Below are positions 1-64,000 of a stretch of 64,000 nucleotides of DNA, piece by piece. Below the pieces are notes generated by a model, which did not search any database, was not told the origin of the DNA, and worked only from the letters and a program-made list of their open reading frames with translations. How positions within the stretch are numbered: the first letter of the stretch is position 1; the number at the start of each line of letters is the position of its first letter. The DNA is from Microvenator marinus. Lineage in GTDB: Bacteria; Myxococcota_A; Bradymonadia; Bradymonadales; Bradymonadaceae. Both the position numbers and the translations under genes were made by a program. The stretch covers positions 5,294,001 through 5,358,000 of the forward strand of contig NZ_CP042467.1 of NCBI RefSeq assembly GCF_007993755.1, written 5' to 3'.

Positions 1-745
1 TCGCGACTGGCCTCTCGACTTCCGGCATGTGGCAGCTCTGGCAGGTTTGGCCAGCCTTGGCGGCGGGGCTTTGTTTCCACTCCGCTCCGGTCGTAAAGAA
101 GCAGCCGAGCGTCAGTTCAGGAAAGACGGCCTCAGCCTGATGGCAACGCACACAATTCTCTTCAGTCAGTAATGACTCGGACTTTTGCACAGGATGAGGT
201 GCTCGGCTTTGGTCTCCCCACGGGCCGAGGATTTTTCCGTCGCGAACGTGGCACGTGGCGCAGGTGATAGCCTCGAGCTGTAGCTTCTCATCGTAGTGAG
301 GGTTCTCCACGTATTGTGGGGAGTTGAGCTTACCGTCGTTGAGACCTACGACGAGTTTTGGAAGTTGATTCATGACCGGCGTGTGGCAATTCACGCACAT
401 CCATTCCACGTCTTGGTCTGGTCCGGTTCCGCGCGACTTCTTGAGCTCCTCTTGAAACTGTGCGTCGTCCATCCACGCCCTCGCATGGGTCGAAATTTTC
501 CACTCCTCGTAGATTTCGGTATGGCAAGACCCACAGGTGGCCGCGCTGATGTCTGGAAGTCCTTTGGGAACCTCTTGGTGCATCGCGATTGGCTGCTGGA
601 AATACGGCCGAGACTCGTAGAATTCGGTCGATTTCTCGATCGCCTTCTTGGCGGCGTCCGCGTCTGCTTTTGGCTTTGGCGCTGGCTTGTCGCAAGCAGC
701 AAAAGAAGCAGCGAAGAGAAGTGAGGTGGCGGATTTTCTAAGCAC
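1..745 (-). CDS. Multihaem c-type cytochrome lipoprotein (partial, 3' end off window)
   Basis: Reading frame open from a GTG at 745 to the left edge (about 248 residues, no stop). The N-terminus is a lipoprotein signal (LLFAASFAAC, lipobox Cys near residue 18), so the mature protein is probably tethered outside the cytoplasmic membrane. Five CXXCH haem c motifs are visible in order: CGSCH, CVNCH, CATCH, CVRCH, CQSCH; more may follow outside the window. The spacing and a segment CGSCHTEIYEEWKISTHA resemble the cytochrome c554/NrfA-like multihaem group, whose members move electrons to or from nitrogen or sulfur compounds. It starts 21 bases after the stop of the outer-membrane barrel gene and is probably the third gene of the rhodanese operon. 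The substrate is unknown. GTG was chosen because no ATG gives the signal peptide. Confidence 0.85.
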   Translation of the reverse strand, partial: MLRKSATSLLFAASFAACDKPAPKPKADADAAKKAIEKSTEFYESRPYFQQPIAMHQEVPKGLPDISAATCGSCHTEIYEEWKISTHARAWMDDAQFQEELKKSRGTGPDQDVEWMCVNCHTPVMNQLPKLVVGLNDGKLNSPQYVENPHYDEKLQLEAITCATCHVRDGKILGPWGDQSRAPHPVQKSESLLTEENCVRCHQAEAVFPELTLGCFFTTGAEWKQSPAAKAGQTCQSCHMPEVERPVA

Positions 746-766
746 GTTTTTCAGGCGAAAAGGGGG

Positions 767-1630
767 TCAGTACGGGTCGGGAAACAGCTGACCGTCGTAG
801 CTAATTCCCAAGCCATAGGTCGTGCCTTTTGCCACAAATACACCACCGGGGATATGGCTGATATTGCCTTCCACAGAGAAGCCCCAACCGACCCGCACCA
901 GTGCCCCAACATGAGCGCTGAGGTAGGACTTGGTGGGGCGTTCAGCCGTGGCGTCAAAGCGCTGCACCGTGTCGACTCCCACCATGATGGCGAATCGCTC
1001 GGGAATCACGAATGCTCCCGTGCCGAAGCTGCCGCGAATTCCGTCCCCAAAGCCGTTTGAACGTGCCTGGTAGGAGATCTTGGCGGTCGCCCACCCCGGA
1101 ACGGGGTAGAATGAGCAACCGATAGCTAAGCCAGGTGTGAGCTCGTAAGACCCGTCACCGAGGGCTGGCAAGTACCTCTCAGCCGGGTTTGAGCCCCCAG
1201 TCGCGCCAGCGATCTCCGCATCCGACGGAATCACGCCATCATAGAGAGGTATGGAGCCGCCAACGGCAGCAGTGAGCGGACACCGTCCCTCTGAGATTGC
1301 GAAGCTCAATCCAAGGCCGAGGTCTCCAAGGCCAGAGCGCTGGTAGACCAGAGACTCGTAGGAGTTGTCGGCGATATGGAAGGGCAGCGTGAGGTTGAGC
1401 CCGACCCGAGGCGCCACGCCAACATCAAAATACGTGGTCACCGAGTGATTGGTGTACTGCCACGGCGTTTGCGTGGACTGGCCGCTCGCGTCGACCACCT
1501 GGTTCGTTGAAAACGTAGACCCTGAGACCTTGGCATAGCCAGTGCCGGGTGCCTTTACCCAAGGGCTTGCAACTGCATCACCTACGCTCACCAACGAGAG
1601 AATGAGCGCGAAACTGCACGCGCGTTTCAT
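767..1630 (-). CDS. Outer-membrane beta-barrel protein, transporter-like
   Basis: 287 residues with a Sec signal peptide (MKRACSFALILSLVSVGDAVAS) and a body of alternating hydrophobic/polar short strands rich in Gly, Tyr and Phe, ending in an aromatic residue (FPDPY). This pattern fits the porin-like family often annotated as 'transporter' or phenol-degradation MetA-pathway outer-membrane protein. Conserved-looking strands include TTYFDVGVAPRVGLNLTLPF near residue 70 and a barrel-closing strand YGLGISYDGQLF. It begins 4 bases after the rhodanese gene's stop; the GGAG that serves as its ribosome site lies at the end of that gene, so the two are probably translationally coupled. It may be the outer-membrane pore for whatever the rhodanese and cytochrome act on. 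The family is recognised only by overall character. Confidence 0.7.
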   Translation of the reverse strand: MKRACSFALILSLVSVGDAVASPWVKAPGTGYAKVSGSTFSTNQVVDASGQSTQTPWQYTNHSVTTYFDVGVAPRVGLNLTLPFHIADNSYESLVYQRSGLGDLGLGLSFAISEGRCPLTAAVGGSIPLYDGVIPSDAEIAGATGGSNPAERYLPALGDGSYELTPGLAIGCSFYPVPGWATAKISYQARSNGFGDGIRGSFGTGAFVIPERFAIMVGVDTVQRFDATAERPTKSYLSAHVGALVRVGWGFSVEGNISHIPGGVFVAKGTTYGLGISYDGQLFPDPY

Positions 1631-1633
1631 ACC

Positions 1634-2611
1634 TTACTCCGTAGGCTCTGAGGCTTCGGGTTCGTGGTCCACGATCGGAAGGTCATTGTCGCGTGACCAC
1701 TCGGCCCAAGAGCCGTCGTAATTCTTTACGTTGTTGTGGCCGAGCCAGCGGAAGACCGCATAAACAATGGTTGAGCGAACGCCGGTCTGGCAATACGGAA
1801 TGATGAGTGTGTCTTCTTCGAAGAGGCCAAGCGACTCAAACTCTGCGCGAAGTTCGTCTTTTGGACGCAACTTGCCGGTGGTCTCGTCGTAGACATTTTC
1901 CCAGTAGTACCAACTTGCATTTGGAATCGCGCCTTGGCGTGGATCGCCACGGTCCTCATCCCCATACCACTCGCCTTCGCGGCGTGTATCGATAAGGATG
2001 GCTGGCTTTGTTCCCTCTGCGGCTTCTTTGACCTCTTCAGCAGAAGCCCAAACTGAGTCTCTCAGGGCCACCACAAAGTCACCTTTTTCAGGCACCGTGG
2101 CCTCGGTAGCCGGCTCTTCGCCAGTCTCTGCAAGAATGGTCTCGTAGCCCTCGATGACGAAGTAAACATCGCCGTGTCCAAGGTACTCAAGCGTCCAGAA
2201 GAGGCGCCCCGTGTTGCTCGAGATGTTGTCACCGTACACAACGATCTTCTGGTCGTTGTTGATGCCAAGATTTCTGGCCGTCTCGGTGAGGGCGACCAAG
2301 TCTGGAATCACGAGTCCGAGCTCGTCTTGGAACTCTTTTCCACCCAGGGTGTGAACCGCGCCAGGAATGTGTCCGGCCTCGTATTTCTCAAGGCTTCGCG
2401 CGTCGAGAACCAATGCGCCCGCATCGCGGTACTCCAGCGCCTGCTGAGGTGTAATGAAGACTGTTGAATTGAGCGGACGTGCTTCGCAAAGCTCTTGGCT
2501 TTCGGAAGTACAGCGTTGCTCGGTCACCGTGTCCCCGCAGCCCACGGTCGCCAAGAGCGAAAGTGAAAGTAGTGCGCCGATCGCGTTTCTTCTGAAATTC
2601 CTAAACAACAT
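1634..2611 (-). CDS. Exported tandem-rhodanese sulfurtransferase lipoprotein
   Basis: 325 residues. An N-terminal lipoprotein signal (LLATVGC) is followed by two rhodanese domains, about residues 50-165 and 185-310. The second carries the active-site loop YCQTGVRS with the persulfide-forming Cys at about residue 274; the first has Asp in the equivalent place (VVYGDNISSN), the usual inactive N-terminal domain of SseA/thiosulfate sulfurtransferases. Such enzymes move sulfane sulfur from thiosulfate or a persulfide to a thiol acceptor; the lipobox puts this one outside the cytoplasm. A GAGG ribosome site precedes the ATG. It heads a minus-strand operon with the barrel and cytochrome and diverges from a YeeE/YedE pair, which supports a role in extracellular sulfur compound handling. 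Acceptor and physiological substrate are inferred. Confidence 0.9.
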   Translation of the reverse strand: MLFRNFRRNAIGALLSLSLLATVGCGDTVTEQRCTSESQELCEARPLNSTVFITPQQALEYRDAGALVLDARSLEKYEAGHIPGAVHTLGGKEFQDELGLVIPDLVALTETARNLGINNDQKIVVYGDNISSNTGRLFWTLEYLGHGDVYFVIEGYETILAETGEEPATEATVPEKGDFVVALRDSVWASAEEVKEAAEGTKPAILIDTRREGEWYGDEDRGDPRQGAIPNASWYYWENVYDETTGKLRPKDELRAEFESLGLFEEDTLIIPYCQTGVRSTIVYAVFRWLGHNNVKNYDGSWAEWSRDNDLPIVDHEPEASEPTE

Positions 2612-2684
2612 TGTGATCCTCGTTCTGAAAATCGGGTTTGTAATCCGGTCAACTCGACCGTGTTTGAAACCTTTACAGATTAAA

Positions 2685-2703
2685 TCCTACTAATCAAGTA
2701 GGA
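2685..2703. promoter_or_regulatory. Inverted repeat in divergent sulfur promoter region (putative operator)
   Basis: TCCTACT and AGTAGGA form a perfect 7-bp inverted repeat with a 5-base spacer (AATCA), midway between the rhodanese gene and the yeeE-like gene. A weak plus-strand promoter can be drawn with TTGAAA at 2664 and TACTAA at 2688, in which case the repeat would overlap the -10 box. A repressor of the ArsR type that senses sulfane sulfur (BigR/SqrR) would fit the context, but no such gene is in the window. Confidence 0.45.
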
Positions 2704-2766
2704 ATAATAAAATATTTCGCTGGTGTTCTTAATTTGGTTTTGCTAGCCCTAGGATAGAAGAGGAAA

Positions 2767-3168
2767 ATGACGATGGAATTTGACTATATGGCACTTGCGG
2801 GCGGGGCGATGATCGGCGCAGCAGCGCTCGTCCTCTGGCTCGGTCTGGGAAGAATTGCCGGCGTCTCCGGCATTATCGCGAACTCACCGCGTGAGGGTTC
2901 TGCATGGCGTTGGGCTTTCTTGCTCGGACTCCTTGGAGCCGGAGTTGTGGCGAGTCTCGGCGGTGGAATCCCAGATCCTACGAAACCAACTGGGGTGATG
3001 CTTTTGGCGGGACTTCTTGTTGGGATAGGCACGGTCGTGGGTAACGGATGTACGAGCGGGCACGGTGTTTGTGGTATTGGCCGGCTCTCGAAGCGCTCTT
3101 TGATCGCCACGTGTGTGTTCATGGCTACCGGCGGTATCACGGTTTGGATTTGGGGAGGTGCGGTATGA
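2767..3168 (+). CDS. YeeE/YedE-family sulfur transporter, N-terminal half protein
   Basis: 133 residues, about four membrane helices. It carries the family signature GNGCTSGHGVCG near residue 94, whose cysteines are known in YeeE (TsuA) to relay thiosulfate through the membrane. Here the transporter is split over two genes, a common arrangement in proteobacteria where each product is half the size of YeeE. The second half overlaps it by four bases (ATGA). Start at 2767 follows GAGGAAA closely; an in-frame ATG at 2773 has better spacing and is an alternative. Divergent from the rhodanese operon, suggesting joint control. A paralogous pair lies at 33547-34442. Confidence 0.88.
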   Translation: MTMEFDYMALAGGAMIGAAALVLWLGLGRIAGVSGIIANSPREGSAWRWAFLLGLLGAGVVASLGGGIPDPTKPTGVMLLAGLLVGIGTVVGNGCTSGHGVCGIGRLSKRSLIATCVFMATGGITVWIWGGAV

Positions 3169-3647
3169 GGAGTTTCGTTTTTGCGTTTCTCTCCGGAATA
3201 CTATTTGGCGCAGGATTGGTGGTCTCAGGGATGACCGATACGTCGAAGGTCTTGGCCTTTTTGGACGTTACGGGAGACTTCAATCCTGCGCTTGCGCTCG
3301 TCATGGTCGGAGCAATCGGCGTGTTTCTGCCCGGATATTTTCTATCGCGTCGGCTCAAAAAACCGCTGCTGACGCAGGAATTCAGTCATCCCGAAAAGAC
3401 GTTAGTAGATACACCTCTGATTCTCGGATCTTCTCTATTCGGAGTCGGTTGGGGGCTTAGCGGCGTTTGTCCAGGCCCAGCCGTGGTTAACGTGGCGTCT
3501 CTGAACTCAGGATTTTTGGGGTTCTTTGTAGCGATGCTAGCCGGCATGGCATTGGTCGCCTTAGCGCGTGGAATCAGCGCAAGAGGGGGTTTGCCCACTG
3601 GCCCATCGACCCGAAATCAGCACGAACCGGCCCTGCCGGAGTCCTGA
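3165..3647 (+). CDS. YeeE/YedE-family sulfur transporter, C-terminal half protein
   Basis: 160 residues beginning MRSFVFAFLSGILFGAGLVV; the ATG at 3165 overlaps the stop of the preceding half. An upstream in-frame extension is open to 3048 but lies inside the previous gene and is not credible. About four helices, with the second-half signature GVCPGPAVVN near residue 103, holding the conserved Cys-Pro. Together with the preceding gene it should form a complete YeeE-like channel importing thiosulfate or a related sulfur species. The last 25 residues are hydrophilic and not conserved in character, and the gene runs 74 bases into the convergent lipoprotein gene. Confidence 0.85.
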   Translation: MRSFVFAFLSGILFGAGLVVSGMTDTSKVLAFLDVTGDFNPALALVMVGAIGVFLPGYFLSRRLKKPLLTQEFSHPEKTLVDTPLILGSSLFGVGWGLSGVCPGPAVVNVASLNSGFLGFFVAMLAGMALVALARGISARGGLPTGPSTRNQHEPALPES

Positions 3648-4014
3648 ACGCAACGCCGCCGTCAATACCCCACGGGATGGAGCGTTTGGTCAGAATATTC
3701 TGAGCCCCCACCGCAACCGCATTAAAGGCAATGCCCAGAGGGACCTCAACGCCCACGCGCCGCGCGGCGGGAATGTTGCGCTTAAGGGCCACCGAGCCGT
3801 CATTGAACCGCGAATTGAAAAGGTCGAGTGACCAATCCACTTGCTGAATCGGAAGCTCATATTCGTTGGGGTTGAAGACGTCGAGATTGAGGCCCACATC
3901 GAGCCGCGAAGCCGTCAGATTCTTGAGCAGCGCACTTTTAAGGTTGACCTCAGGGGTCTTGCAACCGCTCAAAACAAGTACGCACATCGCTAACAATAGC
4001 CATCTGTATTTCAT
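3574..4014 (-). CDS. LEA14-like (WHy-type) lipoprotein
   Basis: 146 residues with a lipobox signal (VLVLSGCK, Cys at about 18) followed by one domain of the late-embryogenesis-abundant type 2 kind: LDVGLNLDVFNPNEYELPIQ matches the typical 'N-P-N' strand and the later IAFNAVAVG region continues the sandwich. Bacterial relatives are small envelope lipoproteins linked loosely to stress; no enzymatic function is known. Its ATG overlaps the stop of the upstream gene (4011-5057), so the two form an operon. Its last 74 bases overlap the convergent yeeE-type gene. Confidence 0.7.
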   Translation of the reverse strand: MKYRWLLLAMCVLVLSGCKTPEVNLKSALLKNLTASRLDVGLNLDVFNPNEYELPIQQVDWSLDLFNSRFNDGSVALKRNIPAARRVGVEVPLGIAFNAVAVGAQNILTKRSIPWGIDGGVAFRTPAGPVRADFGSMGQWANPLLR

Positions 4015-5057
4015 GGAATATCTCCAACTCTGAATCCGATAAACTGGCCTGAAACCAGGCCTTCTTCGCTTACACCAAGTTTTTGAAGGGCCATCGTTCC
4101 TCCGAGGTTACCTTCGTTGATCTGGTCGATCTGGCCGTCAAAATCCACGTCGTGGAGTCGCGCTTGCCCAGTCAACGACATGCCCACTGGCACCTCAAAC
4201 AGGTCTACGAATCCGTTGACCTGGCCCAAAACCCCGTCCTCACAATTTCCAATCACGTCGTTGAGACTTACACCCACATCCACCCCAGCGATATCAACGC
4301 CAAGCATTCCTTTGTCGGCAAGTCGTCCTGCCATGCCCCTGCAGTTTACGGCTCCGAGCACGACTTCACGGAAGCCTACGCCTTCTGAGGCTTGAGCGGG
4401 TAGCAGTTGATTTGTCAGCATGACCAATCCGAGGCGACCATAATTGAAATCGAGCGACCCAGACTCGATGTTCATCTGGTCTCGGTCCACTTGCGCTACA
4501 TAGTCGCTGCTTATGATTTCGACTGGATACTCGGAGTCTAGAAGTGAAGCGGTGTCGAGACTGGTTTGTGAACATCCGATGCCGCCTGAGTCACGACAGC
4601 TGGGGTCATCAAAGAGTGAAATTCCGTTCCAAGTTTGGGTAGCCTTGTAATTCTCGCCTTGGTCCACCACGAGCATCGTCGTTTGGACGTCGAGCGTCTT
4701 CATTTGCGCGTCGACCTTATTGAGTCCCGATGAGACCTGATAGATCCACGGAGCGCGCCCGGAGACGTAGGAGTTGATTTCGGTCTGAATCGATTGACCG
4801 AGAATTGAGCGAAAGGTTGAAGCGACCGACGAGCCATATTGTGTTTCGACTTGACCGACAATTCGATTCGTAATCAGGGCGTCTGGCGTCACCCATTGTC
4901 CCGCGATTTGCCCGAAAATGCCCGAGAATGAGGACATGTCATAGCGAGATTCTGTGTCGTAAGGTCCTTCGACTTCCTGTTGAATTGTACTTGCGTTCAT
5001 TGGCTGGCAGCCAATCAGGCCAGCGGCAGCCACTAGAATTATTGCGTATGACTTCAT
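4011..5057 (-). CDS. Lipoprotein of unknown function
   Basis: 348 residues from the ATG at 5057, preceded by GAAGGGT. A longer frame to 5111 exists, but the 18 extra residues are hydrophilic and would bury the signal peptide. Signal MKSYAIILVAAAGLIGC ends in a lipobox. The mature part is polar, rich in Gln, Asp and Ser, with no recognised domain; it contains repeated statements of beta character (LTNQLLPAQ, VDIAGVDVGVSLNDVIGNC) and a paired-Cys segment DPSCRDSGGIGC. Co-transcribed with the LEA14-like lipoprotein. No function is assigned. Confidence 0.8.
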   Translation of the reverse strand: MKSYAIILVAAAGLIGCQPMNASTIQQEVEGPYDTESRYDMSSFSGIFGQIAGQWVTPDALITNRIVGQVETQYGSSVASTFRSILGQSIQTEINSYVSGRAPWIYQVSSGLNKVDAQMKTLDVQTTMLVVDQGENYKATQTWNGISLFDDPSCRDSGGIGCSQTSLDTASLLDSEYPVEIISSDYVAQVDRDQMNIESGSLDFNYGRLGLVMLTNQLLPAQASEGVGFREVVLGAVNCRGMAGRLADKGMLGVDIAGVDVGVSLNDVIGNCEDGVLGQVNGFVDLFEVPVGMSLTGQARLHDVDFDGQIDQINEGNLGGTMALQKLGVSEEGLVSGQFIGFRVGDIP

Positions 5058-5215
5058 AAAAATACCCTTCAGTGTCGAATGGTCAGACGTGTGTTGTCGC
5101 AAAATAATCAATTCATGGCTAGCAGAACGCTATATCATGGCCTCGAAATGATAAATCCTTCGACAATCTCGACCTGAGGTTCTAGAGTCGGGCTACTCTG
5201 GGAGAGGATGAATGC

Positions 5216-6856
5216 ATGGCGATGCAAATTTGGGCAGTTGATGATGAAGAGAGTTTGCTGATGGCGATCGGCGAGCTTCTTCGTGAGACTGACTTTGAAT
5301 ACAGGTCCTTTGTGGACCCTCGTGAGGTTATTCCGGCCTTAGATGAACGGATACCCGACCTCATTCTGGTGGACCTCAATATGCCTCGGATGACGGGCAC
5401 CGAACTCATCAAGGCGTTGAGAAACTCAAGTGCGGCCGATGTTCCGGTGATGGTTCTGACGGCCTTGAGCTCCGAGGGCGCGCTACTGAACGCGTTCAAG
5501 GCAGGCGCGGACGACGTGGTTCGAAAGCCCTTTAGCTTCTCAGAGCTCCTCGCCAGGATTTCCTGGCAGCTCGAGAGAGCACAGCAGATTCGTGCGCTTC
5601 GAAGGAAGAACTCGGACCTCAGAATTTTGACCGAGCTGGCAAAAACCATGAGCCAGGAGGACTCGCTTGGCAATGTGCTTCGCGTGCTTGTGGACTCGAT
5701 GAGGCGTGCGCTGAGCGTGGCGCGGTGCGGAGTCTATCTGGTGGATGAGGAGTCCGGAGAGCTTCATCGAGCGCTCCCCTCAGACCCATCACGCGCCGAG
5801 GGCTCGCCGAATCTCAGCCTCGACTATCGCAATATTGAGGCGCTCGCCAAAGGCTTGGCGTCTAGGCGTCCGGTCTTGCTCGGCCAAAAAGAAACCTCCG
5901 AATTGATGGCGAAAATGGGCGGTGAGGCTGTCAGGTCTGAGACCGTGTCGTCGGCGATCTATCCCATGCAGCTGAGTGGGCGACTGATAGGTGTCATCGT
6001 GTTGATCGCCACACGAGACGATTTTGGCCAGGATGACCGCGAGAAAGACCTTTGTTCGATCGCGTCCGACCTCACGGCGGTTGCCGTTCGAAGGAGCGAG
6101 CTCTTTCATTCGTTGCGCCGGGACCATTTCCTGATCGACGAGCGAAGCCGCGAACTCGCTGAAGCTAAGGACCTGCTCCAGGGCGTGATCGAATCGAGCC
6201 CAGACGCGATTGTCGTGGCTTCAATCGCCGGAGAAATCCTGATCTTCAACCGCGCCGCAGAACGCATTCTCGGTTGGTCCAGAAACGAAGCGATCGGAAT
6301 GCATGTCCGAAACCTCTATCCGGCAGGTGGAGCCGAGCGAATCATGGCATTGCTCCGTCAAGACAAATACGGCGGGGAGGGGAGGCTTTTGGCTCAACGC
6401 CACGTGCTGACCGACAAAGAAGAGAGAGAACTCCCCGTGGAGATTTCGGCGGCACTCATCCACGACCAAGACGGGGCAGAGGTCGCTACGGTGGGGATTT
6501 TTAAGGATTTGCGGCGAGACCTTCACATGGAAGAACGCCTCTTGGCGGCCACAGAAGACCTTGAACGCACGCGTCGTCGGGTGGTTGTTGCGGAGCTCGC
6601 GGGGGCCGCTGCGCATGAGCTAAATCAGCCGTTGACTAGCCTCTTGGGTTATACCGAACTCATGCGGCGAAAAGTCACCGAGGCCGAGCATCTCAGGATT
6701 CTTTCGAAGATCGACTCCGATGCGAAGCGAGTGGCAGATATCGTGGGGAAAATTGGGCGAATCACCGACTACCGAACCAAAGAGTACGTGGGTGGTGCCC
6801 GAATTATGGACTTGGACAGCGCCTCTGAGGCGATCGACGAAGGGGAAGAACACTGA
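5216..6856 (+). CDS. Receiver-GAF-PAS-DHp signalling protein lacking a kinase ATPase domain
   Basis: 546 residues. Receiver domain residues 4-120 with acidic pair DD9-10, phospho-acceptor Asp53 (LILVDLNMP) and Lys near 104 (VRKPF). A GAF-like domain spans roughly 150-300 and a PAS domain 320-430 (IESSPDAIVVASIAGEILIFN). The C-terminus has a histidine-kinase dimerisation/phosphotransfer helix pair with H-box AHELNQPLTS (His467), but the protein stops about 80 residues later, with no N, G1 or G2 box. It therefore has a phosphorylatable His and Asp but cannot autophosphorylate. The next gene, 20 bases on, encodes a full kinase. It may be phosphorylated in trans or act as a dimerisation partner. 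GAGAGG precedes the ATG. Confidence 0.88.
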   Translation: MAMQIWAVDDEESLLMAIGELLRETDFEYRSFVDPREVIPALDERIPDLILVDLNMPRMTGTELIKALRNSSAADVPVMVLTALSSEGALLNAFKAGADDVVRKPFSFSELLARISWQLERAQQIRALRRKNSDLRILTELAKTMSQEDSLGNVLRVLVDSMRRALSVARCGVYLVDEESGELHRALPSDPSRAEGSPNLSLDYRNIEALAKGLASRRPVLLGQKETSELMAKMGGEAVRSETVSSAIYPMQLSGRLIGVIVLIATRDDFGQDDREKDLCSIASDLTAVAVRRSELFHSLRRDHFLIDERSRELAEAKDLLQGVIESSPDAIVVASIAGEILIFNRAAERILGWSRNEAIGMHVRNLYPAGGAERIMALLRQDKYGGEGRLLAQRHVLTDKEERELPVEISAALIHDQDGAEVATVGIFKDLRRDLHMEERLLAATEDLERTRRRVVVAELAGAAAHELNQPLTSLLGYTELMRRKVTEAEHLRILSKIDSDAKRVADIVGKIGRITDYRTKEYVGGARIMDLDSASEAIDEGEEH

Positions 6857-6876
6857 AGCGAAGGAAGTAGCAGTAA

Positions 6877-8658
6877 ATGAAGACCAACATCGATTATCAA
6901 GAAGTATTCGAATCGATATCAGATCCTCTCGCAATTTGTGACGAGGATGGGCGGGTCATGACAATGAACTCGGCGGCACAAACCCTCTTGGAGCCAACGG
7001 GAGAGGTGCGTCTAATTCTGACCGCACGCGAGACCGTGCGTCAGATGCGCATGGCACCAAATCAAAGGCACGAATTTTTCATGGCCGATGTGATGCTCGA
7101 AGGTACGCGAAAAAAACGTGTGTCGGTGTCACTTGGTTCACTAGATTTTGGCGGTTATCGAGTCGCCTTCGACCCCGAACCTGTTCGCGGTGTCAGCGCC
7201 AATGTGCGTTTGCTTCAGTCGCTGGTAAACGCCCACCGCCACACTGACCTCTTCGTATCCCCCGACCGTATCGCAGCACTCTTCGCCGCGTGTTTCCAAG
7301 AGGTGTTTACTGATGTTTCCTTCCACCTCGAGTTCCCTGACCCGGGCTTCGTGTTCCAGCATCAGGGCTGGGGCTCGCCCGCATTGAGTCGGACGTTGAA
7401 GGGTGCTCAGTCTGGAAAGCTGACCGCGGACGAGTTTCTCTGGGCCGATAGTGACACCGGATACCGCGTCGTCTCTCAAGATTCGGAACATCCGGTTGTC
7501 TTGCAGGTTGAAAGGCGTGGCGAGGAGAAGTTTACGGTTGCGGAACGTGAGGCGCTTGAGACTTTCTTGCAGCAGACTAGCCTTGCGCTAGGCCGCATCC
7601 TGCTCCGCGAGGACTATTCCAAGATTTCACCCATCATCGACCATCTGGATAGCGTGGTTCTGATTTGTGATTCACGCCGAAAGATTCGAGTCACGAACAA
7701 GATGTTCGAGGATTTGGTGGGTAAACAGGCGATTGGCCAAGATGTGCTAGATTTCTTTGATGTCGACTCGCAGAAACGGCTCAGAACCTCGTCGGCATCA
7801 GTGATGGCATCGGGTGAAGTCGCGATCTTTGAAGGCGAAGTCATTCGGGCCGACAAGTCCAGTGTTCGTCTGCAGATTCAAGTCGCGCCAATTGGGGTTC
7901 GAGAGTCCCCTGGATTTGTTGTGACGGCAGGGGCGAATCAGGCAACAGTGGCGCAGGTTTCCGAGCGATTGCAGCGCGCCGAGCATCTGCTCAACATCGG
8001 ACAACTCGCTACGGGTGTGGCCCACGAGCTCAAGAATCCGCTCACATCCATTCTCAATTACGCGGACTATTTGCTTCAGAAGTACGAGGGCAAGTTCTTT
8101 GAGGAAAAGGACAGAGACCGCCTTCAGCGCATAATTTCGGGCGTTGAGCACATCGATAGCTTCGTTAAAGATCTGCTCCTTCTGGCAAAACCAGACGCCG
8201 ACACAACCGAAGTTGTGGCTATTTCAAAACTAGCCTCCGACGTAGTGATGTCGTGCGAAGTCTCTCTAGAGCGCTTCGGCGCCCACCTCGCCGTTGAGGT
8301 GGACCCTGACGCCAAGGTGAGGGGCTCGAGGGCTCAGCTAAAGCACGTCTTTGTCAATCTTGTGAACAACGCCGCGCGCGCCATGGAAAAGCCCGGTGGT
8401 CGAATCGTTCTTCGCGCCCGAACCGAAGGGAAATTGACGATTTGTGAAGTTGTTGACGACGCGAAAGGTATTGAGCCCGAACATTTAGAAAGGATCTTTG
8501 AGCCATTCTTCACAACCCATGACTCGGAGGGTGGAACGGGTCTGGGTCTTGCGATTGTCGAAACCATTGTCCGAAGGCACGAGGGGCAGATCGGCGTGGA
8601 ATCTACGCCGGGTCAAGGCACGACTTTCAGAATCATCTTCCCACATCCGAGAGTTTAG
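6877..8658 (+). CDS. PAS-containing sensor histidine kinase (NtrB-like catalytic core)
   Basis: 593 residues, no membrane segment, so cytoplasmic. An N-terminal PAS (residues 8-110, DPLAICDEDGRVMTMNSAA), a middle region of GAF-like size (115-240), a second PAS (250-345), then HisKA with H-box VAHELKNPLTSI (His383) and an HATPase domain: N box FVNLVNNAARAM, G1 box VDDAKGIEPE, F box FEPFFTT, G2 GGTGLGLAI. The G1 box has Ala where most kinases have Gly (DDAKG for DxGxG), a variation tolerated in some kinases. It follows the receiver/DHp gene by 20 bases and likely supplies the ATPase function for that protein. No DNA-binding response regulator is adjacent. Confidence 0.9.
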   Translation: MKTNIDYQEVFESISDPLAICDEDGRVMTMNSAAQTLLEPTGEVRLILTARETVRQMRMAPNQRHEFFMADVMLEGTRKKRVSVSLGSLDFGGYRVAFDPEPVRGVSANVRLLQSLVNAHRHTDLFVSPDRIAALFAACFQEVFTDVSFHLEFPDPGFVFQHQGWGSPALSRTLKGAQSGKLTADEFLWADSDTGYRVVSQDSEHPVVLQVERRGEEKFTVAEREALETFLQQTSLALGRILLREDYSKISPIIDHLDSVVLICDSRRKIRVTNKMFEDLVGKQAIGQDVLDFFDVDSQKRLRTSSASVMASGEVAIFEGEVIRADKSSVRLQIQVAPIGVRESPGFVVTAGANQATVAQVSERLQRAEHLLNIGQLATGVAHELKNPLTSILNYADYLLQKYEGKFFEEKDRDRLQRIISGVEHIDSFVKDLLLLAKPDADTTEVVAISKLASDVVMSCEVSLERFGAHLAVEVDPDAKVRGSRAQLKHVFVNLVNNAARAMEKPGGRIVLRARTEGKLTICEVVDDAKGIEPEHLERIFEPFFTTHDSEGGTGLGLAIVETIVRRHEGQIGVESTPGQGTTFRIIFPHPRV

Positions 8659-8660
8659 CC

Positions 8661-9332
8661 ATGGAGATTGATTGGATACTGGTGATCTACTCGATAGGGC
8701 TTCTTGGTGCCTTACTTTCTTTGGCCAAGGTGTTCAGCATATGGGAATCGAGGGCAAATGACCAAGGCCTCGAAATGTATAGCGAGAAGACGACCAAGAC
8801 TGGGGCGATTAGAAATGTCTTTGGAAGGCGTACGATAGAGATTGAAGCGAGCGCTGACGACTTTACGCATTCGGTCGAGATCTGTGACACAAGAAAACAG
8901 AGCTACACTCGAATCATGATTGATTTTCCGGACCGAGTTAAACAGGGCATCACGCTGATGACCGAAGCGGACCAAGGCGTAATCAAGCGGTTCTTACACC
9001 TTCAAGAAACCAAGATTGGCCACGAAGCATTCGATAGTCAGTTCCTGATCCTCGCACCGTCACAAGAGCGAGCGGAGTCCCTGATTACGAACAAGTTCAG
9101 ACGCCAGGTCGTAGACCTTAAGAGTCGTTTCGATGAGGTGAAGGTGTCTCAAGAGGGTGTCTTTCTTTACACCACAAAGCCCTTAGCTGGCGACGAGCTC
9201 ACCGATGCGCTTGAAGGAGCGCTCAACCTTGCACGAGAGTATTTTCGCAGGGTGACTGAACTGGAGGCAGAGGAAAAGGCCCAGGCCGACGCGATGCTCG
9301 ACCAGGCTCCGTCTGTGGATACGGCGTTTTGA
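8661..9332 (+). CDS. Membrane-anchored protein of unknown function
   Basis: 223 residues beginning two bases after the histidine kinase stop, so part of that operon. One N-terminal transmembrane helix (WILVIYSIGLLGALLSLAKVF), then a soluble domain facing the cytoplasm or periplasm, with strands such as RRTIEIEASADD and SYTRIMIDFPD and a C-terminal helix rich in Glu and Ala. No domain recognised. A bidirectional terminator follows 17 bases downstream, ending the signalling operon. It might be a membrane recruiter or sensor for the two signalling proteins; this is inferred only from position. Confidence 0.75.
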   Translation: MEIDWILVIYSIGLLGALLSLAKVFSIWESRANDQGLEMYSEKTTKTGAIRNVFGRRTIEIEASADDFTHSVEICDTRKQSYTRIMIDFPDRVKQGITLMTEADQGVIKRFLHLQETKIGHEAFDSQFLILAPSQERAESLITNKFRRQVVDLKSRFDEVKVSQEGVFLYTTKPLAGDELTDALEGALNLAREYFRRVTELEAEEKAQADAMLDQAPSVDTAF

Positions 9333-9348
9333 TGGATTTCGGACACAA

Positions 9349-9376
9349 AAAAACCCTCGATTACTCGAGGGTTTTT
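9349..9376. terminator. Bidirectional rho-independent terminator
   Basis: AAAAACCCTCGA, loop TTAC, TCGAGGGTTTTT: a perfect 12-base inverted repeat with an A-run on one side and a T-run on the other. It terminates the plus-strand signalling operon ending at 9332 and, read on the minus strand, the tRNA-Cys transcript whose 3' end is two bases away. Confidence 0.92.
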
Positions 9377-9377
9377 A

Positions 9378-9448
9378 AGGCGGCGACCGGATTCGAACCG
9401 GTGATCAAGGCTTTGCAGGCCCATGCCTTACCACTTGGCTACGCCGCC
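9378..9448 (-). tRNA. tRNA-Cys (anticodon GCA)
   Basis: On the minus strand the sequence runs GGCGGCGTAGCCAAGTGGTA and on to CGCCGCC plus discriminator U. Acceptor stem GGCGGCG/CGCCGCC is perfect (7 bp); D arm TAGCCAAGTGGTAAGGC; anticodon loop CTGCAAA gives GCA; T arm has the GGTTCGAATCC consensus. The discriminator base U73 is the known identity base for CysRS. CCA is not encoded. Length 71. The bidirectional terminator abuts the 3' end. Confidence 0.97.
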
Positions 9449-9507
9449 GAAGGAAGAGGTGGGTATCATGCTCCAAAATTGGGTGTCAATCAAAAGATGG
9501 TGCGTTC

Positions 9508-10110
9508 ATGGAAATTTGGCTAGCGCTTAGCGTCATCATAGCTCTTATCCTCGCGGCAGCATTGGCGTTTCAGCGGCAAAGCGCGGCGAAAGAATTATTG
9601 GATGTTCAGTTGAAGGCCGAGAAGGCTTTGAAGGTCACTGAACTCGAGGCGGAGAAGCGAGTGTCTCGGATTCGCAATGAAGCTGATACGAATCTGGAGC
9701 GCGCAGAGCATAAGTTGCTCAAAGACCTGATGCCGCTTGCCGATGCTCTACTCGCGGCTCGTGGGCAAAAGAGCGGGGAGGGTTTGGCCGAAGGCGTCGA
9801 GCTCGTGTGGGGGCAATTCGAGGGAATCTTGAAGCGCCACGGCGTTGAGGTCATTGAGCCCAATGAGTCCGATAGTTTTGATCCAGTGCGGCATGAAGCC
9901 GTGGAGCAGAGAGAGGTGGAAGGCCTTAAGACCGGTATGATTGCTGAGTGTTACCGTGTTGGCTTTTCGCAAGGTGCTGATGTTTTGCGCCCCGCCATGG
10001 TGGCGGTCGCCAAAGCGCAGGTGTCGTCTCCACAGGACGTTGTGCTCGATTTTTCGGATGAAGAGGAGAGCGTCGCGAAAGTCGTAACGGAACCTATCAA
10101 TGCGGATTGA
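9508..10110 (+). CDS. GrpE-like nucleotide exchange factor with N-terminal membrane anchor
   Basis: 200 residues. Residues 4-21 form a transmembrane helix (WLALSVIIALILAAALAF), followed by a long coiled coil (25-75, heptads of Leu/Ala/Glu) and a GrpE core: LMPLADALLAA, GEGLAEGVELVWGQF, HGVEVIEP, FDPVRHEAVEQ, and the closing strand DVLRPAMVAVAK. These track the canonical GrpE at 14329 (LLPALDNLERAL, HGVVQFDA, FDPQKHEAIQQ, RLLRPALVAVAK) throughout. Normal GrpE is soluble and releases ADP from DnaK; this one would do so at the inner membrane. The core looks complete, so it may be functional. Possible alternatives are a structural paralogue that no longer binds DnaK. Weak ribosome site. Confidence 0.85.
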   Translation: MEIWLALSVIIALILAAALAFQRQSAAKELLDVQLKAEKALKVTELEAEKRVSRIRNEADTNLERAEHKLLKDLMPLADALLAARGQKSGEGLAEGVELVWGQFEGILKRHGVEVIEPNESDSFDPVRHEAVEQREVEGLKTGMIAECYRVGFSQGADVLRPAMVAVAKAQVSSPQDVVLDFSDEEESVAKVVTEPINAD

Positions 10111-10176
10111 CCGCAAACGTTCTGGGCTCTATCGTCTCTACGAACTAATATTTCATTGTTTGCTAAGGAGTTCCCG

Positions 10177-10551
10177 ATGGAAGTGAGCCGTAAAGTGATG
10201 ATCCTGGATGAAAATATCCTCGACGTCATGGAGGCCGAAAAGTACCTCAAGGAAGGCGGCTACGATGTCGTGACACTTTCCTCCCCTAGCGGTGCCCTCT
10301 CCAAGATCGACTTTGAGAAGCCTGAGATCCTCTTGATCGACATCGAGATGAATCGTCTCAACGCGAACGACCTTTTGGAAACGCTTCGTTCGTCGGAGGA
10401 ATACGAGGAACTTGTGATCGTGTTGTACAGCGATATGGATGCAGAAAAACTGCAAAAACTCTGTATTGAGAACGATATCAACGGTTATTATTGCAAGTCG
10501 ATGGACGTGACTCAGATCGCATCGTTCCTGGATAATTTCTACGAATTTTGA
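10177..10551 (+). CDS. Single-domain receiver (CheY-like) protein
   Basis: 124 residues from the ATG at 10177, which follows AAGGAG by seven bases; a TTG 21 bases upstream is in frame but lacks a ribosome site. It consists of one receiver domain: acidic pair DE near residue 10, phospho-acceptor Asp in LLIDIEMN (about residue 53), Ser for the conserved Thr in LYSDMD, and Lys in YYCKSMD. No output domain. It may be a phosphate sink or act by protein interaction. It lies 3.3 kb downstream of the kinase start and 48 bases before the glycosyltransferase gene; a link with either is not demonstrated. Confidence 0.88.
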   Translation: MEVSRKVMILDENILDVMEAEKYLKEGGYDVVTLSSPSGALSKIDFEKPEILLIDIEMNRLNANDLLETLRSSEEYEELVIVLYSDMDAEKLQKLCIENDINGYYCKSMDVTQIASFLDNFYEF

Positions 10552-10598
10552 GGTCCGATGCGCGGACTTCGACTACTTGCGCGACAGGGGAGTTCTAG

Positions 10599-12179
10599 AT
10601 GAGTGAATCGAATTTGAATGGGGCTATCGTTTGGATTCTGGTGGATCACAGCGCTCGAGAAGCCGCCTACAAAGAGGTGGCGCAGCTCCTTGAAAGCGAT
10701 GGGGCTACCGTCGAGATCGTCACCATTACTGAGGTCCTTGGGTCAGCGGCGCGAGGCGCGATTGCAGGCGGCGCCGAGCGTCTGCTTCGTGGTTTGAGAG
10801 TCGCTGTACAGGGCCGCACTGACGAAGATTTCCTAGGGGCTATGAGGCGTGCACGTCCCGATTTGCTCGTGATTACTGATGCTCGATATGCGCGACCGCT
10901 CGGGCTGGTGGAGACGTTGACAGGGATCAACGCGCTTCAAGTGGGCGTGGTTTCCGATTTCCAATTTGGTGCCGAGTGGTTGCGAAGTCCGTTCAAGGGT
11001 TTTGTGGTCCCGAATCAAGAATTCAAGACGCAGCTTGAGAGAAATGGCGTAGCAGGAGAACGTGTGATCGTTGCGGGTCCTGCCGTAGAGTCAAGGTTCT
11101 CAAACGAAGTCGACCGTGAGGCAGTCAGAAAGGAACTCAAGCTCGGGGACCAAAGTGTTGTCTTGGTTCGAGCGGATACCCTTGAGACCGCGACTCTAGA
11201 AAAGCTGGTTTTCCAGGCCACCTTGGTCGAGAAAAAGGTCCGTTTTGTGTTCCATCACCAGGGCGATAGTGCAGCTGCCGGGACCCTGCGGCGCGCAGCG
11301 GCTCAATATGGTTTGAGGGCGTTGATGTTCGGGAAAGTTCCTGATTTGGAACGCTATTTTGCAGCCGCCGATCTTGTGGTGGCCCACCCCAAAGAGGTTT
11401 TCATTCCTGAGATTATCGCGCAAGACCGGCCACTTCTCTTGGTGGGTGATGAGACTGGCGCTCCCGAACAAATCGAGTTCCTCGTGCGTCACGGAGCCGC
11501 TCGGCACGTCAACGACTTGCTCAAACTTGGAGCAGTGCTCGATGATCTCATCGAAACAGGTCTTCAAAGCGCGCAGGAGGCTTCTGACAAGCTCAGTGGC
11601 ACTAGCGGGGCCGCCGATGTTGCTGAGGCGCTCAAAGTGGCGTTGGCCAATCGTGAGGCGTGGAAGACTGCTGCTGAGACGCACCAAGAGCCTGTTCCCG
11701 AGGACGAGCAGAACGATTCGAGTCCTTTCGAGGAGATTGGAGGCGGGGGCGCTCAGAGCTCGACGACAAGCGCCGAGTACTCTGGATTGTCCATGGCCCA
11801 GGCTCGAGACCAGCTCGCGAACCTTATCATGCAAGAGCGAGATGTTGAGCGCCGTCTCGATGAAGTACAAAAGCAGCAGGAGCGTTGGCGAGGCCGGCTG
11901 AACCTGGCTCGTGAATGGAATGAAGTGGACCTCGCCGATGAAGCACAAGGTATCTTGCGCGGTTATATGGCTGAGGCTGAGACCATCGCAAAAGAGCTTG
12001 AAGCGATTCGGCGGCAAAAAGACAAACTCAAAGCCGCTGCAAATCCCGGCGCTGCGGAGTCAAAACGCGAAACGGACGATCCGCGCGTTTCCGACGTTGA
12101 GAAACGGTTTCGAAAAATGGAATCGGAATCTGAATTGGAAGGTCTCAAAGACCGAATCCGACGTGAATTTGGCGAATGA
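10599..12179 (+). CDS. GT28/MurG-like glycosyltransferase-fold protein with C-terminal coiled coil
   Basis: 526 residues. Residues 8-345 look like a GT-B glycosyltransferase of the MurG/monogalactosyldiacylglycerol synthase group: N-half ends with GVVSDFQFGAEWLRSPFKGF and VPNQEFKTQL, then ERVIVAGPAVESRF, and the C-half has MFGKVPDLERYFAAADLVVAHP and the PLLL-x-PEQIEFLVRHGAA tail. The acceptor/donor loop that is usually KPGG-T-xE reads HPKEVFIPE, so the glycine-rich part is lost and activity is uncertain. Residues 360-400 are a polar linker and 400-526 an Arg/Glu/Leu-rich coiled coil. The stop overlaps the next ATG by four bases. The partner is a flippase-like membrane protein, suggesting lipid or envelope glycan work. 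GGGGAG precedes the start. Confidence 0.65.
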   Translation: MSESNLNGAIVWILVDHSAREAAYKEVAQLLESDGATVEIVTITEVLGSAARGAIAGGAERLLRGLRVAVQGRTDEDFLGAMRRARPDLLVITDARYARPLGLVETLTGINALQVGVVSDFQFGAEWLRSPFKGFVVPNQEFKTQLERNGVAGERVIVAGPAVESRFSNEVDREAVRKELKLGDQSVVLVRADTLETATLEKLVFQATLVEKKVRFVFHHQGDSAAAGTLRRAAAQYGLRALMFGKVPDLERYFAAADLVVAHPKEVFIPEIIAQDRPLLLVGDETGAPEQIEFLVRHGAARHVNDLLKLGAVLDDLIETGLQSAQEASDKLSGTSGAADVAEALKVALANREAWKTAAETHQEPVPEDEQNDSSPFEEIGGGGAQSSTTSAEYSGLSMAQARDQLANLIMQERDVERRLDEVQKQQERWRGRLNLAREWNEVDLADEAQGILRGYMAEAETIAKELEAIRRQKDKLKAAANPGAAESKRETDDPRVSDVEKRFRKMESESELEGLKDRIRREFGE

Positions 12180-13195
12180 AAAAAACCCTACTTTATGGGG
12201 TGATTGCCTTGGTTATCGGTGGGTTCTTCTTCTGGCTTGCAGCCCGAGAACTCCCACTCGATGAGGTCGCTCAGGCCTTGGATGCGTTGGTATGGGGAGA
12301 GATCGCGCCCGTTCTTGTCGCAACGTTTGTCCTCTACAGCATTTCCCATTTCGCCCGTGTTTGGCGCTGGTACTATCTGGTCAAGCCCATCGCTGAGGTA
12401 GATGCGCGGACAGTGGCCGAAATTTCGACCGTTGGTTTTGCCGCCATATTGCTTTTTCCGATGCGTCTTGGAGAGTTCGTGCGTCCGGTGCTCTTGGCCA
12501 GACACACAGCGGTTCCAATGAGCGCAGGACTCGGAACTGCCGTTGTGGAGCGTGTGATGGACGGCCTCGTGATCACGGGCCTACTTTTTCTGACCCTGAC
12601 CCTCTACAGCGGTGATGCCTCTACTTCGTCGATCATGGCCGGTGGCATCATAAGCGCATCGGTGTTCATTCCTGCCTTCACCGTTTGTTTGATGGCCTGG
12701 TTCAAACGCGAGTGGACCATGCGCTGGGTGAACGCAGTCGCGGAAAAAATCCCCGGAGGAATCGGCCACAAGGCGGCCGGTATGTTGGATGCCTTTATTT
12801 TGGGGCTCAAAGGAGTTGGAAATGCGAACACCTTGGGGGCGTTCATCGGGCTTTCGGCCGTGTATTGGGGATTCAACGCGCTGACGATGTGGTGTTTGGC
12901 TTCGTTTGGCTTTGGTCTTGAAATTGGACCCCTTGATGCGTTGACCATGCTCTGTGTGTTGGTGGTTGGGATCATGATCCCTGCGGGGCCGGCGATGGCC
13001 GGCAATTTTCAATTCTTTGTCATGCTTGGCGCTGGGCTCTTTGTCTCTCTGGAGCAGGTAGGGGGCCGTGTTGGCGCATTTGCTGCGATACTTCATGTCC
13101 TACAATTTTCAGTAATTGTGCTACCGGCACTTGCCGTCAGCGCGCTGGGTGCCAATCTTGGGGCGTGGTGGAGAATCCCGTCGGAGCAGGAGTAG
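12176..13195 (+). CDS. Flippase-like membrane protein (lysylphosphatidylglycerol synthase TM / UPF0104 family)
   Basis: 339 residues with about eight transmembrane helices. Features of the LPG_synthase_TM family are visible: LARELPLDEVAQAL after the first helix, an ARVWRWYYLVKP segment, the LFPMRLGEFVRPVLLARHT motif near residue 95 and VVERVMDGLVI near residue 123. Family members include the flippase domain of MprF and proteins found beside glycolipid glycosyltransferases. It overlaps the GT28-like gene by four bases and precedes hrcA by three, so the envelope pair and the heat-shock operon may be read together. Confidence 0.85.
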   Translation: MKKTLLYGVIALVIGGFFFWLAARELPLDEVAQALDALVWGEIAPVLVATFVLYSISHFARVWRWYYLVKPIAEVDARTVAEISTVGFAAILLFPMRLGEFVRPVLLARHTAVPMSAGLGTAVVERVMDGLVITGLLFLTLTLYSGDASTSSIMAGGIISASVFIPAFTVCLMAWFKREWTMRWVNAVAEKIPGGIGHKAAGMLDAFILGLKGVGNANTLGAFIGLSAVYWGFNALTMWCLASFGFGLEIGPLDALTMLCVLVVGIMIPAGPAMAGNFQFFVMLGAGLFVSLEQVGGRVGAFAAILHVLQFSVIVLPALAVSALGANLGAWWRIPSEQE

Positions 13196-13198
13196 CCC

Positions 13199-14248
13199 AT
13201 GGCACCTTTACATGACCTTAATGAGCGGCAGCGAGGGGTGCTCTTTTACATCGTGGACACCTATATCCAACGAGGCGAGGCCGTGGCGAGCGCTACGATC
13301 GCTCGGGAATCTCAGCTCGATGTGAGCTCTGCCACGATCCGAAACGTCATGGGGGACCTTGAGTCGATGGGGTTGCTCACACAGCCGCACACCTCGGCAG
13401 GCCGAGTTCCTACAGCACTTGGACTTCGGCAGTGGGTCGATGAAATCGCACTGAAATCTCACGCCGCGCCCATCTCGATTGGGCTCGCCGAACTTAGCGA
13501 TGAGAGTGATCTCGAGTCCAACGCGAGCCGCGCTGGGGCGATCCTAAGCCAGTTGACCAACTTCGCTGGCCTAGTGCTCGGCCCTCAACTCTCTCAGGTG
13601 CGCCTTCGGGATTTGAAGTTAGTCTCGATTTCTGACCACAGAATTCTAGCAATTTTGGTCACTGAGGAAGGAAGAGTTATCGAGAGGATGTGCCATCTCG
13701 ACGACCCTCTAGACCTCTTGGCTCTCAATCAAATGCAGAATTACCTCGTGGAGTATGTCACGGGGCAGACCTTGGACCAGATGCGCCTGAGGATTCGCGA
13801 TGAACTCAAGATGGCTCGAAGCGCGAAGCGGCAATTCGAGGAGTCGGCGCTTAGGGTGGGCGAGCAGGTCGCATCTTCGAACGAGGAGACCAAATTACGC
13901 GTTGAAGGGCTGACGAAATTCCTCGATATCGCAGAGCTGACCTCAGATATGGACAGGCTTCGAGAGGTGGTTCGCGTGGTGGAAGAACGTGAGAGGCTGA
14001 TTGAAATTCTGGACCGCATTGAATCGGCCGCAGGACCGAGCGTAGCTATTGGTACCGAGCTTGAAGAATCCGATTGGGCGCGTGACCTTGGTTTGGTGGT
14101 CTGCCGCTTCTATCAAGGGCCAGAGCCGGTTGGCATGATCGGTGTGCTCGGGCCCATGAGGATGGACTATCAGCGCATAATTCCGCTAGTCGAGAGAGTT
14201 GCAGGTGTGTTAAACACTGCCCGAGACGACGACTCGAATCAAAACTAA
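13199..14248 (+). CDS. hrcA: Heat-inducible transcription repressor HrcA
   Basis: 349 residues, the usual HrcA length. The N-terminal winged helix reads LNERQRGVLFYIVDTYIQRGEAV and SSATIRNVMGDLESMGLLTQPH, then the diagnostic SAGRVPT motif. The middle and C-terminal parts carry the GAF-like dimerisation region (LVSISDHRILAILVTEEGRV; VCRFYQGPEPVGMIGVLGPMRMDY). HrcA represses chaperone genes at the CIRCE element, with GroEL as the usual activity gauge. It heads hrcA-grpE-dnaK-dnaJ here. I found no TTAGCACTC-type CIRCE half-sites upstream. GGAG precedes the ATG. Confidence 0.96.
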   Translation: MAPLHDLNERQRGVLFYIVDTYIQRGEAVASATIARESQLDVSSATIRNVMGDLESMGLLTQPHTSAGRVPTALGLRQWVDEIALKSHAAPISIGLAELSDESDLESNASRAGAILSQLTNFAGLVLGPQLSQVRLRDLKLVSISDHRILAILVTEEGRVIERMCHLDDPLDLLALNQMQNYLVEYVTGQTLDQMRLRIRDELKMARSAKRQFEESALRVGEQVASSNEETKLRVEGLTKFLDIAELTSDMDRLREVVRVVEERERLIEILDRIESAAGPSVAIGTELEESDWARDLGLVVCRFYQGPEPVGMIGVLGPMRMDYQRIIPLVERVAGVLNTARDDDSNQN

Positions 14249-14253
14249 TTGTA

Positions 14254-14294
14254 AGGTGGCTTGCCACCTGTTGTTTTCAGATGGGTCTAACCCA
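14254..14294 (+). promoter_or_regulatory. Two hairpins in the hrcA-grpE leader
   Basis: AGGTGG CTTG CCACCT (14254-14269, extendable by one pair) followed by TTGTTTT, and TGGGT CTA ACCCA (14282-14294). The first resembles a weak terminator or attenuator with a short T-rich tail; the second lies 24 bases ahead of the grpE ribosome site. They may set the ratio of HrcA to GrpE/DnaK message. Neither matches CIRCE. Confidence 0.45.
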
Positions 14295-14328
14295 GTGGTT
14301 CTGACCGGTGTGAGTCCGGAGGTATGTT

Positions 14329-15072
14329 TTGACTGAAGAAAATGAGTTTGGAACGCCTATCCCCTTTGATGACCAAGACGGCGATGTCGAGCCCTCCTCA
14401 CCTGAGGTGGACGAGGCACCAGAAATCCTGGAAGACCTCTTCTTAAGCCCTGATTCTGAATCGAGTGTGGCGGAGGTCGTTGAAGCTGGTGAAGTGGCTG
14501 TAGTTGATGACGCTCTTATCCAAGAACTCAACGATAAATTGGTGTCTCTTGAAGAGGAGCGCGATGACCTGAAGAACCGATTGATGCGCTCCGCCGCTGA
14601 CCTCGACAATTTTAGAAAACGTGCCGCGCGAGAACGCGAAGACCTCAGAAAGTACGGCATCGATAGGGTCGTTCAGGAGTTGCTACCAGCGCTCGATAAC
14701 CTTGAGCGAGCGCTCGATCACGCGGAAAAAACCGAGGCGGGCGCAAATATCGCGGAAGGCGTGCGTATGGTCTCTCGGCAGTTTGTGTCTTCTTTGGAAA
14801 AGCACGGCGTGGTGCAATTTGATGCACGCGGTGAGCACTTTGACCCCCAGAAGCACGAAGCGATTCAGCAGGTTGAGTCCAGCGAACACGATACCGGTGT
14901 GATCGTTGAGCAATATCAAAAAGGATACTTTCTGCACGACAGATTGTTGCGTCCTGCGTTGGTTGCGGTTGCAAAACGTGTCGAAGCACCTCAAGATAAC
15001 GTTTCAAGCGAAGAGGACCAGAGCCAGCCGGTTGAGGAAGAGTCAATCGAGTCGGCAGAAAGCGAAGAGTGA
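14329..15072 (+). CDS. grpE: Nucleotide exchange factor GrpE
   Basis: 247 residues. TTG start at 14329, six bases after GGAGG; an ATG at 14324 reads ATG TTT TGA and is not usable. The first 65 residues are acidic and disordered, residues 65-110 form the long dimer helix (KLVSLEEERDDLKNRL), and the core has FRKRAAREREDLRKYGI, ELLPALDNLERAL, HGVVQFDARGEHFDP and LLRPALVAVAK. GrpE releases ADP from DnaK and senses temperature. It sits between hrcA and dnaK. The acidic C-terminal tail (SSEEDQSQPVEEESIE) is longer than in E. coli. Confidence 0.96.
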   Translation: MTEENEFGTPIPFDDQDGDVEPSSPEVDEAPEILEDLFLSPDSESSVAEVVEAGEVAVVDDALIQELNDKLVSLEEERDDLKNRLMRSAADLDNFRKRAAREREDLRKYGIDRVVQELLPALDNLERALDHAEKTEAGANIAEGVRMVSRQFVSSLEKHGVVQFDARGEHFDPQKHEAIQQVESSEHDTGVIVEQYQKGYFLHDRLLRPALVAVAKRVEAPQDNVSSEEDQSQPVEEESIESAESEE

Positions 15073-15098
15073 GAGCACCTAAGCTCGGGGATTGAGGA

Positions 15099-16934
15099 AT
15101 GTCCAAAACGATCGGTATTGACCTCGGAACAACTAACTCCTGCGTATGTTTCATTGATGGGACTGAGCGCGTCATTATTCCGAACTCAGAAGGGGGGCGC
15201 ACAACTCCGTCGGTAGTCGCCTTTTCAGACGACTCAAGACTTGTCGGTGTGCTTGCGAGACGCCAGGCTGAGACCAATCCCGAAAATACCGTTTTTGCTG
15301 TTAAGCGCCTGATGGGGCGACGGTTCGACGATGAAATGGTTCGCCGCGTGATGGAATCTGTTCCCTACGGCGTTGTCGAGTCTGAATCGGGTGACGCATG
15401 GGTGCGGGTTAAAGGGAAAGAGTACTCACCGCCTGAGATATCTTCGTTCATTCTGGCCGACCTCAAGCGACAGGCCGAAGACTTCTTGGGTCAAGATGTC
15501 ACTGACGCTGTCATCACGGTTCCTGCCTATTTCAACGACGCGCAACGCCAAGCTACGCGTGATGCGGGACGAATCGCCGGCATGAATGTTCTAAGGATCA
15601 TTAACGAGCCAACCGCTGCAGCTTTGGCCTATGGCCTTGGGTCAGGTGCCGATCTGAGTCAAGACGGCATGAAAGTCGCTGTCTACGACCTTGGAGGAGG
15701 TACCTTCGATATCTCCATCCTCGAACTCGCTGATGGTGTGTTCAGCGTGCTCTCCACCTCCGGCGATACATTCCTCGGTGGTGAAGACTTCGATTACGCG
15801 ATCATCGACTGGCTTGTCAGCGGCTTCAAAGAGGAAACAGGCGCGGATCTGCGTGGTGATAATATGGCTATGCAGCGGTTAAAAGAAGAGGCAGAGCGAG
15901 CCAAGATGGAGCTCTCGAGTCTCGAGCAGACAACCATCAGCTTGCCCTTTATCTTTGCCGACGCAACCGGACCAAAACATATCGAACGCGTGCTCACGCG
16001 CGCCGAGTTTGAAAAGATGACCGGGGAGCTCGTCAAGCGAACGCTCGACCCATGTGGCCAAGCGCTTCGCGAAGCTGGTCTCTCCAAAAAGGATATCAAC
16101 GCGGTCATCCTGGTGGGCGGGATGACGCGCATGCCGCTCGTTCGCCAACAGGTTGCCATTTTCTTCCAGAAAGAGCCGGACAAGACCGTTAATCCAGACG
16201 AAGTCGTGGCCATGGGAGCTGCAATTCAGGGCGGTATCGTTCGTGGTGAACTCACAGATGTTCTCCTTCTGGACGTGACACCCTTGACGCTTGGTATTGA
16301 GACCATGGGTGGCGTATTTACGCCGCTCATCCCTGCCAATACCACCATTCCATGCACGTATTCAGAAGTCTTCAGTACGACCAAAGACAATCAGGAAATG
16401 GTGCGCGTTCACGTCCTACAGGGTGAGCGTGCCATGGCGGACGAGAATAAGAGCCTCGCGAAGTTTGAGTTGCACGGTATCCCACCTGCACCTCGTGGAC
16501 TTCCGAAGATCGAGGTGACGTTCAAGATCGATGAAAACGGGATGGTGAGCGTTAACGCTCGAGATCTCGGTACCGGACGCCAACAATCGGTCTCGGTTGT
16601 GGCTGACGGCGGACTTTCTGAAGCCGATATTGAGCGCATGATTCAAGAGGCCGACGAACATCGATCATCCGACTCCGAAAAGAAGGCCATGATTGAGCTT
16701 CGGAACCGAGCGCAAGGATTGGTTTACTCCACCGAGCGAAGTCTCGGGGAATACGGCGAGTTCCTCACGCCTGATGAGCGTGAGGAAATCTCCTATGACG
16801 TTCAAACCGTAAAAGAGCTTCTTGAGGACGCCAATAAGGAAGAACTCGAAGCCATTATTGCAAGTCTCGAGGCTTCGGCGTACAGACTTGCAGAGGCCAT
16901 GTATGCTGGCCTTGATACGGATACTTCCGGGTAG
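15099..16934 (+). CDS. dnaK: Chaperone DnaK (Hsp70)
   Basis: 611 residues. ATPase domain signatures: [12 protein letters not shown] (residue 4), [12 protein letters not shown] (about 195), [11 protein letters not shown] (about 335), and [11 protein letters not shown]. The substrate-binding domain starts after the linker [19 protein letters not shown] (about 390). The protein ends GLDTDTSG, without the long acidic, EEV-terminated tail typical of many DnaKs, and is thus slightly short. DnaK folds or holds client proteins with DnaJ and GrpE. It may serve both GrpE homologues in this window. Start ATG 15099 follows GAGGA. Confidence 0.97.
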
Positions 16935-16940
16935 GAAAAG

Positions 16941-18041
16941 ATGTCAAAACCCGACCTCTATGCGATTCTTGGAGTCGATAAGAGTGCGTCGCAAGAGGAG
17001 ATCAAGTCTGCTTACAGAAAGCTTGCTCTCAAGTTTCACCCCGACCACAACCAGGGTGACGCTGAGGCTGAAGAGCGTTTCAAGCAGATTAGTCAAGCCT
17101 ACGACGTACTTGGTGATCCTGAAAAACGTTCGACTTACGACCGTTTCCCCGCTGGAGGCTTTGATGGCTTCCCTGGCGGTTTTCCCGGCGGTGCCGGTGG
17201 TTTCTCGCCGGAGTTCGTAGACCTTGCGGACTTCTTGAGCTCCATGTTTGGCGGAGGTTTCGCAGGCGGCCGAAGGAGTCGCGGCGCAGACTACGTGGTC
17301 GAAGTGAGTGTGACGTTCGAGGAAGCGCACACCGGAGCCAAGAAGACCATCCGCGTGCCGGTGAACAAGGAATGCGAGGTTTGTAGTGGCTCAGGCGCAA
17401 CTCCTGGAACCAGCGTCTCTGAATGTGGTCAATGTGGTGGCGTGGGGCAGGTTCGGATCCAACAAGGATTCATGGCATTTGCGAGGCCTTGCCCAAGGTG
17501 TAGCGGAGTTGGCAAAGTCGTTGAATCGCCGTGTCGCTCCTGCGGCGGAGCGGGAAGAAAGAAGACCGAGGAACCGCTCGAAATCGACATTCCACAAGGG
17601 GTCGCGGACTCCCAAAAACTGAAGTGGAGCGGCCGCGGTGCGCCGGGTTCCAATGGCGGAAACCCAGGTGACCTGATCATCGTGGTTCGACTCGAAGAAC
17701 ATGCGCTTTTCGAGCGAGAAGGTGATGACGTTCTCTGCACTCTTCCCATCAGCTTCACGCAGGCTGCGCTCGGAGCCAAGGTGGATGTTCCAACGTTGGA
17801 CGGCAAGGTCAGCATGAAGATCCCTGCGGGAACTCAAACTGGAAAGGTTTTCCGCTTGGCTTCCAAAGGCTTCAAGCGTGGAAACAAGCGTGGAGACCAA
17901 CGCGTCAAAGTGGTCGTAGAGACCCCGGTCAATCTCAACGACCGTCAACGAGAAATTCTTGAGGAATTTGCCCAGATTAGCGGCGAGAATGTAGAACCAG
18001 AGCGCAAGAGCTTTTTTGAGCGCATGAAGGATCTTTTTTGA
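16941..18041 (+). CDS. dnaJ: Chaperone DnaJ (type I Hsp40)
   Basis: 366 residues. J domain 1-70 with the HPD motif ([10 protein letters not shown]), a Gly/Phe-rich stretch ([17 protein letters not shown]), and four zinc-binding repeats [24 protein letters not shown] and CRSCGGAG, then two C-terminal beta domains. It delivers clients to DnaK and triggers ATP hydrolysis. Six bases after dnaK. Its stop overlaps the TTG start of the next gene. Confidence 0.97.
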
Positions 18042-19207
18042 TTTCGAGACGCGAATTCGTGGGTGGAGCAATAGCGTTTGGCTTGACCCCACAGGCCTTC
18101 GCGCTTGCGCCCCGCGTTCGCATTGGCCTTCTCGCCCCGCTTAGTGGAGAGTTTAGCCCTCTCGGCCAAGCCATCCGTGAGGCAGCTGAATTGGGTGCCG
18201 AAGAGGGCGGTGTGATCCTTGAGATCTTGGACACTGAGGCCGACCCTCTCAAAGCAGCGGAGTGCGTCAAGAAGCTCGCGGCATTGTCTGTGGCCGCATG
18301 TTTGGGCCCGATTGGCGTCAGCGAGAGCATGGCCGCTGCGGCACATGCGAGGCGACTGGGTCTACCCATGGTTAGCCTTTGCCCAGACCCGCGGGTAGAA
18401 GAGTCTTTTGGACCTAAAACCGTTTGGCGATGGCGCACTTCGCCCGAAGAGGATGCCGCGGAGCTGGTGTCGAAATTGGACGTTGAGTTGCGCGGAAAAC
18501 GGGCTGCGATTTTGGCCCCGAAATCCGATTATGGACGAAGTGCGGCTCGAGGTTTTTTGAGAGCGTGGCCAGACGGAAACGTCACACGTTATGCGACTTA
18601 CCCGCTGGAAAAGCCCAACTTTCGACGAGCACTCGAAGAGCTTGTAGGGTCTCGTCGGTGGGTGGGTAGAGACCGCAAAGATCTCAGACCAGATAGAGAT
18701 GGCTACGTGGCCACGGGCCTTAGAAGACAAATCGACTTCGACGTGCTTTTCATCCCAGATCACCATGTCAACGTGTCGCGAATTCTGGGTTTTTTGCCGC
18801 TCGTGGGAATCCAAAACGGTGATGGTGGGAAAGGAGCAGCTGTCCAACTTTTGGGTCTCGGAGGCTGGCGCGGAGAAACCATGGCGCTCACTGGCGCCAA
18901 AGCTGCTGGAGCCATCATTCTAGATTCTTATGGAGGAAGCTCTCAGGGTGGGCGGGCTGAGGAATTGGAGCGTCTCTTTGATGCGAAATACGGCCGCTTT
19001 CCAACAAGTCTTGAGGCTGAGGTTTTTGACGCCGTGTGGTGGCTCTCAAAGGTTGGAAAGAGTGGTCGCGCGAAAGTTGCCTCCGAAGCCAGCGCCCTGG
19101 GGGAAATCACGGGCGCAAGCGGGGCTACGAGATTTGTCGAGGGACGAATCGAGCGCGAGTCGGCCTTATTCCGAATGGATATTGAAGGCCAGGTGAGTCC
19201 GCTATGA
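18038..19207 (+). CDS. Tat-exported periplasmic binding-like protein (Leu/Ile/Val-binding fold)
   Basis: 389 residues from a TTG at 18038 overlapping the dnaJ stop. A twin-arginine signal is visible ([20 protein letters not shown]). The body matches type I periplasmic binding proteins of the ABC branched-chain amino acid group: [19 protein letters not shown], a middle segment [17 protein letters not shown] and a later ILDSYGGSS. No ABC transporter genes are near, so it may be an orphan binding protein or an envelope factor of the LpoA-like kind that uses the same fold. It overlaps the next gene by four bases. Confidence 0.8.
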
Positions 19208-20088
19208 ACTTGAAGCACCTCTTGCTGATGGCGCTGAGCTTCTGCACGATGCTTATGGCCGGCGTAACCATGGGGGGATCGGACCCTTTTGAGCTTCAAG
19301 TTTGGGCTAGCGCTGACGCGTGGATTGACGGCATTTCGTATGCCATTCCACTCTTCTTGATTCTGCTTGCCCACGAGCTTGGCCACTATCTTCGGTGCCT
19401 GCGTTTTGGGGTCGAGGCGAGTTTCCCAACTTTCATGCCCGCGCTTCCTATTCCGGGACTCGGTCTCTTGCCATTTCTCGGAACCTTTGGCGCGTTCATC
19501 AAGATGAACTTGGAGGAAATAAGGCGGGACGATCTCTTGCAGATAGGAAGCGGCGGTCCGATAGCCGGATTTATCGTCACGGTTCCGGTCCTCTTCTTGG
19601 GAGTTTTTTTCAGCGATATCCGGCCGCTTCCCGAAGACCTTTCCCAAACCATGTTTCTTGGCGACTCGGTTCTACTCATCCTTGCTGAAGGTCTCTTTTT
19701 TCCTGAGATCCCGAGCGGTCACGATGTGTTCCTCGGTCCGATGGCGATGGCGGGTTGGACTGGTTGTCTCTTGACCGCGCTCAATCTGGTGCCTGTTGGA
19801 CAACTTGATGGTGGTCATATCGCCTACACGTCCTTTGAATCGTGGAATCGCTGGGTTTGGTTCGTGTTTTTGATTCTTCTTGGGTTCGGCATATTTCTCT
19901 TCTCGGGCTGGTTGTTCATAGCCGGGTTTGTGGCGTTGACGGGGGTTCGGCACCCACCGATCGCCACCGGTCGGAGCCTCACCTCTCAATCGAGGTTTGA
20001 GGCTCTTGTGTGTCTGTGTATCTTCGCGCTTTGCTTTGCCCCGGCGCCTATTGAGGGTGCGTCGATCTTTTCGATGGTGATGGACTGA
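19204..20088 (+). CDS. Site-2 protease family intramembrane zinc metalloprotease (M50)
   Basis: 294 residues, about seven helices. Zinc ligands: HELGH at 57-61 within a helix, and the second motif LNLVPVGQLDGGH with Asp202. No PDZ domain is present between the motifs, so it belongs to the compact M50 group with IPGLGLLPFLGTFGAFI in the loop after HELGH, as in EGY-type proteases. Such enzymes cut within membrane helices of regulators or process signal peptides. Overlaps the binding-protein gene by four bases and the next gene by one. Confidence 0.88.
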   Translation: MNLKHLLLMALSFCTMLMAGVTMGGSDPFELQVWASADAWIDGISYAIPLFLILLAHELGHYLRCLRFGVEASFPTFMPALPIPGLGLLPFLGTFGAFIKMNLEEIRRDDLLQIGSGGPIAGFIVTVPVLFLGVFFSDIRPLPEDLSQTMFLGDSVLLILAEGLFFPEIPSGHDVFLGPMAMAGWTGCLLTALNLVPVGQLDGGHIAYTSFESWNRWVWFVFLILLGFGIFLFSGWLFIAGFVALTGVRHPPIATGRSLTSQSRFEALVCLCIFALCFAPAPIEGASIFSMVMD

Positions 20089-20822
20089 TGGAGATCAGGT
20101 GTTCAAAGTGTTCCCACGTGGGGGAAGCCGCGTTGGATGTCAAAGGGGCTGACGTTGCACTCGTCTGCGAGAACTGCGGATTTCGAAACAAATTGGACAT
20201 GCCTCAAAGTGCCGAAGCCCCCGCGACTAAGCCATCACAGCCACTTCCCACCAGGGCACCAAACCCTGCACAAATCGAAAGGCAAGAGTTCGAAGAAGAA
20301 GCGTTTCGCCGCCTTCTCCCGTCTCCCGGAAACGGGCCCCGATGTTTAAAGTGCTATGAGCTTCTCGAGCTCGACCAAGACCATTGCATGCGTTGCGGCC
20401 TCAATATTGAGGAATCTCGCAAATTTGCCCCCGGACAGGCGCCGTGGGACCGCCCGCCGGCTGGGCGAGAAGACGCCTGGGACGAGGCTGACTTAATGTG
20501 GCGGCGACTCAAGGAAGATTGGGGCGAAGAGAGATTCGACGATTTTGCCCAGACCATTCGGCGCCTTGAAGCATGGGAGTTTGCTTCGAGAAAACTGCGC
20601 TCGCATCTGGTCGAAAACCCTGATGATGAGCTGGCAAAAGGGTTTTTGAGAGAAATTGCTGCCGGCCTACAATCTCGTGTTATGGTAGCCAAAGCTCAGG
20701 CTCAGGCGAGTGCCGCACAGTTCTCGGATGCCACAGAAAAAGTGCGCCGAGTGCTCTTATGGGTAGTCTCAGGCATGTGGGCAGTGATAATTGTGTTAAT
20801 ACTGGTGTATTATTTCGGTTGA
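20088..20822 (+). CDS. Double zinc-ribbon protein with C-terminal membrane anchor
   Basis: 244 residues. The N-terminal ribbon has CSKC (residues 4-7) and CENC (about 30-33); a second ribbon has CLKC and CMRC (about 87-105). A helical region follows (130-215), and one C-terminal transmembrane helix (LLWVVSGMWAVIIVLILVYYF) ends the protein. Such tail-anchored zinc-ribbon proteins are common next to membrane protease genes, but no function is established. The stop of the protease gene shares a base with its ATG, implying tight coupling. Confidence 0.75.
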   Translation: MEIRCSKCSHVGEAALDVKGADVALVCENCGFRNKLDMPQSAEAPATKPSQPLPTRAPNPAQIERQEFEEEAFRRLLPSPGNGPRCLKCYELLELDQDHCMRCGLNIEESRKFAPGQAPWDRPPAGREDAWDEADLMWRRLKEDWGEERFDDFAQTIRRLEAWEFASRKLRSHLVENPDDELAKGFLREIAAGLQSRVMVAKAQAQASAAQFSDATEKVRRVLLWVVSGMWAVIIVLILVYYFG

Positions 20823-20840
20823 TGCGTCAAAGGACGTTAA

Positions 20841-21839
20841 ATGTACGATGAGTTTGAACTCATAGAACGAATCGCAACGGTCTTTCCCACACCTGAGGGC
20901 GTGACTCTTGGAATAGGCGACGATTGTGCGATCTTGGACCCGGGTCGATTCGATCTGGTCACCACGGATACGCTTGTCGAGGGAGTTCATTTCCGCCGCG
21001 ACTTCTCCTCGCCGCAAGATATTGGTTGGAAGGCATTAGCCTCCTCGTTGAGTGATATCGCAGCCATGGGCGGTGGTCCCGGAGCGTTTTTCCTCAACCT
21101 CACACTCGGGCCAAACGACGACAAGACATTCGTTGACGGTCTATTGGAGGGGATGCGACAGGCCGCTGAGGCTCTTACGCCAAATGGCTTCGAGGTCAGC
21201 GTTGGAGGCGGAGATACAACGAGCACGTCCGGGCCCACCGTTGTAACCGTTACGTTACTGGGTGAGTCATCTCCTGCTGGCCCTGTGACTCGCTCTGGCG
21301 CTTTCCCTGGCGACCGAATCATCGTGCTTGGTGAAATGGGAATCGCCGCTGCAGGCCTCGCCATTTTGAAGGGAGAGTTCGAAGTGAATGCGGCCGACTA
21401 TCCGGCCCTCATCGAAGCCCATAGGCGCCCTCGACCGCGCGTGCACGAGGGCGCGCTGCTCGGACTTCTGGGCGTTCCTTCGGCGATGCTCGATGTTAGC
21501 GACGGGTTAGCACAAGACCTACAACACATCCTCAAACGAAGTGGCGCGGGCGCCTCTATCGAAACCCACAATCTTCCGAGACATCCAGAACTACTGAAGT
21601 TCTGTGAGGAGACTGGAACCGACCCCCTGGATTGGATGCTCAGTGGTGGCGAGGACTTCGAACTAATCATCGTGGCCCCACCAGCTCGCATGACCAAGAT
21701 TTGGGACCTCGCTCGGCGCCATGAATGGAACGTCTACGATATCGGCGAGATTCGAGCTCAAGAGGAGGGCTTGCGTATTCTGGCTTCCGATGGAACACCG
21801 ATTACTAAGGACTTTAAAGGATATCGGCATTTCGCATGA
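20841..21839 (+). CDS. thiL: Thiamine-monophosphate kinase
   Basis: 332 residues. ThiL signatures: GIGDDCAIL near residue 25, TTDTLVEGVHF near 50, the SLSDIAAMGG loop, and the later DVSDGLAQDLQHI and SGGEDFELI motifs. It phosphorylates thiamine phosphate to thiamine diphosphate with ATP. Other thiamine genes are not in the window. The stop overlaps the methyltransferase start by four bases. Confidence 0.96.
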   Translation: MYDEFELIERIATVFPTPEGVTLGIGDDCAILDPGRFDLVTTDTLVEGVHFRRDFSSPQDIGWKALASSLSDIAAMGGGPGAFFLNLTLGPNDDKTFVDGLLEGMRQAAEALTPNGFEVSVGGGDTTSTSGPTVVTVTLLGESSPAGPVTRSGAFPGDRIIVLGEMGIAAAGLAILKGEFEVNAADYPALIEAHRRPRPRVHEGALLGLLGVPSAMLDVSDGLAQDLQHILKRSGAGASIETHNLPRHPELLKFCEETGTDPLDWMLSGGEDFELIIVAPPARMTKIWDLARRHEWNVYDIGEIRAQEEGLRILASDGTPITKDFKGYRHFA

Positions 21840-22651
21840 GTGATACGACGAGCGAACATCAGGCCGCAGTTGCCCACCGCGCTTCAGTAGAGCGACTCTG
21901 GACCGAACCCGTCTACGAATCTTGCGTTTCTGGACTTAAGGTTCCTAGTGCTTCAAGTGTGCTCGTCGCCGAGGCTCGTTGTGGCTACGTCCCAAGCCGT
22001 CTGCTCACCGATACGCCTGAGGACACGAGAATCATCGCGCTCGACCCCTCACGCGCGATGCTCGACCAAGCGAGAACCCGAATCGATGAAGCCGGGCAAA
22101 AGAGGATCTTCTTCGTACCCCAAAAGGTAAGTGCACTCTCCTACGCAGACGATGTGTTCAAAACCACGATTTGCGTCAACGGAGTCGCATCTTTGACCCA
22201 AACTCAGGACGCCCTGAGCGAGCTGAGTCGAGTCACCCAGGTGGGAGGTACCATCGTATTGGGCGTGCCACTGCTCTCTTCGTTTCCCGAGTTTTACGAC
22301 ATGCTCGATGAGGCGCTACGGGCTCATAAACTCACCGACGTTCTCAACCGTACTCAAGAGATGCGCACGGGATTGTTGAACGTCTCCAGAGTTGCTGAGC
22401 TCGCTCAGGCTGCTGGTCTGCACGACGTCGAGTTTGAAGAAGTTTCGTGGGACGTCGCCTTTGGTTCCGGTCAAGAACTCTTGAGTTCAGCGCTTGTGAG
22501 AGAGTCTTTCTATCCGCACTGGTTGGGCGTGATTCGCTCGTCGGATAGGGACCCGATCTTGCGCTATATCGTGGACGCTATCGACACCTATTGGCACCAA
22601 GATACCTTCAGCTGCCGAATCGTGTGTGGCTGTATGAAGGCCGTCAAATAA
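21836..22651 (+). CDS. Class I SAM-dependent methyltransferase-like protein
   Basis: 271 residues. The fold is suggested by a motif I strand SSVLVAEARCGYVPSRLL (degenerate glycine-rich loop), the acidic strand RIIALDPSRAMLDQAR, a motif at FKTTICVNGVASLTQTQDALSELSRV and GGTIVLGVPLL. This is the layout of small-molecule (UbiE/COQ5-like) methyltransferases. The cofactor loop has only one of the usual glycines, so activity is not certain. Its last eight bases overlap the convergent hydrolase gene. Confidence 0.75.
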   Translation: MSDTTSEHQAAVAHRASVERLWTEPVYESCVSGLKVPSASSVLVAEARCGYVPSRLLTDTPEDTRIIALDPSRAMLDQARTRIDEAGQKRIFFVPQKVSALSYADDVFKTTICVNGVASLTQTQDALSELSRVTQVGGTIVLGVPLLSSFPEFYDMLDEALRAHKLTDVLNRTQEMRTGLLNVSRVAELAQAAGLHDVEFEEVSWDVAFGSGQELLSSALVRESFYPHWLGVIRSSDRDPILRYIVDAIDTYWHQDTFSCRIVCGCMKAVK

Positions 22652-23420
22652 GACTGAGCTGCCTTTCGCTCGAGTCCTGAATATTTGAGATCTCAGGGGA
22701 AAAATCCACGCCGCCGTCAGGTGTGGCGACATGGACAGTTGTCTCAAGACCCGCAAAAGTCGCCCTCGCGACTTCGGGCGAGTTATTGGTTTCGCTCAAG
22801 TGGGCGAGCACTAGATTCGTAAGCCTGGGAGTGGCGACATGGTTTACAAATGCGAGCGCTTGCGCATTTGAAAGATGGCCCTTTGGACCAGCAATTCTTC
22901 TCTTCAGGGTCTGAGGGTAGGGCCCACGCATCAACATCTCGGCATCATGATTGGACTCGATCACCAGTGTATCTAGGTCTGCACAGGATTTAGCCATGGA
23001 GGAGTTAAACACGCCCGTATCCGTGATGAATCCCATGGAAAACCTGGTCGTAGAGAGTCTTAGTCCAATGGTTCCAACTGCGTCGTGGGATACGCGGAAC
23101 GCCCTGATATCCAGGTCTTTGAGCGTATGAGCCTTGTTGGTCTTGAGTTCAACTCCACCCAGTTCAAGGTGTTTGAGAGTCGGCAGGCTAGCGAGAAGCG
23201 GCACTTTCAGCGTCTCCATAACCTTGGCTAACCCTTTGATATGGTCGGAATGTGTGTGGGTGACGACGATGGCGTCAATTGGGCCAAACTCCTCGACCGC
23301 GTCCAATATTCTGCAACCACTGGCCCCCGCGTCGATGAGAATCCGTGTTTCCCAAGCCTTGAAGAGCCAAGCGTTTGCGCTAGACCCACTGGCGATGCAT
23401 TTTAATCGGATGTCATTCAT
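22644..23420 (-). CDS. MBL-fold hydrolase (YycJ/WalJ-like)
   Basis: 258 residues from the ATG at 23420. The upstream extension to 23480 crosses the promoter region and is rejected. Metal ligands: THTHSDHIKGL near residue 55, and conserved downstream His/Asp including LVIESNHDAEML and NLVLAHLSETNNSP. The early MNDIRLKCIASGSSANAWLF matches the YycJ group (single-strand 5' exonuclease/hydrolase related proteins). It diverges from lexA with about 95 bases between starts, which could mean shared control. Confidence 0.88.
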   Translation of the reverse strand: MNDIRLKCIASGSSANAWLFKAWETRILIDAGASGCRILDAVEEFGPIDAIVVTHTHSDHIKGLAKVMETLKVPLLASLPTLKHLELGGVELKTNKAHTLKDLDIRAFRVSHDAVGTIGLRLSTTRFSMGFITDTGVFNSSMAKSCADLDTLVIESNHDAEMLMRGPYPQTLKRRIAGPKGHLSNAQALAFVNHVATPRLTNLVLAHLSETNNSPEVARATFAGLETTVHVATPDGGVDFSPEISNIQDSSERQLSLI

Positions 23421-23429
23421 TGTTATTTG

Positions 23430-23459
23430 TTGACACGTGGTACAGATGTTCAGTAAGTT
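23430..23459 (+). promoter_or_regulatory. Putative lexA promoter with a LexA-like site
   Basis: TTGACA (23430-23435), an 18-base spacer and TAAGTT (23454-23459) form a plausible promoter. Between them lies TACAGATGTTCAG, whose GTTCAG half resembles the GTTC-containing LexA boxes reported for myxobacteria; another GTTCA follows at about 23467. A typical CTGT-N8-ACAG box is absent. Autoregulation by LexA is expected from the family but the box is only a candidate. Confidence 0.45.
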
Positions 23460-23515
23460 ACATCCGTTCACCAGATCCACGCAAGTGGTCGAAACACATT
23501 CTTGAGGTCGAGCGC

Positions 23516-24172
23516 ATGGAAAAGCCCGAAAAAGAGCTCACGGACAGACAAATTGAAGTCCTCGAATTCATCATCGAACACATCCAAGGGACCGGCTTTC
23601 CTCCGACTATCCGCGAGATAGGGGAAGAATTGCAGATCAAGTCGACCAATGGCGTGAACGATCACCTGAAAGCCCTTGAGAAGAAGGGCTACCTCTCACG
23701 CGAAGACGCCAAGTCGCGGGCGATTCGCCCAGTGTTTACGCCGCACGGAATGCCTTTTGGAGAGGATGTTCCGGTGTTGGAGAACGTTCACAGCATCCCG
23801 ATTGTTGGTCGAATTGCGGCGGGCTCGCCCATCGCGGCCATCGAGAACGCGGACGACCACGTCACGCTGGGCGAGGGGCTGATTGGGAAACCTACAGATG
23901 TGTTCGGCCTTGTAGTGCGAGGCGACTCGATGATCGAAGATGGCATCTTCGACGGCGATTATATCTTTGTGAAGCGTCAGCAAGAGGCACGCAATGGTGA
24001 AATCGTGGCGGCTATGGTTGACGGAGAGGCCACTGTGAAGCGTTTTTACCGGGAATCCGGACGTATCAGGCTTCAGCCGGCAAACTCCGCAATGGAGCCC
24101 ATCTACGCGGTGCCGGGGCAAGACACGACCATCCTCGGAAAGGTCATCGGCGTCTTTCGCCGAGTTTCTTAG
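23516..24172 (+). CDS. lexA: SOS repressor LexA
   Basis: 218 residues from the ATG at 23516, eight bases after GAGG; the in-frame extension to 23420 passes through the promoter. The N-terminal winged helix has LTDRQIEVLEFIIEHIQGTG and FPPTIREIGEELQIKS; the autocleavage site is Ala102-Gly103 (GRIAAGSPI), with catalytic Ser138 (RGDSM) and Lys175 (ATVKRF). LexA represses DNA-damage genes until RecA-stimulated self-cleavage. No other SOS gene is adjacent, and an error-prone polymerase cassette is not seen. Confidence 0.96.
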   Translation: MEKPEKELTDRQIEVLEFIIEHIQGTGFPPTIREIGEELQIKSTNGVNDHLKALEKKGYLSREDAKSRAIRPVFTPHGMPFGEDVPVLENVHSIPIVGRIAAGSPIAAIENADDHVTLGEGLIGKPTDVFGLVVRGDSMIEDGIFDGDYIFVKRQQEARNGEIVAAMVDGEATVKRFYRESGRIRLQPANSAMEPIYAVPGQDTTILGKVIGVFRRVS

Positions 24173-24247
24173 GTTCCTCCCCATTGCCAGCCTTCCAGCT
24201 TCATTCAAACTAAGCTATTGAGCCCTCGGAAAGTCGATGAGGTTCAA

Positions 24248-25069
24248 ATGAGCAATAGAGTACTAAAGGGATTGAGCGCGGGTGGGGGCTTTCGAGCGAT
24301 CGTGGTTGAAGCAACCGAGGCAGTTCAAGGGTTGATGGACGCACAGCTGGGCGCTCAACCGCTGAGCGAGCAGCGCGACAGAGTTTCGGAAATCTTGGGG
24401 CAAGTCGGACTCGCCGCGGTACTGGTTCGGGTTGAAATGGCGCCTGACCAGCGACTCCAACTTAGCCTTCGCACCAAGGATGGGTCGTGTTTTGCGGATT
24501 CCCATCCCGATGGACTCCTTCGTGGTGTGGTTTCCGGAAAATGCCCAAACTTCGGTGAACAGACCATCCTTCAGGTCTCCCGTGTGCTCGAAGACGGTCA
24601 ACTGCATCAAGGCATGGTGGAAGCCGAGACCGATATGACGGCGACCTTGACCCAATACATGCTCCAGTCAGAACAGGTCGTGGCTACGGTTGGTCTCCAC
24701 GTGGATGTTGAAGGGGGCGTGACCAAGTCCGCGCGAGGGTTCATGGTTCAGGTTCTTCCGGGCGCCTCAAGAGAGGTGATGGAAGAGGTGATTCGTGCGC
24801 TCGAAGGCATCGAGGCGAAGTGGTGGGAACAGCACCCTGACTTGCTCTTGCTCGACCTTCTTGGAGGCGCCGGCCATTTCACTCTCGAGTCCGAGGTGAA
24901 GTTTGGGTGCACGTGCAATCAAGAGAGCGTGCTCGACGCACTCGGTTCACTGAACCCTTCTGAGATTCAAGAGATGATCGATGATGGAGAGGATTTGGAA
25001 ATGGGTTGCCAGTATTGTGGCAAGTCCTACCAGATCACGCTCAGTGAGCTCGACTCACTCATGACTTAG
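24248..25069 (+). CDS. hslO: Redox-regulated chaperone Hsp33
   Basis: 273 residues from the ATG at 24248, preceded by GAGG; a longer frame to 24218 has no ribosome site. The C-terminal redox switch carries the four zinc cysteines as FGCTCN and GCQYCGKSY. N-terminal landmarks include RVLKGLSAGGGFRAIVVE and the central GFMVQVLPGAS. Under oxidative stress the zinc is lost and the protein becomes a holdase. It ends 11 bases inside the convergent dioxygenase gene. Confidence 0.95.
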   Translation: MSNRVLKGLSAGGGFRAIVVEATEAVQGLMDAQLGAQPLSEQRDRVSEILGQVGLAAVLVRVEMAPDQRLQLSLRTKDGSCFADSHPDGLLRGVVSGKCPNFGEQTILQVSRVLEDGQLHQGMVEAETDMTATLTQYMLQSEQVVATVGLHVDVEGGVTKSARGFMVQVLPGASREVMEEVIRALEGIEAKWWEQHPDLLLLDLLGGAGHFTLESEVKFGCTCNQESVLDALGSLNPSEIQEMIDDGEDLEMGCQYCGKSYQITLSELDSLMT

Positions 25070-26144
25070 CGCGAATCGTGCTCAAGCGGTCGTAGTGGCG
25101 ATATCCGAGATGGTTCAGCACATCGGTCGGCGCTAGCCCAATATCCACCAAAGTTTTCATGCCGTAGGTTCCCGCGAGAACCGGAGGGCTATAAGCACGA
25201 AGGGCATCATCAGTTCTGAACTTCGGAAGTGGAGAGAGCACTTGATGTGCGTGAAGGTGGATGAAGTGCGCCATCGAAACTCTTGAATAGCCGGGAGTCG
25301 AAGGAGCCTTGATGACGTGTGGAGTCGCCAAGAACTGACCACCCGTTAGGATTTCAAGCTCCTGTCCCACTTGAGCCACAATACAACCTGCGGGAGCTGA
25401 ACCGGCGAGCAATTCTCCGTCCGGGTTCTTTTCATCTCCGCGGGTTCGCAGGTAAAGGCCGGATGATGAGTCTGGCTTTGGACAATAGCTGCCGGAAGGG
25501 TCCAGGAAGCGACCGCCCGGAAGTAGGGTGAGCAGATTGAAGTCGGTGTGCTCTTCGCCCCAGAGGATGCCGGTGTTCACCTGATCGTCTTTAAGCGGCA
25601 AGTAGCGCAACGATCGTGTCACGTGGGGGCCTCCGTAGACAGCCTGCTCAAATCGAAATGGCTCAAGTCCGAGCGCCTTTGCAGCACCGCGCAGCAGGAA
25701 GAGACCGATCTCGTGGAGCTGGTGGCCAATCAATTCGTAAGACTTCTGGAAGACTTCGGCGTTCTCGGGCCAAACATTCTGGGCGTAGACTTCTGGGTAT
25801 TCCGTTGCCGCACTTGGGTCGAGCGGCTCAGGCGCCATGAAGTAGCACTCTTTGAAGTCGGGCTGCCCGCCTGCCACCACGGCTTGTTCGGTTTCAGGGG
25901 GTGTCCAACCTCGCTGATACCAAATCTCGGGCATCGAAACCTTTTCCTTCTCTTCGACTGGCCGAGAAGTGAACTCCAAAAAGGAGTCGTAGAATCGGGT
26001 CAGGTCCGCGTCTTCGATTCCGTGATTTTTAATGTAGACGAGGCCGTACTTGCCAAAACCTTCCAGAATGGCTTGGGCTGCGGCTTCTTGGTGTTCGAGA
26101 GTAGGGCTTGAGAGGTCTTGTAGATCAACAACAGGGATGCTCAC
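25059..26144 (-). CDS. Isopenicillin N synthase-like Fe(II)/2-oxoglutarate dioxygenase
   Basis: 361 residues from a GTG at 26144 that has GGAG eight bases ahead; a TTG frame to 26246 adds 34 residues with no ribosome site. The N-terminal DIOX_N region starts SIPVVDLQDLSS and contains YGLVYIKNHGIED. Iron ligands are His/Asp in WGEEHTDFNLLTLLPGG and a distal His in ATPHVIKAP, followed by SRVSMAHF, where Arg binds 2-oxoglutarate. Family members oxidise small molecules in plants, fungi and bacteria; no substrate is indicated. Divergent from the metal exporter. Confidence 0.9.
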   Translation of the reverse strand: MSIPVVDLQDLSSPTLEHQEAAAQAILEGFGKYGLVYIKNHGIEDADLTRFYDSFLEFTSRPVEEKEKVSMPEIWYQRGWTPPETEQAVVAGGQPDFKECYFMAPEPLDPSAATEYPEVYAQNVWPENAEVFQKSYELIGHQLHEIGLFLLRGAAKALGLEPFRFEQAVYGGPHVTRSLRYLPLKDDQVNTGILWGEEHTDFNLLTLLPGGRFLDPSGSYCPKPDSSSGLYLRTRGDEKNPDGELLAGSAPAGCIVAQVGQELEILTGGQFLATPHVIKAPSTPGYSRVSMAHFIHLHAHQVLSPLPKFRTDDALRAYSPPVLAGTYGMKTLVDIGLAPTDVLNHLGYRHYDRLSTIRAKS

Positions 26145-26246
26145 GGCAGATGCTCCGATTTTGGGATAGGTCGCTGGACATCCTATAATCGTTCCCGACC
26201 CAGATTTGAACCCATACGCGGTCTTTGTGTTCAAAATGTCACGCAA

Positions 26247-26275
26247 TTGACCTCTAATTGATAATCGAGTATCAG
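26247..26275 (+). promoter_or_regulatory. Promoter with internal Fur/Zur-type palindrome, ahead of metal exporter
   Basis: TTGACC (26247-26252), a 17-base spacer and TATCAG (26270-26275) fit a sigma-70 promoter. TGATAATCGAGTATCA (26259-26274) is a 14-of-16 palindrome across the spacer and -10 box, with the GATA/TATC arms typical of Fur-family sites. Transcription would start near 26282, six bases before the ATG at 26288, so the message would be almost leaderless. Confidence 0.55.
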
Positions 26276-26287
26276 CACGTTCCGTTC

Positions 26288-28168
26288 ATGCCGGATGGTC
26301 CCTTGACTCTACTAATCGCATCGATACTGGCCTTGATGGTCGGCCCGCTCTTCTACCGGGTAGCATCTACGAATGACCGAGCACTCTCGTTCGTCGACGG
26401 GTTGGTGCTCGCGAGCATTGGTGGACTGATCTTTTTCTTCGTTCTACCAGAGGCTTGGAAGCTCGGTGGCCTGGCGGCTCTTGCTGCCATGCTGGCTGGA
26501 GTGGGGTTCCCGATCGTGCTGGAACGATGGCTATCCCACGGAAAGACTCATAAAGTGATGCTCTTTTTTGGCGCGCTAGGGCTCGTGCTTCACACGGTGT
26601 TTGATGGACTGACCCTTGGTAGCGAAGCCCACCACCACGACGTTCGGCCCCTTTCTCTAGCCGTGCTACTTCACCGCTTTCCGGTCGGACTGGCGATTTG
26701 GGCCATGATGCGGCCATACGGACGCAAGTGGGGCGTGGCTGTTCTTTCAGTGATAGCGTTTGGGACGGTGCTTGGTTTCATGGTTGGGGATAATATTGCC
26801 GCGGTGATGACTACGGCCCCCGTAGCGGTTTTTCAGGCGTTTGTGGCGGGCTCGTTACTTCATGTAGTGCTTCATAGGGCTCATGGAACAGAAGGGGCCA
26901 AGGAGTCGCCAATATTTCAGACGCTAGGCGCACTTGCCGGGGTGTTGGGTATCGTGGGGGTGATGCAGCTCGGTGCGAGCCATGGGCATTCGCACCACGA
27001 CGAGGGCTATTTCTCCCGTCTTCTCGCGCTTTCGCTCGAGTCTGCGGGACCGTTACTCCTCGGGTTTGTACTCGCTGCGATTATCGGAGCAGTCTGGAAA
27101 TTGGGTGTTCCTCGCTGGTTGCGACAAGGGAATTCCGCCACGCTCGCTCTTAAAGGGACTTTGGTTGGACTACCGCTTCCCATTTGCTCATGCGGCGTTG
27201 TGCCCATCTACGATCGGATGATTCGTGCTGGTGTTCCGCCAGCTGCGGCCGGAGCATTCTTGGTTGCCACGCCTGAGTTGGGAATCGAATCGCTGGTCTT
27301 AAGTTTGCCCCTGCTCGGTGCCGAATTGACCGGCCTGAGGCTTGGGGCGGCTGCAATCTTAGCGCTCTTGGTAGGCCTCTTGATGGGGCGAATTGCCAAA
27401 CCCTTTCCTGTGGCCGAGCAGGAAGCCGATACTTCCTTCTCAAGGCCGACAATCAAGGAAATCAAAGGACACCTTCGAGAGGTTGTGGACGAAACGGCTC
27501 CATGGATTCTGACCGGGCTCGCCGTAGCCGCCGTTTTCGAGCCAGCGTCGTTTGCGAGCTGGCTTGGTGGCCTACCTTTTGGAGCTGAGGTGGTGCTTTT
27601 CGGCCTGGTTGGTATTCCAGTCTACGTGTGTGCCTCCGGTGCGACTCCAATCGCTGCAGCATTCATCTTTGCCGGTGTATCACCCGGCGCCGCCTTGGCC
27701 TTCTTGCTCAGCGGACCTGCCACAAATGTCACAACGTTCGGCGTCTTGAGCACGCTGCACTCTCGAAAGACCGCGATTGTTTTCGGGTCTTCGGTGTGGG
27801 TTTTGGCCGTGCTTCTGGGATTGGGCGTGAACGCCATACTGCCGGGGTTCAAACTTGCGAGCCTTGATTCCGGAATCCACGATTTCTCATGGGTTTCGTG
27901 GACGAGCTTGGTTCTCTTGGGCGTGCTTGTTCTGGACGCAACGGCTCGAACGGGAGTTCGAACGTTTCTCAACAAAATCTCAATTCTCGGTACCCATCAC
28001 GGTCACGAACATTGCGGAGACGAATGTGATTCACCCTGCGAGGACTCGCATCACCACAACCACCATCACGACCATCACCAACATACCGATTGCTGCGATC
28101 ACGACCCACCCAAGTTTGTGCTCTCTAAAAAAGCTCTAAGCGCGCGTGACAAAGAGTCCGGCGCCTAG
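26288..28168 (+). CDS. Cu/Zn efflux permease (SO_0444-like) with ZIP-like N-terminus and His-rich tail
   Basis: 626 residues if the ATG at 26288 is used; a TTG at 26258 lies inside the promoter palindrome. The N-terminal 240 residues have about seven helices of ZIP-like character with a His-rich loop (GLTLGSEAHHHDV) and a histidine cluster GASHGHSHHDEG. The second half is a permease (DUF318/ArsP-like) with the diagnostic PLPICSCGVVP motif and a second copy-like region (YVCASGATPIAAAFIFAG). The C-terminus is metal-binding: HHGHEHCGDECD followed by CEDSHHHNHHHDHH and more. SO_0444-type proteins are known to export Zn or Cu. The Fur-family gene is convergent, overlapping by four bases. Confidence 0.85.
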   Translation: MPDGPLTLLIASILALMVGPLFYRVASTNDRALSFVDGLVLASIGGLIFFFVLPEAWKLGGLAALAAMLAGVGFPIVLERWLSHGKTHKVMLFFGALGLVLHTVFDGLTLGSEAHHHDVRPLSLAVLLHRFPVGLAIWAMMRPYGRKWGVAVLSVIAFGTVLGFMVGDNIAAVMTTAPVAVFQAFVAGSLLHVVLHRAHGTEGAKESPIFQTLGALAGVLGIVGVMQLGASHGHSHHDEGYFSRLLALSLESAGPLLLGFVLAAIIGAVWKLGVPRWLRQGNSATLALKGTLVGLPLPICSCGVVPIYDRMIRAGVPPAAAGAFLVATPELGIESLVLSLPLLGAELTGLRLGAAAILALLVGLLMGRIAKPFPVAEQEADTSFSRPTIKEIKGHLREVVDETAPWILTGLAVAAVFEPASFASWLGGLPFGAEVVLFGLVGIPVYVCASGATPIAAAFIFAGVSPGAALAFLLSGPATNVTTFGVLSTLHSRKTAIVFGSSVWVLAVLLGLGVNAILPGFKLASLDSGIHDFSWVSWTSLVLLGVLVLDATARTGVRTFLNKISILGTHHGHEHCGDECDSPCEDSHHHNHHHDHHQHTDCCDHDPPKFVLSKKALSARDKESGA

Positions 28169-28533
28169 GCGGCGCACTCCGGACACATTCCAAAAAGCCA
28201 GACCTCGTGTCGAGTCACTTGAAAGCCAGCAGGAGCGTGGTCATCCGGCGCATGACAGCCCGGAATATCGTAAACTTTACCACAATCATCGCACCTAAAA
28301 TGGTGGTGATGCTCGCGGTCCGCCAGCTCAAATCGTGAGGGTTCACCCGGCAAATCAACCGGAATCAACCAACCGTCTTCGTGCAGGCGTTTGATATTTC
28401 TGTAAACGGTGGCGATACCGAGTCCAGGGACGGACTCGGCGGCTCGGTCTAAGACTTCATTCGCGGTGAGCGGGCGTTGGGCACGTCTAAAGACGTTGCG
28501 AATCGCGTCGCGCTGGTCAGTCTTGCGGCCCAT
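28165..28533 (-). CDS. Fur-family metal-responsive regulator (Zur/PerR type)
   Basis: 122 residues. Winged helix with TANEVLDRAAESVPGLGIATVYRNIKRL, then the regulatory metal site HHHHFRCDDCGKVYDIPGC and C-terminal FGMCPECAA, giving two CxxC pairs for structural zinc. The short length and context (a metal exporter next door with a Fur-type palindrome) favour a zinc or manganese sensor over iron Fur. Co-transcribed with the DksA-like gene seven bases upstream. Sensed metal is inferred. Confidence 0.9.
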   Translation of the reverse strand: MGRKTDQRDAIRNVFRRAQRPLTANEVLDRAAESVPGLGIATVYRNIKRLHEDGWLIPVDLPGEPSRFELADREHHHHFRCDDCGKVYDIPGCHAPDDHAPAGFQVTRHEVWLFGMCPECAA

Positions 28534-28539
28534 AGAATT

Positions 28540-28944
28540 TCAGAGGCGGCGGCTTTTGCCCATTTCACGCTCGAGCTGCTCTTTGTACTCGATGCTATAT
28601 CGAGTCCAAGGTCGCACTTCGAGGCGTTTGCGGGAAATCGGCTCGCCGGTTCCTTCACAGAGGCCGAATTCACCCGATTCAAATTTAGCCAGTGCGCGGT
28701 CGATCTGCTTGATGAGCTTCTGCTCTTTATCAGCAAGGCGCATCAGGTAGGCCTGGTCGGAAATCCTTCCGGCTTGATCGAGCTCGTCAGCGGGTCGTTC
28801 GTTGTCGACCATAGCCTCATTCAAGTGGCGATTAAGTTTGGCGAGCATATCTTCTCGCTCTTGGAGTAGCCGCTGCTTGAAGTGCTCAAGATCTTCTTCC
28901 GTGAGTTCATCGTGGACTACTTTTTCGGTGCTTTTCTTAGCCAT
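28540..28944 (-). CDS. DksA/TraR-family RNA polymerase regulator lacking the zinc-finger cysteines
   Basis: 134 residues from the ATG at 28944, after AGGAG; an extension to 28977 is open but has no ribosome site. The coiled coil has LEHFKQRLLQEREDMLAKL and the ADELDQAGRISDQ tip region. The C-terminal finger reads FGLCEGTGEPISRKRLEVRP and SIEYKEQLE: one Cys remains of the usual four, so no zinc is bound. Zinc-free DksA2 proteins are known to replace DksA during zinc starvation. Its operon with a Fur-family gene suggests a metal link. DksA binds RNA polymerase's secondary channel with ppGpp. Confidence 0.88.
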   Translation of the reverse strand: MAKKSTEKVVHDELTEEDLEHFKQRLLQEREDMLAKLNRHLNEAMVDNERPADELDQAGRISDQAYLMRLADKEQKLIKQIDRALAKFESGEFGLCEGTGEPISRKRLEVRPWTRYSIEYKEQLEREMGKSRRL

Positions 28945-29131
28945 ATTCACTCCTAAAGAGCTTGCAAGAAGCGTCAACTCAACTCCCTCATCGGGATAGG
29001 GCGATAGGGTTTAGCCTATTTTTAACCTCAAGTCGAGGCCTCTCCCGAGGTTGAGTCGCTCTGTGCGTTAGTTCGCTAGAATAAACACGAAACTTGGAGA
29101 TTGTGCACCAAAAAAAGTAGCGGGATGTCAC
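28945..29131. other. Intergenic region upstream of the DksA-like gene
   Basis: 187 bases between two minus-strand genes. It holds an imperfect inverted arrangement AACCTC...GAGGTT (29031-29060) and an A/T-rich patch, but no clear promoter, operator or RNA gene could be identified. No GATA/TATC palindrome like the one at 26259 is present. Confidence 0.5.
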
Positions 29132-29563
29132 CTACTCATCAAAGCTAGGTTTATTCCTCATCTTCTTTTTGGCGCCGACTTTCTTTTTCGCATCGATTCT
29201 TCTGGCTTTGGCGGCACGCGATGGCTTAGTGGCGACGCGCTTTTTCTGAACACGCAAAGCCTTGAGCACGATCTCAGCGAGCCGTTTGAGCGCGATCTCT
29301 CGGTTTTGATGCTGACTTCTCGAATCGTCCACATGGACCACGAGCGTGGTCTCGCCGACAAGGCGCGTAGATAGATTTCGTAGCAATCGCGCGCGCTGAA
29401 TCGAGGACAGGACGCCGGAATTCTCGATATCCCACTCGATGCTCACCCGAGAGCTCGTCTTGTTGGCATGCTGCCCACCCGGTCCACTGGACTTGCTCGT
29501 GCGCATGGTGAGCTCAGCGCTTGGAATTCTGAGGGCGGGGCTGATGAAGAGATCGTCGTCCAT
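29132..29563 (-). CDS. arfB: Ribosome rescue hydrolase ArfB (YaeJ)
   Basis: 143 residues. The GGQ motif is in SSGPGGQHANKTSSRV near residue 27, as in class I release factors; the protein lacks the stop-codon-reading domain and ends in a Lys/Arg-rich tail (KKKVGAKKKMRNK) that fits the mRNA channel of stalled ribosomes. It hydrolyses peptidyl-tRNA on stalled ribosomes. Length is normal for ArfB. Single gene. Confidence 0.93.
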   Translation of the reverse strand: MDDDLFISPALRIPSAELTMRTSKSSGPGGQHANKTSSRVSIEWDIENSGVLSSIQRARLLRNLSTRLVGETTLVVHVDDSRSQHQNREIALKRLAEIVLKALRVQKKRVATKPSRAAKARRIDAKKKVGAKKKMRNKPSFDE

Positions 29564-29670
29564 AGGTCTATAAAAACACGAGTTCAGGGTTGAAGGTCAA
29601 GGCTCCGTGCCAGATTCAGAAATATCGTGTAGAGATATCGCCGAGACCGTTTACGAATGAGGTTCTTGCC

Positions 29671-30411
29671 ATGGAATGGGAAATTTATCCAACACCTGTG
29701 CAATCCAATCTTGGATTGATGCTTGTGAATCTGAGCTATCTCAACGAAGGAAAGGTTGGGGATTGGCCGTATCTGAACTGGATCCGAGTCCTATACGACG
29801 CGGATTCACAGGGGTTTCCAACCCAGGCAGAACAACACGAACTCGAAGAGATTTCTGATGGAATCACCGAACAACTAGGGCCGCGCGGGGCGATTGTTGG
29901 CCGGCTCAGCGTGGATGGGCGTCGCGAATTTTTTGTCTATTCTGACGAGCCTTGTGCTGACGAGATCATGGCAACTCTACAAGAGCGCTTTCCCGCTCGC
30001 AGGTTTACGCGAAGGGCTTCAGAGGACCCCGAATGGGACGTCTACTTTGGCTTCTTATGCCCTGATGCAGTGCAGCTACAGCGTCTCGCGTCGCACAAGG
30101 GAATGCAGGCCCTTCAAGAGCAAGGCGATTTCACAAATATTCCGCGTCCTGTGGTCCATGCGGCGGCCTTTACTGATGAGAGCGCCGCCGAGGAATTCGG
30201 CCTTTTTTTAGAGGCCATGGGATTTGAAATCACAACTCAAGAAGAGGTCGAGAACGAAGAGGCGATGCGCCCCTTCGTCATCAAGTGCGTGGGCGAGCAT
30301 CCGGTGGATGTGGTGGGAATCGAGCGATTTGTGATGCCACTTTTCCAGAAAGCCAGAGAGCTCGGTGGCGAATACGGGGGATGGCAATGTTCGGCTGTGA
30401 TTGTCTCTTAG
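29671..30411 (+). CDS. DUF695 and RraB-like fusion protein
   Basis: 246 residues from the ATG at 29671 after GAGG; a longer frame reaches 29590 without a ribosome site. The N-half resembles DUF695 (WEIYPTPVQSNLGLMLVNLSY, ending with a FFVYSDEPCADEIMA strand). The C-half (from about 120) resembles the ribonuclease E inhibitor RraB: PEWDVYFGFLCPDA, VHAAAFTDESAAEEFGLFLE and the closing GGEYGGWQCSAV. RraB binds RNase E and reshapes degradosome activity. The fusion occurs elsewhere in proteobacteria; function here is inferred. The stop overlaps the convergent gene by four bases. Confidence 0.8.
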   Translation: MEWEIYPTPVQSNLGLMLVNLSYLNEGKVGDWPYLNWIRVLYDADSQGFPTQAEQHELEEISDGITEQLGPRGAIVGRLSVDGRREFFVYSDEPCADEIMATLQERFPARRFTRRASEDPEWDVYFGFLCPDAVQLQRLASHKGMQALQEQGDFTNIPRPVVHAAAFTDESAAEEFGLFLEAMGFEITTQEEVENEEAMRPFVIKCVGEHPVDVVGIERFVMPLFQKARELGGEYGGWQCSAVIVS

Positions 30412-31127
30412 CCGCGCTCAGGTTCTAGTGATTCAGCGAATGCGCATACGTCGTTGATGGCGGCGAGCAGTTTGGACTCATCGAGTATGCGCCCACGAAA
30501 TGCCACGCTGACAACGCCACTCGCCCCGTCTGGATCCGCGGGTAGTTGCGACTCACCGCCGTGAATCAAGGTGTCCGGATAACGCTCAAAAAACTTCAGG
30601 ATCGCGTCGCGTGTCTGGGCTTCTTTCACAAAGGATTGAACCACATGACCCTCGTAGCCTTCGCAAACAAGCTCGTTATGGAGGTCAGCGTAGCCGGTAG
30701 AAATGATGCGTCGGCCGGATTGTGCGTGTGACCATGTTTGAGTTTCAGCCGCGTAAATTCTAAGGCCACTTGGGACACCCTCTTGAACCGGGGACGAGAC
30801 GATGGTGCGGTATCTCTCGTCGGAATCTCGAGCGATATGTGCGCTGATTCCGGCCACAAATTTTCTTCCTTCAAAAACGCCGTTTACGAGCGGGTCGTGG
30901 CTCAGGCTGCCGTGGCAGTTGAAATTGTGATTTTTTGCGAAGGTTTGAAAGAAACGCAACGCCTTCAGAGGCTCTAAAATAGCCTTCCGAATCAAAGTTG
31001 CGCTGATGAAGAAAACCGCAAAAAGCGCGGCAAGTTTGATCGGCGAGTCGAAGGGATAGAGCGCCCAGACGCAAAGTGGAACACTCATCAAGACGAGGCC
31101 AAGGATCAATGGTCTTAAAGCAAGCAT
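30408..31127 (-). CDS. Two-helix membrane protein of unknown function
   Basis: 239 residues. Two N-terminal transmembrane helices (LILGLVLMSVPLCVWAL and IKLAALFAVFFISATLI) are followed by a soluble domain of about 180 residues with strands (VFEGRKFVAGISAHI, RYRTIVSSPVQ) and a C-terminal helix. No domain recognised. It overlaps the DUF695/RraB gene's end by four bases and is convergent to it. Confidence 0.75.
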   Translation of the reverse strand: MLALRPLILGLVLMSVPLCVWALYPFDSPIKLAALFAVFFISATLIRKAILEPLKALRFFQTFAKNHNFNCHGSLSHDPLVNGVFEGRKFVAGISAHIARDSDERYRTIVSSPVQEGVPSGLRIYAAETQTWSHAQSGRRIISTGYADLHNELVCEGYEGHVVQSFVKEAQTRDAILKFFERYPDTLIHGGESQLPADPDGASGVVSVAFRGRILDESKLLAAINDVCAFAESLEPERG

Positions 31128-31226
31128 TCAAACTCTTGTCGGATCTCTTTTTAGGTGGGATGCTTCCCAAACGTGTCTAGATTACACGCAATGCTCGATT
31201 TTACGAGGTTAGAACGGAGTTAAGTT

Positions 31227-31553
31227 ATGCGTATTGAAACTGATATCGTTTTTCGTGACATGGAGTCTTCAGAAGCAGTCAAGAGTGCTGTGGAGAAGTA
31301 TCTCGAGAAGATCGAGCGCCATTACGCGGCAGTACAGCGATGCAGGGTGGTATTGGAGCAATCTCACCGCAGCCAGAATAGCGGGAATTTGTTCAGTGTG
31401 AGTCTCGATATTGCGGTCCCTGGGACCACCATCAACGTGGGAAGAGACGGGGTCAAGGACGAGTCCCACGAAGATATCTACGTGGCGATTCGAGATGCAT
31501 TCCTTGCAGCCGAGCGTCAGCTCGATAAGTACACGGCAAAGCGTCAGCCCTGA
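31227..31553 (+). CDS. hpf: Ribosome hibernation/modulation factor, HPF/RaiA family (short form)
   Basis: 108 residues, a single S30AE domain: VFRDMESSEAVKSAVEKYLEKI, FSVSLDIAVPGTTINV and HEDIYVAIRDAFLAAERQL. Short members bind the decoding centre of idle ribosomes and stabilise 70S or 100S particles; the C-terminal extension of long HPF is absent. Preceded by GGAG. Six bases later the kinase gene begins, so the two may be co-transcribed. Confidence 0.9.
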   Translation: MRIETDIVFRDMESSEAVKSAVEKYLEKIERHYAAVQRCRVVLEQSHRSQNSGNLFSVSLDIAVPGTTINVGRDGVKDESHEDIYVAIRDAFLAAERQLDKYTAKRQP

Positions 31554-31559
31554 GCACGT

Positions 31560-33398
31560 GTGAAATTCCGAGAACGTTTTGAATCCTTGGGGCTTGATGA
31601 GCGCACGTTGCAAATGGCGAGCACGGCCACCGTTGCCCCGAGCACCACCACCCTAGATCTCAGCGAGCTGATGGAGCTCCTTCCCGAAATCGGGCATGTC
31701 TCCGAGCTCGAGCTGATGGACAAGTTGGACGAAGGTGGAATGGGAGTCATTTCTGTGGCGAGGCAACGGGCGCTCGGGCGCCATGTTGCAGTCAAAGCGC
31801 CAAAAGAGACCGGGAATCAGCGCGCTGCTCAAGGGCTAGTGCAAGAGGCGCACGTCACGGGGCTTCTGGAGCACCCCAATGTGGTGCCGGTCCATAATCT
31901 GGGGCGCAATCTAACTGGGGATCCGCTCCTCGTGATGAAGCGAATTCAAGGGGTCTCCTGGCTAAAGATCCTTCAAGATCCCGAGTTGGCCCCGGTAGCT
32001 TCGCCAGACTTGGCCTGGCACATTCATATTTTGATTCAGGTCGCGAACGCGTTGCGAATAGCGCATCGTCGACAGATTGTGCACCGCGACATCAAGCCAG
32101 AGAACATCATGATTGGGGAGTTTGGCGAGGTCTATCTGATGGACTGGGGCCTCGCTCTTTATCTAGGTGATGTGGAAGAGAATCCCTATTTACCGCGCAG
32201 AGATTCGGCTTCCGGCCTTGCAGGAACGCCGGCCTATATGGCGCCCGAAATGACGCTCGACGACGCGAGTGAGGTTGATTTTACCACTGACGTCTATTTG
32301 TTGGGGGCCACTCTTTATCACGTGGTTGAAGGCAAACCACCCCATGGTGCGGAGTCGTTATTCGAGTCATTGAGACTCGCCTTTGAGGGGGCGTTGCCGG
32401 CGTTTTCCGAGCATTGGCCGGATTTCTTGAAAGACATCGCATCGCGTGCGCTCGCCCCGGATAAGGGGGAACGTTTTGCTTCGGTTGAGGCGTTTCAACG
32501 TGAACTCGAAGTTTATCTCGAAGTTCGTGGGTCTATCGCGCTGACAAAGGCGTCGAGCGAGACCCTCGATGAGGTTGTTAGCAGTGAACTTGGAGACTCG
32601 GAGCGTAGCGAGCGCTTGGCCGAGGCTCGATTTGGTTTCAGGCAAGCTCTCGCGCAATGGAGTGGCAACGAGGCCGCCGCTCAAGGGCTTCGTCAGACTG
32701 AGATACAGCTCTTTCACTATCATTTGGAGCGCGGTCATTTGGATTTGGCTGAGTCGATTTTGGCCAACCTCGACCCGGCACCACCCGAATGTGTGGAGGC
32801 GTTGGATCGCGCCAAGCAAGAACGCGATGCCCTCAGTGAAAGGGTAGAAGACCTTGAGAGGTGGGTCCGCGAGTTGGACCCAAGGGTTGGAGGGGCCGCC
32901 CGCGCGCTCCTCGTCTTGGGGCTTGGAGGTTTTTGGGTGGGCACAGCGATTTGGTCCCACATTAACCTGGATTTGAGCGCCCGGACCCACACGCTTGAAG
33001 ACACGATTTGGTGGATGATTCGTACTGTGGGTGCAGGCTTTGCGATGATTTTCCTTCTTCGGAAGATGCTTTTCAAGACCGAGTCTAACCGTCGAATCAT
33101 GTACGTCGTGATCGGGATGCTTTTTGCGATGCTGGCGTCGAGGTTCAGCGGATTCTTAGCCGATGTACCCATTTGGGAGACGGCGCGCACTGAGCTCGCG
33201 ATGTATGCCATGGCGGTGATTGCGCTCGGGATGATGACCAAGATGCGAATCGCTTACGCGTGTGTCACGCATTTTGCGGCCTCGTTACTCGCCGCCTCAT
33301 TTCCTGAATACACCTATCTCTTCATCGCGACTTCCAATGCGCTGACCTTCATCTGGGTCGGATTCCATTGGTACACACCGCGTCGTGTTTCTAATTAG
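31560..33398 (+). CDS. Membrane Ser/Thr protein kinase
   Basis: 612 residues from a GTG at 31560; an ATG at 31614 would trim 18 residues. Kinase domain about 55-330: Lys in HVAVKAPKE, catalytic loop IVHRDIKPENIM, metal loop DWG (for DFG), and GTPAYMAPEM activation/APE region. The Trp variant is frequent in myxobacterial kinases. A linker with a helical repeat-like part (365-430) follows, then about six transmembrane helices (460-610) ending in FIWVGFHWYTPR. The kinase domain faces the cytoplasm; what the membrane part senses is unknown. The next operon is under a separate sigma-54 promoter. Confidence 0.92.
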   Translation: MKFRERFESLGLDERTLQMASTATVAPSTTTLDLSELMELLPEIGHVSELELMDKLDEGGMGVISVARQRALGRHVAVKAPKETGNQRAAQGLVQEAHVTGLLEHPNVVPVHNLGRNLTGDPLLVMKRIQGVSWLKILQDPELAPVASPDLAWHIHILIQVANALRIAHRRQIVHRDIKPENIMIGEFGEVYLMDWGLALYLGDVEENPYLPRRDSASGLAGTPAYMAPEMTLDDASEVDFTTDVYLLGATLYHVVEGKPPHGAESLFESLRLAFEGALPAFSEHWPDFLKDIASRALAPDKGERFASVEAFQRELEVYLEVRGSIALTKASSETLDEVVSSELGDSERSERLAEARFGFRQALAQWSGNEAAAQGLRQTEIQLFHYHLERGHLDLAESILANLDPAPPECVEALDRAKQERDALSERVEDLERWVRELDPRVGGAARALLVLGLGGFWVGTAIWSHINLDLSARTHTLEDTIWWMIRTVGAGFAMIFLLRKMLFKTESNRRIMYVVIGMLFAMLASRFSGFLADVPIWETARTELAMYAMAVIALGMMTKMRIAYACVTHFAASLLAASFPEYTYLFIATSNALTFIWVGFHWYTPRRVSN

Positions 33399-33425
33399 GC
33401 TCTTCGCCATCCTAAGATGTGAGTT

Positions 33426-33445
33426 GTTGCAACAGCTGTTTCAAC
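33426..33445. promoter_or_regulatory. 20-bp palindrome, putative enhancer site for a sigma-54 activator
   Basis: GTTGC AACAG CTGTT TCAAC pairs with itself at 9 of 10 positions, with one mismatch per arm. It is about 95 to 76 bases upstream of the expected start of the sigma-54 promoter. Location and symmetry fit an NtrC-family activator site; known sulfane-sulfur activators of this type (FisR) drive persulfide dioxygenase genes. No such activator gene is in the window. Confidence 0.55.
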
Positions 33446-33495
33446 TCTGGTGCAAAAGAAGCGATGAATCGCACAGAAACAGGGGGAATCTGAGT

Positions 33496-33511
33496 TGGCA
33501 CCAAGCTTGCT
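33496..33511 (+). promoter_or_regulatory. Sigma-54 (-24/-12) promoter
   Basis: TGGCAC (33496-33501), five bases, TTGCT (33507-33511), preceded by T. The GG and GC dinucleotides have the exact sigma-54 spacing. Transcription would start about 33521-33522, 25 bases before the first ATG of the operon, which has GGAG nearby. Confidence 0.85.
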
Positions 33512-33546
33512 CTAGTAGAAGGCGGACATCACTTAAGGAGTGAAAG

Positions 33547-33966
33547 ATGGAAGTACAAACTTGGATCACAGCAGCGCTAGGGGGAGGCATCATCGGTCTC
33601 GCGTCTGCGCTGCTCTTGGCGTTCAACGGACGCATCGCAGGGATATCGGGTATCACTGGCGGCTTAATCTCTCCCACTCGTGGCGAGGTGAGTTGGCGAC
33701 TGATGTTCCTAATTGGGCTCCTCGGTGGAGGCTTCTTGATGGCACTTTTGATGCCGGAAGCGTTCACGGCGAGTCCTCGGTCTACCTTCTGGGTTGTCGC
33801 AGCAGGCCTCTTGGTCGGCTTCGGCACTCGTCTTGGTAGCGGTTGTACCAGCGGTCACGGCGTGTGCGGCTTGAGTCGATTCTCACCTCGCTCGCTCGTC
33901 GCGACTTTGACATTCATCGGGGCAGGTATGGTTACCGTGGCCCTCTTTAACGGATTTGGAGGTTAA
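33547..33966 (+). CDS. YeeE/YedE-family sulfur transporter, N-terminal half protein (second copy)
   Basis: 139 residues, about four helices, with signature GSGCTSGHGVCGLSRFSPRS near residue 97. Similar to the half protein at 2767 (GNGCTSGHGVCG), sharing the GGGIIG...FNGRIAGISGI opening. It should form a channel with the next gene, two bases on. Together they may import thiosulfate or another sulfane-sulfur source for the hydrolase downstream. GGAG precedes the ATG. Confidence 0.9.
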   Translation: MEVQTWITAALGGGIIGLASALLLAFNGRIAGISGITGGLISPTRGEVSWRLMFLIGLLGGGFLMALLMPEAFTASPRSTFWVVAAGLLVGFGTRLGSGCTSGHGVCGLSRFSPRSLVATLTFIGAGMVTVALFNGFGG

Positions 33967-33968
33967 TC

Positions 33969-34442
33969 ATGGCAGCGCCTCAAGTTGTAGCATTGGTATC
34001 AGGTGCTCTTTTTTCGGTGGGCCTCGTATTGGCCCAAATGACTAAGCCAGAACGAGTGATCGGATTCCTCGATGTGGCAAACTGGGACCCTACGTTGGTC
34101 TTCGTAATGGGCGGTGCAGTGATTGTGTACGCCGTCTTGTTCCGATTGATCATGAAAAGGCCCAAGCCCTTTGTGGCCCCGAAGTTCGCCGTACCTACCA
34201 ATCGTACGATCGACAAGAAATTGGTTGCAGGGTCTGCGCTCTTCGGCATCGGATGGGGAATGGCTGGATTTTGTCCAGGCCCCGGTCTTGTTTCACTTGC
34301 CTCAGGGATGTCTGCGCTCACATTTGTGATCGCGATGCTTTCTGGGATGTTTTTACACACGAACTTTCAACAATGGTTGGACCGGCGTGCATCATCGAGC
34401 GAGGGCAGTGAGGCTCTCCCCGCGACCGTTTCATCCAAATAA
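33969..34442 (+). CDS. YeeE/YedE-family sulfur transporter, C-terminal half protein (second copy)
   Basis: 157 residues, about four helices, opening VVALVSGALFSVGLVLAQM and carrying GFCPGPGLVSLASG near residue 98, the second-half Cys motif. The C-terminus (RRASSSEGSEALP) is a short polar tail. It completes the second transporter pair and is followed 17 bases later by the persulfide dioxygenase-type gene after a GGAGG. Confidence 0.9.
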   Translation: MAAPQVVALVSGALFSVGLVLAQMTKPERVIGFLDVANWDPTLVFVMGGAVIVYAVLFRLIMKRPKPFVAPKFAVPTNRTIDKKLVAGSALFGIGWGMAGFCPGPGLVSLASGMSALTFVIAMLSGMFLHTNFQQWLDRRASSSEGSEALPATVSSK

Positions 34443-34459
34443 GTCCTAAGGAGGACACC

Positions 34460-35359
34460 ATGGAAATCAAACATTTCTTCGACAATCGCACCTGGACACT
34501 TACGTACGTGGTCTGGGATCCGGACACCAAGGATGCTGTGGTCATCGACCCAGTCCTCGACTACGAACCCGCTGCGTCCAAGACTTGGACGGAGTCTGTG
34601 GAAGAGGTGGTGAAGTTCTTGAAGGATAACGACCTCAAGCTTCACTATATCCTTGAAACACATGCACATGCCGATCACCTCAGCGGTGCGCGAGTAATCA
34701 AATCAGTCTTTCCCGACGCAAAGCTCGCTGTAGGAAAGCGTATCACTGATGTGCAGAAGGTCTTCAAAGGGGTCTTCGATTTGCCTGAGGATTTCCCGAC
34801 GGACGGCCGGCAGTTCGACCAACTCTTTGATGAGGGTCAAACGTACAAGGCTGGCTCTTTGGAATTCGATGTGATCTTCACACCTGGCCATACTCCCGCG
34901 TGCACAACGCTCAGATTCGAAGACAATGTCTTCACGGGTGACGCGCTCTTTATGCCAGACGGTGGAACCGGGCGTTGCGACTTCCCCGGTGGTAGTGCCA
35001 CGGATATGTATCACTCGATTCACAACAAGCTCTACTCGTTGCCAGAAGACACCAAGGTGTGGGTGGGCCACGACTACCAGCCAAACGGCCGTGAGCTTCA
35101 ATATATGGCCACCATCGGTGAGCAGAAGGAAAAGAACGTGGCGCTTCGAGCTTCGACGACTGAGAAGGAGTTCGTTGAGTGGCGTGAGGCACGCGACAAG
35201 ACCCTCTCAGCACCAAAGCTGCTCTTCCAAAGTGTTCAGGTCAACGTGGATGCCGGAAGGCTACCGGAACCTAAGGCCAATAAGGTCCGTTATCTCAAGA
35301 TTCCGATTAACGTTTTCCGTCCGCCTCAAGAGGGCGAAATGACCATCGACCTCGTCTAG
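34460..35359 (+). CDS. MBL-fold persulfide dioxygenase-like hydrolase (ETHE1/Blh type)
   Basis: 299 residues. Metal ligands: ETHAHADHLSGAR near residue 60, TPGHTPACT near 138, and TGDALF with Asp near 160; GHDY near 200 gives the last His. ETHE1-family enzymes use one Fe(II) to oxidise glutathione persulfide to sulfite. The GTGRCDFPGG segment is typical for the family. No rhodanese domain is fused. Genomic context (a YeeE/YedE pair under a sigma-54 promoter) supports detoxification or use of sulfane sulfur. A quercetinase-like or other MBL activity is less likely. Confidence 0.9.
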   Translation: MEIKHFFDNRTWTLTYVVWDPDTKDAVVIDPVLDYEPAASKTWTESVEEVVKFLKDNDLKLHYILETHAHADHLSGARVIKSVFPDAKLAVGKRITDVQKVFKGVFDLPEDFPTDGRQFDQLFDEGQTYKAGSLEFDVIFTPGHTPACTTLRFEDNVFTGDALFMPDGGTGRCDFPGGSATDMYHSIHNKLYSLPEDTKVWVGHDYQPNGRELQYMATIGEQKEKNVALRASTTEKEFVEWREARDKTLSAPKLLFQSVQVNVDAGRLPEPKANKVRYLKIPINVFRPPQEGEMTIDLV

Positions 35360-35394
35360 GATTCGCCTTGATCCAAGAGCTTAGGGCTTAGTCG

Positions 35395-35422
35395 AAGCAC
35401 CTTTGGGAAACCAAAGGTGCTT
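35395..35422 (+). terminator. Strong hairpin terminator
   Basis: AAGCACCTTTGG, loop GAAA, CCAAAGGTGCTT: a perfect 12-base stem with a stable GNRA-type loop, 35 bases after the persulfide dioxygenase gene. A T-tract downstream is lacking, so it may be a processing/stability hairpin or a terminator with weak U tail. Confidence 0.7.
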
Positions 35423-35479
35423 GTCGCGTTCTTGGGAAGGAAGTACCCTCCGCGCTACCAATTAGAGCGCGGAGGTTCC

Positions 35480-36343
35480 ATGGAGAAGGGATGGGTTGGA
35501 GCGGGCGAATACGAGCTTAGCGTTGAGGACGCGAAGATCATTTGCCGCAATTCGAGCGGAAAGGTTCTAAAATCAGTGCCGAGCAAGGTCAAAAGCACGT
35601 CTGAGTATGAAGAGCTTCAGCTCGCGCTTTTATGGCTCAACGATCACGAAAGAGAGTGCCGAGAGCATGTTGAGTCTTGGATGCTACGCTCGCTGCCTGT
35701 TCCGCGAGCGCTGGCCGAAAGTGTTTGGAAGGACTCCGCATGGCGAACATTCTTGGAGTTCGCGGTTGTGTCTCCTCTCAAAGACGCTGATGACGAAGAC
35801 TTCGGCTTCTTCCTGGGCGCGTCGGAGAAGGGGATCGGAATCGTAAATCTTGACGGTGAGACCCGATGGCTCGACTCAGCCGCTCTCACTATTCCGCATC
35901 CAGTTCTTATCCCTGAGCTCGATGATTTCAGAGAGCTCGCAATGGAGCTCGGCTACGAACAAAAGCTCCAACAGCTATTCAGAGAGACGTTCACCAAGCC
36001 AGAAAAGCTCGACCCCAAAGCCAGTGCGTTGAGCACGTTTGCAGAAGGGAAATTCGAACAGCTCAATTACGCCTTGGGGCGTTGCAGAACGCTCGGCTAC
36101 CCGGTTCGCGGCGGCTTCGCATCGTGCAAAGTTATGGAGGGCGGAAAGCTCGCTGAAGCCCGTTATTGGATCGGGTCGGAGTACCCCGAGTACGAGACCT
36201 ACACGGGGGACCTGATCTGGGTGGACGAGCGGGAGCGTTCGATACCCATCGTAGAGGTTGGACCGGTTGCGTATTCCGAGGGGATGCGAATGGCGAGTGC
36301 GATCTTCGCGGGTCGTGCAAAAGAAGAAGAAAAACAAGACTAG
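35480..36343 (+). CDS. DUF4132-like protein
   Basis: 287 residues from the ATG at 35480, after GGAGG; a longer frame reaches into the terminator and is rejected. The C-half reads like the C-terminal part of DUF4132 proteins: FVVSPL-type strand AVVSPLKDADDEDFGFFLG, GETRWLDSAALTIPHPVLIP, LQQLFRETFTKPEKL and the closing GPVAYSEGMRMASAIFAG. Typical DUF4132 proteins are far larger, so this is a short version. The function of the family is unknown. Ten bases before the 1582-residue gene, probably co-transcribed. Family assignment is from memory of sequence character. Confidence 0.6.
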   Translation: MEKGWVGAGEYELSVEDAKIICRNSSGKVLKSVPSKVKSTSEYEELQLALLWLNDHERECREHVESWMLRSLPVPRALAESVWKDSAWRTFLEFAVVSPLKDADDEDFGFFLGASEKGIGIVNLDGETRWLDSAALTIPHPVLIPELDDFRELAMELGYEQKLQQLFRETFTKPEKLDPKASALSTFAEGKFEQLNYALGRCRTLGYPVRGGFASCKVMEGGKLAEARYWIGSEYPEYETYTGDLIWVDERERSIPIVEVGPVAYSEGMRMASAIFAGRAKEEEKQD

Positions 36344-36353
36344 GAGGTTACCC

Positions 36354-39300
36354 ATGCACGCGAACGAATGGCTAGTGGCAGGGGGATACCTGCTCAAAGA
36401 ATGGACGTCTAAGAAAGATGTCGTCGACCAGATCGATGCCCGAGTCTTTACCCATCCAGCGATGCCCGATCGAGAAATCGTCAGGTTGACTCCGAGTGCG
36501 CTCGCGGATGGCGAAGACAGCGCGATGGATATTCTGGGGTTTAAGTTTGAGGAGTCGAATGAGGGTGTGGCGTTTCGTAAGCGCCAGGCTCTTGGGTTCC
36601 CGGACTATGTGTTGGTGAACCACCCAGAAGACGCGAAGTTGGCGCTGAACACGGCTCGGAGTCTCAAGAAGCTTATGCGCGGCGCGAAGTCTAAACCGGG
36701 CAACGCCAAAGATATGGTTCTCGGTTTGACCAAGTCCATTGAGACCTCGAGCCCTCATTTCCTCCCGTCAATGCACGAGGAAATCGCACGCCTATTCCTC
36801 GAGGCTGGCAATACCACTTACGCGAGCACGTTCTTTGGGAAAGCCCGCGAGGCGGAGCAAATGTATGCCCTGCCTGTGGACGAGGAGCGACGCCGTGACG
36901 CCTTTGTGGAGTTCGCTCTTAACGGTGCGCTTACAAATAAAGTCATGACCCAATATGCAAAAGTTCTCACGGAGGAACACGGTCCAGATCAAGCCTACGA
37001 GTATTTCTTCGACCTCTGTGTGCGCCGCACTCTTGGCGGCACACCGATAAGCGCACAACTCGTGACTGATTTGAGGAAACTCGCTCGCGGTGCAAAGCGC
37101 AATGCAGCAGAAGAAGACGAACGATTCATAAACGAAGTTTGGGAATCGCCGGCTTTGGCCTTCTCGGCCACGAAGTTTTGGGAGACCTATGCGAAGACCT
37201 TCAAAGGCTTGTTGAAGACCCTTCCGGCGCTCAGTGGCCGTCTTCTCAATATGTGGCCGCGTCCTTCTTCGGGTGGCGATGGCTTCAAGGAGTTTTGGCT
37301 CGATTTCTTGAGAGATCTAGGGCTCTGGAAGGCGCTGACCGACCCCAAAGAGAAGGTCGCCGACGCTGACGCTCCAGAGGAGTCTGCTGCAGCGTGGATA
37401 GAAAAGCTCATCACTCGGTCCATGAAAACCGGCTGGGGAGGGTGGAATACGCCTGATTTGCCGGACAATGCGTTTGAGTTGCTTCGTCAAATGGCGGATA
37501 GACTCAAGGCTGATGACATCCAGTTTAAGATTCAGCGTTCGTACGCCGGGGGTGATGCTGACTTCCTAGATCTTGCGCTCGAATTGGGGGTGCCCGTCGA
37601 CGCAGAAAATTCCGGTTTTCGACTGAACATCTGGATGAACGCTCCGGCGGACTCCAAGGAAAGGTTGAGGGATCTCAAGTTTATTGCCGAAGACTCGCGC
37701 TTCGACCAGATCATGGATCACGCGGTGTCGGAGGTCTTTTCGAACGTTGAGTTCCAAACGCTTGCCGCTGGAAAGCTCGGGCTCGAGAAAGCGCGCCGGA
37801 AATGGCTTGAGGAGCGTGTGGAGCAGATGGAGCAGGGCTACTTCCCCGAGTGGATGACGCATGCGGCCACGCTCTCCAACATCCCAGCGGCAACGTTTGG
37901 TGAGTTTCCGGTTGTGTATGAGCGGTTGACGAAGCTCGACCCCATCCCCTCGTTTAAGAGAAGCCTCTCGCTTGGTTTGATGGATGAGCTCGTTTGGCGG
38001 GAATTTGAAGCGGCGAAGCTCGAACTCTCAACTAAGAATAAGGACGAGCTCTATCAGCATTTTTCCTTCCCTTACGCCTACGTCTACAATCGCAAGCAGA
38101 TCATCGTGGTTGGACCCAATGGCAGGGAGCTCAAGCATGATTTTGCGTTCAAGTGGAGCCGGAACTACTCGGTGATTCGCACCTTGAAGTTCGCTAAAGG
38201 GCAGCTTTTGGTCGCCTATTACGACGACTCATGGAACACCAAGGCGTATTGGAGCGGAAACCCCAAGGACACTTGGGAACTGAATTCGTGGTTGTCCACC
38301 ACGACGGGCGCCATTTTGGAAGACGGTCGGGTATTCGAAGGCTTCCGCGCTTTTGGTCCGCCAGATAAGGAGCTTCCGGGCTCAGGCGTTTGGTTCTCAG
38401 ACGGTACAACATTCTGGAGAGCCGAGGGGTGGGGCGAGTCCGCGAAGGTTATTGAGATCGACCCCGTTACGGGTCGTGCTGGGCGTAACTCACTCCCGAA
38501 ATTCTTTGAGGATTTGGCCGATTCTGAGCATAAGATTGAGGCAAGCTATTCATCGCTCTATCCGATTCCCGCTGGTTTCAAGTCGTTGTTAACGAATGAG
38601 CCGTTCTGGGGCGTTTGTGTGCGTTCAAAACTTCCCGAGGGACGTTGGGTTTGCACGCTTTACAGTGGTGAGTCTTTTGACCGCCACGATATCTATGGCC
38701 GAGTGCAATGGCCAGGGGCTGAACAATCCGTTCTGGTCAACCCAAGTTTCCAGGTGCTTGATGAGGACGGCGAGCTGGTCTCAGAGTCCCATATCAGCCT
38801 TCAAACACCATTTTGGCATGCCCTTGAGTGGCGCGACGCTCAGGCCTCAAAGACGCTGCGTAAGTTGGACGATGCTGTGCTCTACCAGTGGCTGGTTATC
38901 GCGTTTTTGGACGAACCAGGTGCAAACGCTCAGATTCTCTCAGACCCAACAAAGGAGGCCTTAGGCACTTTCCTCGACTCGATTGGAGCAAGCACCGACG
39001 CCAAGCTCCTGAAGCAGGTCAAGACGGCAGTCGCCAAGGGTGAGGATGCAAAAGCTGGGGTCTTGCAGAAGGCGATACGTGAATCCCTGGATGGGTGTGA
39101 CGAAAGCCTCGCAGCCATCCTGGCAATGCGCTTTCAGGGGCTGAGAACTCAGATTGAAAACTTGTTCAATCTGCTCACGATGGCCGACCCTGAGAACGCC
39201 GTGGCACAGATTTCGGCCAAGGCGATCATCAGCAATGTTGCCCTCCTGAGGCAAACCTATTACTCCTACTACCATGATAAATTAGACTTCTCAGTCTTAC

Positions 39301-41102
39301 TCGACCTCTTGGTTCACGCGACTGAAGGTCGGGATGCGGATTTTAGTGATTTGCACTACGTCACGGCTGAATTCTTCGCTGCCCTGCTCGAACCTGGAAG
39401 TCTCTACTGGCTTGGTACGCGAAGTGATGAGAGAGAGGCATTTGCGTTGCTCTTGGAGGCCTTGTCAGACCGACTTCCGTTCCATGAGTACGAGCATCGT
39501 CGCGTCTCCTATGTGGACTTGGACGCGCAAGAGCATCTTCTGTCAACCTTGAAAATCGAAGACGAGTATTTCGTGGTTCAATACCGAGATCTCAAGTCTG
39601 GGCCAGCCCTGATACTCAAATTGGGTGGAGAGCCTTATGGATATGTGATCTATCAATGGTCGAAGAAGCCACTTGGCCCCTTGGAGATTGCGGCGGAGTT
39701 TTCGCGAGATTGGAACTTTCCAAGGCCAGAAGAGGTTGAGCGTTGGGCTGATTCGCTGCGCGGCGGGCACGAGGTTGAAATTGACACCGAGGCCCTTGAA
39801 GGGGCTGCCCAGACTGCTGGCGTAAGCTATCCCGAGTTCGCGCTCTTGTGGGCCGGAGCACCAAATTGGCAAGACTGGAACAAGAACTTCCTTCCCAAAG
39901 AGTTGCGCGAATCACTCAAACTCAAGGTGGCTGAGGCCGACAAGGCGCGCCAAATACTGCGAGATATCATCGGTTTCCACCTAATCCATGTGTTTCACGA
40001 ATCCGTGAGTGTGGACACAGATGTGTATACTCAAAAGGGAATGGAAGTGCTGGCCGAACATTTGGCCGACCTCTACCAGTCCTCAGATGCTCTTGATGGG
40101 GTAGTCCTGGAGGCCCTGGAGTCGCTGGGTTGGTATGGGGCGCGCGACACATTCTCAAGGCTTCTCGAGCCTGGCGGAGCGTTCGAAACAAAGCCTTCAT
40201 TCTCGTTCAAGAAGCAGGAAGACAAGACCCTCTACTTTGAACAAGTGGGCCCAACGTTCTCTGATATCGAAGGAGCGTTGAGGTTGGCCTTTGGGCTCGC
40301 TTTGGCCCTCCCAGGGGACCATGAGGCTCGAGGCCCAATCAAGGCCGCGCTCAAGCGCCTTCCCGATATTGTTAGGGATCCAAATTTTGTGGTCTCTGTC
40401 GGTAATCTCTACGGCTACGAATACGAGAAAAAGGCAATCGATGAGCGCTTGTCTTTGTTAGGGATGAAGGCAGACAAGCCTTTGGATGAAGGTGTAACTC
40501 TGGCCGTACTCGGCTCATGGGGTGTGGAGTTTTTCTTCCGTCCGGCTAGTTATCTTGCCGGGGAGAAGAATGTGCACTTAGAACGTTTGTCTGCGCCGAA
40601 CTTCAGGCCGATCGACTACATCGTGTCTTCGGACTTCGAGCTCTTCTTGGACTCGCTCGATTCCGGCTTCGATTACGACCCGCACAATCCGTCTCTAAGC
40701 GCACCAGATGTGCTCAAAGACGTCTCAAAAACGCTGAAGCTCAGCGATGACGCGGCGCTACTATTCCTGCAGACCCTGGCACTTGTCGATTTGAAGTCGG
40801 CGACCGTCAAGAGAATCAACGGATGGTCCACCAAGGAATACAAGGCCGCGTGCGATGAACTTACAAAGGCCAAACTCTTGGTGGAGGCAAAGCGCGCAAG
40901 GGCAGGGCGCTCCCACTTCCTCGATGGTCCGTGGATGGCGCTCAAATCACCGCATCATCCTATGGAGACGTGGAAAGCGAGCCTCTATGGCTGCGACCCC
41001 TATGGAAATGCTCCCTATGGATTCGTGCCCACTATCCCGATGCCGGAATTCTTCAGGCGCACATGGGAGCGATATAAATCGGGGGATAAGCCGGGATTCT
41101 AG
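36354..41102 (+). CDS. 1582-residue protein of unknown function, paired with DUF4132-like protein
   Basis: Start ATG 36354 follows TAGGAGG; a frame to 36258 overlaps the previous gene. No signal peptide or membrane helix, so cytoplasmic. N-terminal block MHANEWLVAGGYLLKEW and LTPSALADGEDSAMDILGF, a helical region with LFLEAGNTTYASTFFGKARE and CVRRTLGGTPISAQ (like proteins of unknown function in actinobacteria), a strand-rich middle (YVYNRKQIIVVGPNGR...; FSDGTTFWRAEG) suggestive of a beta-propeller-like region (about 580-800), and a C-terminus with SHFLDGPWMALKSPHHPMETWK. No catalytic motif recognised. Convergent with the next gene at a two-base gap. Similar giants elsewhere occur near MoxR ATPases (from memory, low confidence), but none is here. 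Confidence 0.7.
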   Translation: MHANEWLVAGGYLLKEWTSKKDVVDQIDARVFTHPAMPDREIVRLTPSALADGEDSAMDILGFKFEESNEGVAFRKRQALGFPDYVLVNHPEDAKLALNTARSLKKLMRGAKSKPGNAKDMVLGLTKSIETSSPHFLPSMHEEIARLFLEAGNTTYASTFFGKAREAEQMYALPVDEERRRDAFVEFALNGALTNKVMTQYAKVLTEEHGPDQAYEYFFDLCVRRTLGGTPISAQLVTDLRKLARGAKRNAAEEDERFINEVWESPALAFSATKFWETYAKTFKGLLKTLPALSGRLLNMWPRPSSGGDGFKEFWLDFLRDLGLWKALTDPKEKVADADAPEESAAAWIEKLITRSMKTGWGGWNTPDLPDNAFELLRQMADRLKADDIQFKIQRSYAGGDADFLDLALELGVPVDAENSGFRLNIWMNAPADSKERLRDLKFIAEDSRFDQIMDHAVSEVFSNVEFQTLAAGKLGLEKARRKWLEERVEQMEQGYFPEWMTHAATLSNIPAATFGEFPVVYERLTKLDPIPSFKRSLSLGLMDELVWREFEAAKLELSTKNKDELYQHFSFPYAYVYNRKQIIVVGPNGRELKHDFAFKWSRNYSVIRTLKFAKGQLLVAYYDDSWNTKAYWSGNPKDTWELNSWLSTTTGAILEDGRVFEGFRAFGPPDKELPGSGVWFSDGTTFWRAEGWGESAKVIEIDPVTGRAGRNSLPKFFEDLADSEHKIEASYSSLYPIPAGFKSLLTNEPFWGVCVRSKLPEGRWVCTLYSGESFDRHDIYGRVQWPGAEQSVLVNPSFQVLDEDGELVSESHISLQTPFWHALEWRDAQASKTLRKLDDAVLYQWLVIAFLDEPGANAQILSDPTKEALGTFLDSIGASTDAKLLKQVKTAVAKGEDAKAGVLQKAIRESLDGCDESLAAILAMRFQGLRTQIENLFNLLTMADPENAVAQISAKAIISNVALLRQTYYSYYHDKLDFSVLLDLLVHATEGRDADFSDLHYVTAEFFAALLEPGSLYWLGTRSDEREAFALLLEALSDRLPFHEYEHRRVSYVDLDAQEHLLSTLKIEDEYFVVQYRDLKSGPALILKLGGEPYGYVIYQWSKKPLGPLEIAAEFSRDWNFPRPEEVERWADSLRGGHEVEIDTEALEGAAQTAGVSYPEFALLWAGAPNWQDWNKNFLPKELRESLKLKVAEADKARQILRDIIGFHLIHVFHESVSVDTDVYTQKGMEVLAEHLADLYQSSDALDGVVLEALESLGWYGARDTFSRLLEPGGAFETKPSFSFKKQEDKTLYFEQVGPTFSDIEGALRLAFGLALALPGDHEARGPIKAALKRLPDIVRDPNFVVSVGNLYGYEYEKKAIDERLSLLGMKADKPLDEGVTLAVLGSWGVEFFFRPASYLAGEKNVHLERLSAPNFRPIDYIVSSDFELFLDSLDSGFDYDPHNPSLSAPDVLKDVSKTLKLSDDAALLFLQTLALVDLKSATVKRINGWSTKEYKAACDELTKAKLLVEAKRARAGRSHFLDGPWMALKSPHHPMETWKASLYGCDPYGNAPYGFVPTIPMPEFFRRTWERYKSGDKPGF

Positions 41103-41104
41103 GC

Positions 41105-43027
41105 TTATTCGGGGAGCGTCACGCCGCCTGCAAATGCATAGCTGATGTACTCGTCCATACCGTGAACCACGATGCCAAAGGTATCCGTGGAGCTCGCGGT
41201 ATGGACGCCTGCAGCGATATTGTCGAGCATGGCGTATTCCCAGCCAAGAGTCCCGCCCGTGGCCTGGAACGACGACTGAGGAATTGTGTTTCCATCGAGC
41301 GTGACGGTGGTGCCAGGTCGCTTCATGATCGTGACGTAGTTTCGACGATAGTTGCCGGGGACTAGGAACACGTAAGAATCTCTAAACTGCTGAACAGCTG
41401 GTGGCACCATAAACGCCGGATCGCCGTCGTCCGACGTGCTGATCGAGCCGCCAATCATATACTGGCCGAGCATCACAGGCTGGTCTGCCGTGATCTCAAA
41501 GGCGTTCGGTCCGTAGATCTGCCGGATATCGCCTCGATTCATCGTGAAGGTTGTCAATCCGTTCACAGCAGGACTCAAGGTCACCGTTGTATTGTCGCGT
41601 GCAGCCACGATTTTATAGAGCGTGAAATCGTTGATTCCACGGTTTCTGTAGGGCACAGCCACATAGTTTTGACCCCACGTTTCCACCGGGAAGAGCTGTT
41701 GCTCAACGTGGTCGCCGGCTGCAAGGCTGTCTCGACACGTCAGAGGGGCTCCAATGCCGTCGTATCCGCAAATGCCGGAGCAACACTGGTCATTTGTCGC
41801 GCAGCCCGCATCGAGCTGTCCACAGCCCGATGGAGGGTTCTGACGCACTGGCTGACTCGGTATGTTGACGAGCCCGGCCCCAGTATACACTGCAATTGGG
41901 TTGTTGGACGTAATCGTCACACCATCCACGTTGACGGGTTGGAAGATACTCCCGCCGCCGAGGTGAAGCACCGTGTTGGCTCCAAGCGCGAAGGAGCCGG
42001 TACCGTTGGCGGGCACTGAGCCTGCGTTTCCGCCACTAAGGCTCACTGGAGAAGAAACCTGCACGACCGTTCCGGCCTGAGTCGACACGATATCGATATA
42101 ACCAGGAGGCCAGCCCACGACCACGTATTCACGGCCGAGTGCGTTTGTCGGAAGGAGAAGCGAGGCGTCGCTCGTTTCGCTACCAATTCCCGGGTTGTTC
42201 AGCGGCGCAAACTGCGTTGCAATCACGGGCCTGTCAGACTGGATGATATAGAAGTTTTGAGAAGTTCCTGCTGCACTCACCATGGGCGAGGTCGGGAAGT
42301 TAAGAACGGCACTGGTGAGGGGTTGAACCGTCTGTGAGTTGATGCCGGAGTTAAGTCCGCCTGGGCTCGTGACTTGAACCGTCACTGGTTGGTCGCCCGG
42401 ATTGGAGACGACGACGGTGTGAGGTAGGGTTCTTAGGCCTGAGCGTTGGTCGTGGCGCATGGTGATGTACTCGCAGCCCACGTTCGACTTTTCGTCGAGA
42501 AGGCCCGCGCAGCCCGCCACGCACTCGCCGGCCTCGCACGTACGTTCCGCGGGGCATGATTCGGCCTGACCCCAGGTCATGCCGTCGGCCTGGCAATTCT
42601 GGTACTCGGTCTGGCTTATGCAGCGCGATGCTCCAGGCTCGCAGGAGTTCGAGTCCATGATGCAGTTTCCAAGGAAGCATGTCTCACCGTTGGCCGCGCA
42701 GTTCTGCTGGGCCGTGAATTGGCCGTTGACGCAGAGTTCCACGGTCTCCTGGTTGCAGCGCCTTTCGGTTCCTGTGCAATCGTTGGTCAGGGGCATGTCC
42801 GGTTGAGACTGGTCGGGCATGTTGTTCGGGTCCGGAATTGTCATATCCGGCGTATCACCGTTAGCATCCGGAGTGTTCGGATCTGGGGTACCCCGAGGAA
42901 TACACTGACCGGTGATCGGATTGAACGATTCGCCGGGCTGGCAGTTTTCATCGGGGCCAGCTGTGGTGGTATCGTCGCTGCAAGATAGCGCGCCGAGAAA
43001 AATCAAGAAAATTAGGGCTTTATGCAT
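41105..43027 (-). CDS. IgGFc-binding-like cell-surface lipoprotein
   Basis: 640 residues from the ATG at 43027 (GGAG nine bases ahead); a frame to 43045 adds six residues. Signal MHKALIFLIFLGALSC with lipobox. A Cys-rich N-terminal segment (CQPGESFNPITGQC, CTGTERRCNQETVELC, CEPGASRCISQTEYQNC) is followed by an IgGFc_binding domain (about 185-620): GLRTLPHTVVVSNPGD, YIIQSDRPVIATQFAP, LLLPTNALGREYVVVGW and a repeated layout of 'ITSNNPIAVYTG' strands. The domain recurs in myxobacterial exported proteins. Function is probably adhesion or surface structure, not proven. Confidence 0.85.
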   Translation of the reverse strand: MHKALIFLIFLGALSCSDDTTTAGPDENCQPGESFNPITGQCIPRGTPDPNTPDANGDTPDMTIPDPNNMPDQSQPDMPLTNDCTGTERRCNQETVELCVNGQFTAQQNCAANGETCFLGNCIMDSNSCEPGASRCISQTEYQNCQADGMTWGQAESCPAERTCEAGECVAGCAGLLDEKSNVGCEYITMRHDQRSGLRTLPHTVVVSNPGDQPVTVQVTSPGGLNSGINSQTVQPLTSAVLNFPTSPMVSAAGTSQNFYIIQSDRPVIATQFAPLNNPGIGSETSDASLLLPTNALGREYVVVGWPPGYIDIVSTQAGTVVQVSSPVSLSGGNAGSVPANGTGSFALGANTVLHLGGGSIFQPVNVDGVTITSNNPIAVYTGAGLVNIPSQPVRQNPPSGCGQLDAGCATNDQCCSGICGYDGIGAPLTCRDSLAAGDHVEQQLFPVETWGQNYVAVPYRNRGINDFTLYKIVAARDNTTVTLSPAVNGLTTFTMNRGDIRQIYGPNAFEITADQPVMLGQYMIGGSISTSDDGDPAFMVPPAVQQFRDSYVFLVPGNYRRNYVTIMKRPGTTVTLDGNTIPQSSFQATGGTLGWEYAMLDNIAAGVHTASSTDTFGIVVHGMDEYISYAFAGGVTLPE

Positions 43028-43113
43028 GGTGCCGGGCTCCATCAATTAGAGAATCCCGGCACCTTACACTATTCTTGGTTTAGCAACCAAATGCTTTCAG
43101 ATACGCCCGTATT

Positions 43114-45393
43114 CTAGGGGGCTGGACATGTCGCCGTGGTATCTGGAGCGATACCAAAATCACTCACGTCATCTCGAGGGTGGGCGGTGAAATACTCCTC
43201 AGGCGTCCAGGCTGAAATTCCATCGAAAGGCGTGAAATCGCAGCGACGGTGTGTAACTTCTGCCCATGGTGTGCCGCTAGGTTCGACCGCGGTTTGACCG
43301 TAAGCATCAAAAATGACGTCGTCGGTCGTGAAACTGCCAGAGGCGTCCAGGTCACGATAAACCATCAGACGGTCATCACCATTGAACGAGATTGACCCGA
43401 TTTTAAGGTCACACGTTCCATCGGGGAAAAGAGTGACGTTAACGCTTGAATTGCACGAGGTCGCGACGTCCCCTGGCAGGAGCGTTAGGCTAGGCATGTC
43501 AATGTTCGAACTACAACCAGTCGCATCGTTGGCCGCCAAACAGAGCTGAAACTCGTCGAGATTTACCGGAATCTCACCGCAATTGAAGAACTCCACACCT
43601 TTGTTGTTGCTTGAGCCCTCGATGTACTCCGAAATAATCAAGCAGGGCTGCCGAACGAGAACATCCACAGTGATCGATTCGTTGGCTTCGTTCGTGACTG
43701 TAAGGACTGCATCTGTTTCGGTAGCACCACTGAGCACATCCACTTCGACGAACGTATCACCCGTCAAAAAGATTGGCGTGTCGTCGTCTACCAAAAGCCC
43801 ACCGGTGATGGTGACCGAAAGAAGTCCGTCGACAGCGGCTGGCGTCGGGAATTCAATTCTCACAGTGGCAATGGTATCTGGCTCCAAGACCACAGGGTCA
43901 GGTGTGATGGTGGCAAATGGTACGATGCTAGCAGGAGCCGCGTCGATATCCGCTGATTCGGCAATTGCAGGTGCCCCGTCGGTTACCCCGCAATAGACCC
44001 AGGTTGCTCCGCCGTCTCCACTGAACGAATAGACGTAGGCAGAATCGCCGTTCGGGAAGTCGAGATCAGCCTGATACTCAAAACCGCCCCCAAGTGGGTT
44101 CGGATTCCATTCAGCGTCAACGCACACGTCAATCTCATCGGACGTAAATGGTGAGATTGCGTTTCCATAACACGCACGTGCCATCACACCGCGCAGTCCG
44201 TCGGCTTCAGCTACGGCTGGGTTCGCGTTCAGTCGACCGTAGATCGTGGCGAGTGAGCTCGCTTGATTGATGGATTTCGGGAACTGGATCCAGCACTCGG
44301 TTATGGTGACGTTGGAGACACAGACACCGTCTTGGAGATGGAAGTTCGCTGGGAGCTCCCATGCACCATCCACACATGTCTCTTGCTCAGCGTTGCCGTC
44401 ACATGTGATGGCTTGTTGCGCGCCATCTACACAGACGTCCGGGTCGACACATTGGCCAATCCACTGACCGCCCGTACATGTTTCGTCACGAGAACCACGG
44501 TTGTTAAGGCCACATGAAACAGTTTGAGTGGCTCCTTCAACACAGATGTCTGGGTCTGCGCAATCTCCGGTGTCTGCCCACTGGCCGGTCTCACAGGTCT
44601 GTGCCTGAGTTCCGTTGCCGTTGAGCCCACAGGCTACATCTTGGGTTGCCCCGTTGGTGCACACGTCAGTGTCGGTGCAGTCTCCGGTATCCGCCCACTG
44701 GCCGGTATCACAGGTCTGCGCCTGGGTACCGTTGCCGTTGAGCCCGCATGCTACATCTTGGGTTGCCCCGTTGGTGCAAACGTCTGCGTCAGTGCAATCT
44801 CCAGTGTCAGCCCATTGGCCGTTTTCACAGGTTTGTGCCTGGGTACCGTTGCCGTTGAGCCCGCATGCTACATCTTGGGTTTCAGCGTTGGTGCAGACGT
44901 CAGGATCAACGCAATCGCCGTCGTTGGTCCAGGTGCCGGCGGTACAGACTTGAGCTTGGGTTCCTTGCGCGTTGAGTCCACACGCCAAATCACGGGTGTC
45001 GTTTTCTTCGCACTCACCGGCTTCTTCGCATTGGCCATCAGCTGCCCACTGTCCCTCTACGCAAATCAGGGCCTGCGAGCCGTTGATGCCGCACGACTCC
45101 TCACCGGTTTCGCCGTCTGTGCATTCATCCGGGTCGTCGCAGTCGCCGTCGTTGACGAATTCACCGTTGATGCAGAGTAGGTTTTGGGACCCCCGACCAT
45201 TGAGACCGCAGGTGGTGGAGTCTGTATCCCCGTCGGTGCACTCACCGTTATTGGCGTCCGGCTCAGCGTCTGGTCCGGCGTCTGCTTCGTTATTGGGGTC
45301 TGTGCCCGTGTCAGGCGTGTCTTTGGGTTCGGACGGGTCCGTTCCGCAGGCACTTACCAAGGCAATAAGGAAGATCCAAAAAATGTTTTTCAT
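43114..45393 (-). CDS. Cys-repeat surface lipoprotein with lamin-tail-like domain
   Basis: 759 residues, lipobox signal MKNIFWIFLIALVSAC. Residues 45-400 hold about nine cysteine-rich repeats of about 40 residues (CTNGATQDVACGLNGNGTQA-QTC-GQWADTGDC in the best copies). After this a region with CWIQFPKSINQASSLATIYG, a beta-sandwich-like part, and a lamin tail domain (about 625-750): LIISEYIEGSSNNKGVEFFN and CLAANDATGCSSNIDM-SLTLLPGD. The layout matches exported proteins of delta- and myxobacteria, with the lamin tail domain often near nuclease or surface modules. Role inferred as adhesive or structural. Confidence 0.82.
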   Translation of the reverse strand: MKNIFWIFLIALVSACGTDPSEPKDTPDTGTDPNNEADAGPDAEPDANNGECTDGDTDSTTCGLNGRGSQNLLCINGEFVNDGDCDDPDECTDGETGEESCGINGSQALICVEGQWAADGQCEEAGECEENDTRDLACGLNAQGTQAQVCTAGTWTNDGDCVDPDVCTNAETQDVACGLNGNGTQAQTCENGQWADTGDCTDADVCTNGATQDVACGLNGNGTQAQTCDTGQWADTGDCTDTDVCTNGATQDVACGLNGNGTQAQTCETGQWADTGDCADPDICVEGATQTVSCGLNNRGSRDETCTGGQWIGQCVDPDVCVDGAQQAITCDGNAEQETCVDGAWELPANFHLQDGVCVSNVTITECWIQFPKSINQASSLATIYGRLNANPAVAEADGLRGVMARACYGNAISPFTSDEIDVCVDAEWNPNPLGGGFEYQADLDFPNGDSAYVYSFSGDGGATWVYCGVTDGAPAIAESADIDAAPASIVPFATITPDPVVLEPDTIATVRIEFPTPAAVDGLLSVTITGGLLVDDDTPIFLTGDTFVEVDVLSGATETDAVLTVTNEANESITVDVLVRQPCLIISEYIEGSSNNKGVEFFNCGEIPVNLDEFQLCLAANDATGCSSNIDMPSLTLLPGDVATSCNSSVNVTLFPDGTCDLKIGSISFNGDDRLMVYRDLDASGSFTTDDVIFDAYGQTAVEPSGTPWAEVTHRRCDFTPFDGISAWTPEEYFTAHPRDDVSDFGIAPDTTATCPAP
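44520..44950 (-). repeat. Tandem Cys-repeat coding region
   Basis: Within the preceding gene, the GATQDVACGLNGNGTQAQTC unit occurs three times nearly identically (about 120 bases apart: 44590-44880), flanked by diverged copies. The near-identity of adjacent copies at DNA level points to recent duplication or gene conversion; copy number may vary between strains. Confidence 0.8.
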
Positions 45394-45508
45394 ATTTTCA
45401 CCCGGGGTTTAGGTTGAGGCGGATACTTGCAGATGCTGGCGTTGATTGCAAAGGTCCGGGTGTGACATGTGCGTGACAATTTGCGCGGCTACGTGCAAAA
45501 AATGGCAA

Positions 45509-46231
45509 TCACGCGAGGTTATGAAACACGTTTTGCACGTCGTCATCTTGTTCGAGACGGTCCACCAATGCCATGACTTCCTCGGCTTCCTTTTCGCCAA
45601 GTTCAGTCATGCTAAGTGGGATGTACTCTGAGTCGGCTTTGAGCGGACTGATGCCCAATTCTTCGAGTCCAGTTTGAAGGTTTCCAAAGTCGTTGAACTC
45701 ACATCTCAGAATCAACTGGGCCTCGCCTTTCTCTCCCTCTCCCTCACCGATTTCCACCAGGCCAAAATCGATCAGACCCAGTTCGAGTTCGTCCAAATCA
45801 AGGCCTTCGGGGTCCAAACGAAAGACACCCATTCGCTTAAAGAGGAACCCTACACTACCGGTTGTTCCAAGGTTGCCACCGCCCTTGTTAAAGTGGACCC
45901 GAATATTGGCGATGGTTCGGGTCGGGTTGTCGGTGGCTGCTTCGACGAGAAGCGGGACCCCGTGAGGTGCATATCCCTCATAGACGAGGATTTCGTAGTC
46001 TTTGGAATCGCCACCAAGCGCTCGCTTGATCGCCGCTTCAATCTTATCCTTCGGCATGTTGACCGACCGTGCGTTTTGCAGGACTCGGCGAAGGGCTGGA
46101 TTGCTCTTCGGGTCGGCACCACCCGATTTCACAGCGATCTCTATTTCTTTTCCGCAGCGCGTGAACGCCTTCGCCATCTTATCCCAGCGGGCGAACATCG
46201 TATGCTTTCGTGTTTCAAAAATTCTTCCCAT
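45509..46231 (-). CDS. YebC/PmpR-family transcriptional/translation regulator
   Basis: 240 residues, the usual family size. Start region [41 protein letters not shown], with [28 protein letters not shown] and later [15 protein letters not shown]-type strand. The family binds DNA or acts on ribosomes at polyproline motifs. This belongs to the MGR-starting subgroup rather than the MAGHSKW one. Monocistronic. No regulatory target is evident from neighbours. Confidence 0.93.
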
Positions 46232-46384
46232 GAACTTACTCCGAGGTTTTCGGGCCCTAATTTACGCGCGAGAGCAGATTTGGCAATGCCATTCCAAGTG
46301 CCTTTTGAGCCACGTCATTTTGTGTTTGGAATTTTGTGCTTATGTTTCTGGTTGTGATTTCGGATTTAGAAAAGGAGAAATGAT

Positions 46385-46741
46385 ATGGTTTCAATCTTGG
46401 TAACATGGCTCATCAGCGCAGTAGCAGTGTGGATCACAGCTTCCATCCTTCCCGGTTTTAAGGTGAAAGGCTTTGGCTCGGCGCTAGGGGTCGCTGCCAT
46501 CTTCGGCATCCTCAATGCGTTCCTCGGATGGATTCTTTTCCATCTCTTCTCGATCGGGACGCTCGGTCTTGGCTACCTCTTTGCGTTCCTGACGGTTTGG
46601 GTCGTCAATGCCATCTTGTTGAAGATCACAGATGCGATGACCGACTCGCTCAAAATCGAGGGCTGGCTCATGACCTTTGTTGGCGCGGCGAGCATCTCGT
46701 TCTTCACCTCAGTCGGCCGCTGGGTTTTGGACGCTATCTGA
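46385..46741 (+). CDS. Phage holin family 4-like membrane protein (YvlD type)
   Basis: 118 residues, four transmembrane helices: VSILVTWLISAVAVWITASILPGFKV, LGVAAIFGILNAFLGWILF, LGLGYLFAFLTVWVVNAILL and the C-terminal LMTFVGAASISFFTSVGRW. This is the Phage_holin_4_2 family, which despite its name is mostly chromosomal and of unknown function. AAAGGAG precedes the ATG. No phage genes are nearby. Overlaps the convergent sulfatase-fold gene by 33 bases. Confidence 0.88.
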   Translation: MVSILVTWLISAVAVWITASILPGFKVKGFGSALGVAAIFGILNAFLGWILFHLFSIGTLGLGYLFAFLTVWVVNAILLKITDAMTDSLKIEGWLMTFVGAASISFFTSVGRWVLDAI

Positions 46742-48853
46742 GGCGTTAGCCCAATTGGACGTGGTCCAATCTGAGCGAAACTCTAAGAAGAAGCCGGCGC
46801 TGTCTCGAAGGTACCTAAGACCGATTGCGTCGGTTTCGACCAAGTTGTTCTTCTCGGTGGGGTCCTTGATAAGGTCGTAGAGCTCTTCGCTACCGTCATA
46901 GTTCACGATCATTCGCCAGTGGCGCGCCCTTAGACCGTAGCTTCGTCCATATTCCGATGAGACGACTCTTGGGAAGCTCGCTCGTTTTTTCATAGCCCCC
47001 AGCATGCTCTCACCCTGAACCTTTTTGGACACTGGGGCTCCCATGAGTTCCAGAATCGTAGGAGCAATATCGAGTACGCTCGTTGGGCTCTCGAGGCGGA
47101 CAGGACCATCTGCCAAGAGGGCAGGGGCGTAGACGGTAAAAGGAACGTCAGCCAATTCGTGATAGTGGCCATACGCGTGGCCCACACGCCCACGTTCGTT
47201 CATGCCCTCACCGTGGTCTGATGTGACCACAATTGCGGTTTTTTCCCAGATTCCACGCTCTTTGAGTGCGTCGACCAGCGCGCCAAAACAGACATCCATG
47301 TATTCGACTTCGCCGTCGTAGAGTGCGAGCAACTGCGACCAATTTTCTTCAGACATCTTTTTACGCCCGGCCATGATGTCCACAAGAAGGTAACCGTCAG
47401 CGAATTTTCCGACCGGCGGCCCCCAGCCACCTTCGTGGTACTTCTCGGTGATGCCTTCGTGAAACCGATAAGGAGCGTGCGGTTCAAAGGGTAGCATCGA
47501 GACGAAGAACCGCTTGGATGTGGCCCGAGCTTCGTCAATGACTTTCAACGTTTCTTCATTTACTGCGGTGCAGTCGATGCCTTTGCCCTCGCTTACCGGC
47601 TGCACAAATTTCGACCATTTCCCTGCCTTTCTGAGCCTTCCCATCCCAAACGAGTTATTGCCCACGTATGCGCTAAACACTCCAAAATCTTCGAGCTGCG
47701 AGCTGAGAAGGGGAGTGTCTGACTTGAGCTGCCCCTTATCCCCAGTGACGCCATGGACTCTCGGAATCATGCCGGTTTGAATGCTCGCGTGACTCGGCGG
47801 TGACGACGGTGACGCAGCCTGGTTGTTTCTGAATACAAAGGCGTGTTTGCCCTCTCGCGTCATATTTGGGGTCTTGACGCGTGTGTCGGCATAGAGTTCG
47901 AGTCGATCCGAGCGTTGAGCGTCAATAACAAGAAGTATCGCGTTCTCAATCGGCTCCCATTTTGGCGCGCTCTCCACTGCGTGCATCGCGATTCTAGCGT
48001 TCTCGAACGAAGCCCCCTTGGGAAACTGAAGCTCCACAACCTCGCCACCCCACTCGCTGAGGTCTGCGCGCACCTTCCCTTCGTGAACGATGGTTTCTGC
48101 GGTCTTCAAAGAGTCAGCAGTCCGAACTTGAATCTCAAATGTCTTTTCGGAATCAGCCTCAAAAACACTCTTTTCTGGGAGTTCAATCCATAGAGATTTT
48201 GAGGTTGTAGGTGGCTGTTCCCCTACGAACTCCATCGAAGAAATTAGACCGTAGGTCCGCTTCCCACCAACTCTTCCAGCGTTGCGAAGACTGATAAGAA
48301 CTTCGTTCTCCCCGTCCTTAAGAAGGCCTTCCGCTACCTCAAACTCTAAGGTTTGCCACCGCCGCTCAAGGTCTTGTACACCCACCATCTTCCCGTTCAC
48401 GTTGATTTGGAGCCGTTGTCCTGAGCTCACGCCGTGTGCTTTAACTTTGATAATTGCGGACTTCAGATTCCTCAATGGAACGTTGAGCTTGGCTGCACGC
48501 CTCTCCAATACGCGTCCCCGCTCGTCTTCAAACTCTACCGCCTCGCCGAAAGGCCGACTGTACTCTTGCGTGTATTTCCAGAAGCCAGGCTCAGCAAAAT
48601 GTACGAGAAGTCCATCGCTATACATGTGAAAACGTGACGCATTCGCGTTGAAGTTGAAGACCAGATCTTCATCAAGGCTCAGTTCAAAAATCTCTGGAAT
48701 AGACGGAGCGGGCGGAGGCGAATCCACGGGGGCTTCTGCTGCGGCGTTGTTAGAAGCTGGAGCCTTGGGAGGCAAAGCGTTATCAGGCACTCCACGCGGC
48801 TCCTCACAGCCTAAGGAGACGAAAATCAAAGCGAGTAAGAAGAACGCGCGCAT
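46709..48853 (-). CDS. Sulfatase/alkaline phosphatase-superfamily lipoprotein
   Basis: 714 residues; lipobox signal MRAFFLLALIFVSLGC. The N-half (60-270) has two beta-sandwich-like segments, including LRNAGRVGGKRTYGLISSMEFVG. The sulfatase domain begins at about 300: VIDAQRSDRLELYAD (metal Asp), SPSSPPSHASIQTG where Ser stands at the place of the formylglycine Cys/Ser, VVTSDHGEGMNERG (metal Asp/His) and GHAYGHYHELADVPF. It could be a Ser-type sulfatase or a phosphodiesterase/transferase; the substrate is unknown. Convergent with the holin-like gene. Confidence 0.85.
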   Translation of the reverse strand: MRAFFLLALIFVSLGCEEPRGVPDNALPPKAPASNNAAAEAPVDSPPPAPSIPEIFELSLDEDLVFNFNANASRFHMYSDGLLVHFAEPGFWKYTQEYSRPFGEAVEFEDERGRVLERRAAKLNVPLRNLKSAIIKVKAHGVSSGQRLQINVNGKMVGVQDLERRWQTLEFEVAEGLLKDGENEVLISLRNAGRVGGKRTYGLISSMEFVGEQPPTTSKSLWIELPEKSVFEADSEKTFEIQVRTADSLKTAETIVHEGKVRADLSEWGGEVVELQFPKGASFENARIAMHAVESAPKWEPIENAILLVIDAQRSDRLELYADTRVKTPNMTREGKHAFVFRNNQAASPSSPPSHASIQTGMIPRVHGVTGDKGQLKSDTPLLSSQLEDFGVFSAYVGNNSFGMGRLRKAGKWSKFVQPVSEGKGIDCTAVNEETLKVIDEARATSKRFFVSMLPFEPHAPYRFHEGITEKYHEGGWGPPVGKFADGYLLVDIMAGRKKMSEENWSQLLALYDGEVEYMDVCFGALVDALKERGIWEKTAIVVTSDHGEGMNERGRVGHAYGHYHELADVPFTVYAPALLADGPVRLESPTSVLDIAPTILELMGAPVSKKVQGESMLGAMKKRASFPRVVSSEYGRSYGLRARHWRMIVNYDGSEELYDLIKDPTEKNNLVETDAIGLRYLRDSAGFFLEFRSDWTTSNWANASDSVQNPAAD

Positions 48854-48865
48854 TCAAACCTCGAA

Positions 48866-48895
48866 AAACAAAAAAGGCGGCCAATTGGCCGCCTT
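48866..48895 (-). terminator. Rho-independent terminator of ompA-like gene
   Basis: On the minus strand AAGGCGGCC, AATT, GGCCGCCTT, then a run of T (TTTTTTGTTTTT). A perfect 9-base stem between the OmpA gene and the sulfatase gene. Confidence 0.93.
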
Positions 48896-48928
48896 GTCTC
48901 GCATATCCGAGCGAATCAGACCAGAGGA

Positions 48929-50773
48929 TTACTCCTCAACGGTGGTCTCTTCTTTGATGATGACCGAGTCCGATGCCTCGACGTTCTTTCCGTCAATTTC
49001 GGTGATTCGGAACTCAACACGTCGGTTGAGCGAACGTGCTTCACGAAGGTCCTTACCGCGAAGGCCCTTGATATCAGCCTTAGGCTGTGACTCGCCGAAT
49101 CCTTCGCTTGAGAGACGTGCTTCCTCGATTCCTTTGCTTACGAGGTAGTCGCGGACCGACTTGGCGCGAGCTTTGGAGAGCTCGAGGTTCGATGCGTCCT
49201 TGCCAACATCATCAGTGTGTCCCTCGATTCTCACACCAGTGATTTTGCTGTGGCGCTTGAGCACGAAGGCGACGGTGTCGAGAAGGTTGAACGAACGTGC
49301 CTGGATGGTTGCCTTGCCGGTGTCGAAGTAGATGGTCTCCGAGATGCGGATTTCGGTCTCGGTCACAACCACTTTAGGACCGTCTTTTGGACAACCCTCA
49401 AGCTCAGGCAATCCTGGCTCGTCTGGACACTTGTCTTTGTGGTCCGGGATTCCGTCGCCATCGGCGTCCACAGCTGGGCAGCCCTCAAGCTCTTCGATTC
49501 CTGGCTCGTTCGGACACTTGTCCTTGTGATCAAAGATTCCGTCGCCATCGGTATCCACAGCTGGGCAACCCTCGAGCTCTTCAATACCTGGCTCATTTGG
49601 ACACTTGTCGACGTGGTCTTGGAATCCGTCTCCGTCCGTGTCGACTGGAGGACATCCCTGAAGCTCAGGAATACCGGCTTCATTTGGACATGAGTCATCA
49701 ACGTCGAGGATGTTGTCGCCGTCATTATCAGGATCTGGGCAACCATCTTCGTCTTCGAATTGGTCGATATCTTCAGGCTCGGTTGGACATTGGTCCACGC
49801 TATCAAGAAGTCCGTCGCCATCGGTGTCGACGTCTTTCTCGCCAAATGGTGTGTAGGAGAGCGATGCAAACAGACGAAGTGCAGGTGAACCGACAGCTGC
49901 GTTTAGACCTGTACCCGCACCCACTTGTGCGATGAGGTCTGCAGGCAATTGGAACTGCAATCCACCCACTGCTTCAATTGGGTTTCCGCGCTCGAGCTCG
50001 TCGAGGCTCACACTTCCAAGTTGCTGTGCATCTTCCATAGGAATCGTGCCGAACACCGACGAAACAACCTTCATCGGCTCCCAGCCGACGGGAATCTGAA
50101 GACCTGCTCCCCACTTCACGACGTTTCCGCTCACAAAGTTTCGGGCTTCGCGCTTAGGTCGAAGCTGGAATCCTGCGTTGGCAACTACGGCGAGTCCGGA
50201 GTCGTGTGCCCAATCGAGGGCGAGTCGAGGTTCTGCGCGAATTGCGCCATCGGAGTTGAAGCTGTCCGTGTCGCCTACAGGAATGTAGACCGGTACCAAC
50301 AACGCGGCTCCAAAACCTGCGGCCCATTCTGGGTCAATAAGTCGAATTTTCGGTGTCAATCGAATGTCAGAGAGTGCGAAGGAGTCAATGCTTGCGCCGG
50401 TACGACCAAACTGCCCGAGGTCTCCACCGTCTTGGAACATGACCAATGGCACGGCAAGTCCGATATCGACGATATCAAACAAACCGAGTCCGAGGAGGAT
50501 TTCCGCCTTGAGTTGATTGCCAACAACGGATTCGGTCTCATCGGAGCCGAGCTCACGAAGCACCAGCGGGTCCTTTGCAAAGTGCAAAAAGAGACCTGCG
50601 GATGGGGTCAGGTGAGCCAGAGGCTGTGAGCGAGCAAGGTTGAGCATGTTAATGCCCTGAGCCGCTTGAGGCTCAAACTGCTCGAGTTGAAAGTCAGTTG
50701 ACGCCTCTTGCGCCATTGCCACGCCAGGTAAAAGCGCAGCCACACATACCAAGAAAAAATTCTTCAGATTCAT
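48929..50773 (-). CDS. OmpA-family protein with thrombospondin type 3 repeats
   Basis: 614 residues from the ATG at 50773 after AGGGAG; a frame to 50806 adds 11 residues. Signal peptide NLKNFFLVCVAALLPGVAMAQE. Residues 25-330 form an outer-membrane beta barrel (LFLHFAKDPLVLRELGSDETE; FLPADLIAQVGAGTGLN-type strands). Residues 330-470 are calcium-binding TSP3 repeats (DTDGDGLLDSVDQCP, EDEDGCPDPDNDGD, DTDGDGIFDHKDKCP). The C-terminal OmpA domain (490-605) carries IYFDTGKATIQARSFNLLDT and IEGHTDDVGKDASNLELSKARA with SLNRRVEFRI, and binds peptidoglycan. It links outer membrane to wall. A palindrome sits about 95 bases upstream. Confidence 0.93.
   Translation of the reverse strand: MNLKNFFLVCVAALLPGVAMAQEASTDFQLEQFEPQAAQGINMLNLARSQPLAHLTPSAGLFLHFAKDPLVLRELGSDETESVVGNQLKAEILLGLGLFDIVDIGLAVPLVMFQDGGDLGQFGRTGASIDSFALSDIRLTPKIRLIDPEWAAGFGAALLVPVYIPVGDTDSFNSDGAIRAEPRLALDWAHDSGLAVVANAGFQLRPKREARNFVSGNVVKWGAGLQIPVGWEPMKVVSSVFGTIPMEDAQQLGSVSLDELERGNPIEAVGGLQFQLPADLIAQVGAGTGLNAAVGSPALRLFASLSYTPFGEKDVDTDGDGLLDSVDQCPTEPEDIDQFEDEDGCPDPDNDGDNILDVDDSCPNEAGIPELQGCPPVDTDGDGFQDHVDKCPNEPGIEELEGCPAVDTDGDGIFDHKDKCPNEPGIEELEGCPAVDADGDGIPDHKDKCPDEPGLPELEGCPKDGPKVVVTETEIRISETIYFDTGKATIQARSFNLLDTVAFVLKRHSKITGVRIEGHTDDVGKDASNLELSKARAKSVRDYLVSKGIEEARLSSEGFGESQPKADIKGLRGKDLREARSLNRRVEFRITEIDGKNVEASDSVIIKEETTVEE
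49400..49830 (-). repeat. TSP3 repeat coding array
   Basis: Three close copies (about 49420-49620) of a unit coding DTDGDGIxDHKDKCPNEPGI-ELEGCP, spaced 108 bases (36 residues), plus diverged copies upstream in the gene. High DNA identity suggests recent copy-number change. Confidence 0.8.
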
Positions 50774-50867
50774 TACGTACTCCCTTGAGTGTAGAAATTT
50801 ATTCACACCACAATACTATCTTTGAAGTTCTGTGGGCGGGATAGCAAGAAAATTCAATAAGGTAAAC

Positions 50868-50882
50868 ATTGCACAGTGCAAT
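50868..50882. promoter_or_regulatory. ATTGCAC-A-GTGCAAT palindrome
   Basis: A perfect 7-base inverted repeat around a central A, 95 bases upstream of the OmpA-like gene (minus strand) and 24 bases past the end of the TetR gene. It could be a regulator site for the ompA-like promoter; it does not resemble the 51562 repeats. Bound protein unknown. Confidence 0.4.
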
Positions 50883-50905
50883 ATCTCGCACGTTTCGTGC
50901 CGGAA

Positions 50906-51517
50906 TCAGAGGACGCGCTCCGGGAATCCTCGCTCGAGGCACTCAATCGCGATCAAACCAAGCTCTCCGAGGTCGTCGCGCCCTTCATTTGCGCACCAAT
51001 AGTTGACGGTCGCGCGCACAACGCCCATCACCGCGCCAGCGGTCACGGCACTCCAGAGAGGGGCCTGCGGGTCATTTGAGCGTTTTGCAAAGGCATTCGC
51101 AATTTCGCGCTCCCAATCACGGTCGATCTCTCGCTCCCGTGCCACAAGAGTCGGCGACGACATGATGAGCTTTTGCTGCTGGACGAGCTTGTCTGCCTTT
51201 TCGTGGTAGTCCGACGCAAAAAATCGGGTCGCGTCGCGCAGCGTATCAAATGGGTTCTCGGTGTTTTGATTGGCCTCAAGGAAAGCCACGAACATCTCGA
51301 GCCTCTCTTCTCGGTTTGGAAAAACCAGCGACTCCTTGTCTTGAAAGTATCGAAAGAAGGTTCTTTTGGAGATCATCGCTTCCGAGCAAATCTCCTCCAG
51401 AGTCGTGGCGTCGTAGCCCTGCTCATGAAAAAGACGTTGCGCGATATCAAGCACATTTGCCCGAATTTCCGCCTTTTTTTGCTCGCGTAGCGAAAGTTCG
51501 TTTGCGTCATCGGACAT
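50906..51517 (-). CDS. TetR-family transcriptional regulator
   Basis: 203 residues. N-terminal helix-turn-helix: ANVLDIAQRLFHEQGYDATTLEEICSEAMISKRTFFRYFQDKESLVF, the usual TetR layout. C-terminal helical ligand domain, FERYFQDK-type and a last helix VVRATVNYWCANEGRDDL. Divergent from pfaD with a repeat-rich intergenic region, so it most likely controls the PUFA synthase operon and itself, perhaps sensing an acyl compound. Ligand unknown. Confidence 0.9.
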   Translation of the reverse strand: MSDDANELSLREQKKAEIRANVLDIAQRLFHEQGYDATTLEEICSEAMISKRTFFRYFQDKESLVFPNREERLEMFVAFLEANQNTENPFDTLRDATRFFASDYHEKADKLVQQQKLIMSSPTLVAREREIDRDWEREIANAFAKRSNDPQAPLWSAVTAGAVMGVVRATVNYWCANEGRDDLGELGLIAIECLERGFPERVL

Positions 51518-51561
51518 TTTTTTGACTCACGGTTCACCGAGTGTGGAGTTTCTTCTCTAAA

Positions 51562-51604
51562 GGTGGTAGCAAAGCCACCAGGTAGCAAATGCCACCCAGT
51601 GGCA
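51562..51604. promoter_or_regulatory. Repeat array in the tetR-pfaD divergent promoter (putative operators)
   Basis: Two direct copies of GGTAGCAAA(T)GCCACC at 51565-51579 and 51581-51596; GGTGG...CCACC (51562-51579) and TGCCAC-CCA-GTGGCA (51590-51604) are also inverted pairs. Overlapping symmetrical sites 16 bases apart suit cooperative binding of TetR dimers. They lie 24-66 bases before the pfaD ATG and between the two genes. Confidence 0.6.
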
Positions 51605-51627
51605 CTTTTAGTTTGAACAGAGCAAGC

Positions 51628-53280
51628 ATGCAACTCCACAGTGAATTTTCCTCGCCCCAGGCTGCTCCTGGCGGTTTTTCATTCTCCGGAAAATGTTGGA
51701 CTCCTTCGAACGTCGCGGTTGATTTTTCGCAGGCAGGCCTCGAAAAAATCGTCTCCGCGGTCCGCGAAGCGATCTTTGTGATCCGCGCACCGAGTGGTGC
51801 CGTAGGCGCCGTTAGCGGGACCGTTTCCTTGACCCCGGTCGCGCAGGCCAATCAATGGGATTTGGTCGGCTATTTGCCGCCACTTTATCCTGAATGGTTG
51901 GGTGATCGATCGTTTTGCGAGGTTCATGGCACGCGTTTTCCTTACGTGACTGGGGCAATGGCGAATGGCATCGCAACCACGGCTATCGTGAAGGAAATGG
52001 CTCGGATCGGGGCGCTTGGGTTCTTCGGTTCGGCAGGCCTTTCGTTGGGGCGCGTCGAAGAAGCGCTCAAAGATTTGAATGCTACGATCGGCGAAAGAGC
52101 GGCTTGGGGTATGAATTTCATTCACTCGCCGCAGGAGCCGAAACTTGAAGAGGCCATCGCTGATCTCTACATCCGAAATGGTGTGAAGCGCGTGGAGGCT
52201 GCGGCATTCATGAGTTTGACGCCTTCTATTGTGCGTTGTGCCTTGGCAGGGATTCGGCGAAATCCAGACGGTAGCATCCACCGAGAGCGTTTTGTGTTCG
52301 CGAAGATTTCGCGACCAGAAGTCGCAAAACCATTCTTGATGCCAGCCCCACGCAATATTGTGGATGGCCTGGTGGCGCGCGGGCTCTTGACCGCTGAGGA
52401 AGCCGAGCTCTCAAAATTTGTGCCGGTGGCCGAAGATATCATTGTGGAATCGGATTCCGGTGGGCACACGGATAATCGCCCGCTTGGTGTTCTCTTTCCG
52501 ATCATTGCGAGCTTGCGTGACCAGATCGCCGCTGAGCAAGGTTATGCAAGGCCCATTCGCGTGGGTGCTGCAGGTGGCCTCGGCTGCCCGAATGCGGTTG
52601 CCGCCGCGTTTTCGCTCGGCGCCGCGTTTGTGGTGACGGGTACCGTCAATCAGGCATGTGTGGAGTCGGGGCTAGACGCATCGGGCAAGGAGATGTTGGC
52701 CAAGGCCGATATGGCCGACGTCATCATGGCGCCGGCGGCCGATATGTTTGAGATGGGCGTTGAGGTTCAGGTCTTGCGCCGTGGAACCATGTTCGCGACC
52801 CGCGCAAGGAAGCTCTACGATCTCTACCGTACATACCCATCCATGGACGCGATTCCTGCAGAGGAGCGCACTCGGGTGGAGTCGCAGATGCTCAAGGCCA
52901 CATTTGATGAGGCATGGGCTAGCACACGAGATTATTGGCAGTCTCGAGACCCGGAAGAGGTCCAGCGAGCCGAAGCCGACCCGAAGCATAAAATGGCATT
53001 GGTCTTTCGCGCCTACCTTGGACAGTCGAGCCGCTGGGCTATCGCTGGCCAACCCGATCGAGCTGCTGATTTCCAGATTTGGTGCGGTCCTGCAATGGGT
53101 GCCTTCAATCGTTGGGTTGAGGGTTCGTTTATGGAGGCGCCGGAAAATCGAAAAGTGGCCCAGGTCGCATTGAATCTACTCGAGGGGGCTGCCGTGATTA
53201 CCCGCGCGCAGGCTCTTAGAGTGGTGGGTGCGCCCGTTCCTGCAAAAGCATTTGAGTTTCGACCACGTCCTCTGGCGTAA
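51628..53280 (+). CDS. pfaD: PUFA synthase enoyl reductase PfaD
   Basis: 550 residues from the ATG at 51628; an ATG at 51589 sits within the operator repeats and is less likely. The family (nitronate monooxygenase-like TIM barrel with FMN) shows FPYVTGAMANGIATTAIVKEM, FGSAGLSLGRVEEALKDL, NFIHSPQEPKLEEAIADLY, VEAAAFMSLTPSIV, VEADSGGHTDNRPLG-like and GAAGGLGCPNAVAAAF. In PUFA synthases PfaD reduces the enoyl intermediate in trans. It is the first gene of the operon here, as in myxobacterial pfa1-pfa2-pfa3. The weak ribosome site (GAGCAAGC) is unusual. Confidence 0.95.
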   Translation: MQLHSEFSSPQAAPGGFSFSGKCWTPSNVAVDFSQAGLEKIVSAVREAIFVIRAPSGAVGAVSGTVSLTPVAQANQWDLVGYLPPLYPEWLGDRSFCEVHGTRFPYVTGAMANGIATTAIVKEMARIGALGFFGSAGLSLGRVEEALKDLNATIGERAAWGMNFIHSPQEPKLEEAIADLYIRNGVKRVEAAAFMSLTPSIVRCALAGIRRNPDGSIHRERFVFAKISRPEVAKPFLMPAPRNIVDGLVARGLLTAEEAELSKFVPVAEDIIVESDSGGHTDNRPLGVLFPIIASLRDQIAAEQGYARPIRVGAAGGLGCPNAVAAAFSLGAAFVVTGTVNQACVESGLDASGKEMLAKADMADVIMAPAADMFEMGVEVQVLRRGTMFATRARKLYDLYRTYPSMDAIPAEERTRVESQMLKATFDEAWASTRDYWQSRDPEEVQRAEADPKHKMALVFRAYLGQSSRWAIAGQPDRAADFQIWCGPAMGAFNRWVEGSFMEAPENRKVAQVALNLLEGAAVITRAQALRVVGAPVPAKAFEFRPRPLA

Positions 53281-53340
53281 GTCGATTTTGTGAAGAGTTG
53301 ATCCCGCTGCAAGTGCAGCACGTTTACCCCTGTGAGTCTC

Positions 53341-56300
53341 ATGTCCGCTGAAAACACATCGAATCGTCCCCCTTTGGCAGTAGTTGGCGTCTCGGCCCTT
53401 TTCCCTGGCGCAACAACGACCGCTGGTTTTTGGAGAAATATCCTGGAAGCCCAGGACCTGATCTCCGATGTCCCAGAATCTCATTGGCTCATCGAAGACT
53501 ATTACGATCCAGATCCAAGTGCTCCTGATAAAACCTATGCAAAACGCGGTGGATTCCTTCCAAAGGTCGACTTCGATGCCATGGGTTGGGGTGTTCCTCC
53601 GAGCATTATCCCCGCAACCGATACATCGCAGCTGCTGGCTTTGATCGTGGCTGAGCAAGTGCTCAAAGATGCGCTTCGAAGCCAGTTTGAAACGGCGAGC
53701 CGTGAAAATATCTCGGTGATTCTGGGGGTGACCTCGGCTCAGGAACTTCTGGCTACGATGGTCAGCCGACTTCAGCGCCCGGTGTGGGTGAAGGCCCTGC
53801 GAGAGCAAGGTCTGAGCGAAGATGAAGTTCAAGCCGCTGCAGACAAGATCGGCGATCATTACCAGCCATGGCAGGAGAGCAGCTTCCCCGGACTTCTGGG
53901 CAACGTGGTTGCCGGCCGTATTGCGAACCGCCTCGACCTCGGTGGTACGAACTGCGTGACTGACGCGGCATGTGCTTCAACGTTCTCGGCTATCGCGATG
54001 GCCGCCAATGAGCTCTACCTCGGTGACTCCGATATCGTGATCGCGGGTGGCGTAGACACGTTGAATGACATCTTTATGTACATGTGTTTCTCGAAAACCC
54101 CGGCGTTGAGTGCGACAGGCGATTGCCGCCCATTCAGCGACCAGGCGGACGGAACCATGCTGGGCGAAGGTCTCGGCATGGTGGCGTTGAAGCGCCTGGC
54201 CGATGCAGAGCGCGACGGAGACAAGATCTATGCGGTGCTTAGGGGTGTGGGTTCGAGCTCGGACGGCCGCTCAAAGAGCGTTTATGCGCCGGTCTCAGAA
54301 GGTCAGGCCAATGCATTGATTCGTGCGTACGACCGCGCCGGGTATAGCTCAAACACTGTGGAGATTGTCGAGGCGCACGGAACCGGAACTAAGGCCGGTG
54401 ATGCTGCTGAATTCAACGGTCTCAAGATCGCGTTTGAGAAAGAAGACAGCACCACCAAGCAGTGGTGTGCGCTCGGATCTGTGAAGTCGCAAATCGGCCA
54501 CACAAAAGCTGCGGCAGGAGCTGCGGGCTTGTTCAAGGTCGTGATGGCGCTTCAGTCGAAGACTCTCGCGCCGACGATCAAAGTCGAGCGTCCAAACCCT
54601 AAGCTCGCGCTCGAAGAGTCGCCTTTTTATATCAACACTGAGTCGCGTCCTTGGGTTCGTCCATCTGACCACCCACGACGCGGGAGTGTGAGTAGCTTTG
54701 GTTTTGGTGGGTCGAACTTCCACCTTACTTTGGAAGAGTATACGGGTGAGCTGAAAGCTGAGCGGCCACGCAGCTTGTCGTGGGAGTTGATTACGCTCTC
54801 GGCGGCTGATGGCCACGCCGTTGCCAAACTCGCCCGCGATTTCGCGGCGCGTGCAACCGAAGGCATGCTCGCCCGACTTTCGTATGATTCTCACGTGCTC
54901 TTTGAGGCCAGTGCACCGGCAAGATTGGCAATTGTGGCTACCTCTGAGGCCGACCTCAAGAACAAGCTTGAGCGCGCTGCTCAGATGATCGAGAAGAATC
55001 CGAGCACCCCATTTCAGATGCCAGACGGCACCATCTTTGGCACGAATCGTACCGAGGGTGACGTAGGTTTTGTGTTCCCGGGGCAGGGGTCGCAATACGT
55101 GAATATGGGTGCGCACGTTGCCATGGCGTTCGATACGGCCATTTCGGCATGGGATAACGCCGCGGTTGATTTTGGGACGGGCAAGCGGCTCGACCAGGTG
55201 GTCTTCCCAATTCCTAAGTTCACCGACGACGCGCGCGCAGGGGACGAGGAAGTCTTGAGGGCGACCGAGTGGGCTCAGCCTGCGATCGGAACGTGCTCCG
55301 TGTCGATGTTCCGCATGATGCAGGCGCTCCGAGTCAATCCGAGCGCGTTTGCTGGACATAGCTTTGGTGAGGTCACCGCACTCTTTGCCGCTGGCGCACT
55401 CTCCGAGGGCGATATGTTGGCGGTTGCTCGAAAGCGCGGTGAGTTGATGGCAGCAGCGTCAGAGCTCCCTGGAGCGATGTCCGCCGTGGCGGCGACGCTC
55501 GATGTGGTGGAGTCTGTGCTAGCCGAAGTTGGGTCGTCAGACGTGGTCATGGCGAACCACAACGCTCCAGACCAAGTGGTGATTTCGGGAACGGTAGAGG
55601 CGGTCAGAAAGGCAGAAGAAGCCTTTGCGAAACGAAGTGTGACCGTCAAGAGTCTTCCTGTCTCAACCGCATTCCACTCGCCCGTGGTTGCGGCAAGCAG
55701 CGAGCCGTTTGGTGAGTTCCTGGCAGGGATTGAGTTCAACGCACCTTCCACGAAAGTTTGGTGTGGTGAGACATCTTCAGCCTATGGCTCAGATGTTGAG
55801 CAGATTCGCGAGCGACTCGCGCGTCAAATCGCAAACCCCGTGAGGTTTGTGGACACCATCAACGATATGTACGCAAACGGCGTGCGAGTCTTTGTGGAAG
55901 TGGGCCCTGGGTCGGTCTTGACGAAGCTCGTCAAAGCTATCCTCCACGGAAAGGACGACTTTGTTGCCATTTCACTGGATCGCCGCGGAAAGCATGGGCT
56001 TGAGTTCTTCCTCCGAGGACTGGGTGCTATCTCGGTCGCCGGGGTGCAGCTCGATTTCGAGGCGATTTGGGCCGGATACGGTGTTCCTGAGGATATCTCG
56101 GCACGTCCTAAGCCAAAGCTCTCGGTTGCAATCGACGGTTCGAACCACGGCAAGAAGTACCCACCCGTGGGTGGCGCGGCCGCTCTTCCTAAGCCGAATC
56201 CTCCACGTCAGCCCGAAGTTATCGAGCGCGAGGTCATCAAAGAAGTGCCAGTGGAAGTCATCAAAGAAGTGCCTGTCGAGGTACCTGTCTATGTGAACTC

Positions 56301-59300
56301 CGGGGCTCCAGCGGGTCAACAGGCGTCTCATAACGCGCCGGCTTCGTCCGAGTGGATCGCCACGTGGCAAGAGGCTCATAAGCAAAACGCAATGAGCCTG
56401 ATGGCGTTCCAGCATGCGATGACTCAGTCTCAGACGGCCTTTATTCAGGCGATTGAAACTTCGTACAAGAGCCTCGGAAATGCTCACGGGCAGGCAGCAC
56501 AGCCAGCTCACACTCAGGGATTTGCCCAGAAGCAGCTGACTCAGCAGGATTTCGCGCCACAGAGTTTTGCGCCACAGAGTTTTGCGCCACAGAGTTTTGC
56601 GCCACAGAGTGTTGCGCAGCCTTCGCCGGCTCCGGCGCAACAGCCTACTCAGACGAATGGTGCCTTTAAGATTCCGAACGCGCCCGTCGCAGCAACGCCA
56701 GCACCGGCACCAACGCCCGCTCCACAGACCCAGGCAACGCCTGTATCTGCGGGTAACCTGGAGGCGTCGATGCTCAAAGTCGTGTCGGCCAAGACTGGCT
56801 ACCCGATCGAGATGCTCGACCTCAACATGGACCTCGAGCGCGACCTTGGCGTGGATTCTATCAAACGCGTCGAGATTATGGCCGCACTCCAAGACCTTGA
56901 GCCCGGCCTCCCAAGCGTGGATGCCGGACAACTCGCTGGTCTGAGGACTCTGGGAGAGATTGTGGAGCATGTACACGCGGGCTCCGTCCGCGTGGGACAG
57001 ACTGCGGTACCTGCAGCACCATCCATGCCGGCTCAAGCCCCCGCATCAACAACTACCTCAACACCCGGTGTGAACCTGCACGCACTCATGCTCAAGGCAG
57101 TCTCTGATAAAACGGGCTATCCTGAAGAAATGCTTGAGTTGAGCATGGACCTTGAGGGTGACCTCGGCATCGACTCCATCAAGCGCGTTGAGATTCTGGC
57201 TGCGGTTCAAGAACAAGCTCCTGGTATGCCAGATGTAGATACGAACAAGATGGGCTCACTCAGAACTCTTGGCGAAATCGTCGAGTACATGCAGGGACTT
57301 ATGCCTGCTTCCTTGACCCCGGTTTCAGCACACAGCAATGCAACTCCTGCTGCTGCGCCTGCCTCAGCACCCGGCGTGGACCTTCACGCACTCATGCTCA
57401 AGGCGGTCTCTGATAAGACGGGCTATCCTGAAGAAATGTTGGAATTGAGCATGGACCTCGAGGGCGACCTCGGGATCGATTCCATCAAGCGCGTTGAGAT
57501 CTTGGCAGCGGTTCAGGAGCAAGCTCCTGGTATGCCAGACGTAGACACCAACAAGATGGGCTCGCTCAGGACCCTCGGTGAAATCGTCGAGTATATGCAG
57601 GGTTTGATGCCAGCTTCTTCTGCCCCTGCACAGGTACCAGTCACTTCAACTCCTGCCGCTCTGCCTGCCCAAACTCCAGGCGTTGACTTGCACGCACTTA
57701 TGCTTGCAGCGGTCGCCGAAAAAACAGGCTACCCTGCAGAGATGCTGGAGCTGAGTATGGACCTTGAGGGTGACCTCGGGATCGATTCCATCAAGCGCGT
57801 TGAGATTCTGGCTGCGGTTCAGGAGCAAGCTCCTGGTATGCCAGACGTAGACACCAACAAGATGGGCTCACTCAGAACCCTTGGTCAGATCGTTGAGTAC
57901 ATGCAGGGCCTTATGCCTGCTTCTTCTACTCCTGCTCCGGCACAAGCCAGTGCCCCGGTAGCTAACGCGTCCGTCGCGACCCCAGGCGTAGACCTGCACG
58001 CACTCATGCTTGCGGCAGTCGCTGAGAAGACGGGCTATCCAGCAGAAATGTTGGAGTTGAGCATGGACCTTGAGGGTGACCTCGGGATCGACTCCATCAA
58101 GCGCGTTGAGATTCTGGCTGCGGTTCAGGAGCAAGCTCCTGGCATGCCAGACGTAGATACGAACAAGATGGGCTCACTTAGAACCCTTGGGCAAATCGTC
58201 GAGTACATGCAGGGCTTGATGCCAGGTGCGAGCGCGGTTTCAGCGCCCGTGGCACAGGCTGCGGCACCATCAACACCGGCTGTCTCAAAGGCAGCGCCGG
58301 CAAATCTCGGGCGATTCACGCTGAAGATGGTGGAGCGCGAGCCTGCTGGCCTTGCCCAGGCACACCTCTTTGGTACCACGGTCTACGTCACCAAAGATCA
58401 ACTCGGCGTTGCTGAGCATCTTGTGAGCGGACTCAAAACCCTCGGTGTGGATGCGCTCGTCACAGAATCTGTGCCTGCCAATGCCAAAGCGGCAGTCTTC
58501 TTAGGTGGTATCAATCCGATTGAGACCGCGGAGGAAGGTGTTCAGATCGAGAAGAGTGCTTTTGAAGCGGCAAAGGCGCTCGCGCCAAACGTCAAAGACG
58601 GCGGCCTCTTTGTCACCGTTCAGGACACAGGCGGGGCGTTTGGCACTACCGACTTTGACCCCGTTCGCGCCTATGTGGGCGGCCTTCCCGGGTTGGTGAA
58701 AACTGCCGCTCAGGAGTGGACCGAAGCGTCACTTAAGGCCATCGATATCCAGACTCAGGGACTTAGTCCTGAAGCCATCGCCCTTGCTCTCGTGACGGAG
58801 CTCGTCAGAGGTGGAGCGGACATTGAAGTGGGCCTGGTTGGCTCGAAGCGCCTCGTTCCTCAGAGCGTGGCAGCAGACGTGCCGGCGGGAAGTGTGCGTA
58901 TCAATGCTGGCGATGTGGTCGTTGTCTCAGGAGGTGCGCGCGGCGTTACGGCTTCGTGCGTCATCGAGTGGGCATCGCGTAGCAAGGCCAGCTTTGTACT
59001 GCTTGGTAGAACACCTCTTCAGGACGAGCCAGCCACCTATGCTTCAGCCTCCACGGACGCCGACCTGAAGCGCGTGCTTCTAGCCGAAGCCAAGGCTAGT
59101 GGCGAGGCCATTACACCCGCTCAACTTAGCCGGAAAGTAAGTCGAGTTCTCGCAAACCGTGAGGTTAACGAGACTATCGCGGCTATCGAGAAGGCTGGCG
59201 GAAGGGCCAAGTACGTGGCGGCTGATGTTCAAGATGCCGACGCATTGAACACTGCTCTCGCTCAAGTTCGAAATGAGTGGGGCCCAATCAAGGCTGTGGT

Positions 59301-60558
59301 TCACGGTGCCGGCGTGCTCGCCGATAAATACATCGCCGACATGAGCCAGGACGACTTCGACTTCGTCTTCAACACCAAGGTAGGTGGATGGCGCGCGCTG
59401 ATGAGTGCGCTCAAGACCGACCCGGTTGAAGTCGTTTGTATGTTCTCATCGGTGGCTGGACGTTGCGGAAACGCCGGCCAGGCCAACTACTCCATGGCGA
59501 ACGAAGTCCTCAACAAGATCGCTCAAGCAGAGCAGGGTGTGAATCCGAACATGCTTGTGAAATCACTCGGTTGGGGCCCATGGGAAGGTGGAATGGTCAG
59601 CCCAGAACTCAAAGCGCATTTTGAGCGAATGGGAGTTCCGATGATTCCGCTCGAAGTTGGGGCCAAGATGTTTGCCGACGAGATGCAATCGACGACCGCA
59701 GATGTGGAGTTGGTGCTCGGTGGCGAGCCGCGTTCGGAGGCCTTGATAGGAGGAAAAGAACGCCCTTTTAAGTTAGAGGTTAACATAAATCATGTCACGC
59801 ATGGATTCTTGCGAGGTCACAGTATTGCTGGAGCTGCCGTTGTCCCAGTAGTATTGGTTTTGGAGTGGTTTAGCCGATTGGCTCGTGCCGCCCGACCAGA
59901 CCTTCACCTCAGCGTGATTAAGAACCTCAAAGTCCTCAAAGGCATCCGCCTCCAGGACTTCGAAGGTGCGGGCGACCGCTTTGTGTTGACCTCTTGGCCA
60001 GTCGCTAACGGCAGCGACCTTACACTTCAGATGGAACTACACTCCGCATCCGGTGCCTTGCACTACCGTGCGATGGCTGAGCTGAGCACATCACCAGTGC
60101 TCATGCCTAAGAACACGCTTGCGACCCCTTCGCTAAACACATGGGGAAGCGCTCGGGTCTACGGCGACGTGCTCTTTCACACGGATGATTTCCAGGTGAT
60201 CAAGGAGCTTGAAGGCGTCTCGGCACAAGGCATTGCTGGCGCGCTCAAAGGAGTCCACGAGGCCCAATGGAATTGGGATGCGTGGCAAACCGATGTCGCA
60301 GCCTTTGACGGTGGCCTTCAGATGCTTCTCCTTTGGGCTCGCGAGGGCATGGGCGGCGCGGTGCTTCCGATGGGAATCGGTGAGCTTCGCATGACCGGTC
60401 AGGCACCTTCTGAGGGCGAGATTCGGTGCGTTGCGCAATGTAAGGCTTCGTCGAGTTCGAGCGCAGTGGCGGACCTTGTGTTCACCGACGCTAAAGGTGC
60501 AACCTTCGCCGAAATGAAACACGTAGAATTGGTCAAACGCCCTGACGTGAAGTCCTAA
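53341..60558 (+). CDS. pfaA: PUFA synthase PfaA (KS-AT-5xACP-KR-DH-like)
   Basis: 2405 residues from the ATG at 53341; a GTG at 53332 adds three residues. Ketosynthase (15-475): Cys211 in DAACAST, EAHGTGT and KSQIGHTKAAAG. Acyltransferase (580-880): GFVFPGQGSQYVNMGA and Ser674 in GHSFGE. Linker (940-1130) with PVEVIKEVPVEV and SFAPQ repeats. Five ACPs with DSIKR serines at about 1173, 1279, 1381, 1483 and 1585. Ketoreductase (1850-2060): VVVVSGGARGVTASC, VHGAGVLADKYIADMS, SSVAGRCGNAGQANYSMANE. C-terminal hotdog-like dehydratase (2140-2400) with HGFLRGHSIAGAAVVP. It iteratively builds omega-3 or omega-6 polyunsaturated chains with PfaC and PfaD. ATG chosen by position; no clear ribosome site. 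Confidence 0.97.
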   Translation: MSAENTSNRPPLAVVGVSALFPGATTTAGFWRNILEAQDLISDVPESHWLIEDYYDPDPSAPDKTYAKRGGFLPKVDFDAMGWGVPPSIIPATDTSQLLALIVAEQVLKDALRSQFETASRENISVILGVTSAQELLATMVSRLQRPVWVKALREQGLSEDEVQAAADKIGDHYQPWQESSFPGLLGNVVAGRIANRLDLGGTNCVTDAACASTFSAIAMAANELYLGDSDIVIAGGVDTLNDIFMYMCFSKTPALSATGDCRPFSDQADGTMLGEGLGMVALKRLADAERDGDKIYAVLRGVGSSSDGRSKSVYAPVSEGQANALIRAYDRAGYSSNTVEIVEAHGTGTKAGDAAEFNGLKIAFEKEDSTTKQWCALGSVKSQIGHTKAAAGAAGLFKVVMALQSKTLAPTIKVERPNPKLALEESPFYINTESRPWVRPSDHPRRGSVSSFGFGGSNFHLTLEEYTGELKAERPRSLSWELITLSAADGHAVAKLARDFAARATEGMLARLSYDSHVLFEASAPARLAIVATSEADLKNKLERAAQMIEKNPSTPFQMPDGTIFGTNRTEGDVGFVFPGQGSQYVNMGAHVAMAFDTAISAWDNAAVDFGTGKRLDQVVFPIPKFTDDARAGDEEVLRATEWAQPAIGTCSVSMFRMMQALRVNPSAFAGHSFGEVTALFAAGALSEGDMLAVARKRGELMAAASELPGAMSAVAATLDVVESVLAEVGSSDVVMANHNAPDQVVISGTVEAVRKAEEAFAKRSVTVKSLPVSTAFHSPVVAASSEPFGEFLAGIEFNAPSTKVWCGETSSAYGSDVEQIRERLARQIANPVRFVDTINDMYANGVRVFVEVGPGSVLTKLVKAILHGKDDFVAISLDRRGKHGLEFFLRGLGAISVAGVQLDFEAIWAGYGVPEDISARPKPKLSVAIDGSNHGKKYPPVGGAAALPKPNPPRQPEVIEREVIKEVPVEVIKEVPVEVPVYVNSGAPAGQQASHNAPASSEWIATWQEAHKQNAMSLMAFQHAMTQSQTAFIQAIETSYKSLGNAHGQAAQPAHTQGFAQKQLTQQDFAPQSFAPQSFAPQSFAPQSVAQPSPAPAQQPTQTNGAFKIPNAPVAATPAPAPTPAPQTQATPVSAGNLEASMLKVVSAKTGYPIEMLDLNMDLERDLGVDSIKRVEIMAALQDLEPGLPSVDAGQLAGLRTLGEIVEHVHAGSVRVGQTAVPAAPSMPAQAPASTTTSTPGVNLHALMLKAVSDKTGYPEEMLELSMDLEGDLGIDSIKRVEILAAVQEQAPGMPDVDTNKMGSLRTLGEIVEYMQGLMPASLTPVSAHSNATPAAAPASAPGVDLHALMLKAVSDKTGYPEEMLELSMDLEGDLGIDSIKRVEILAAVQEQAPGMPDVDTNKMGSLRTLGEIVEYMQGLMPASSAPAQVPVTSTPAALPAQTPGVDLHALMLAAVAEKTGYPAEMLELSMDLEGDLGIDSIKRVEILAAVQEQAPGMPDVDTNKMGSLRTLGQIVEYMQGLMPASSTPAPAQASAPVANASVATPGVDLHALMLAAVAEKTGYPAEMLELSMDLEGDLGIDSIKRVEILAAVQEQAPGMPDVDTNKMGSLRTLGQIVEYMQGLMPGASAVSAPVAQAAAPSTPAVSKAAPANLGRFTLKMVEREPAGLAQAHLFGTTVYVTKDQLGVAEHLVSGLKTLGVDALVTESVPANAKAAVFLGGINPIETAEEGVQIEKSAFEAAKALAPNVKDGGLFVTVQDTGGAFGTTDFDPVRAYVGGLPGLVKTAAQEWTEASLKAIDIQTQGLSPEAIALALVTELVRGGADIEVGLVGSKRLVPQSVAADVPAGSVRINAGDVVVVSGGARGVTASCVIEWASRSKASFVLLGRTPLQDEPATYASASTDADLKRVLLAEAKASGEAITPAQLSRKVSRVLANREVNETIAAIEKAGGRAKYVAADVQDADALNTALAQVRNEWGPIKAVVHGAGVLADKYIADMSQDDFDFVFNTKVGGWRALMSALKTDPVEVVCMFSSVAGRCGNAGQANYSMANEVLNKIAQAEQGVNPNMLVKSLGWGPWEGGMVSPELKAHFERMGVPMIPLEVGAKMFADEMQSTTADVELVLGGEPRSEALIGGKERPFKLEVNINHVTHGFLRGHSIAGAAVVPVVLVLEWFSRLARAARPDLHLSVIKNLKVLKGIRLQDFEGAGDRFVLTSWPVANGSDLTLQMELHSASGALHYRAMAELSTSPVLMPKNTLATPSLNTWGSARVYGDVLFHTDDFQVIKELEGVSAQGIAGALKGVHEAQWNWDAWQTDVAAFDGGLQMLLLWAREGMGGAVLPMGIGELRMTGQAPSEGEIRCVAQCKASSSSSAVADLVFTDAKGATFAEMKHVELVKRPDVKS
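56551..56615 (+). repeat. 15-bp repeat coding SFAPQ in pfaA linker
   Basis: The unit GCGCCACAGAGTTTT repeats about four times almost exactly, coding (S)FAPQ, between AT and the first ACP. A low-complexity tether likely to vary in copy number. Confidence 0.9.
57067..58228 (+). repeat. 306-bp tandem repeat coding ACP2-ACP5 of pfaA
   Basis: Four copies with an exact 306-base (102-residue) period measured at the codon for Leu in VDLHALML (57076, 57382, 57688, 57994). Copies 2-3 share AVSDKTGYPEEM and copies 4-5 share AVAEKTGYPAEM. ACP1 at 56755-56985 is more diverged. The uniform spacing shows amplification after duplication, with pairs homogenised. Confidence 0.95.
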
Positions 60559-60575
60559 GACTATTGGAAACTAAG

Positions 60576-63500
60576 ATGCGATTTGAACCAATTGCAATCG
60601 TTGGGCGCGCCTGCGTGCTCCCAGGGGCCTTGAGTCCTGAAGAGCTTTGGAGTGCCGTCGTGGCGGGAAAAGACCTCGTGTCTTCAGCCCCAGAAGGGCG
60701 TTGGGGAATGCCCAAGGCCGAGGCGCTCTGTTCACCTGACGAAGATACGACGGACAAGGCTTGGTCTGACCGTGGTGGGTATGTCCGGGGTTTTGAGAAC
60801 GTCTGGAAACCAGATGGTTTTGGAGTGGCCCCAGAGTCCCTGACTGGCGTGGACGAAGGCGTGCGCTGGGCGCTTCATTGCGCGCGAGAAGCATTGCGTG
60901 ATGCGGGCGATAGCCGAGTTGGGGCAGTGGATAGGTCGCGCGTTTCGGCGATCTATGGATTGCTTGGCTTTCCGACAGCCGAGATGAGCGCCTACGCCGA
61001 GGCCTACTGGATGGGCGCGGAGCGGCCAGACCCTAGAAACCGGTTTATGGCTGCGGGCTCGGTGGCGACCATGCGTTCTGCGCTTGGGCTTAGCGGAGCG
61101 TCCTTCGCTATCGATACCGCCTGCGCAAGCTCGCTTTTCGCCATCAAACTAGCCTGTGACCAACTTCACGACGGAAGCGTGGATATGGCGCTTGCGGGTG
61201 CTGTGAACCGTTCCGACGACCTCTTCATTCACGTCGGGTTTACGGCGTTGAAGGCTTTGAGTAAGTCCGGGCAAAGTCGGCCCTTTCACGCCGACGCAGA
61301 CGGGCTCCTACCTGCCGAAGGCGCGGGGTTTGTGGCCCTAAAGCGGCTCAGTGACGCGCGCCGGGACGGAAACAAGATTTACGGCGTTATCCGCGGTGTT
61401 GGCCTCTCGAACGACGGGCGTGGACGTGGCTTCTTGGCTCCTCTTGAGTCTGGGCAAGCACGCGCTATTCGTCAGGCGTATGAGGTCAGCGGCGTGTCTC
61501 CGAGCCAGGTTTCCTTGCTTGAATGCCACGCAACCGGGACGTCGGTAGGTGACGCCACCGAGCTAAAGAGCACGGGAGAGCTCTATCAGGGGCTCAGCGG
61601 CGTGCCGATGGGCTCGCTCAAGTCCAATATGGGTCACCTGATTACGGCAGCTGGAGTTGCTGGACTCATCAAAGTGCTCGAGGCCATGCGTCACCAGACC
61701 CGGCCTCCAACTCTACACGCGTCCAAGGAGAATCCAGCGCTCCAAAGCTCACCCTTTAGACTTGTGCACAAGGCCGAGCGTTGGGAATCCAACGGGCCGA
61801 GGGTTGCGGGCGTGAGTGCCTTCGGTTTTGGTGGAAATAACGCCCATCTCTTGGTGAGCGAAGACTCGCCTGAATTGGGTGAATTCGGTACGGGACGGTC
61901 CGTACCGCATTCGGCCGATGAGCTGGTCGTGGTTGCTCTTGGCTCTGTGATCGGCAACAAAACCGACGCCTTGAGCGCGGCTCAGGCACTGGCGAAGAAC
62001 GAAGCGGTTCACCAAGAGACGGGAGCCGTGGAGATGGCGCTGGCGGGCCTCAAGTTCCCTCCGACCGACCTCAAAGAGACCATTCCTCAGCAGCTCACGA
62101 TTTTGAATGCTGCCCGTCAGGCATTGACTCAGACTGAAGTGGACCCCCTCAGAACCGGTGTTTTCCTCGGCACAGAGCCGGACAATGAGGTTTGCCGGTA
62201 TGGCCTTAGGTGGAGGCTTCCACACTGGTGCAGACGAATGGGACTAGACCCGGCTGAGCATCAGTCTTGGATCGAACGCAATAAAGACTTGGTGGTGCCT
62301 CGCCTGACTTCGGCTGGCGTTGTGGGCACCATGCCCAACATCCCTGCGAATCGCCTGAACAATCAGTTCGATTTAGGTGGGCAGTCGTTTACGGTCTTTG
62401 GAGGACCGGCGTCGGGTCAGATTGCGCTTCATTTGGCAGCGCGTGCGATTGAGTCGGGAGAGCTAGATGCTGCGTTGGTCGGGGCCGTGGACATGTGCGC
62501 GGACCAGGTCCACAGACGGGCTCAGACGGACTTGGAGCGTGGCCCCGGCGAGGGGCAGCTGGTTGAGGGAGCCGATGCGGCCGTGATGTTGGTCATCAAG
62601 CGCGCAACAGATGCTCAGCGGGCAGGGGATACCATCTTGGGCCGCCTCAGTTTGAGTGGTCCGAGCTTTCCTCAGCTTGGTGCGAACCATGCTGCACAAG
62701 GACTTAGGGATTTGGCTTTGGGTTATGCCCAGGGACTTAAAACACATTACCAACCGGAAGGCCCAACCTTGAGTTTTCCTGGACATAACCACGTGAAGAT
62801 TGAGCCTCTGCCTGGTGGCATGGCTGCGAGACAAACCATGAGCGATATTCAAAAAATGGCGCCTGCGCCGAGCCTTCCTAAAACTGATTGGGTTGAACCC
62901 GTGAACTCGGGCGTAAACGTGGGCTCTGTCCATGTCCCTGTAAACGCGGTCCCTGCCCCTGTGAACGCGGGCTCCGTCCGCGTTGAAACCAATGTTGTAC
63001 CGACTCAAAACTTGGAACTCTTGCGAAATAGCCTGTCAGAGATTGGGCAGATGCAGCAACGGTTCTTGGCAGAGCAGAGTGCGTTGTTTCAGCAGTTTAT
63101 GGCTGTTCAATCACAAGGTATGGCCCTGCTTCATGCGGCTCAGAACGGAGTCCAACACGCGCCAGTGTCGGTAAATGGTCCGACGATCAATGGTCCGTCT
63201 TTGAGTTTGCGTTCGGAATCACAACGCACAGAGAGCCCGCGTGTACACTCTATTCCGTCCTCGGCACCCCAAGAGCCTTTAACACCTCCTTCGGCACCTC
63301 AGGCGCCCAAGAACGGAGTGGGTCACGAATCGCAACGTGCGGAGAGCCCGACTATCCACTCCACTCCAGCACCGCAGGTAGTTTCGAAACCAAAACCGAT
63401 TTCGGTACCTCAGGCGCCGAAGAACGCTGTGGGTAAGGAGACGCAACGCGAAGAAAGCCCGCGTGTAGAGGTTCAAGCGTCGCACGGCATCAAGTTCGAC

Positions 63501-64000
63501 GAGTGGCGCGAGCCCATCGGGCCCACCTGGGGTTTTGAAGAGCTCAAGATTCACGCGTCTGGAAAGATCAGCGAAATCTACGGAGACATTTTCAAAGTTC
63601 AGGACGACTTCCACCGTCAGGTGCGCATGCCGGAGCCGCCGCTCCTGCTTGCTGACCGAGTCACCGGGATGGACGCTGAGCCTGGCTCCATGAAAACAGG
63701 TACCATCTGGACCGAGACCGACCTCAGACCCGACGCGTGGTACCTGCACGAAGGCCACGTCCCACCCGGCATCATGATCGAGTCGGGCCAAGCGGACTTG
63801 ATGCTCATCTCCTACCTTGGCGTAGACTTTACGAACAAGAGTGAGCGCATCTACCGACTACTCGGATGCGAACTGACCTACTTCGGTGGCATGCCCAAAG
63901 CCGGCGACACCATGGAGTACCAAATCGTGCTCGATGGTCACGCCAAACAAGGCGGTACTCGCCTCATGTTCTTCCATTACGACTGTCGCGTAGATGGCGA
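60576..64000 (+). CDS. pfaC: PUFA synthase PfaC (KS-CLF-DH...), partial
   Basis: 1141 complete codons in the window, open at the right edge; ATG at 60576, 18 bases after pfaA. Ketosynthase (1-430): Cys183 in DTACASSL, ECHATGT, KSNMGHLITAAG and FGFGGNNAHLL. Chain-length factor (445-800): SFTVFGGPASGQIAL, where alignment puts Pro at the Cys position. A disordered linker (810-970) with 37-residue repeats, then a FabA-like hotdog dehydratase (from about 1010): MPEPPLLLADRVTGM and WYLHEGHVPPGIMIESGQAD. No AT domain lies between CLF and DH, unlike terrestrial myxobacterial Pfa3; this matches marine PfaC. A second DH and any acyltransferase would be beyond the edge. Confidence 0.95.
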   Translation, partial: MRFEPIAIVGRACVLPGALSPEELWSAVVAGKDLVSSAPEGRWGMPKAEALCSPDEDTTDKAWSDRGGYVRGFENVWKPDGFGVAPESLTGVDEGVRWALHCAREALRDAGDSRVGAVDRSRVSAIYGLLGFPTAEMSAYAEAYWMGAERPDPRNRFMAAGSVATMRSALGLSGASFAIDTACASSLFAIKLACDQLHDGSVDMALAGAVNRSDDLFIHVGFTALKALSKSGQSRPFHADADGLLPAEGAGFVALKRLSDARRDGNKIYGVIRGVGLSNDGRGRGFLAPLESGQARAIRQAYEVSGVSPSQVSLLECHATGTSVGDATELKSTGELYQGLSGVPMGSLKSNMGHLITAAGVAGLIKVLEAMRHQTRPPTLHASKENPALQSSPFRLVHKAERWESNGPRVAGVSAFGFGGNNAHLLVSEDSPELGEFGTGRSVPHSADELVVVALGSVIGNKTDALSAAQALAKNEAVHQETGAVEMALAGLKFPPTDLKETIPQQLTILNAARQALTQTEVDPLRTGVFLGTEPDNEVCRYGLRWRLPHWCRRMGLDPAEHQSWIERNKDLVVPRLTSAGVVGTMPNIPANRLNNQFDLGGQSFTVFGGPASGQIALHLAARAIESGELDAALVGAVDMCADQVHRRAQTDLERGPGEGQLVEGADAAVMLVIKRATDAQRAGDTILGRLSLSGPSFPQLGANHAAQGLRDLALGYAQGLKTHYQPEGPTLSFPGHNHVKIEPLPGGMAARQTMSDIQKMAPAPSLPKTDWVEPVNSGVNVGSVHVPVNAVPAPVNAGSVRVETNVVPTQNLELLRNSLSEIGQMQQRFLAEQSALFQQFMAVQSQGMALLHAAQNGVQHAPVSVNGPTINGPSLSLRSESQRTESPRVHSIPSSAPQEPLTPPSAPQAPKNGVGHESQRAESPTIHSTPAPQVVSKPKPISVPQAPKNAVGKETQREESPRVEVQASHGIKFDEWREPIGPTWGFEELKIHASGKISEIYGDIFKVQDDFHRQVRMPEPPLLLADRVTGMDAEPGSMKTGTIWTETDLRPDAWYLHEGHVPPGIMIESGQADLMLISYLGVDFTNKSERIYRLLGCELTYFGGMPKAGDTMEYQIVLDGHAKQGGTRLMFFHYDCRVDG
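63216..63470 (+). repeat. 111-bp repeat in pfaC linker
   Basis: Three starts of E(S/T)QR-ESP at 63216, 63327 and 63438, exactly 111 bases (37 residues) apart, each followed by (R/T)(V/I)(H/E). A Pro/Ser-rich interdomain tether with likely variable copy number. Confidence 0.9.

Follow-up and report, generated by a model that had tools for sequence, protein, structure and literature searches.

Two adjacent genes of Microvenator marinus, encoding a short DUF4132 protein and a giant partner, were found on the evidence of sequence and gene order to be one half of a five-gene system whose arrangement is sister to that of the E. coli yeh operon, with the MoxR ATPase core of the system encoded far away in the same genome. 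The window, i.e. the whole stretch of 64,000 nucleotides that was analysed, corresponded to positions 5,294,001–5,358,000 of the single-contig 5.85-Mb genome. The pair and the elements preceding it were located as follows (window coordinates).

35395..35422, + strand: perfect 12-bp inverted repeat between a metallo-beta-lactamase-fold gene and the pair
35447..35475, + strand: 10-bp hairpin whose 3′ arm holds the GGAGG of the DUF4132 gene (−23.2 kcal/mol, z −2.5)
35480..36343, + strand: short DUF4132 gene, 287 aa, intact open reading frame with a PF13569 match
36354..41102, + strand: giant partner gene, 1582 aa, predicted scaffold, intact open reading frame

The two genes were separated by a 10-base gap and each was preceded by a GGAGG (35471–35475 for the DUF4132 gene and 36343–36347 for the giant gene), as had been read in a preliminary description of this DNA. 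The isolation of the pair proposed there was also borne out: upstream lay a sulphur-related cluster with a Sulf_transp gene at 33547 and the metallo-beta-lactamase-fold gene extending to 35359, and downstream a convergent lipoprotein-like gene with an IgGFc_binding match (PF17517) ended at 41105. The terminator hairpin described upstream of the pair was real as a stem, but it was absent from the list of the terminator scan and, since it lacks a T tract, is not a canonical intrinsic terminator. The hairpin at 35447–35475 is a possible translational gate for the DUF4132 gene; no counterpart was found 5′ of the pair in the two nearest relatives. A recent foreign origin of the pair was rejected on composition, its GC content of 53–56% being similar to that of the surroundings.

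Elsewhere in the window, two minus-strand lipoprotein-like genes (43114–45393 and 41105–43045) were found to encode TPDxxx-type linkers, the first of them together with a tandem repeat of ~40 residues (CTNxxTQDVACGLNGNGTQAQTC), and at 53332–60558 lay a large gene for a PfaA-like polyunsaturated fatty acid synthase, in which several acyl carrier repeats are nearly identical.

The 287-aa protein matched all 179 positions (1–179) of PF13569 (DUF4132) with an E-value of 2.8e-22 and 80 bits against a gathering threshold of 27. By profile comparison the entire protein aligned with the last ~290 residues of E. coli YehI (hhalign, 99.7%, 1e-26), in agreement with the earlier reading that, of the usual long DUF4132 proteins, only the C-terminal portion is present here. 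A second stand-alone DUF4132 gene, encoding a 358-aa protein with a YehI-like C-terminal part, was observed at ~5.70 Mb of the same genome (L059:7316-10133), directly 3′ of a DNA polymerase X-type gene. DUF4132 paralogues were also much expanded in three genomes of the same family, with 12, 22 and 15 matches in G004, G006 and G009, respectively.

Relatives of the giant protein were confirmed in 452 stretches of GTDB species genomes of Actinomycetota, Planctomycetota and Myxococcota, in 13 of 115 related genomes with the window's own genome excluded, and in ten plasmid records of Streptomyces and Embleya. The annotated gene order on the Streptomyces plasmids was DUF4132, giant, AAA ATPase, DUF5682 and hypothetical, and the last three genes were assigned by Pfam to AAA_5, to DUF5682 plus VWA_CoxE and, weakly, to SWIM. 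Profiles built from the plasmid genes were used to score gene order at 79 loci, related species included, that were kept for synteny out of the 80 best stretches in a single GTDB scan. Among these best stretches, 73 of the 76 loci that could be tested had a short DUF4132 gene adjoining the giant, 66 of 74 had a MoxR gene downstream of the giant, and 51 of 58, spread over several phyla, had the complete order DUF4132, giant, MoxR ATPase, DUF5682 plus vWA, and SWIM. The pair is thus a conserved unit, its adjacency holding where the preliminary description had named a lack of it as grounds for doubt, and the MoxR, vWA and SWIM genes expected near its relatives are indeed their usual neighbours. 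No further recurring flank partner was detected, with no other gene family present in more than 4 of the 79 loci. Four loci (L070, L079, L082 and L084) carried two to four tandem giants beside a single MoxR core, and in the two that were measured (L079 and L082) the N- and C-terminal regions of the tandem giants were more similar than the middle. At the genome level, DUF5682 was present in 13 of 14 giant-bearing genomes versus 20 of 102 giant-less ones (Fisher p 1.2e-7, with genomes taken as independent and the window's own genome counted).

In the M. marinus genome itself, two DUF5682 loci were detected. The first core, at 1.262–1.269 Mb (L057), consisted of a MoxR gene (AAA_5 at 128 bits), a DUF5682-vWA gene (DUF5682 at 507 bits and VWA_CoxE at 174.5 bits, the vWA occupying residues 934–1155 of 1163) and a SWIM-type gene, which matched the SWIM-gene profile of the system at 1.3e-171 and had the CxC...CxH motif without a Pfam SWIM match. 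Its other motifs were a Walker A of GEPGTAKS and a MIDAS of DVSGS. The second core, at 1.895–1.902 Mb (L058), was of the YehL type, and the 358-aa DUF4132 protein could be its partner. In a tree of 62 MoxR proteins, all giant-linked MoxRs fell into one clade (support 100/100, stem 0.72); the 1.26-Mb MoxR was placed inside this clade, beside two genomes of the same family in which the pair adjoins the core, while the 1.90-Mb MoxR grouped with E. coli YehL. The window-giant distances correlated with the DUF5682-vWA distances at r 0.92 for the first core and 0.63 for the second, and with the MoxR distances at r 0.71 and 0.61, respectively. Because a core of the giant-linked clade is kept in the same genome, the system in M. 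marinus is split, not reduced, and the earlier suggestion of a reduced version without an ATPase does not hold. From these sequence relationships, we infer a functional partnership of the pair with the 1.26-Mb core. Directly 5′ of this core, visual inspection showed a toxin-antitoxin pair of HigB/HigA-like type (L057:7872-8482, ~1.262 Mb), and the likely MoxR start codon lies two bases after the HigA stop.

The pair and the first core were 1.78 Mb apart (shorter arc, with the single contig assumed to be circular) and hence not contiguous, and two Actinokineospora loci likewise carried the pair with no adjacent core, as would be expected if the pair were independent of the ATPase and worked alone. 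We nevertheless regard such independence as quite unlikely, given that the giant-clade core is retained, that the window giant keeps the family-wide invariant residues and that DUF5682 was present in six of six other genomes in which the core is not adjacent to the giant, in one of which (L101) the core was 3 kb away.

We then compared the five-gene system with known MoxR systems. The E. coli genes yehI-yehK-yehL-yehM-yehP-yehQ share its components, i.e. DUF4132 (YehI), an AAA_5 MoxR ATPase with GEPGTAKS (YehL), DUF5682 (YehM), VWA_CoxE (YehP) and SWIM (YehQ). In E. coli, however, the DUF4132 component is a single long YehI of 1210 aa with DUF4132 at 954–1138, whereas no such long protein was found here and its place is taken by the 287-aa DUF4132 protein and a giant without YehI homology; YehM and YehP are separate proteins, whereas DUF5682 is fused to vWA here; and the YehL clade is separate from the giant-linked MoxR clade. 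In PMC3893208, YehL is a named MoxR subfamily to which no function is assigned, and MoxR proteins are characterised as chaperone-like remodellers found together with vWA cofactors. RavA-ViaA of E. coli shares the logic of a MoxR protein plus a vWA cofactor but belongs to another MoxR subfamily, with no DUF5682, SWIM, DUF4132 or giant component described (PMC3893208). The MoxR-vWA-beta-propeller ternary systems (PMC7159879, subsystem 4) resemble the present system in a GXXXTAKS P-loop, matched here by GEPGTAKS, and in the combination of a vWA protein with a third protein that has TPR-like and propeller regions. In contrast, the bpMoxR model scored below its cut-off here (24.8 versus 27 bits), the vWA component had no C-terminal propeller and the giant had no Pfam match. 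We accordingly rejected membership in the ternary conflict systems on the bpMoxR profile and the vWA-propeller features, and filed the five-gene system as a variant of YehL-type MoxR systems.

The preliminary description had also considered a role in biological conflict. An anti-phage or other conflict system of the MoxR-vWA kind would agree with the MoxR-vWA engine, with the GXXXTAKS variant, which two MoxR-vWA ternary conflict systems are reported to have, and with the patchy presence among relatives and the tandem giants at some loci. However, none of the components matched PADLOC (PADLOC-DB 2.0.0), no variable effector domain was seen, no phage match was found for the 287-aa DUF4132 protein, and the MoxR tree grouped largely by phylum. 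Moreover, a defence island was not evident among 127 flanking genes of the relatives, which in this uncontrolled scan were mostly ordinary with few defence-model matches. Since there was neither a PADLOC match nor an evident defence island among the 127 genes of the uncontrolled scan, we kept the conflict function as a rival explanation that we judge to be unlikely.

For the giant protein, no match was found by sequence in Pfam, PADLOC or the PDB, and NCBIfam gave a chance-level match only (15 bits versus a cut-off of 129). The highest 19-residue hydropathy average was 1.48, so that no transmembrane helix was evident, consistent with the cytoplasmic location proposed earlier. Its structure was modelled in two parts, residues 1–900 (pLDDT 89, pTM 0.84) and residues 840–1582 (pLDDT 80, pTM 0.78), which were predicted to begin with a small alpha/beta piece at the N-terminus, followed by a helical solenoid and a beta-propeller-like domain, and to continue into a C-terminal half of mixed structure that closes with a winged-helix-like end. 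Three of these regions were placed on the window as follows.

36603..38033, + strand: helical solenoid with a TPR/Get4-like look, giant residues ~84–560 (model and PDB matches)
38052..38786, + strand: beta-propeller-like domain, giant residues ~567–811 (model and PDB match)
40686..40919, + strand: conserved winged-helix-like domain, giant residues ~1445–1522 (RPC62 and MarR-type matches, Z 5–6)

The predicted propeller agrees with the strand-rich middle that had been noted from the sequence; its PDB match was to the propeller of acylaminoacyl peptidase (Z 6.4, 226 residues, rmsd 5.6). All fold matches in the PDB (TPR/Get4-type solenoids, propeller and winged helices) were middling, and the best of them, with Z 10.8 in the helical part, may mean a shared arrangement only. 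At E <0.001, the N-terminal model had a single Foldseek match, to an mTORC1 chain with a TM-score of 0.17, and the C-terminal model had none. The plasmid relatives were excluded from the structure alignments. Conservation was highest at residues 1–300 and 1441–1582 and lowest at 961–1440, directly after a gap-rich stretch at 901–960. Most of the PDB matches fell in the solenoid, propeller and winged helix; residues 961–1440 were scarcely covered by the structure search. We rejected the giant as a known enzyme or a relative of a solved protein, there being nothing by sequence, and as a homologue of YehI or other long DUF4132 proteins, there being none by profile comparison; the clear homology that had been named as an argument against a new system was thus not found. 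Because of the solenoid, propeller and winged-helix matches together with the conservation pattern, the giant is read as a scaffold rather than a recognised enzyme. Its predicted C-terminal winged-helix-like domain may explain the ‘DNA-binding protein’ annotation of the Streptomyces giants.

Taken together, we consider it reasonably probable that DUF4132 and the giant make up the targeting half of a MoxR machine for ATP-driven remodelling, the core of which is supplied in trans. The MoxR ring and its vWA cofactor would be the ATP-driven remodelling engine; the giant would serve as the scaffold, with the solenoid and propeller holding client proteins and the C-terminal winged helix contacting nucleic acid or another protein; and the DUF4132 protein, the sole module of the pair in common with YehI-type systems, would couple the scaffold to the engine. 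Given that the giant stands in place of the first ~920 residues of YehI and that its tandem copies lie beside one core, an argument drawn from four loci, the giant probably sets the target of the machine. Against the explanation in trans, genes so far apart need not be co-expressed, and the same genome has the second, YehL-type core. No experiments on the five-gene system were found in the open-licence literature searched.

Our best guess for the process served by this targeting half is the stress-linked handling of a nucleoprotein complex, with DNA-damage stress as a weak lead. In Deinococcus radiodurans, the DdrO DNA-damage regulon includes the DUF4132 gene DRA0166 and the WGR/MolR-like gene DR2173 (PMC8533742). 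A machine for the DNA-damage response, working on nucleoprotein complexes that are damaged or stalled, would also fit the predicted winged-helix C-terminus of the giant, the SWIM protein and the position of the second DUF4132 gene after the DNA polymerase X gene. However, the Deinococcus proteins need not belong to the short-DUF4132 subtype, and the one LexA-type pattern searched gave fewer matches than expected by chance, with none in the 9 kb before the pair or in the 3 kb after it. We regard this role as somewhat unlikely; it is a special case of the targeting-half explanation, and the likelihoods given here for the rival readings are not exclusive.

The old MolR name would instead make the pair a regulator of molybdate metabolism, E. 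coli molR corresponding to the yeh region. The E. coli gene has been cited as related to DR2173, the WGR protein, but moeA and moeB were unchanged upon induction of these genes (PMC8533742). Since the window neighbours are sulphur-related genes and a lipoprotein-like gene with no molybdenum genes, we consider this function extremely improbable.

More broadly, we tentatively propose, as a possibility we hold with less than even confidence, a five-component MoxR machine with no description in the open-licence literature searched, in which the giant scaffold sets the target, having taken the place of the first ~920 residues of YehI, DUF4132 is the common coupler, and the two halves, encoded far apart in some lineages, still cooperate. 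DUF5682 was not mentioned in the open-licence literature searched, where DUF4132 was. In sum, an unannotated 1582-aa protein and a short DUF4132 protein are linked to a MoxR core in a widespread, almost unstudied five-gene system, which now defines a five-protein complex for reconstitution; the E. coli K-12 yeh genes offer a genetic comparison, and M. marinus provides a natural split version in which the unit may be tested in trans.
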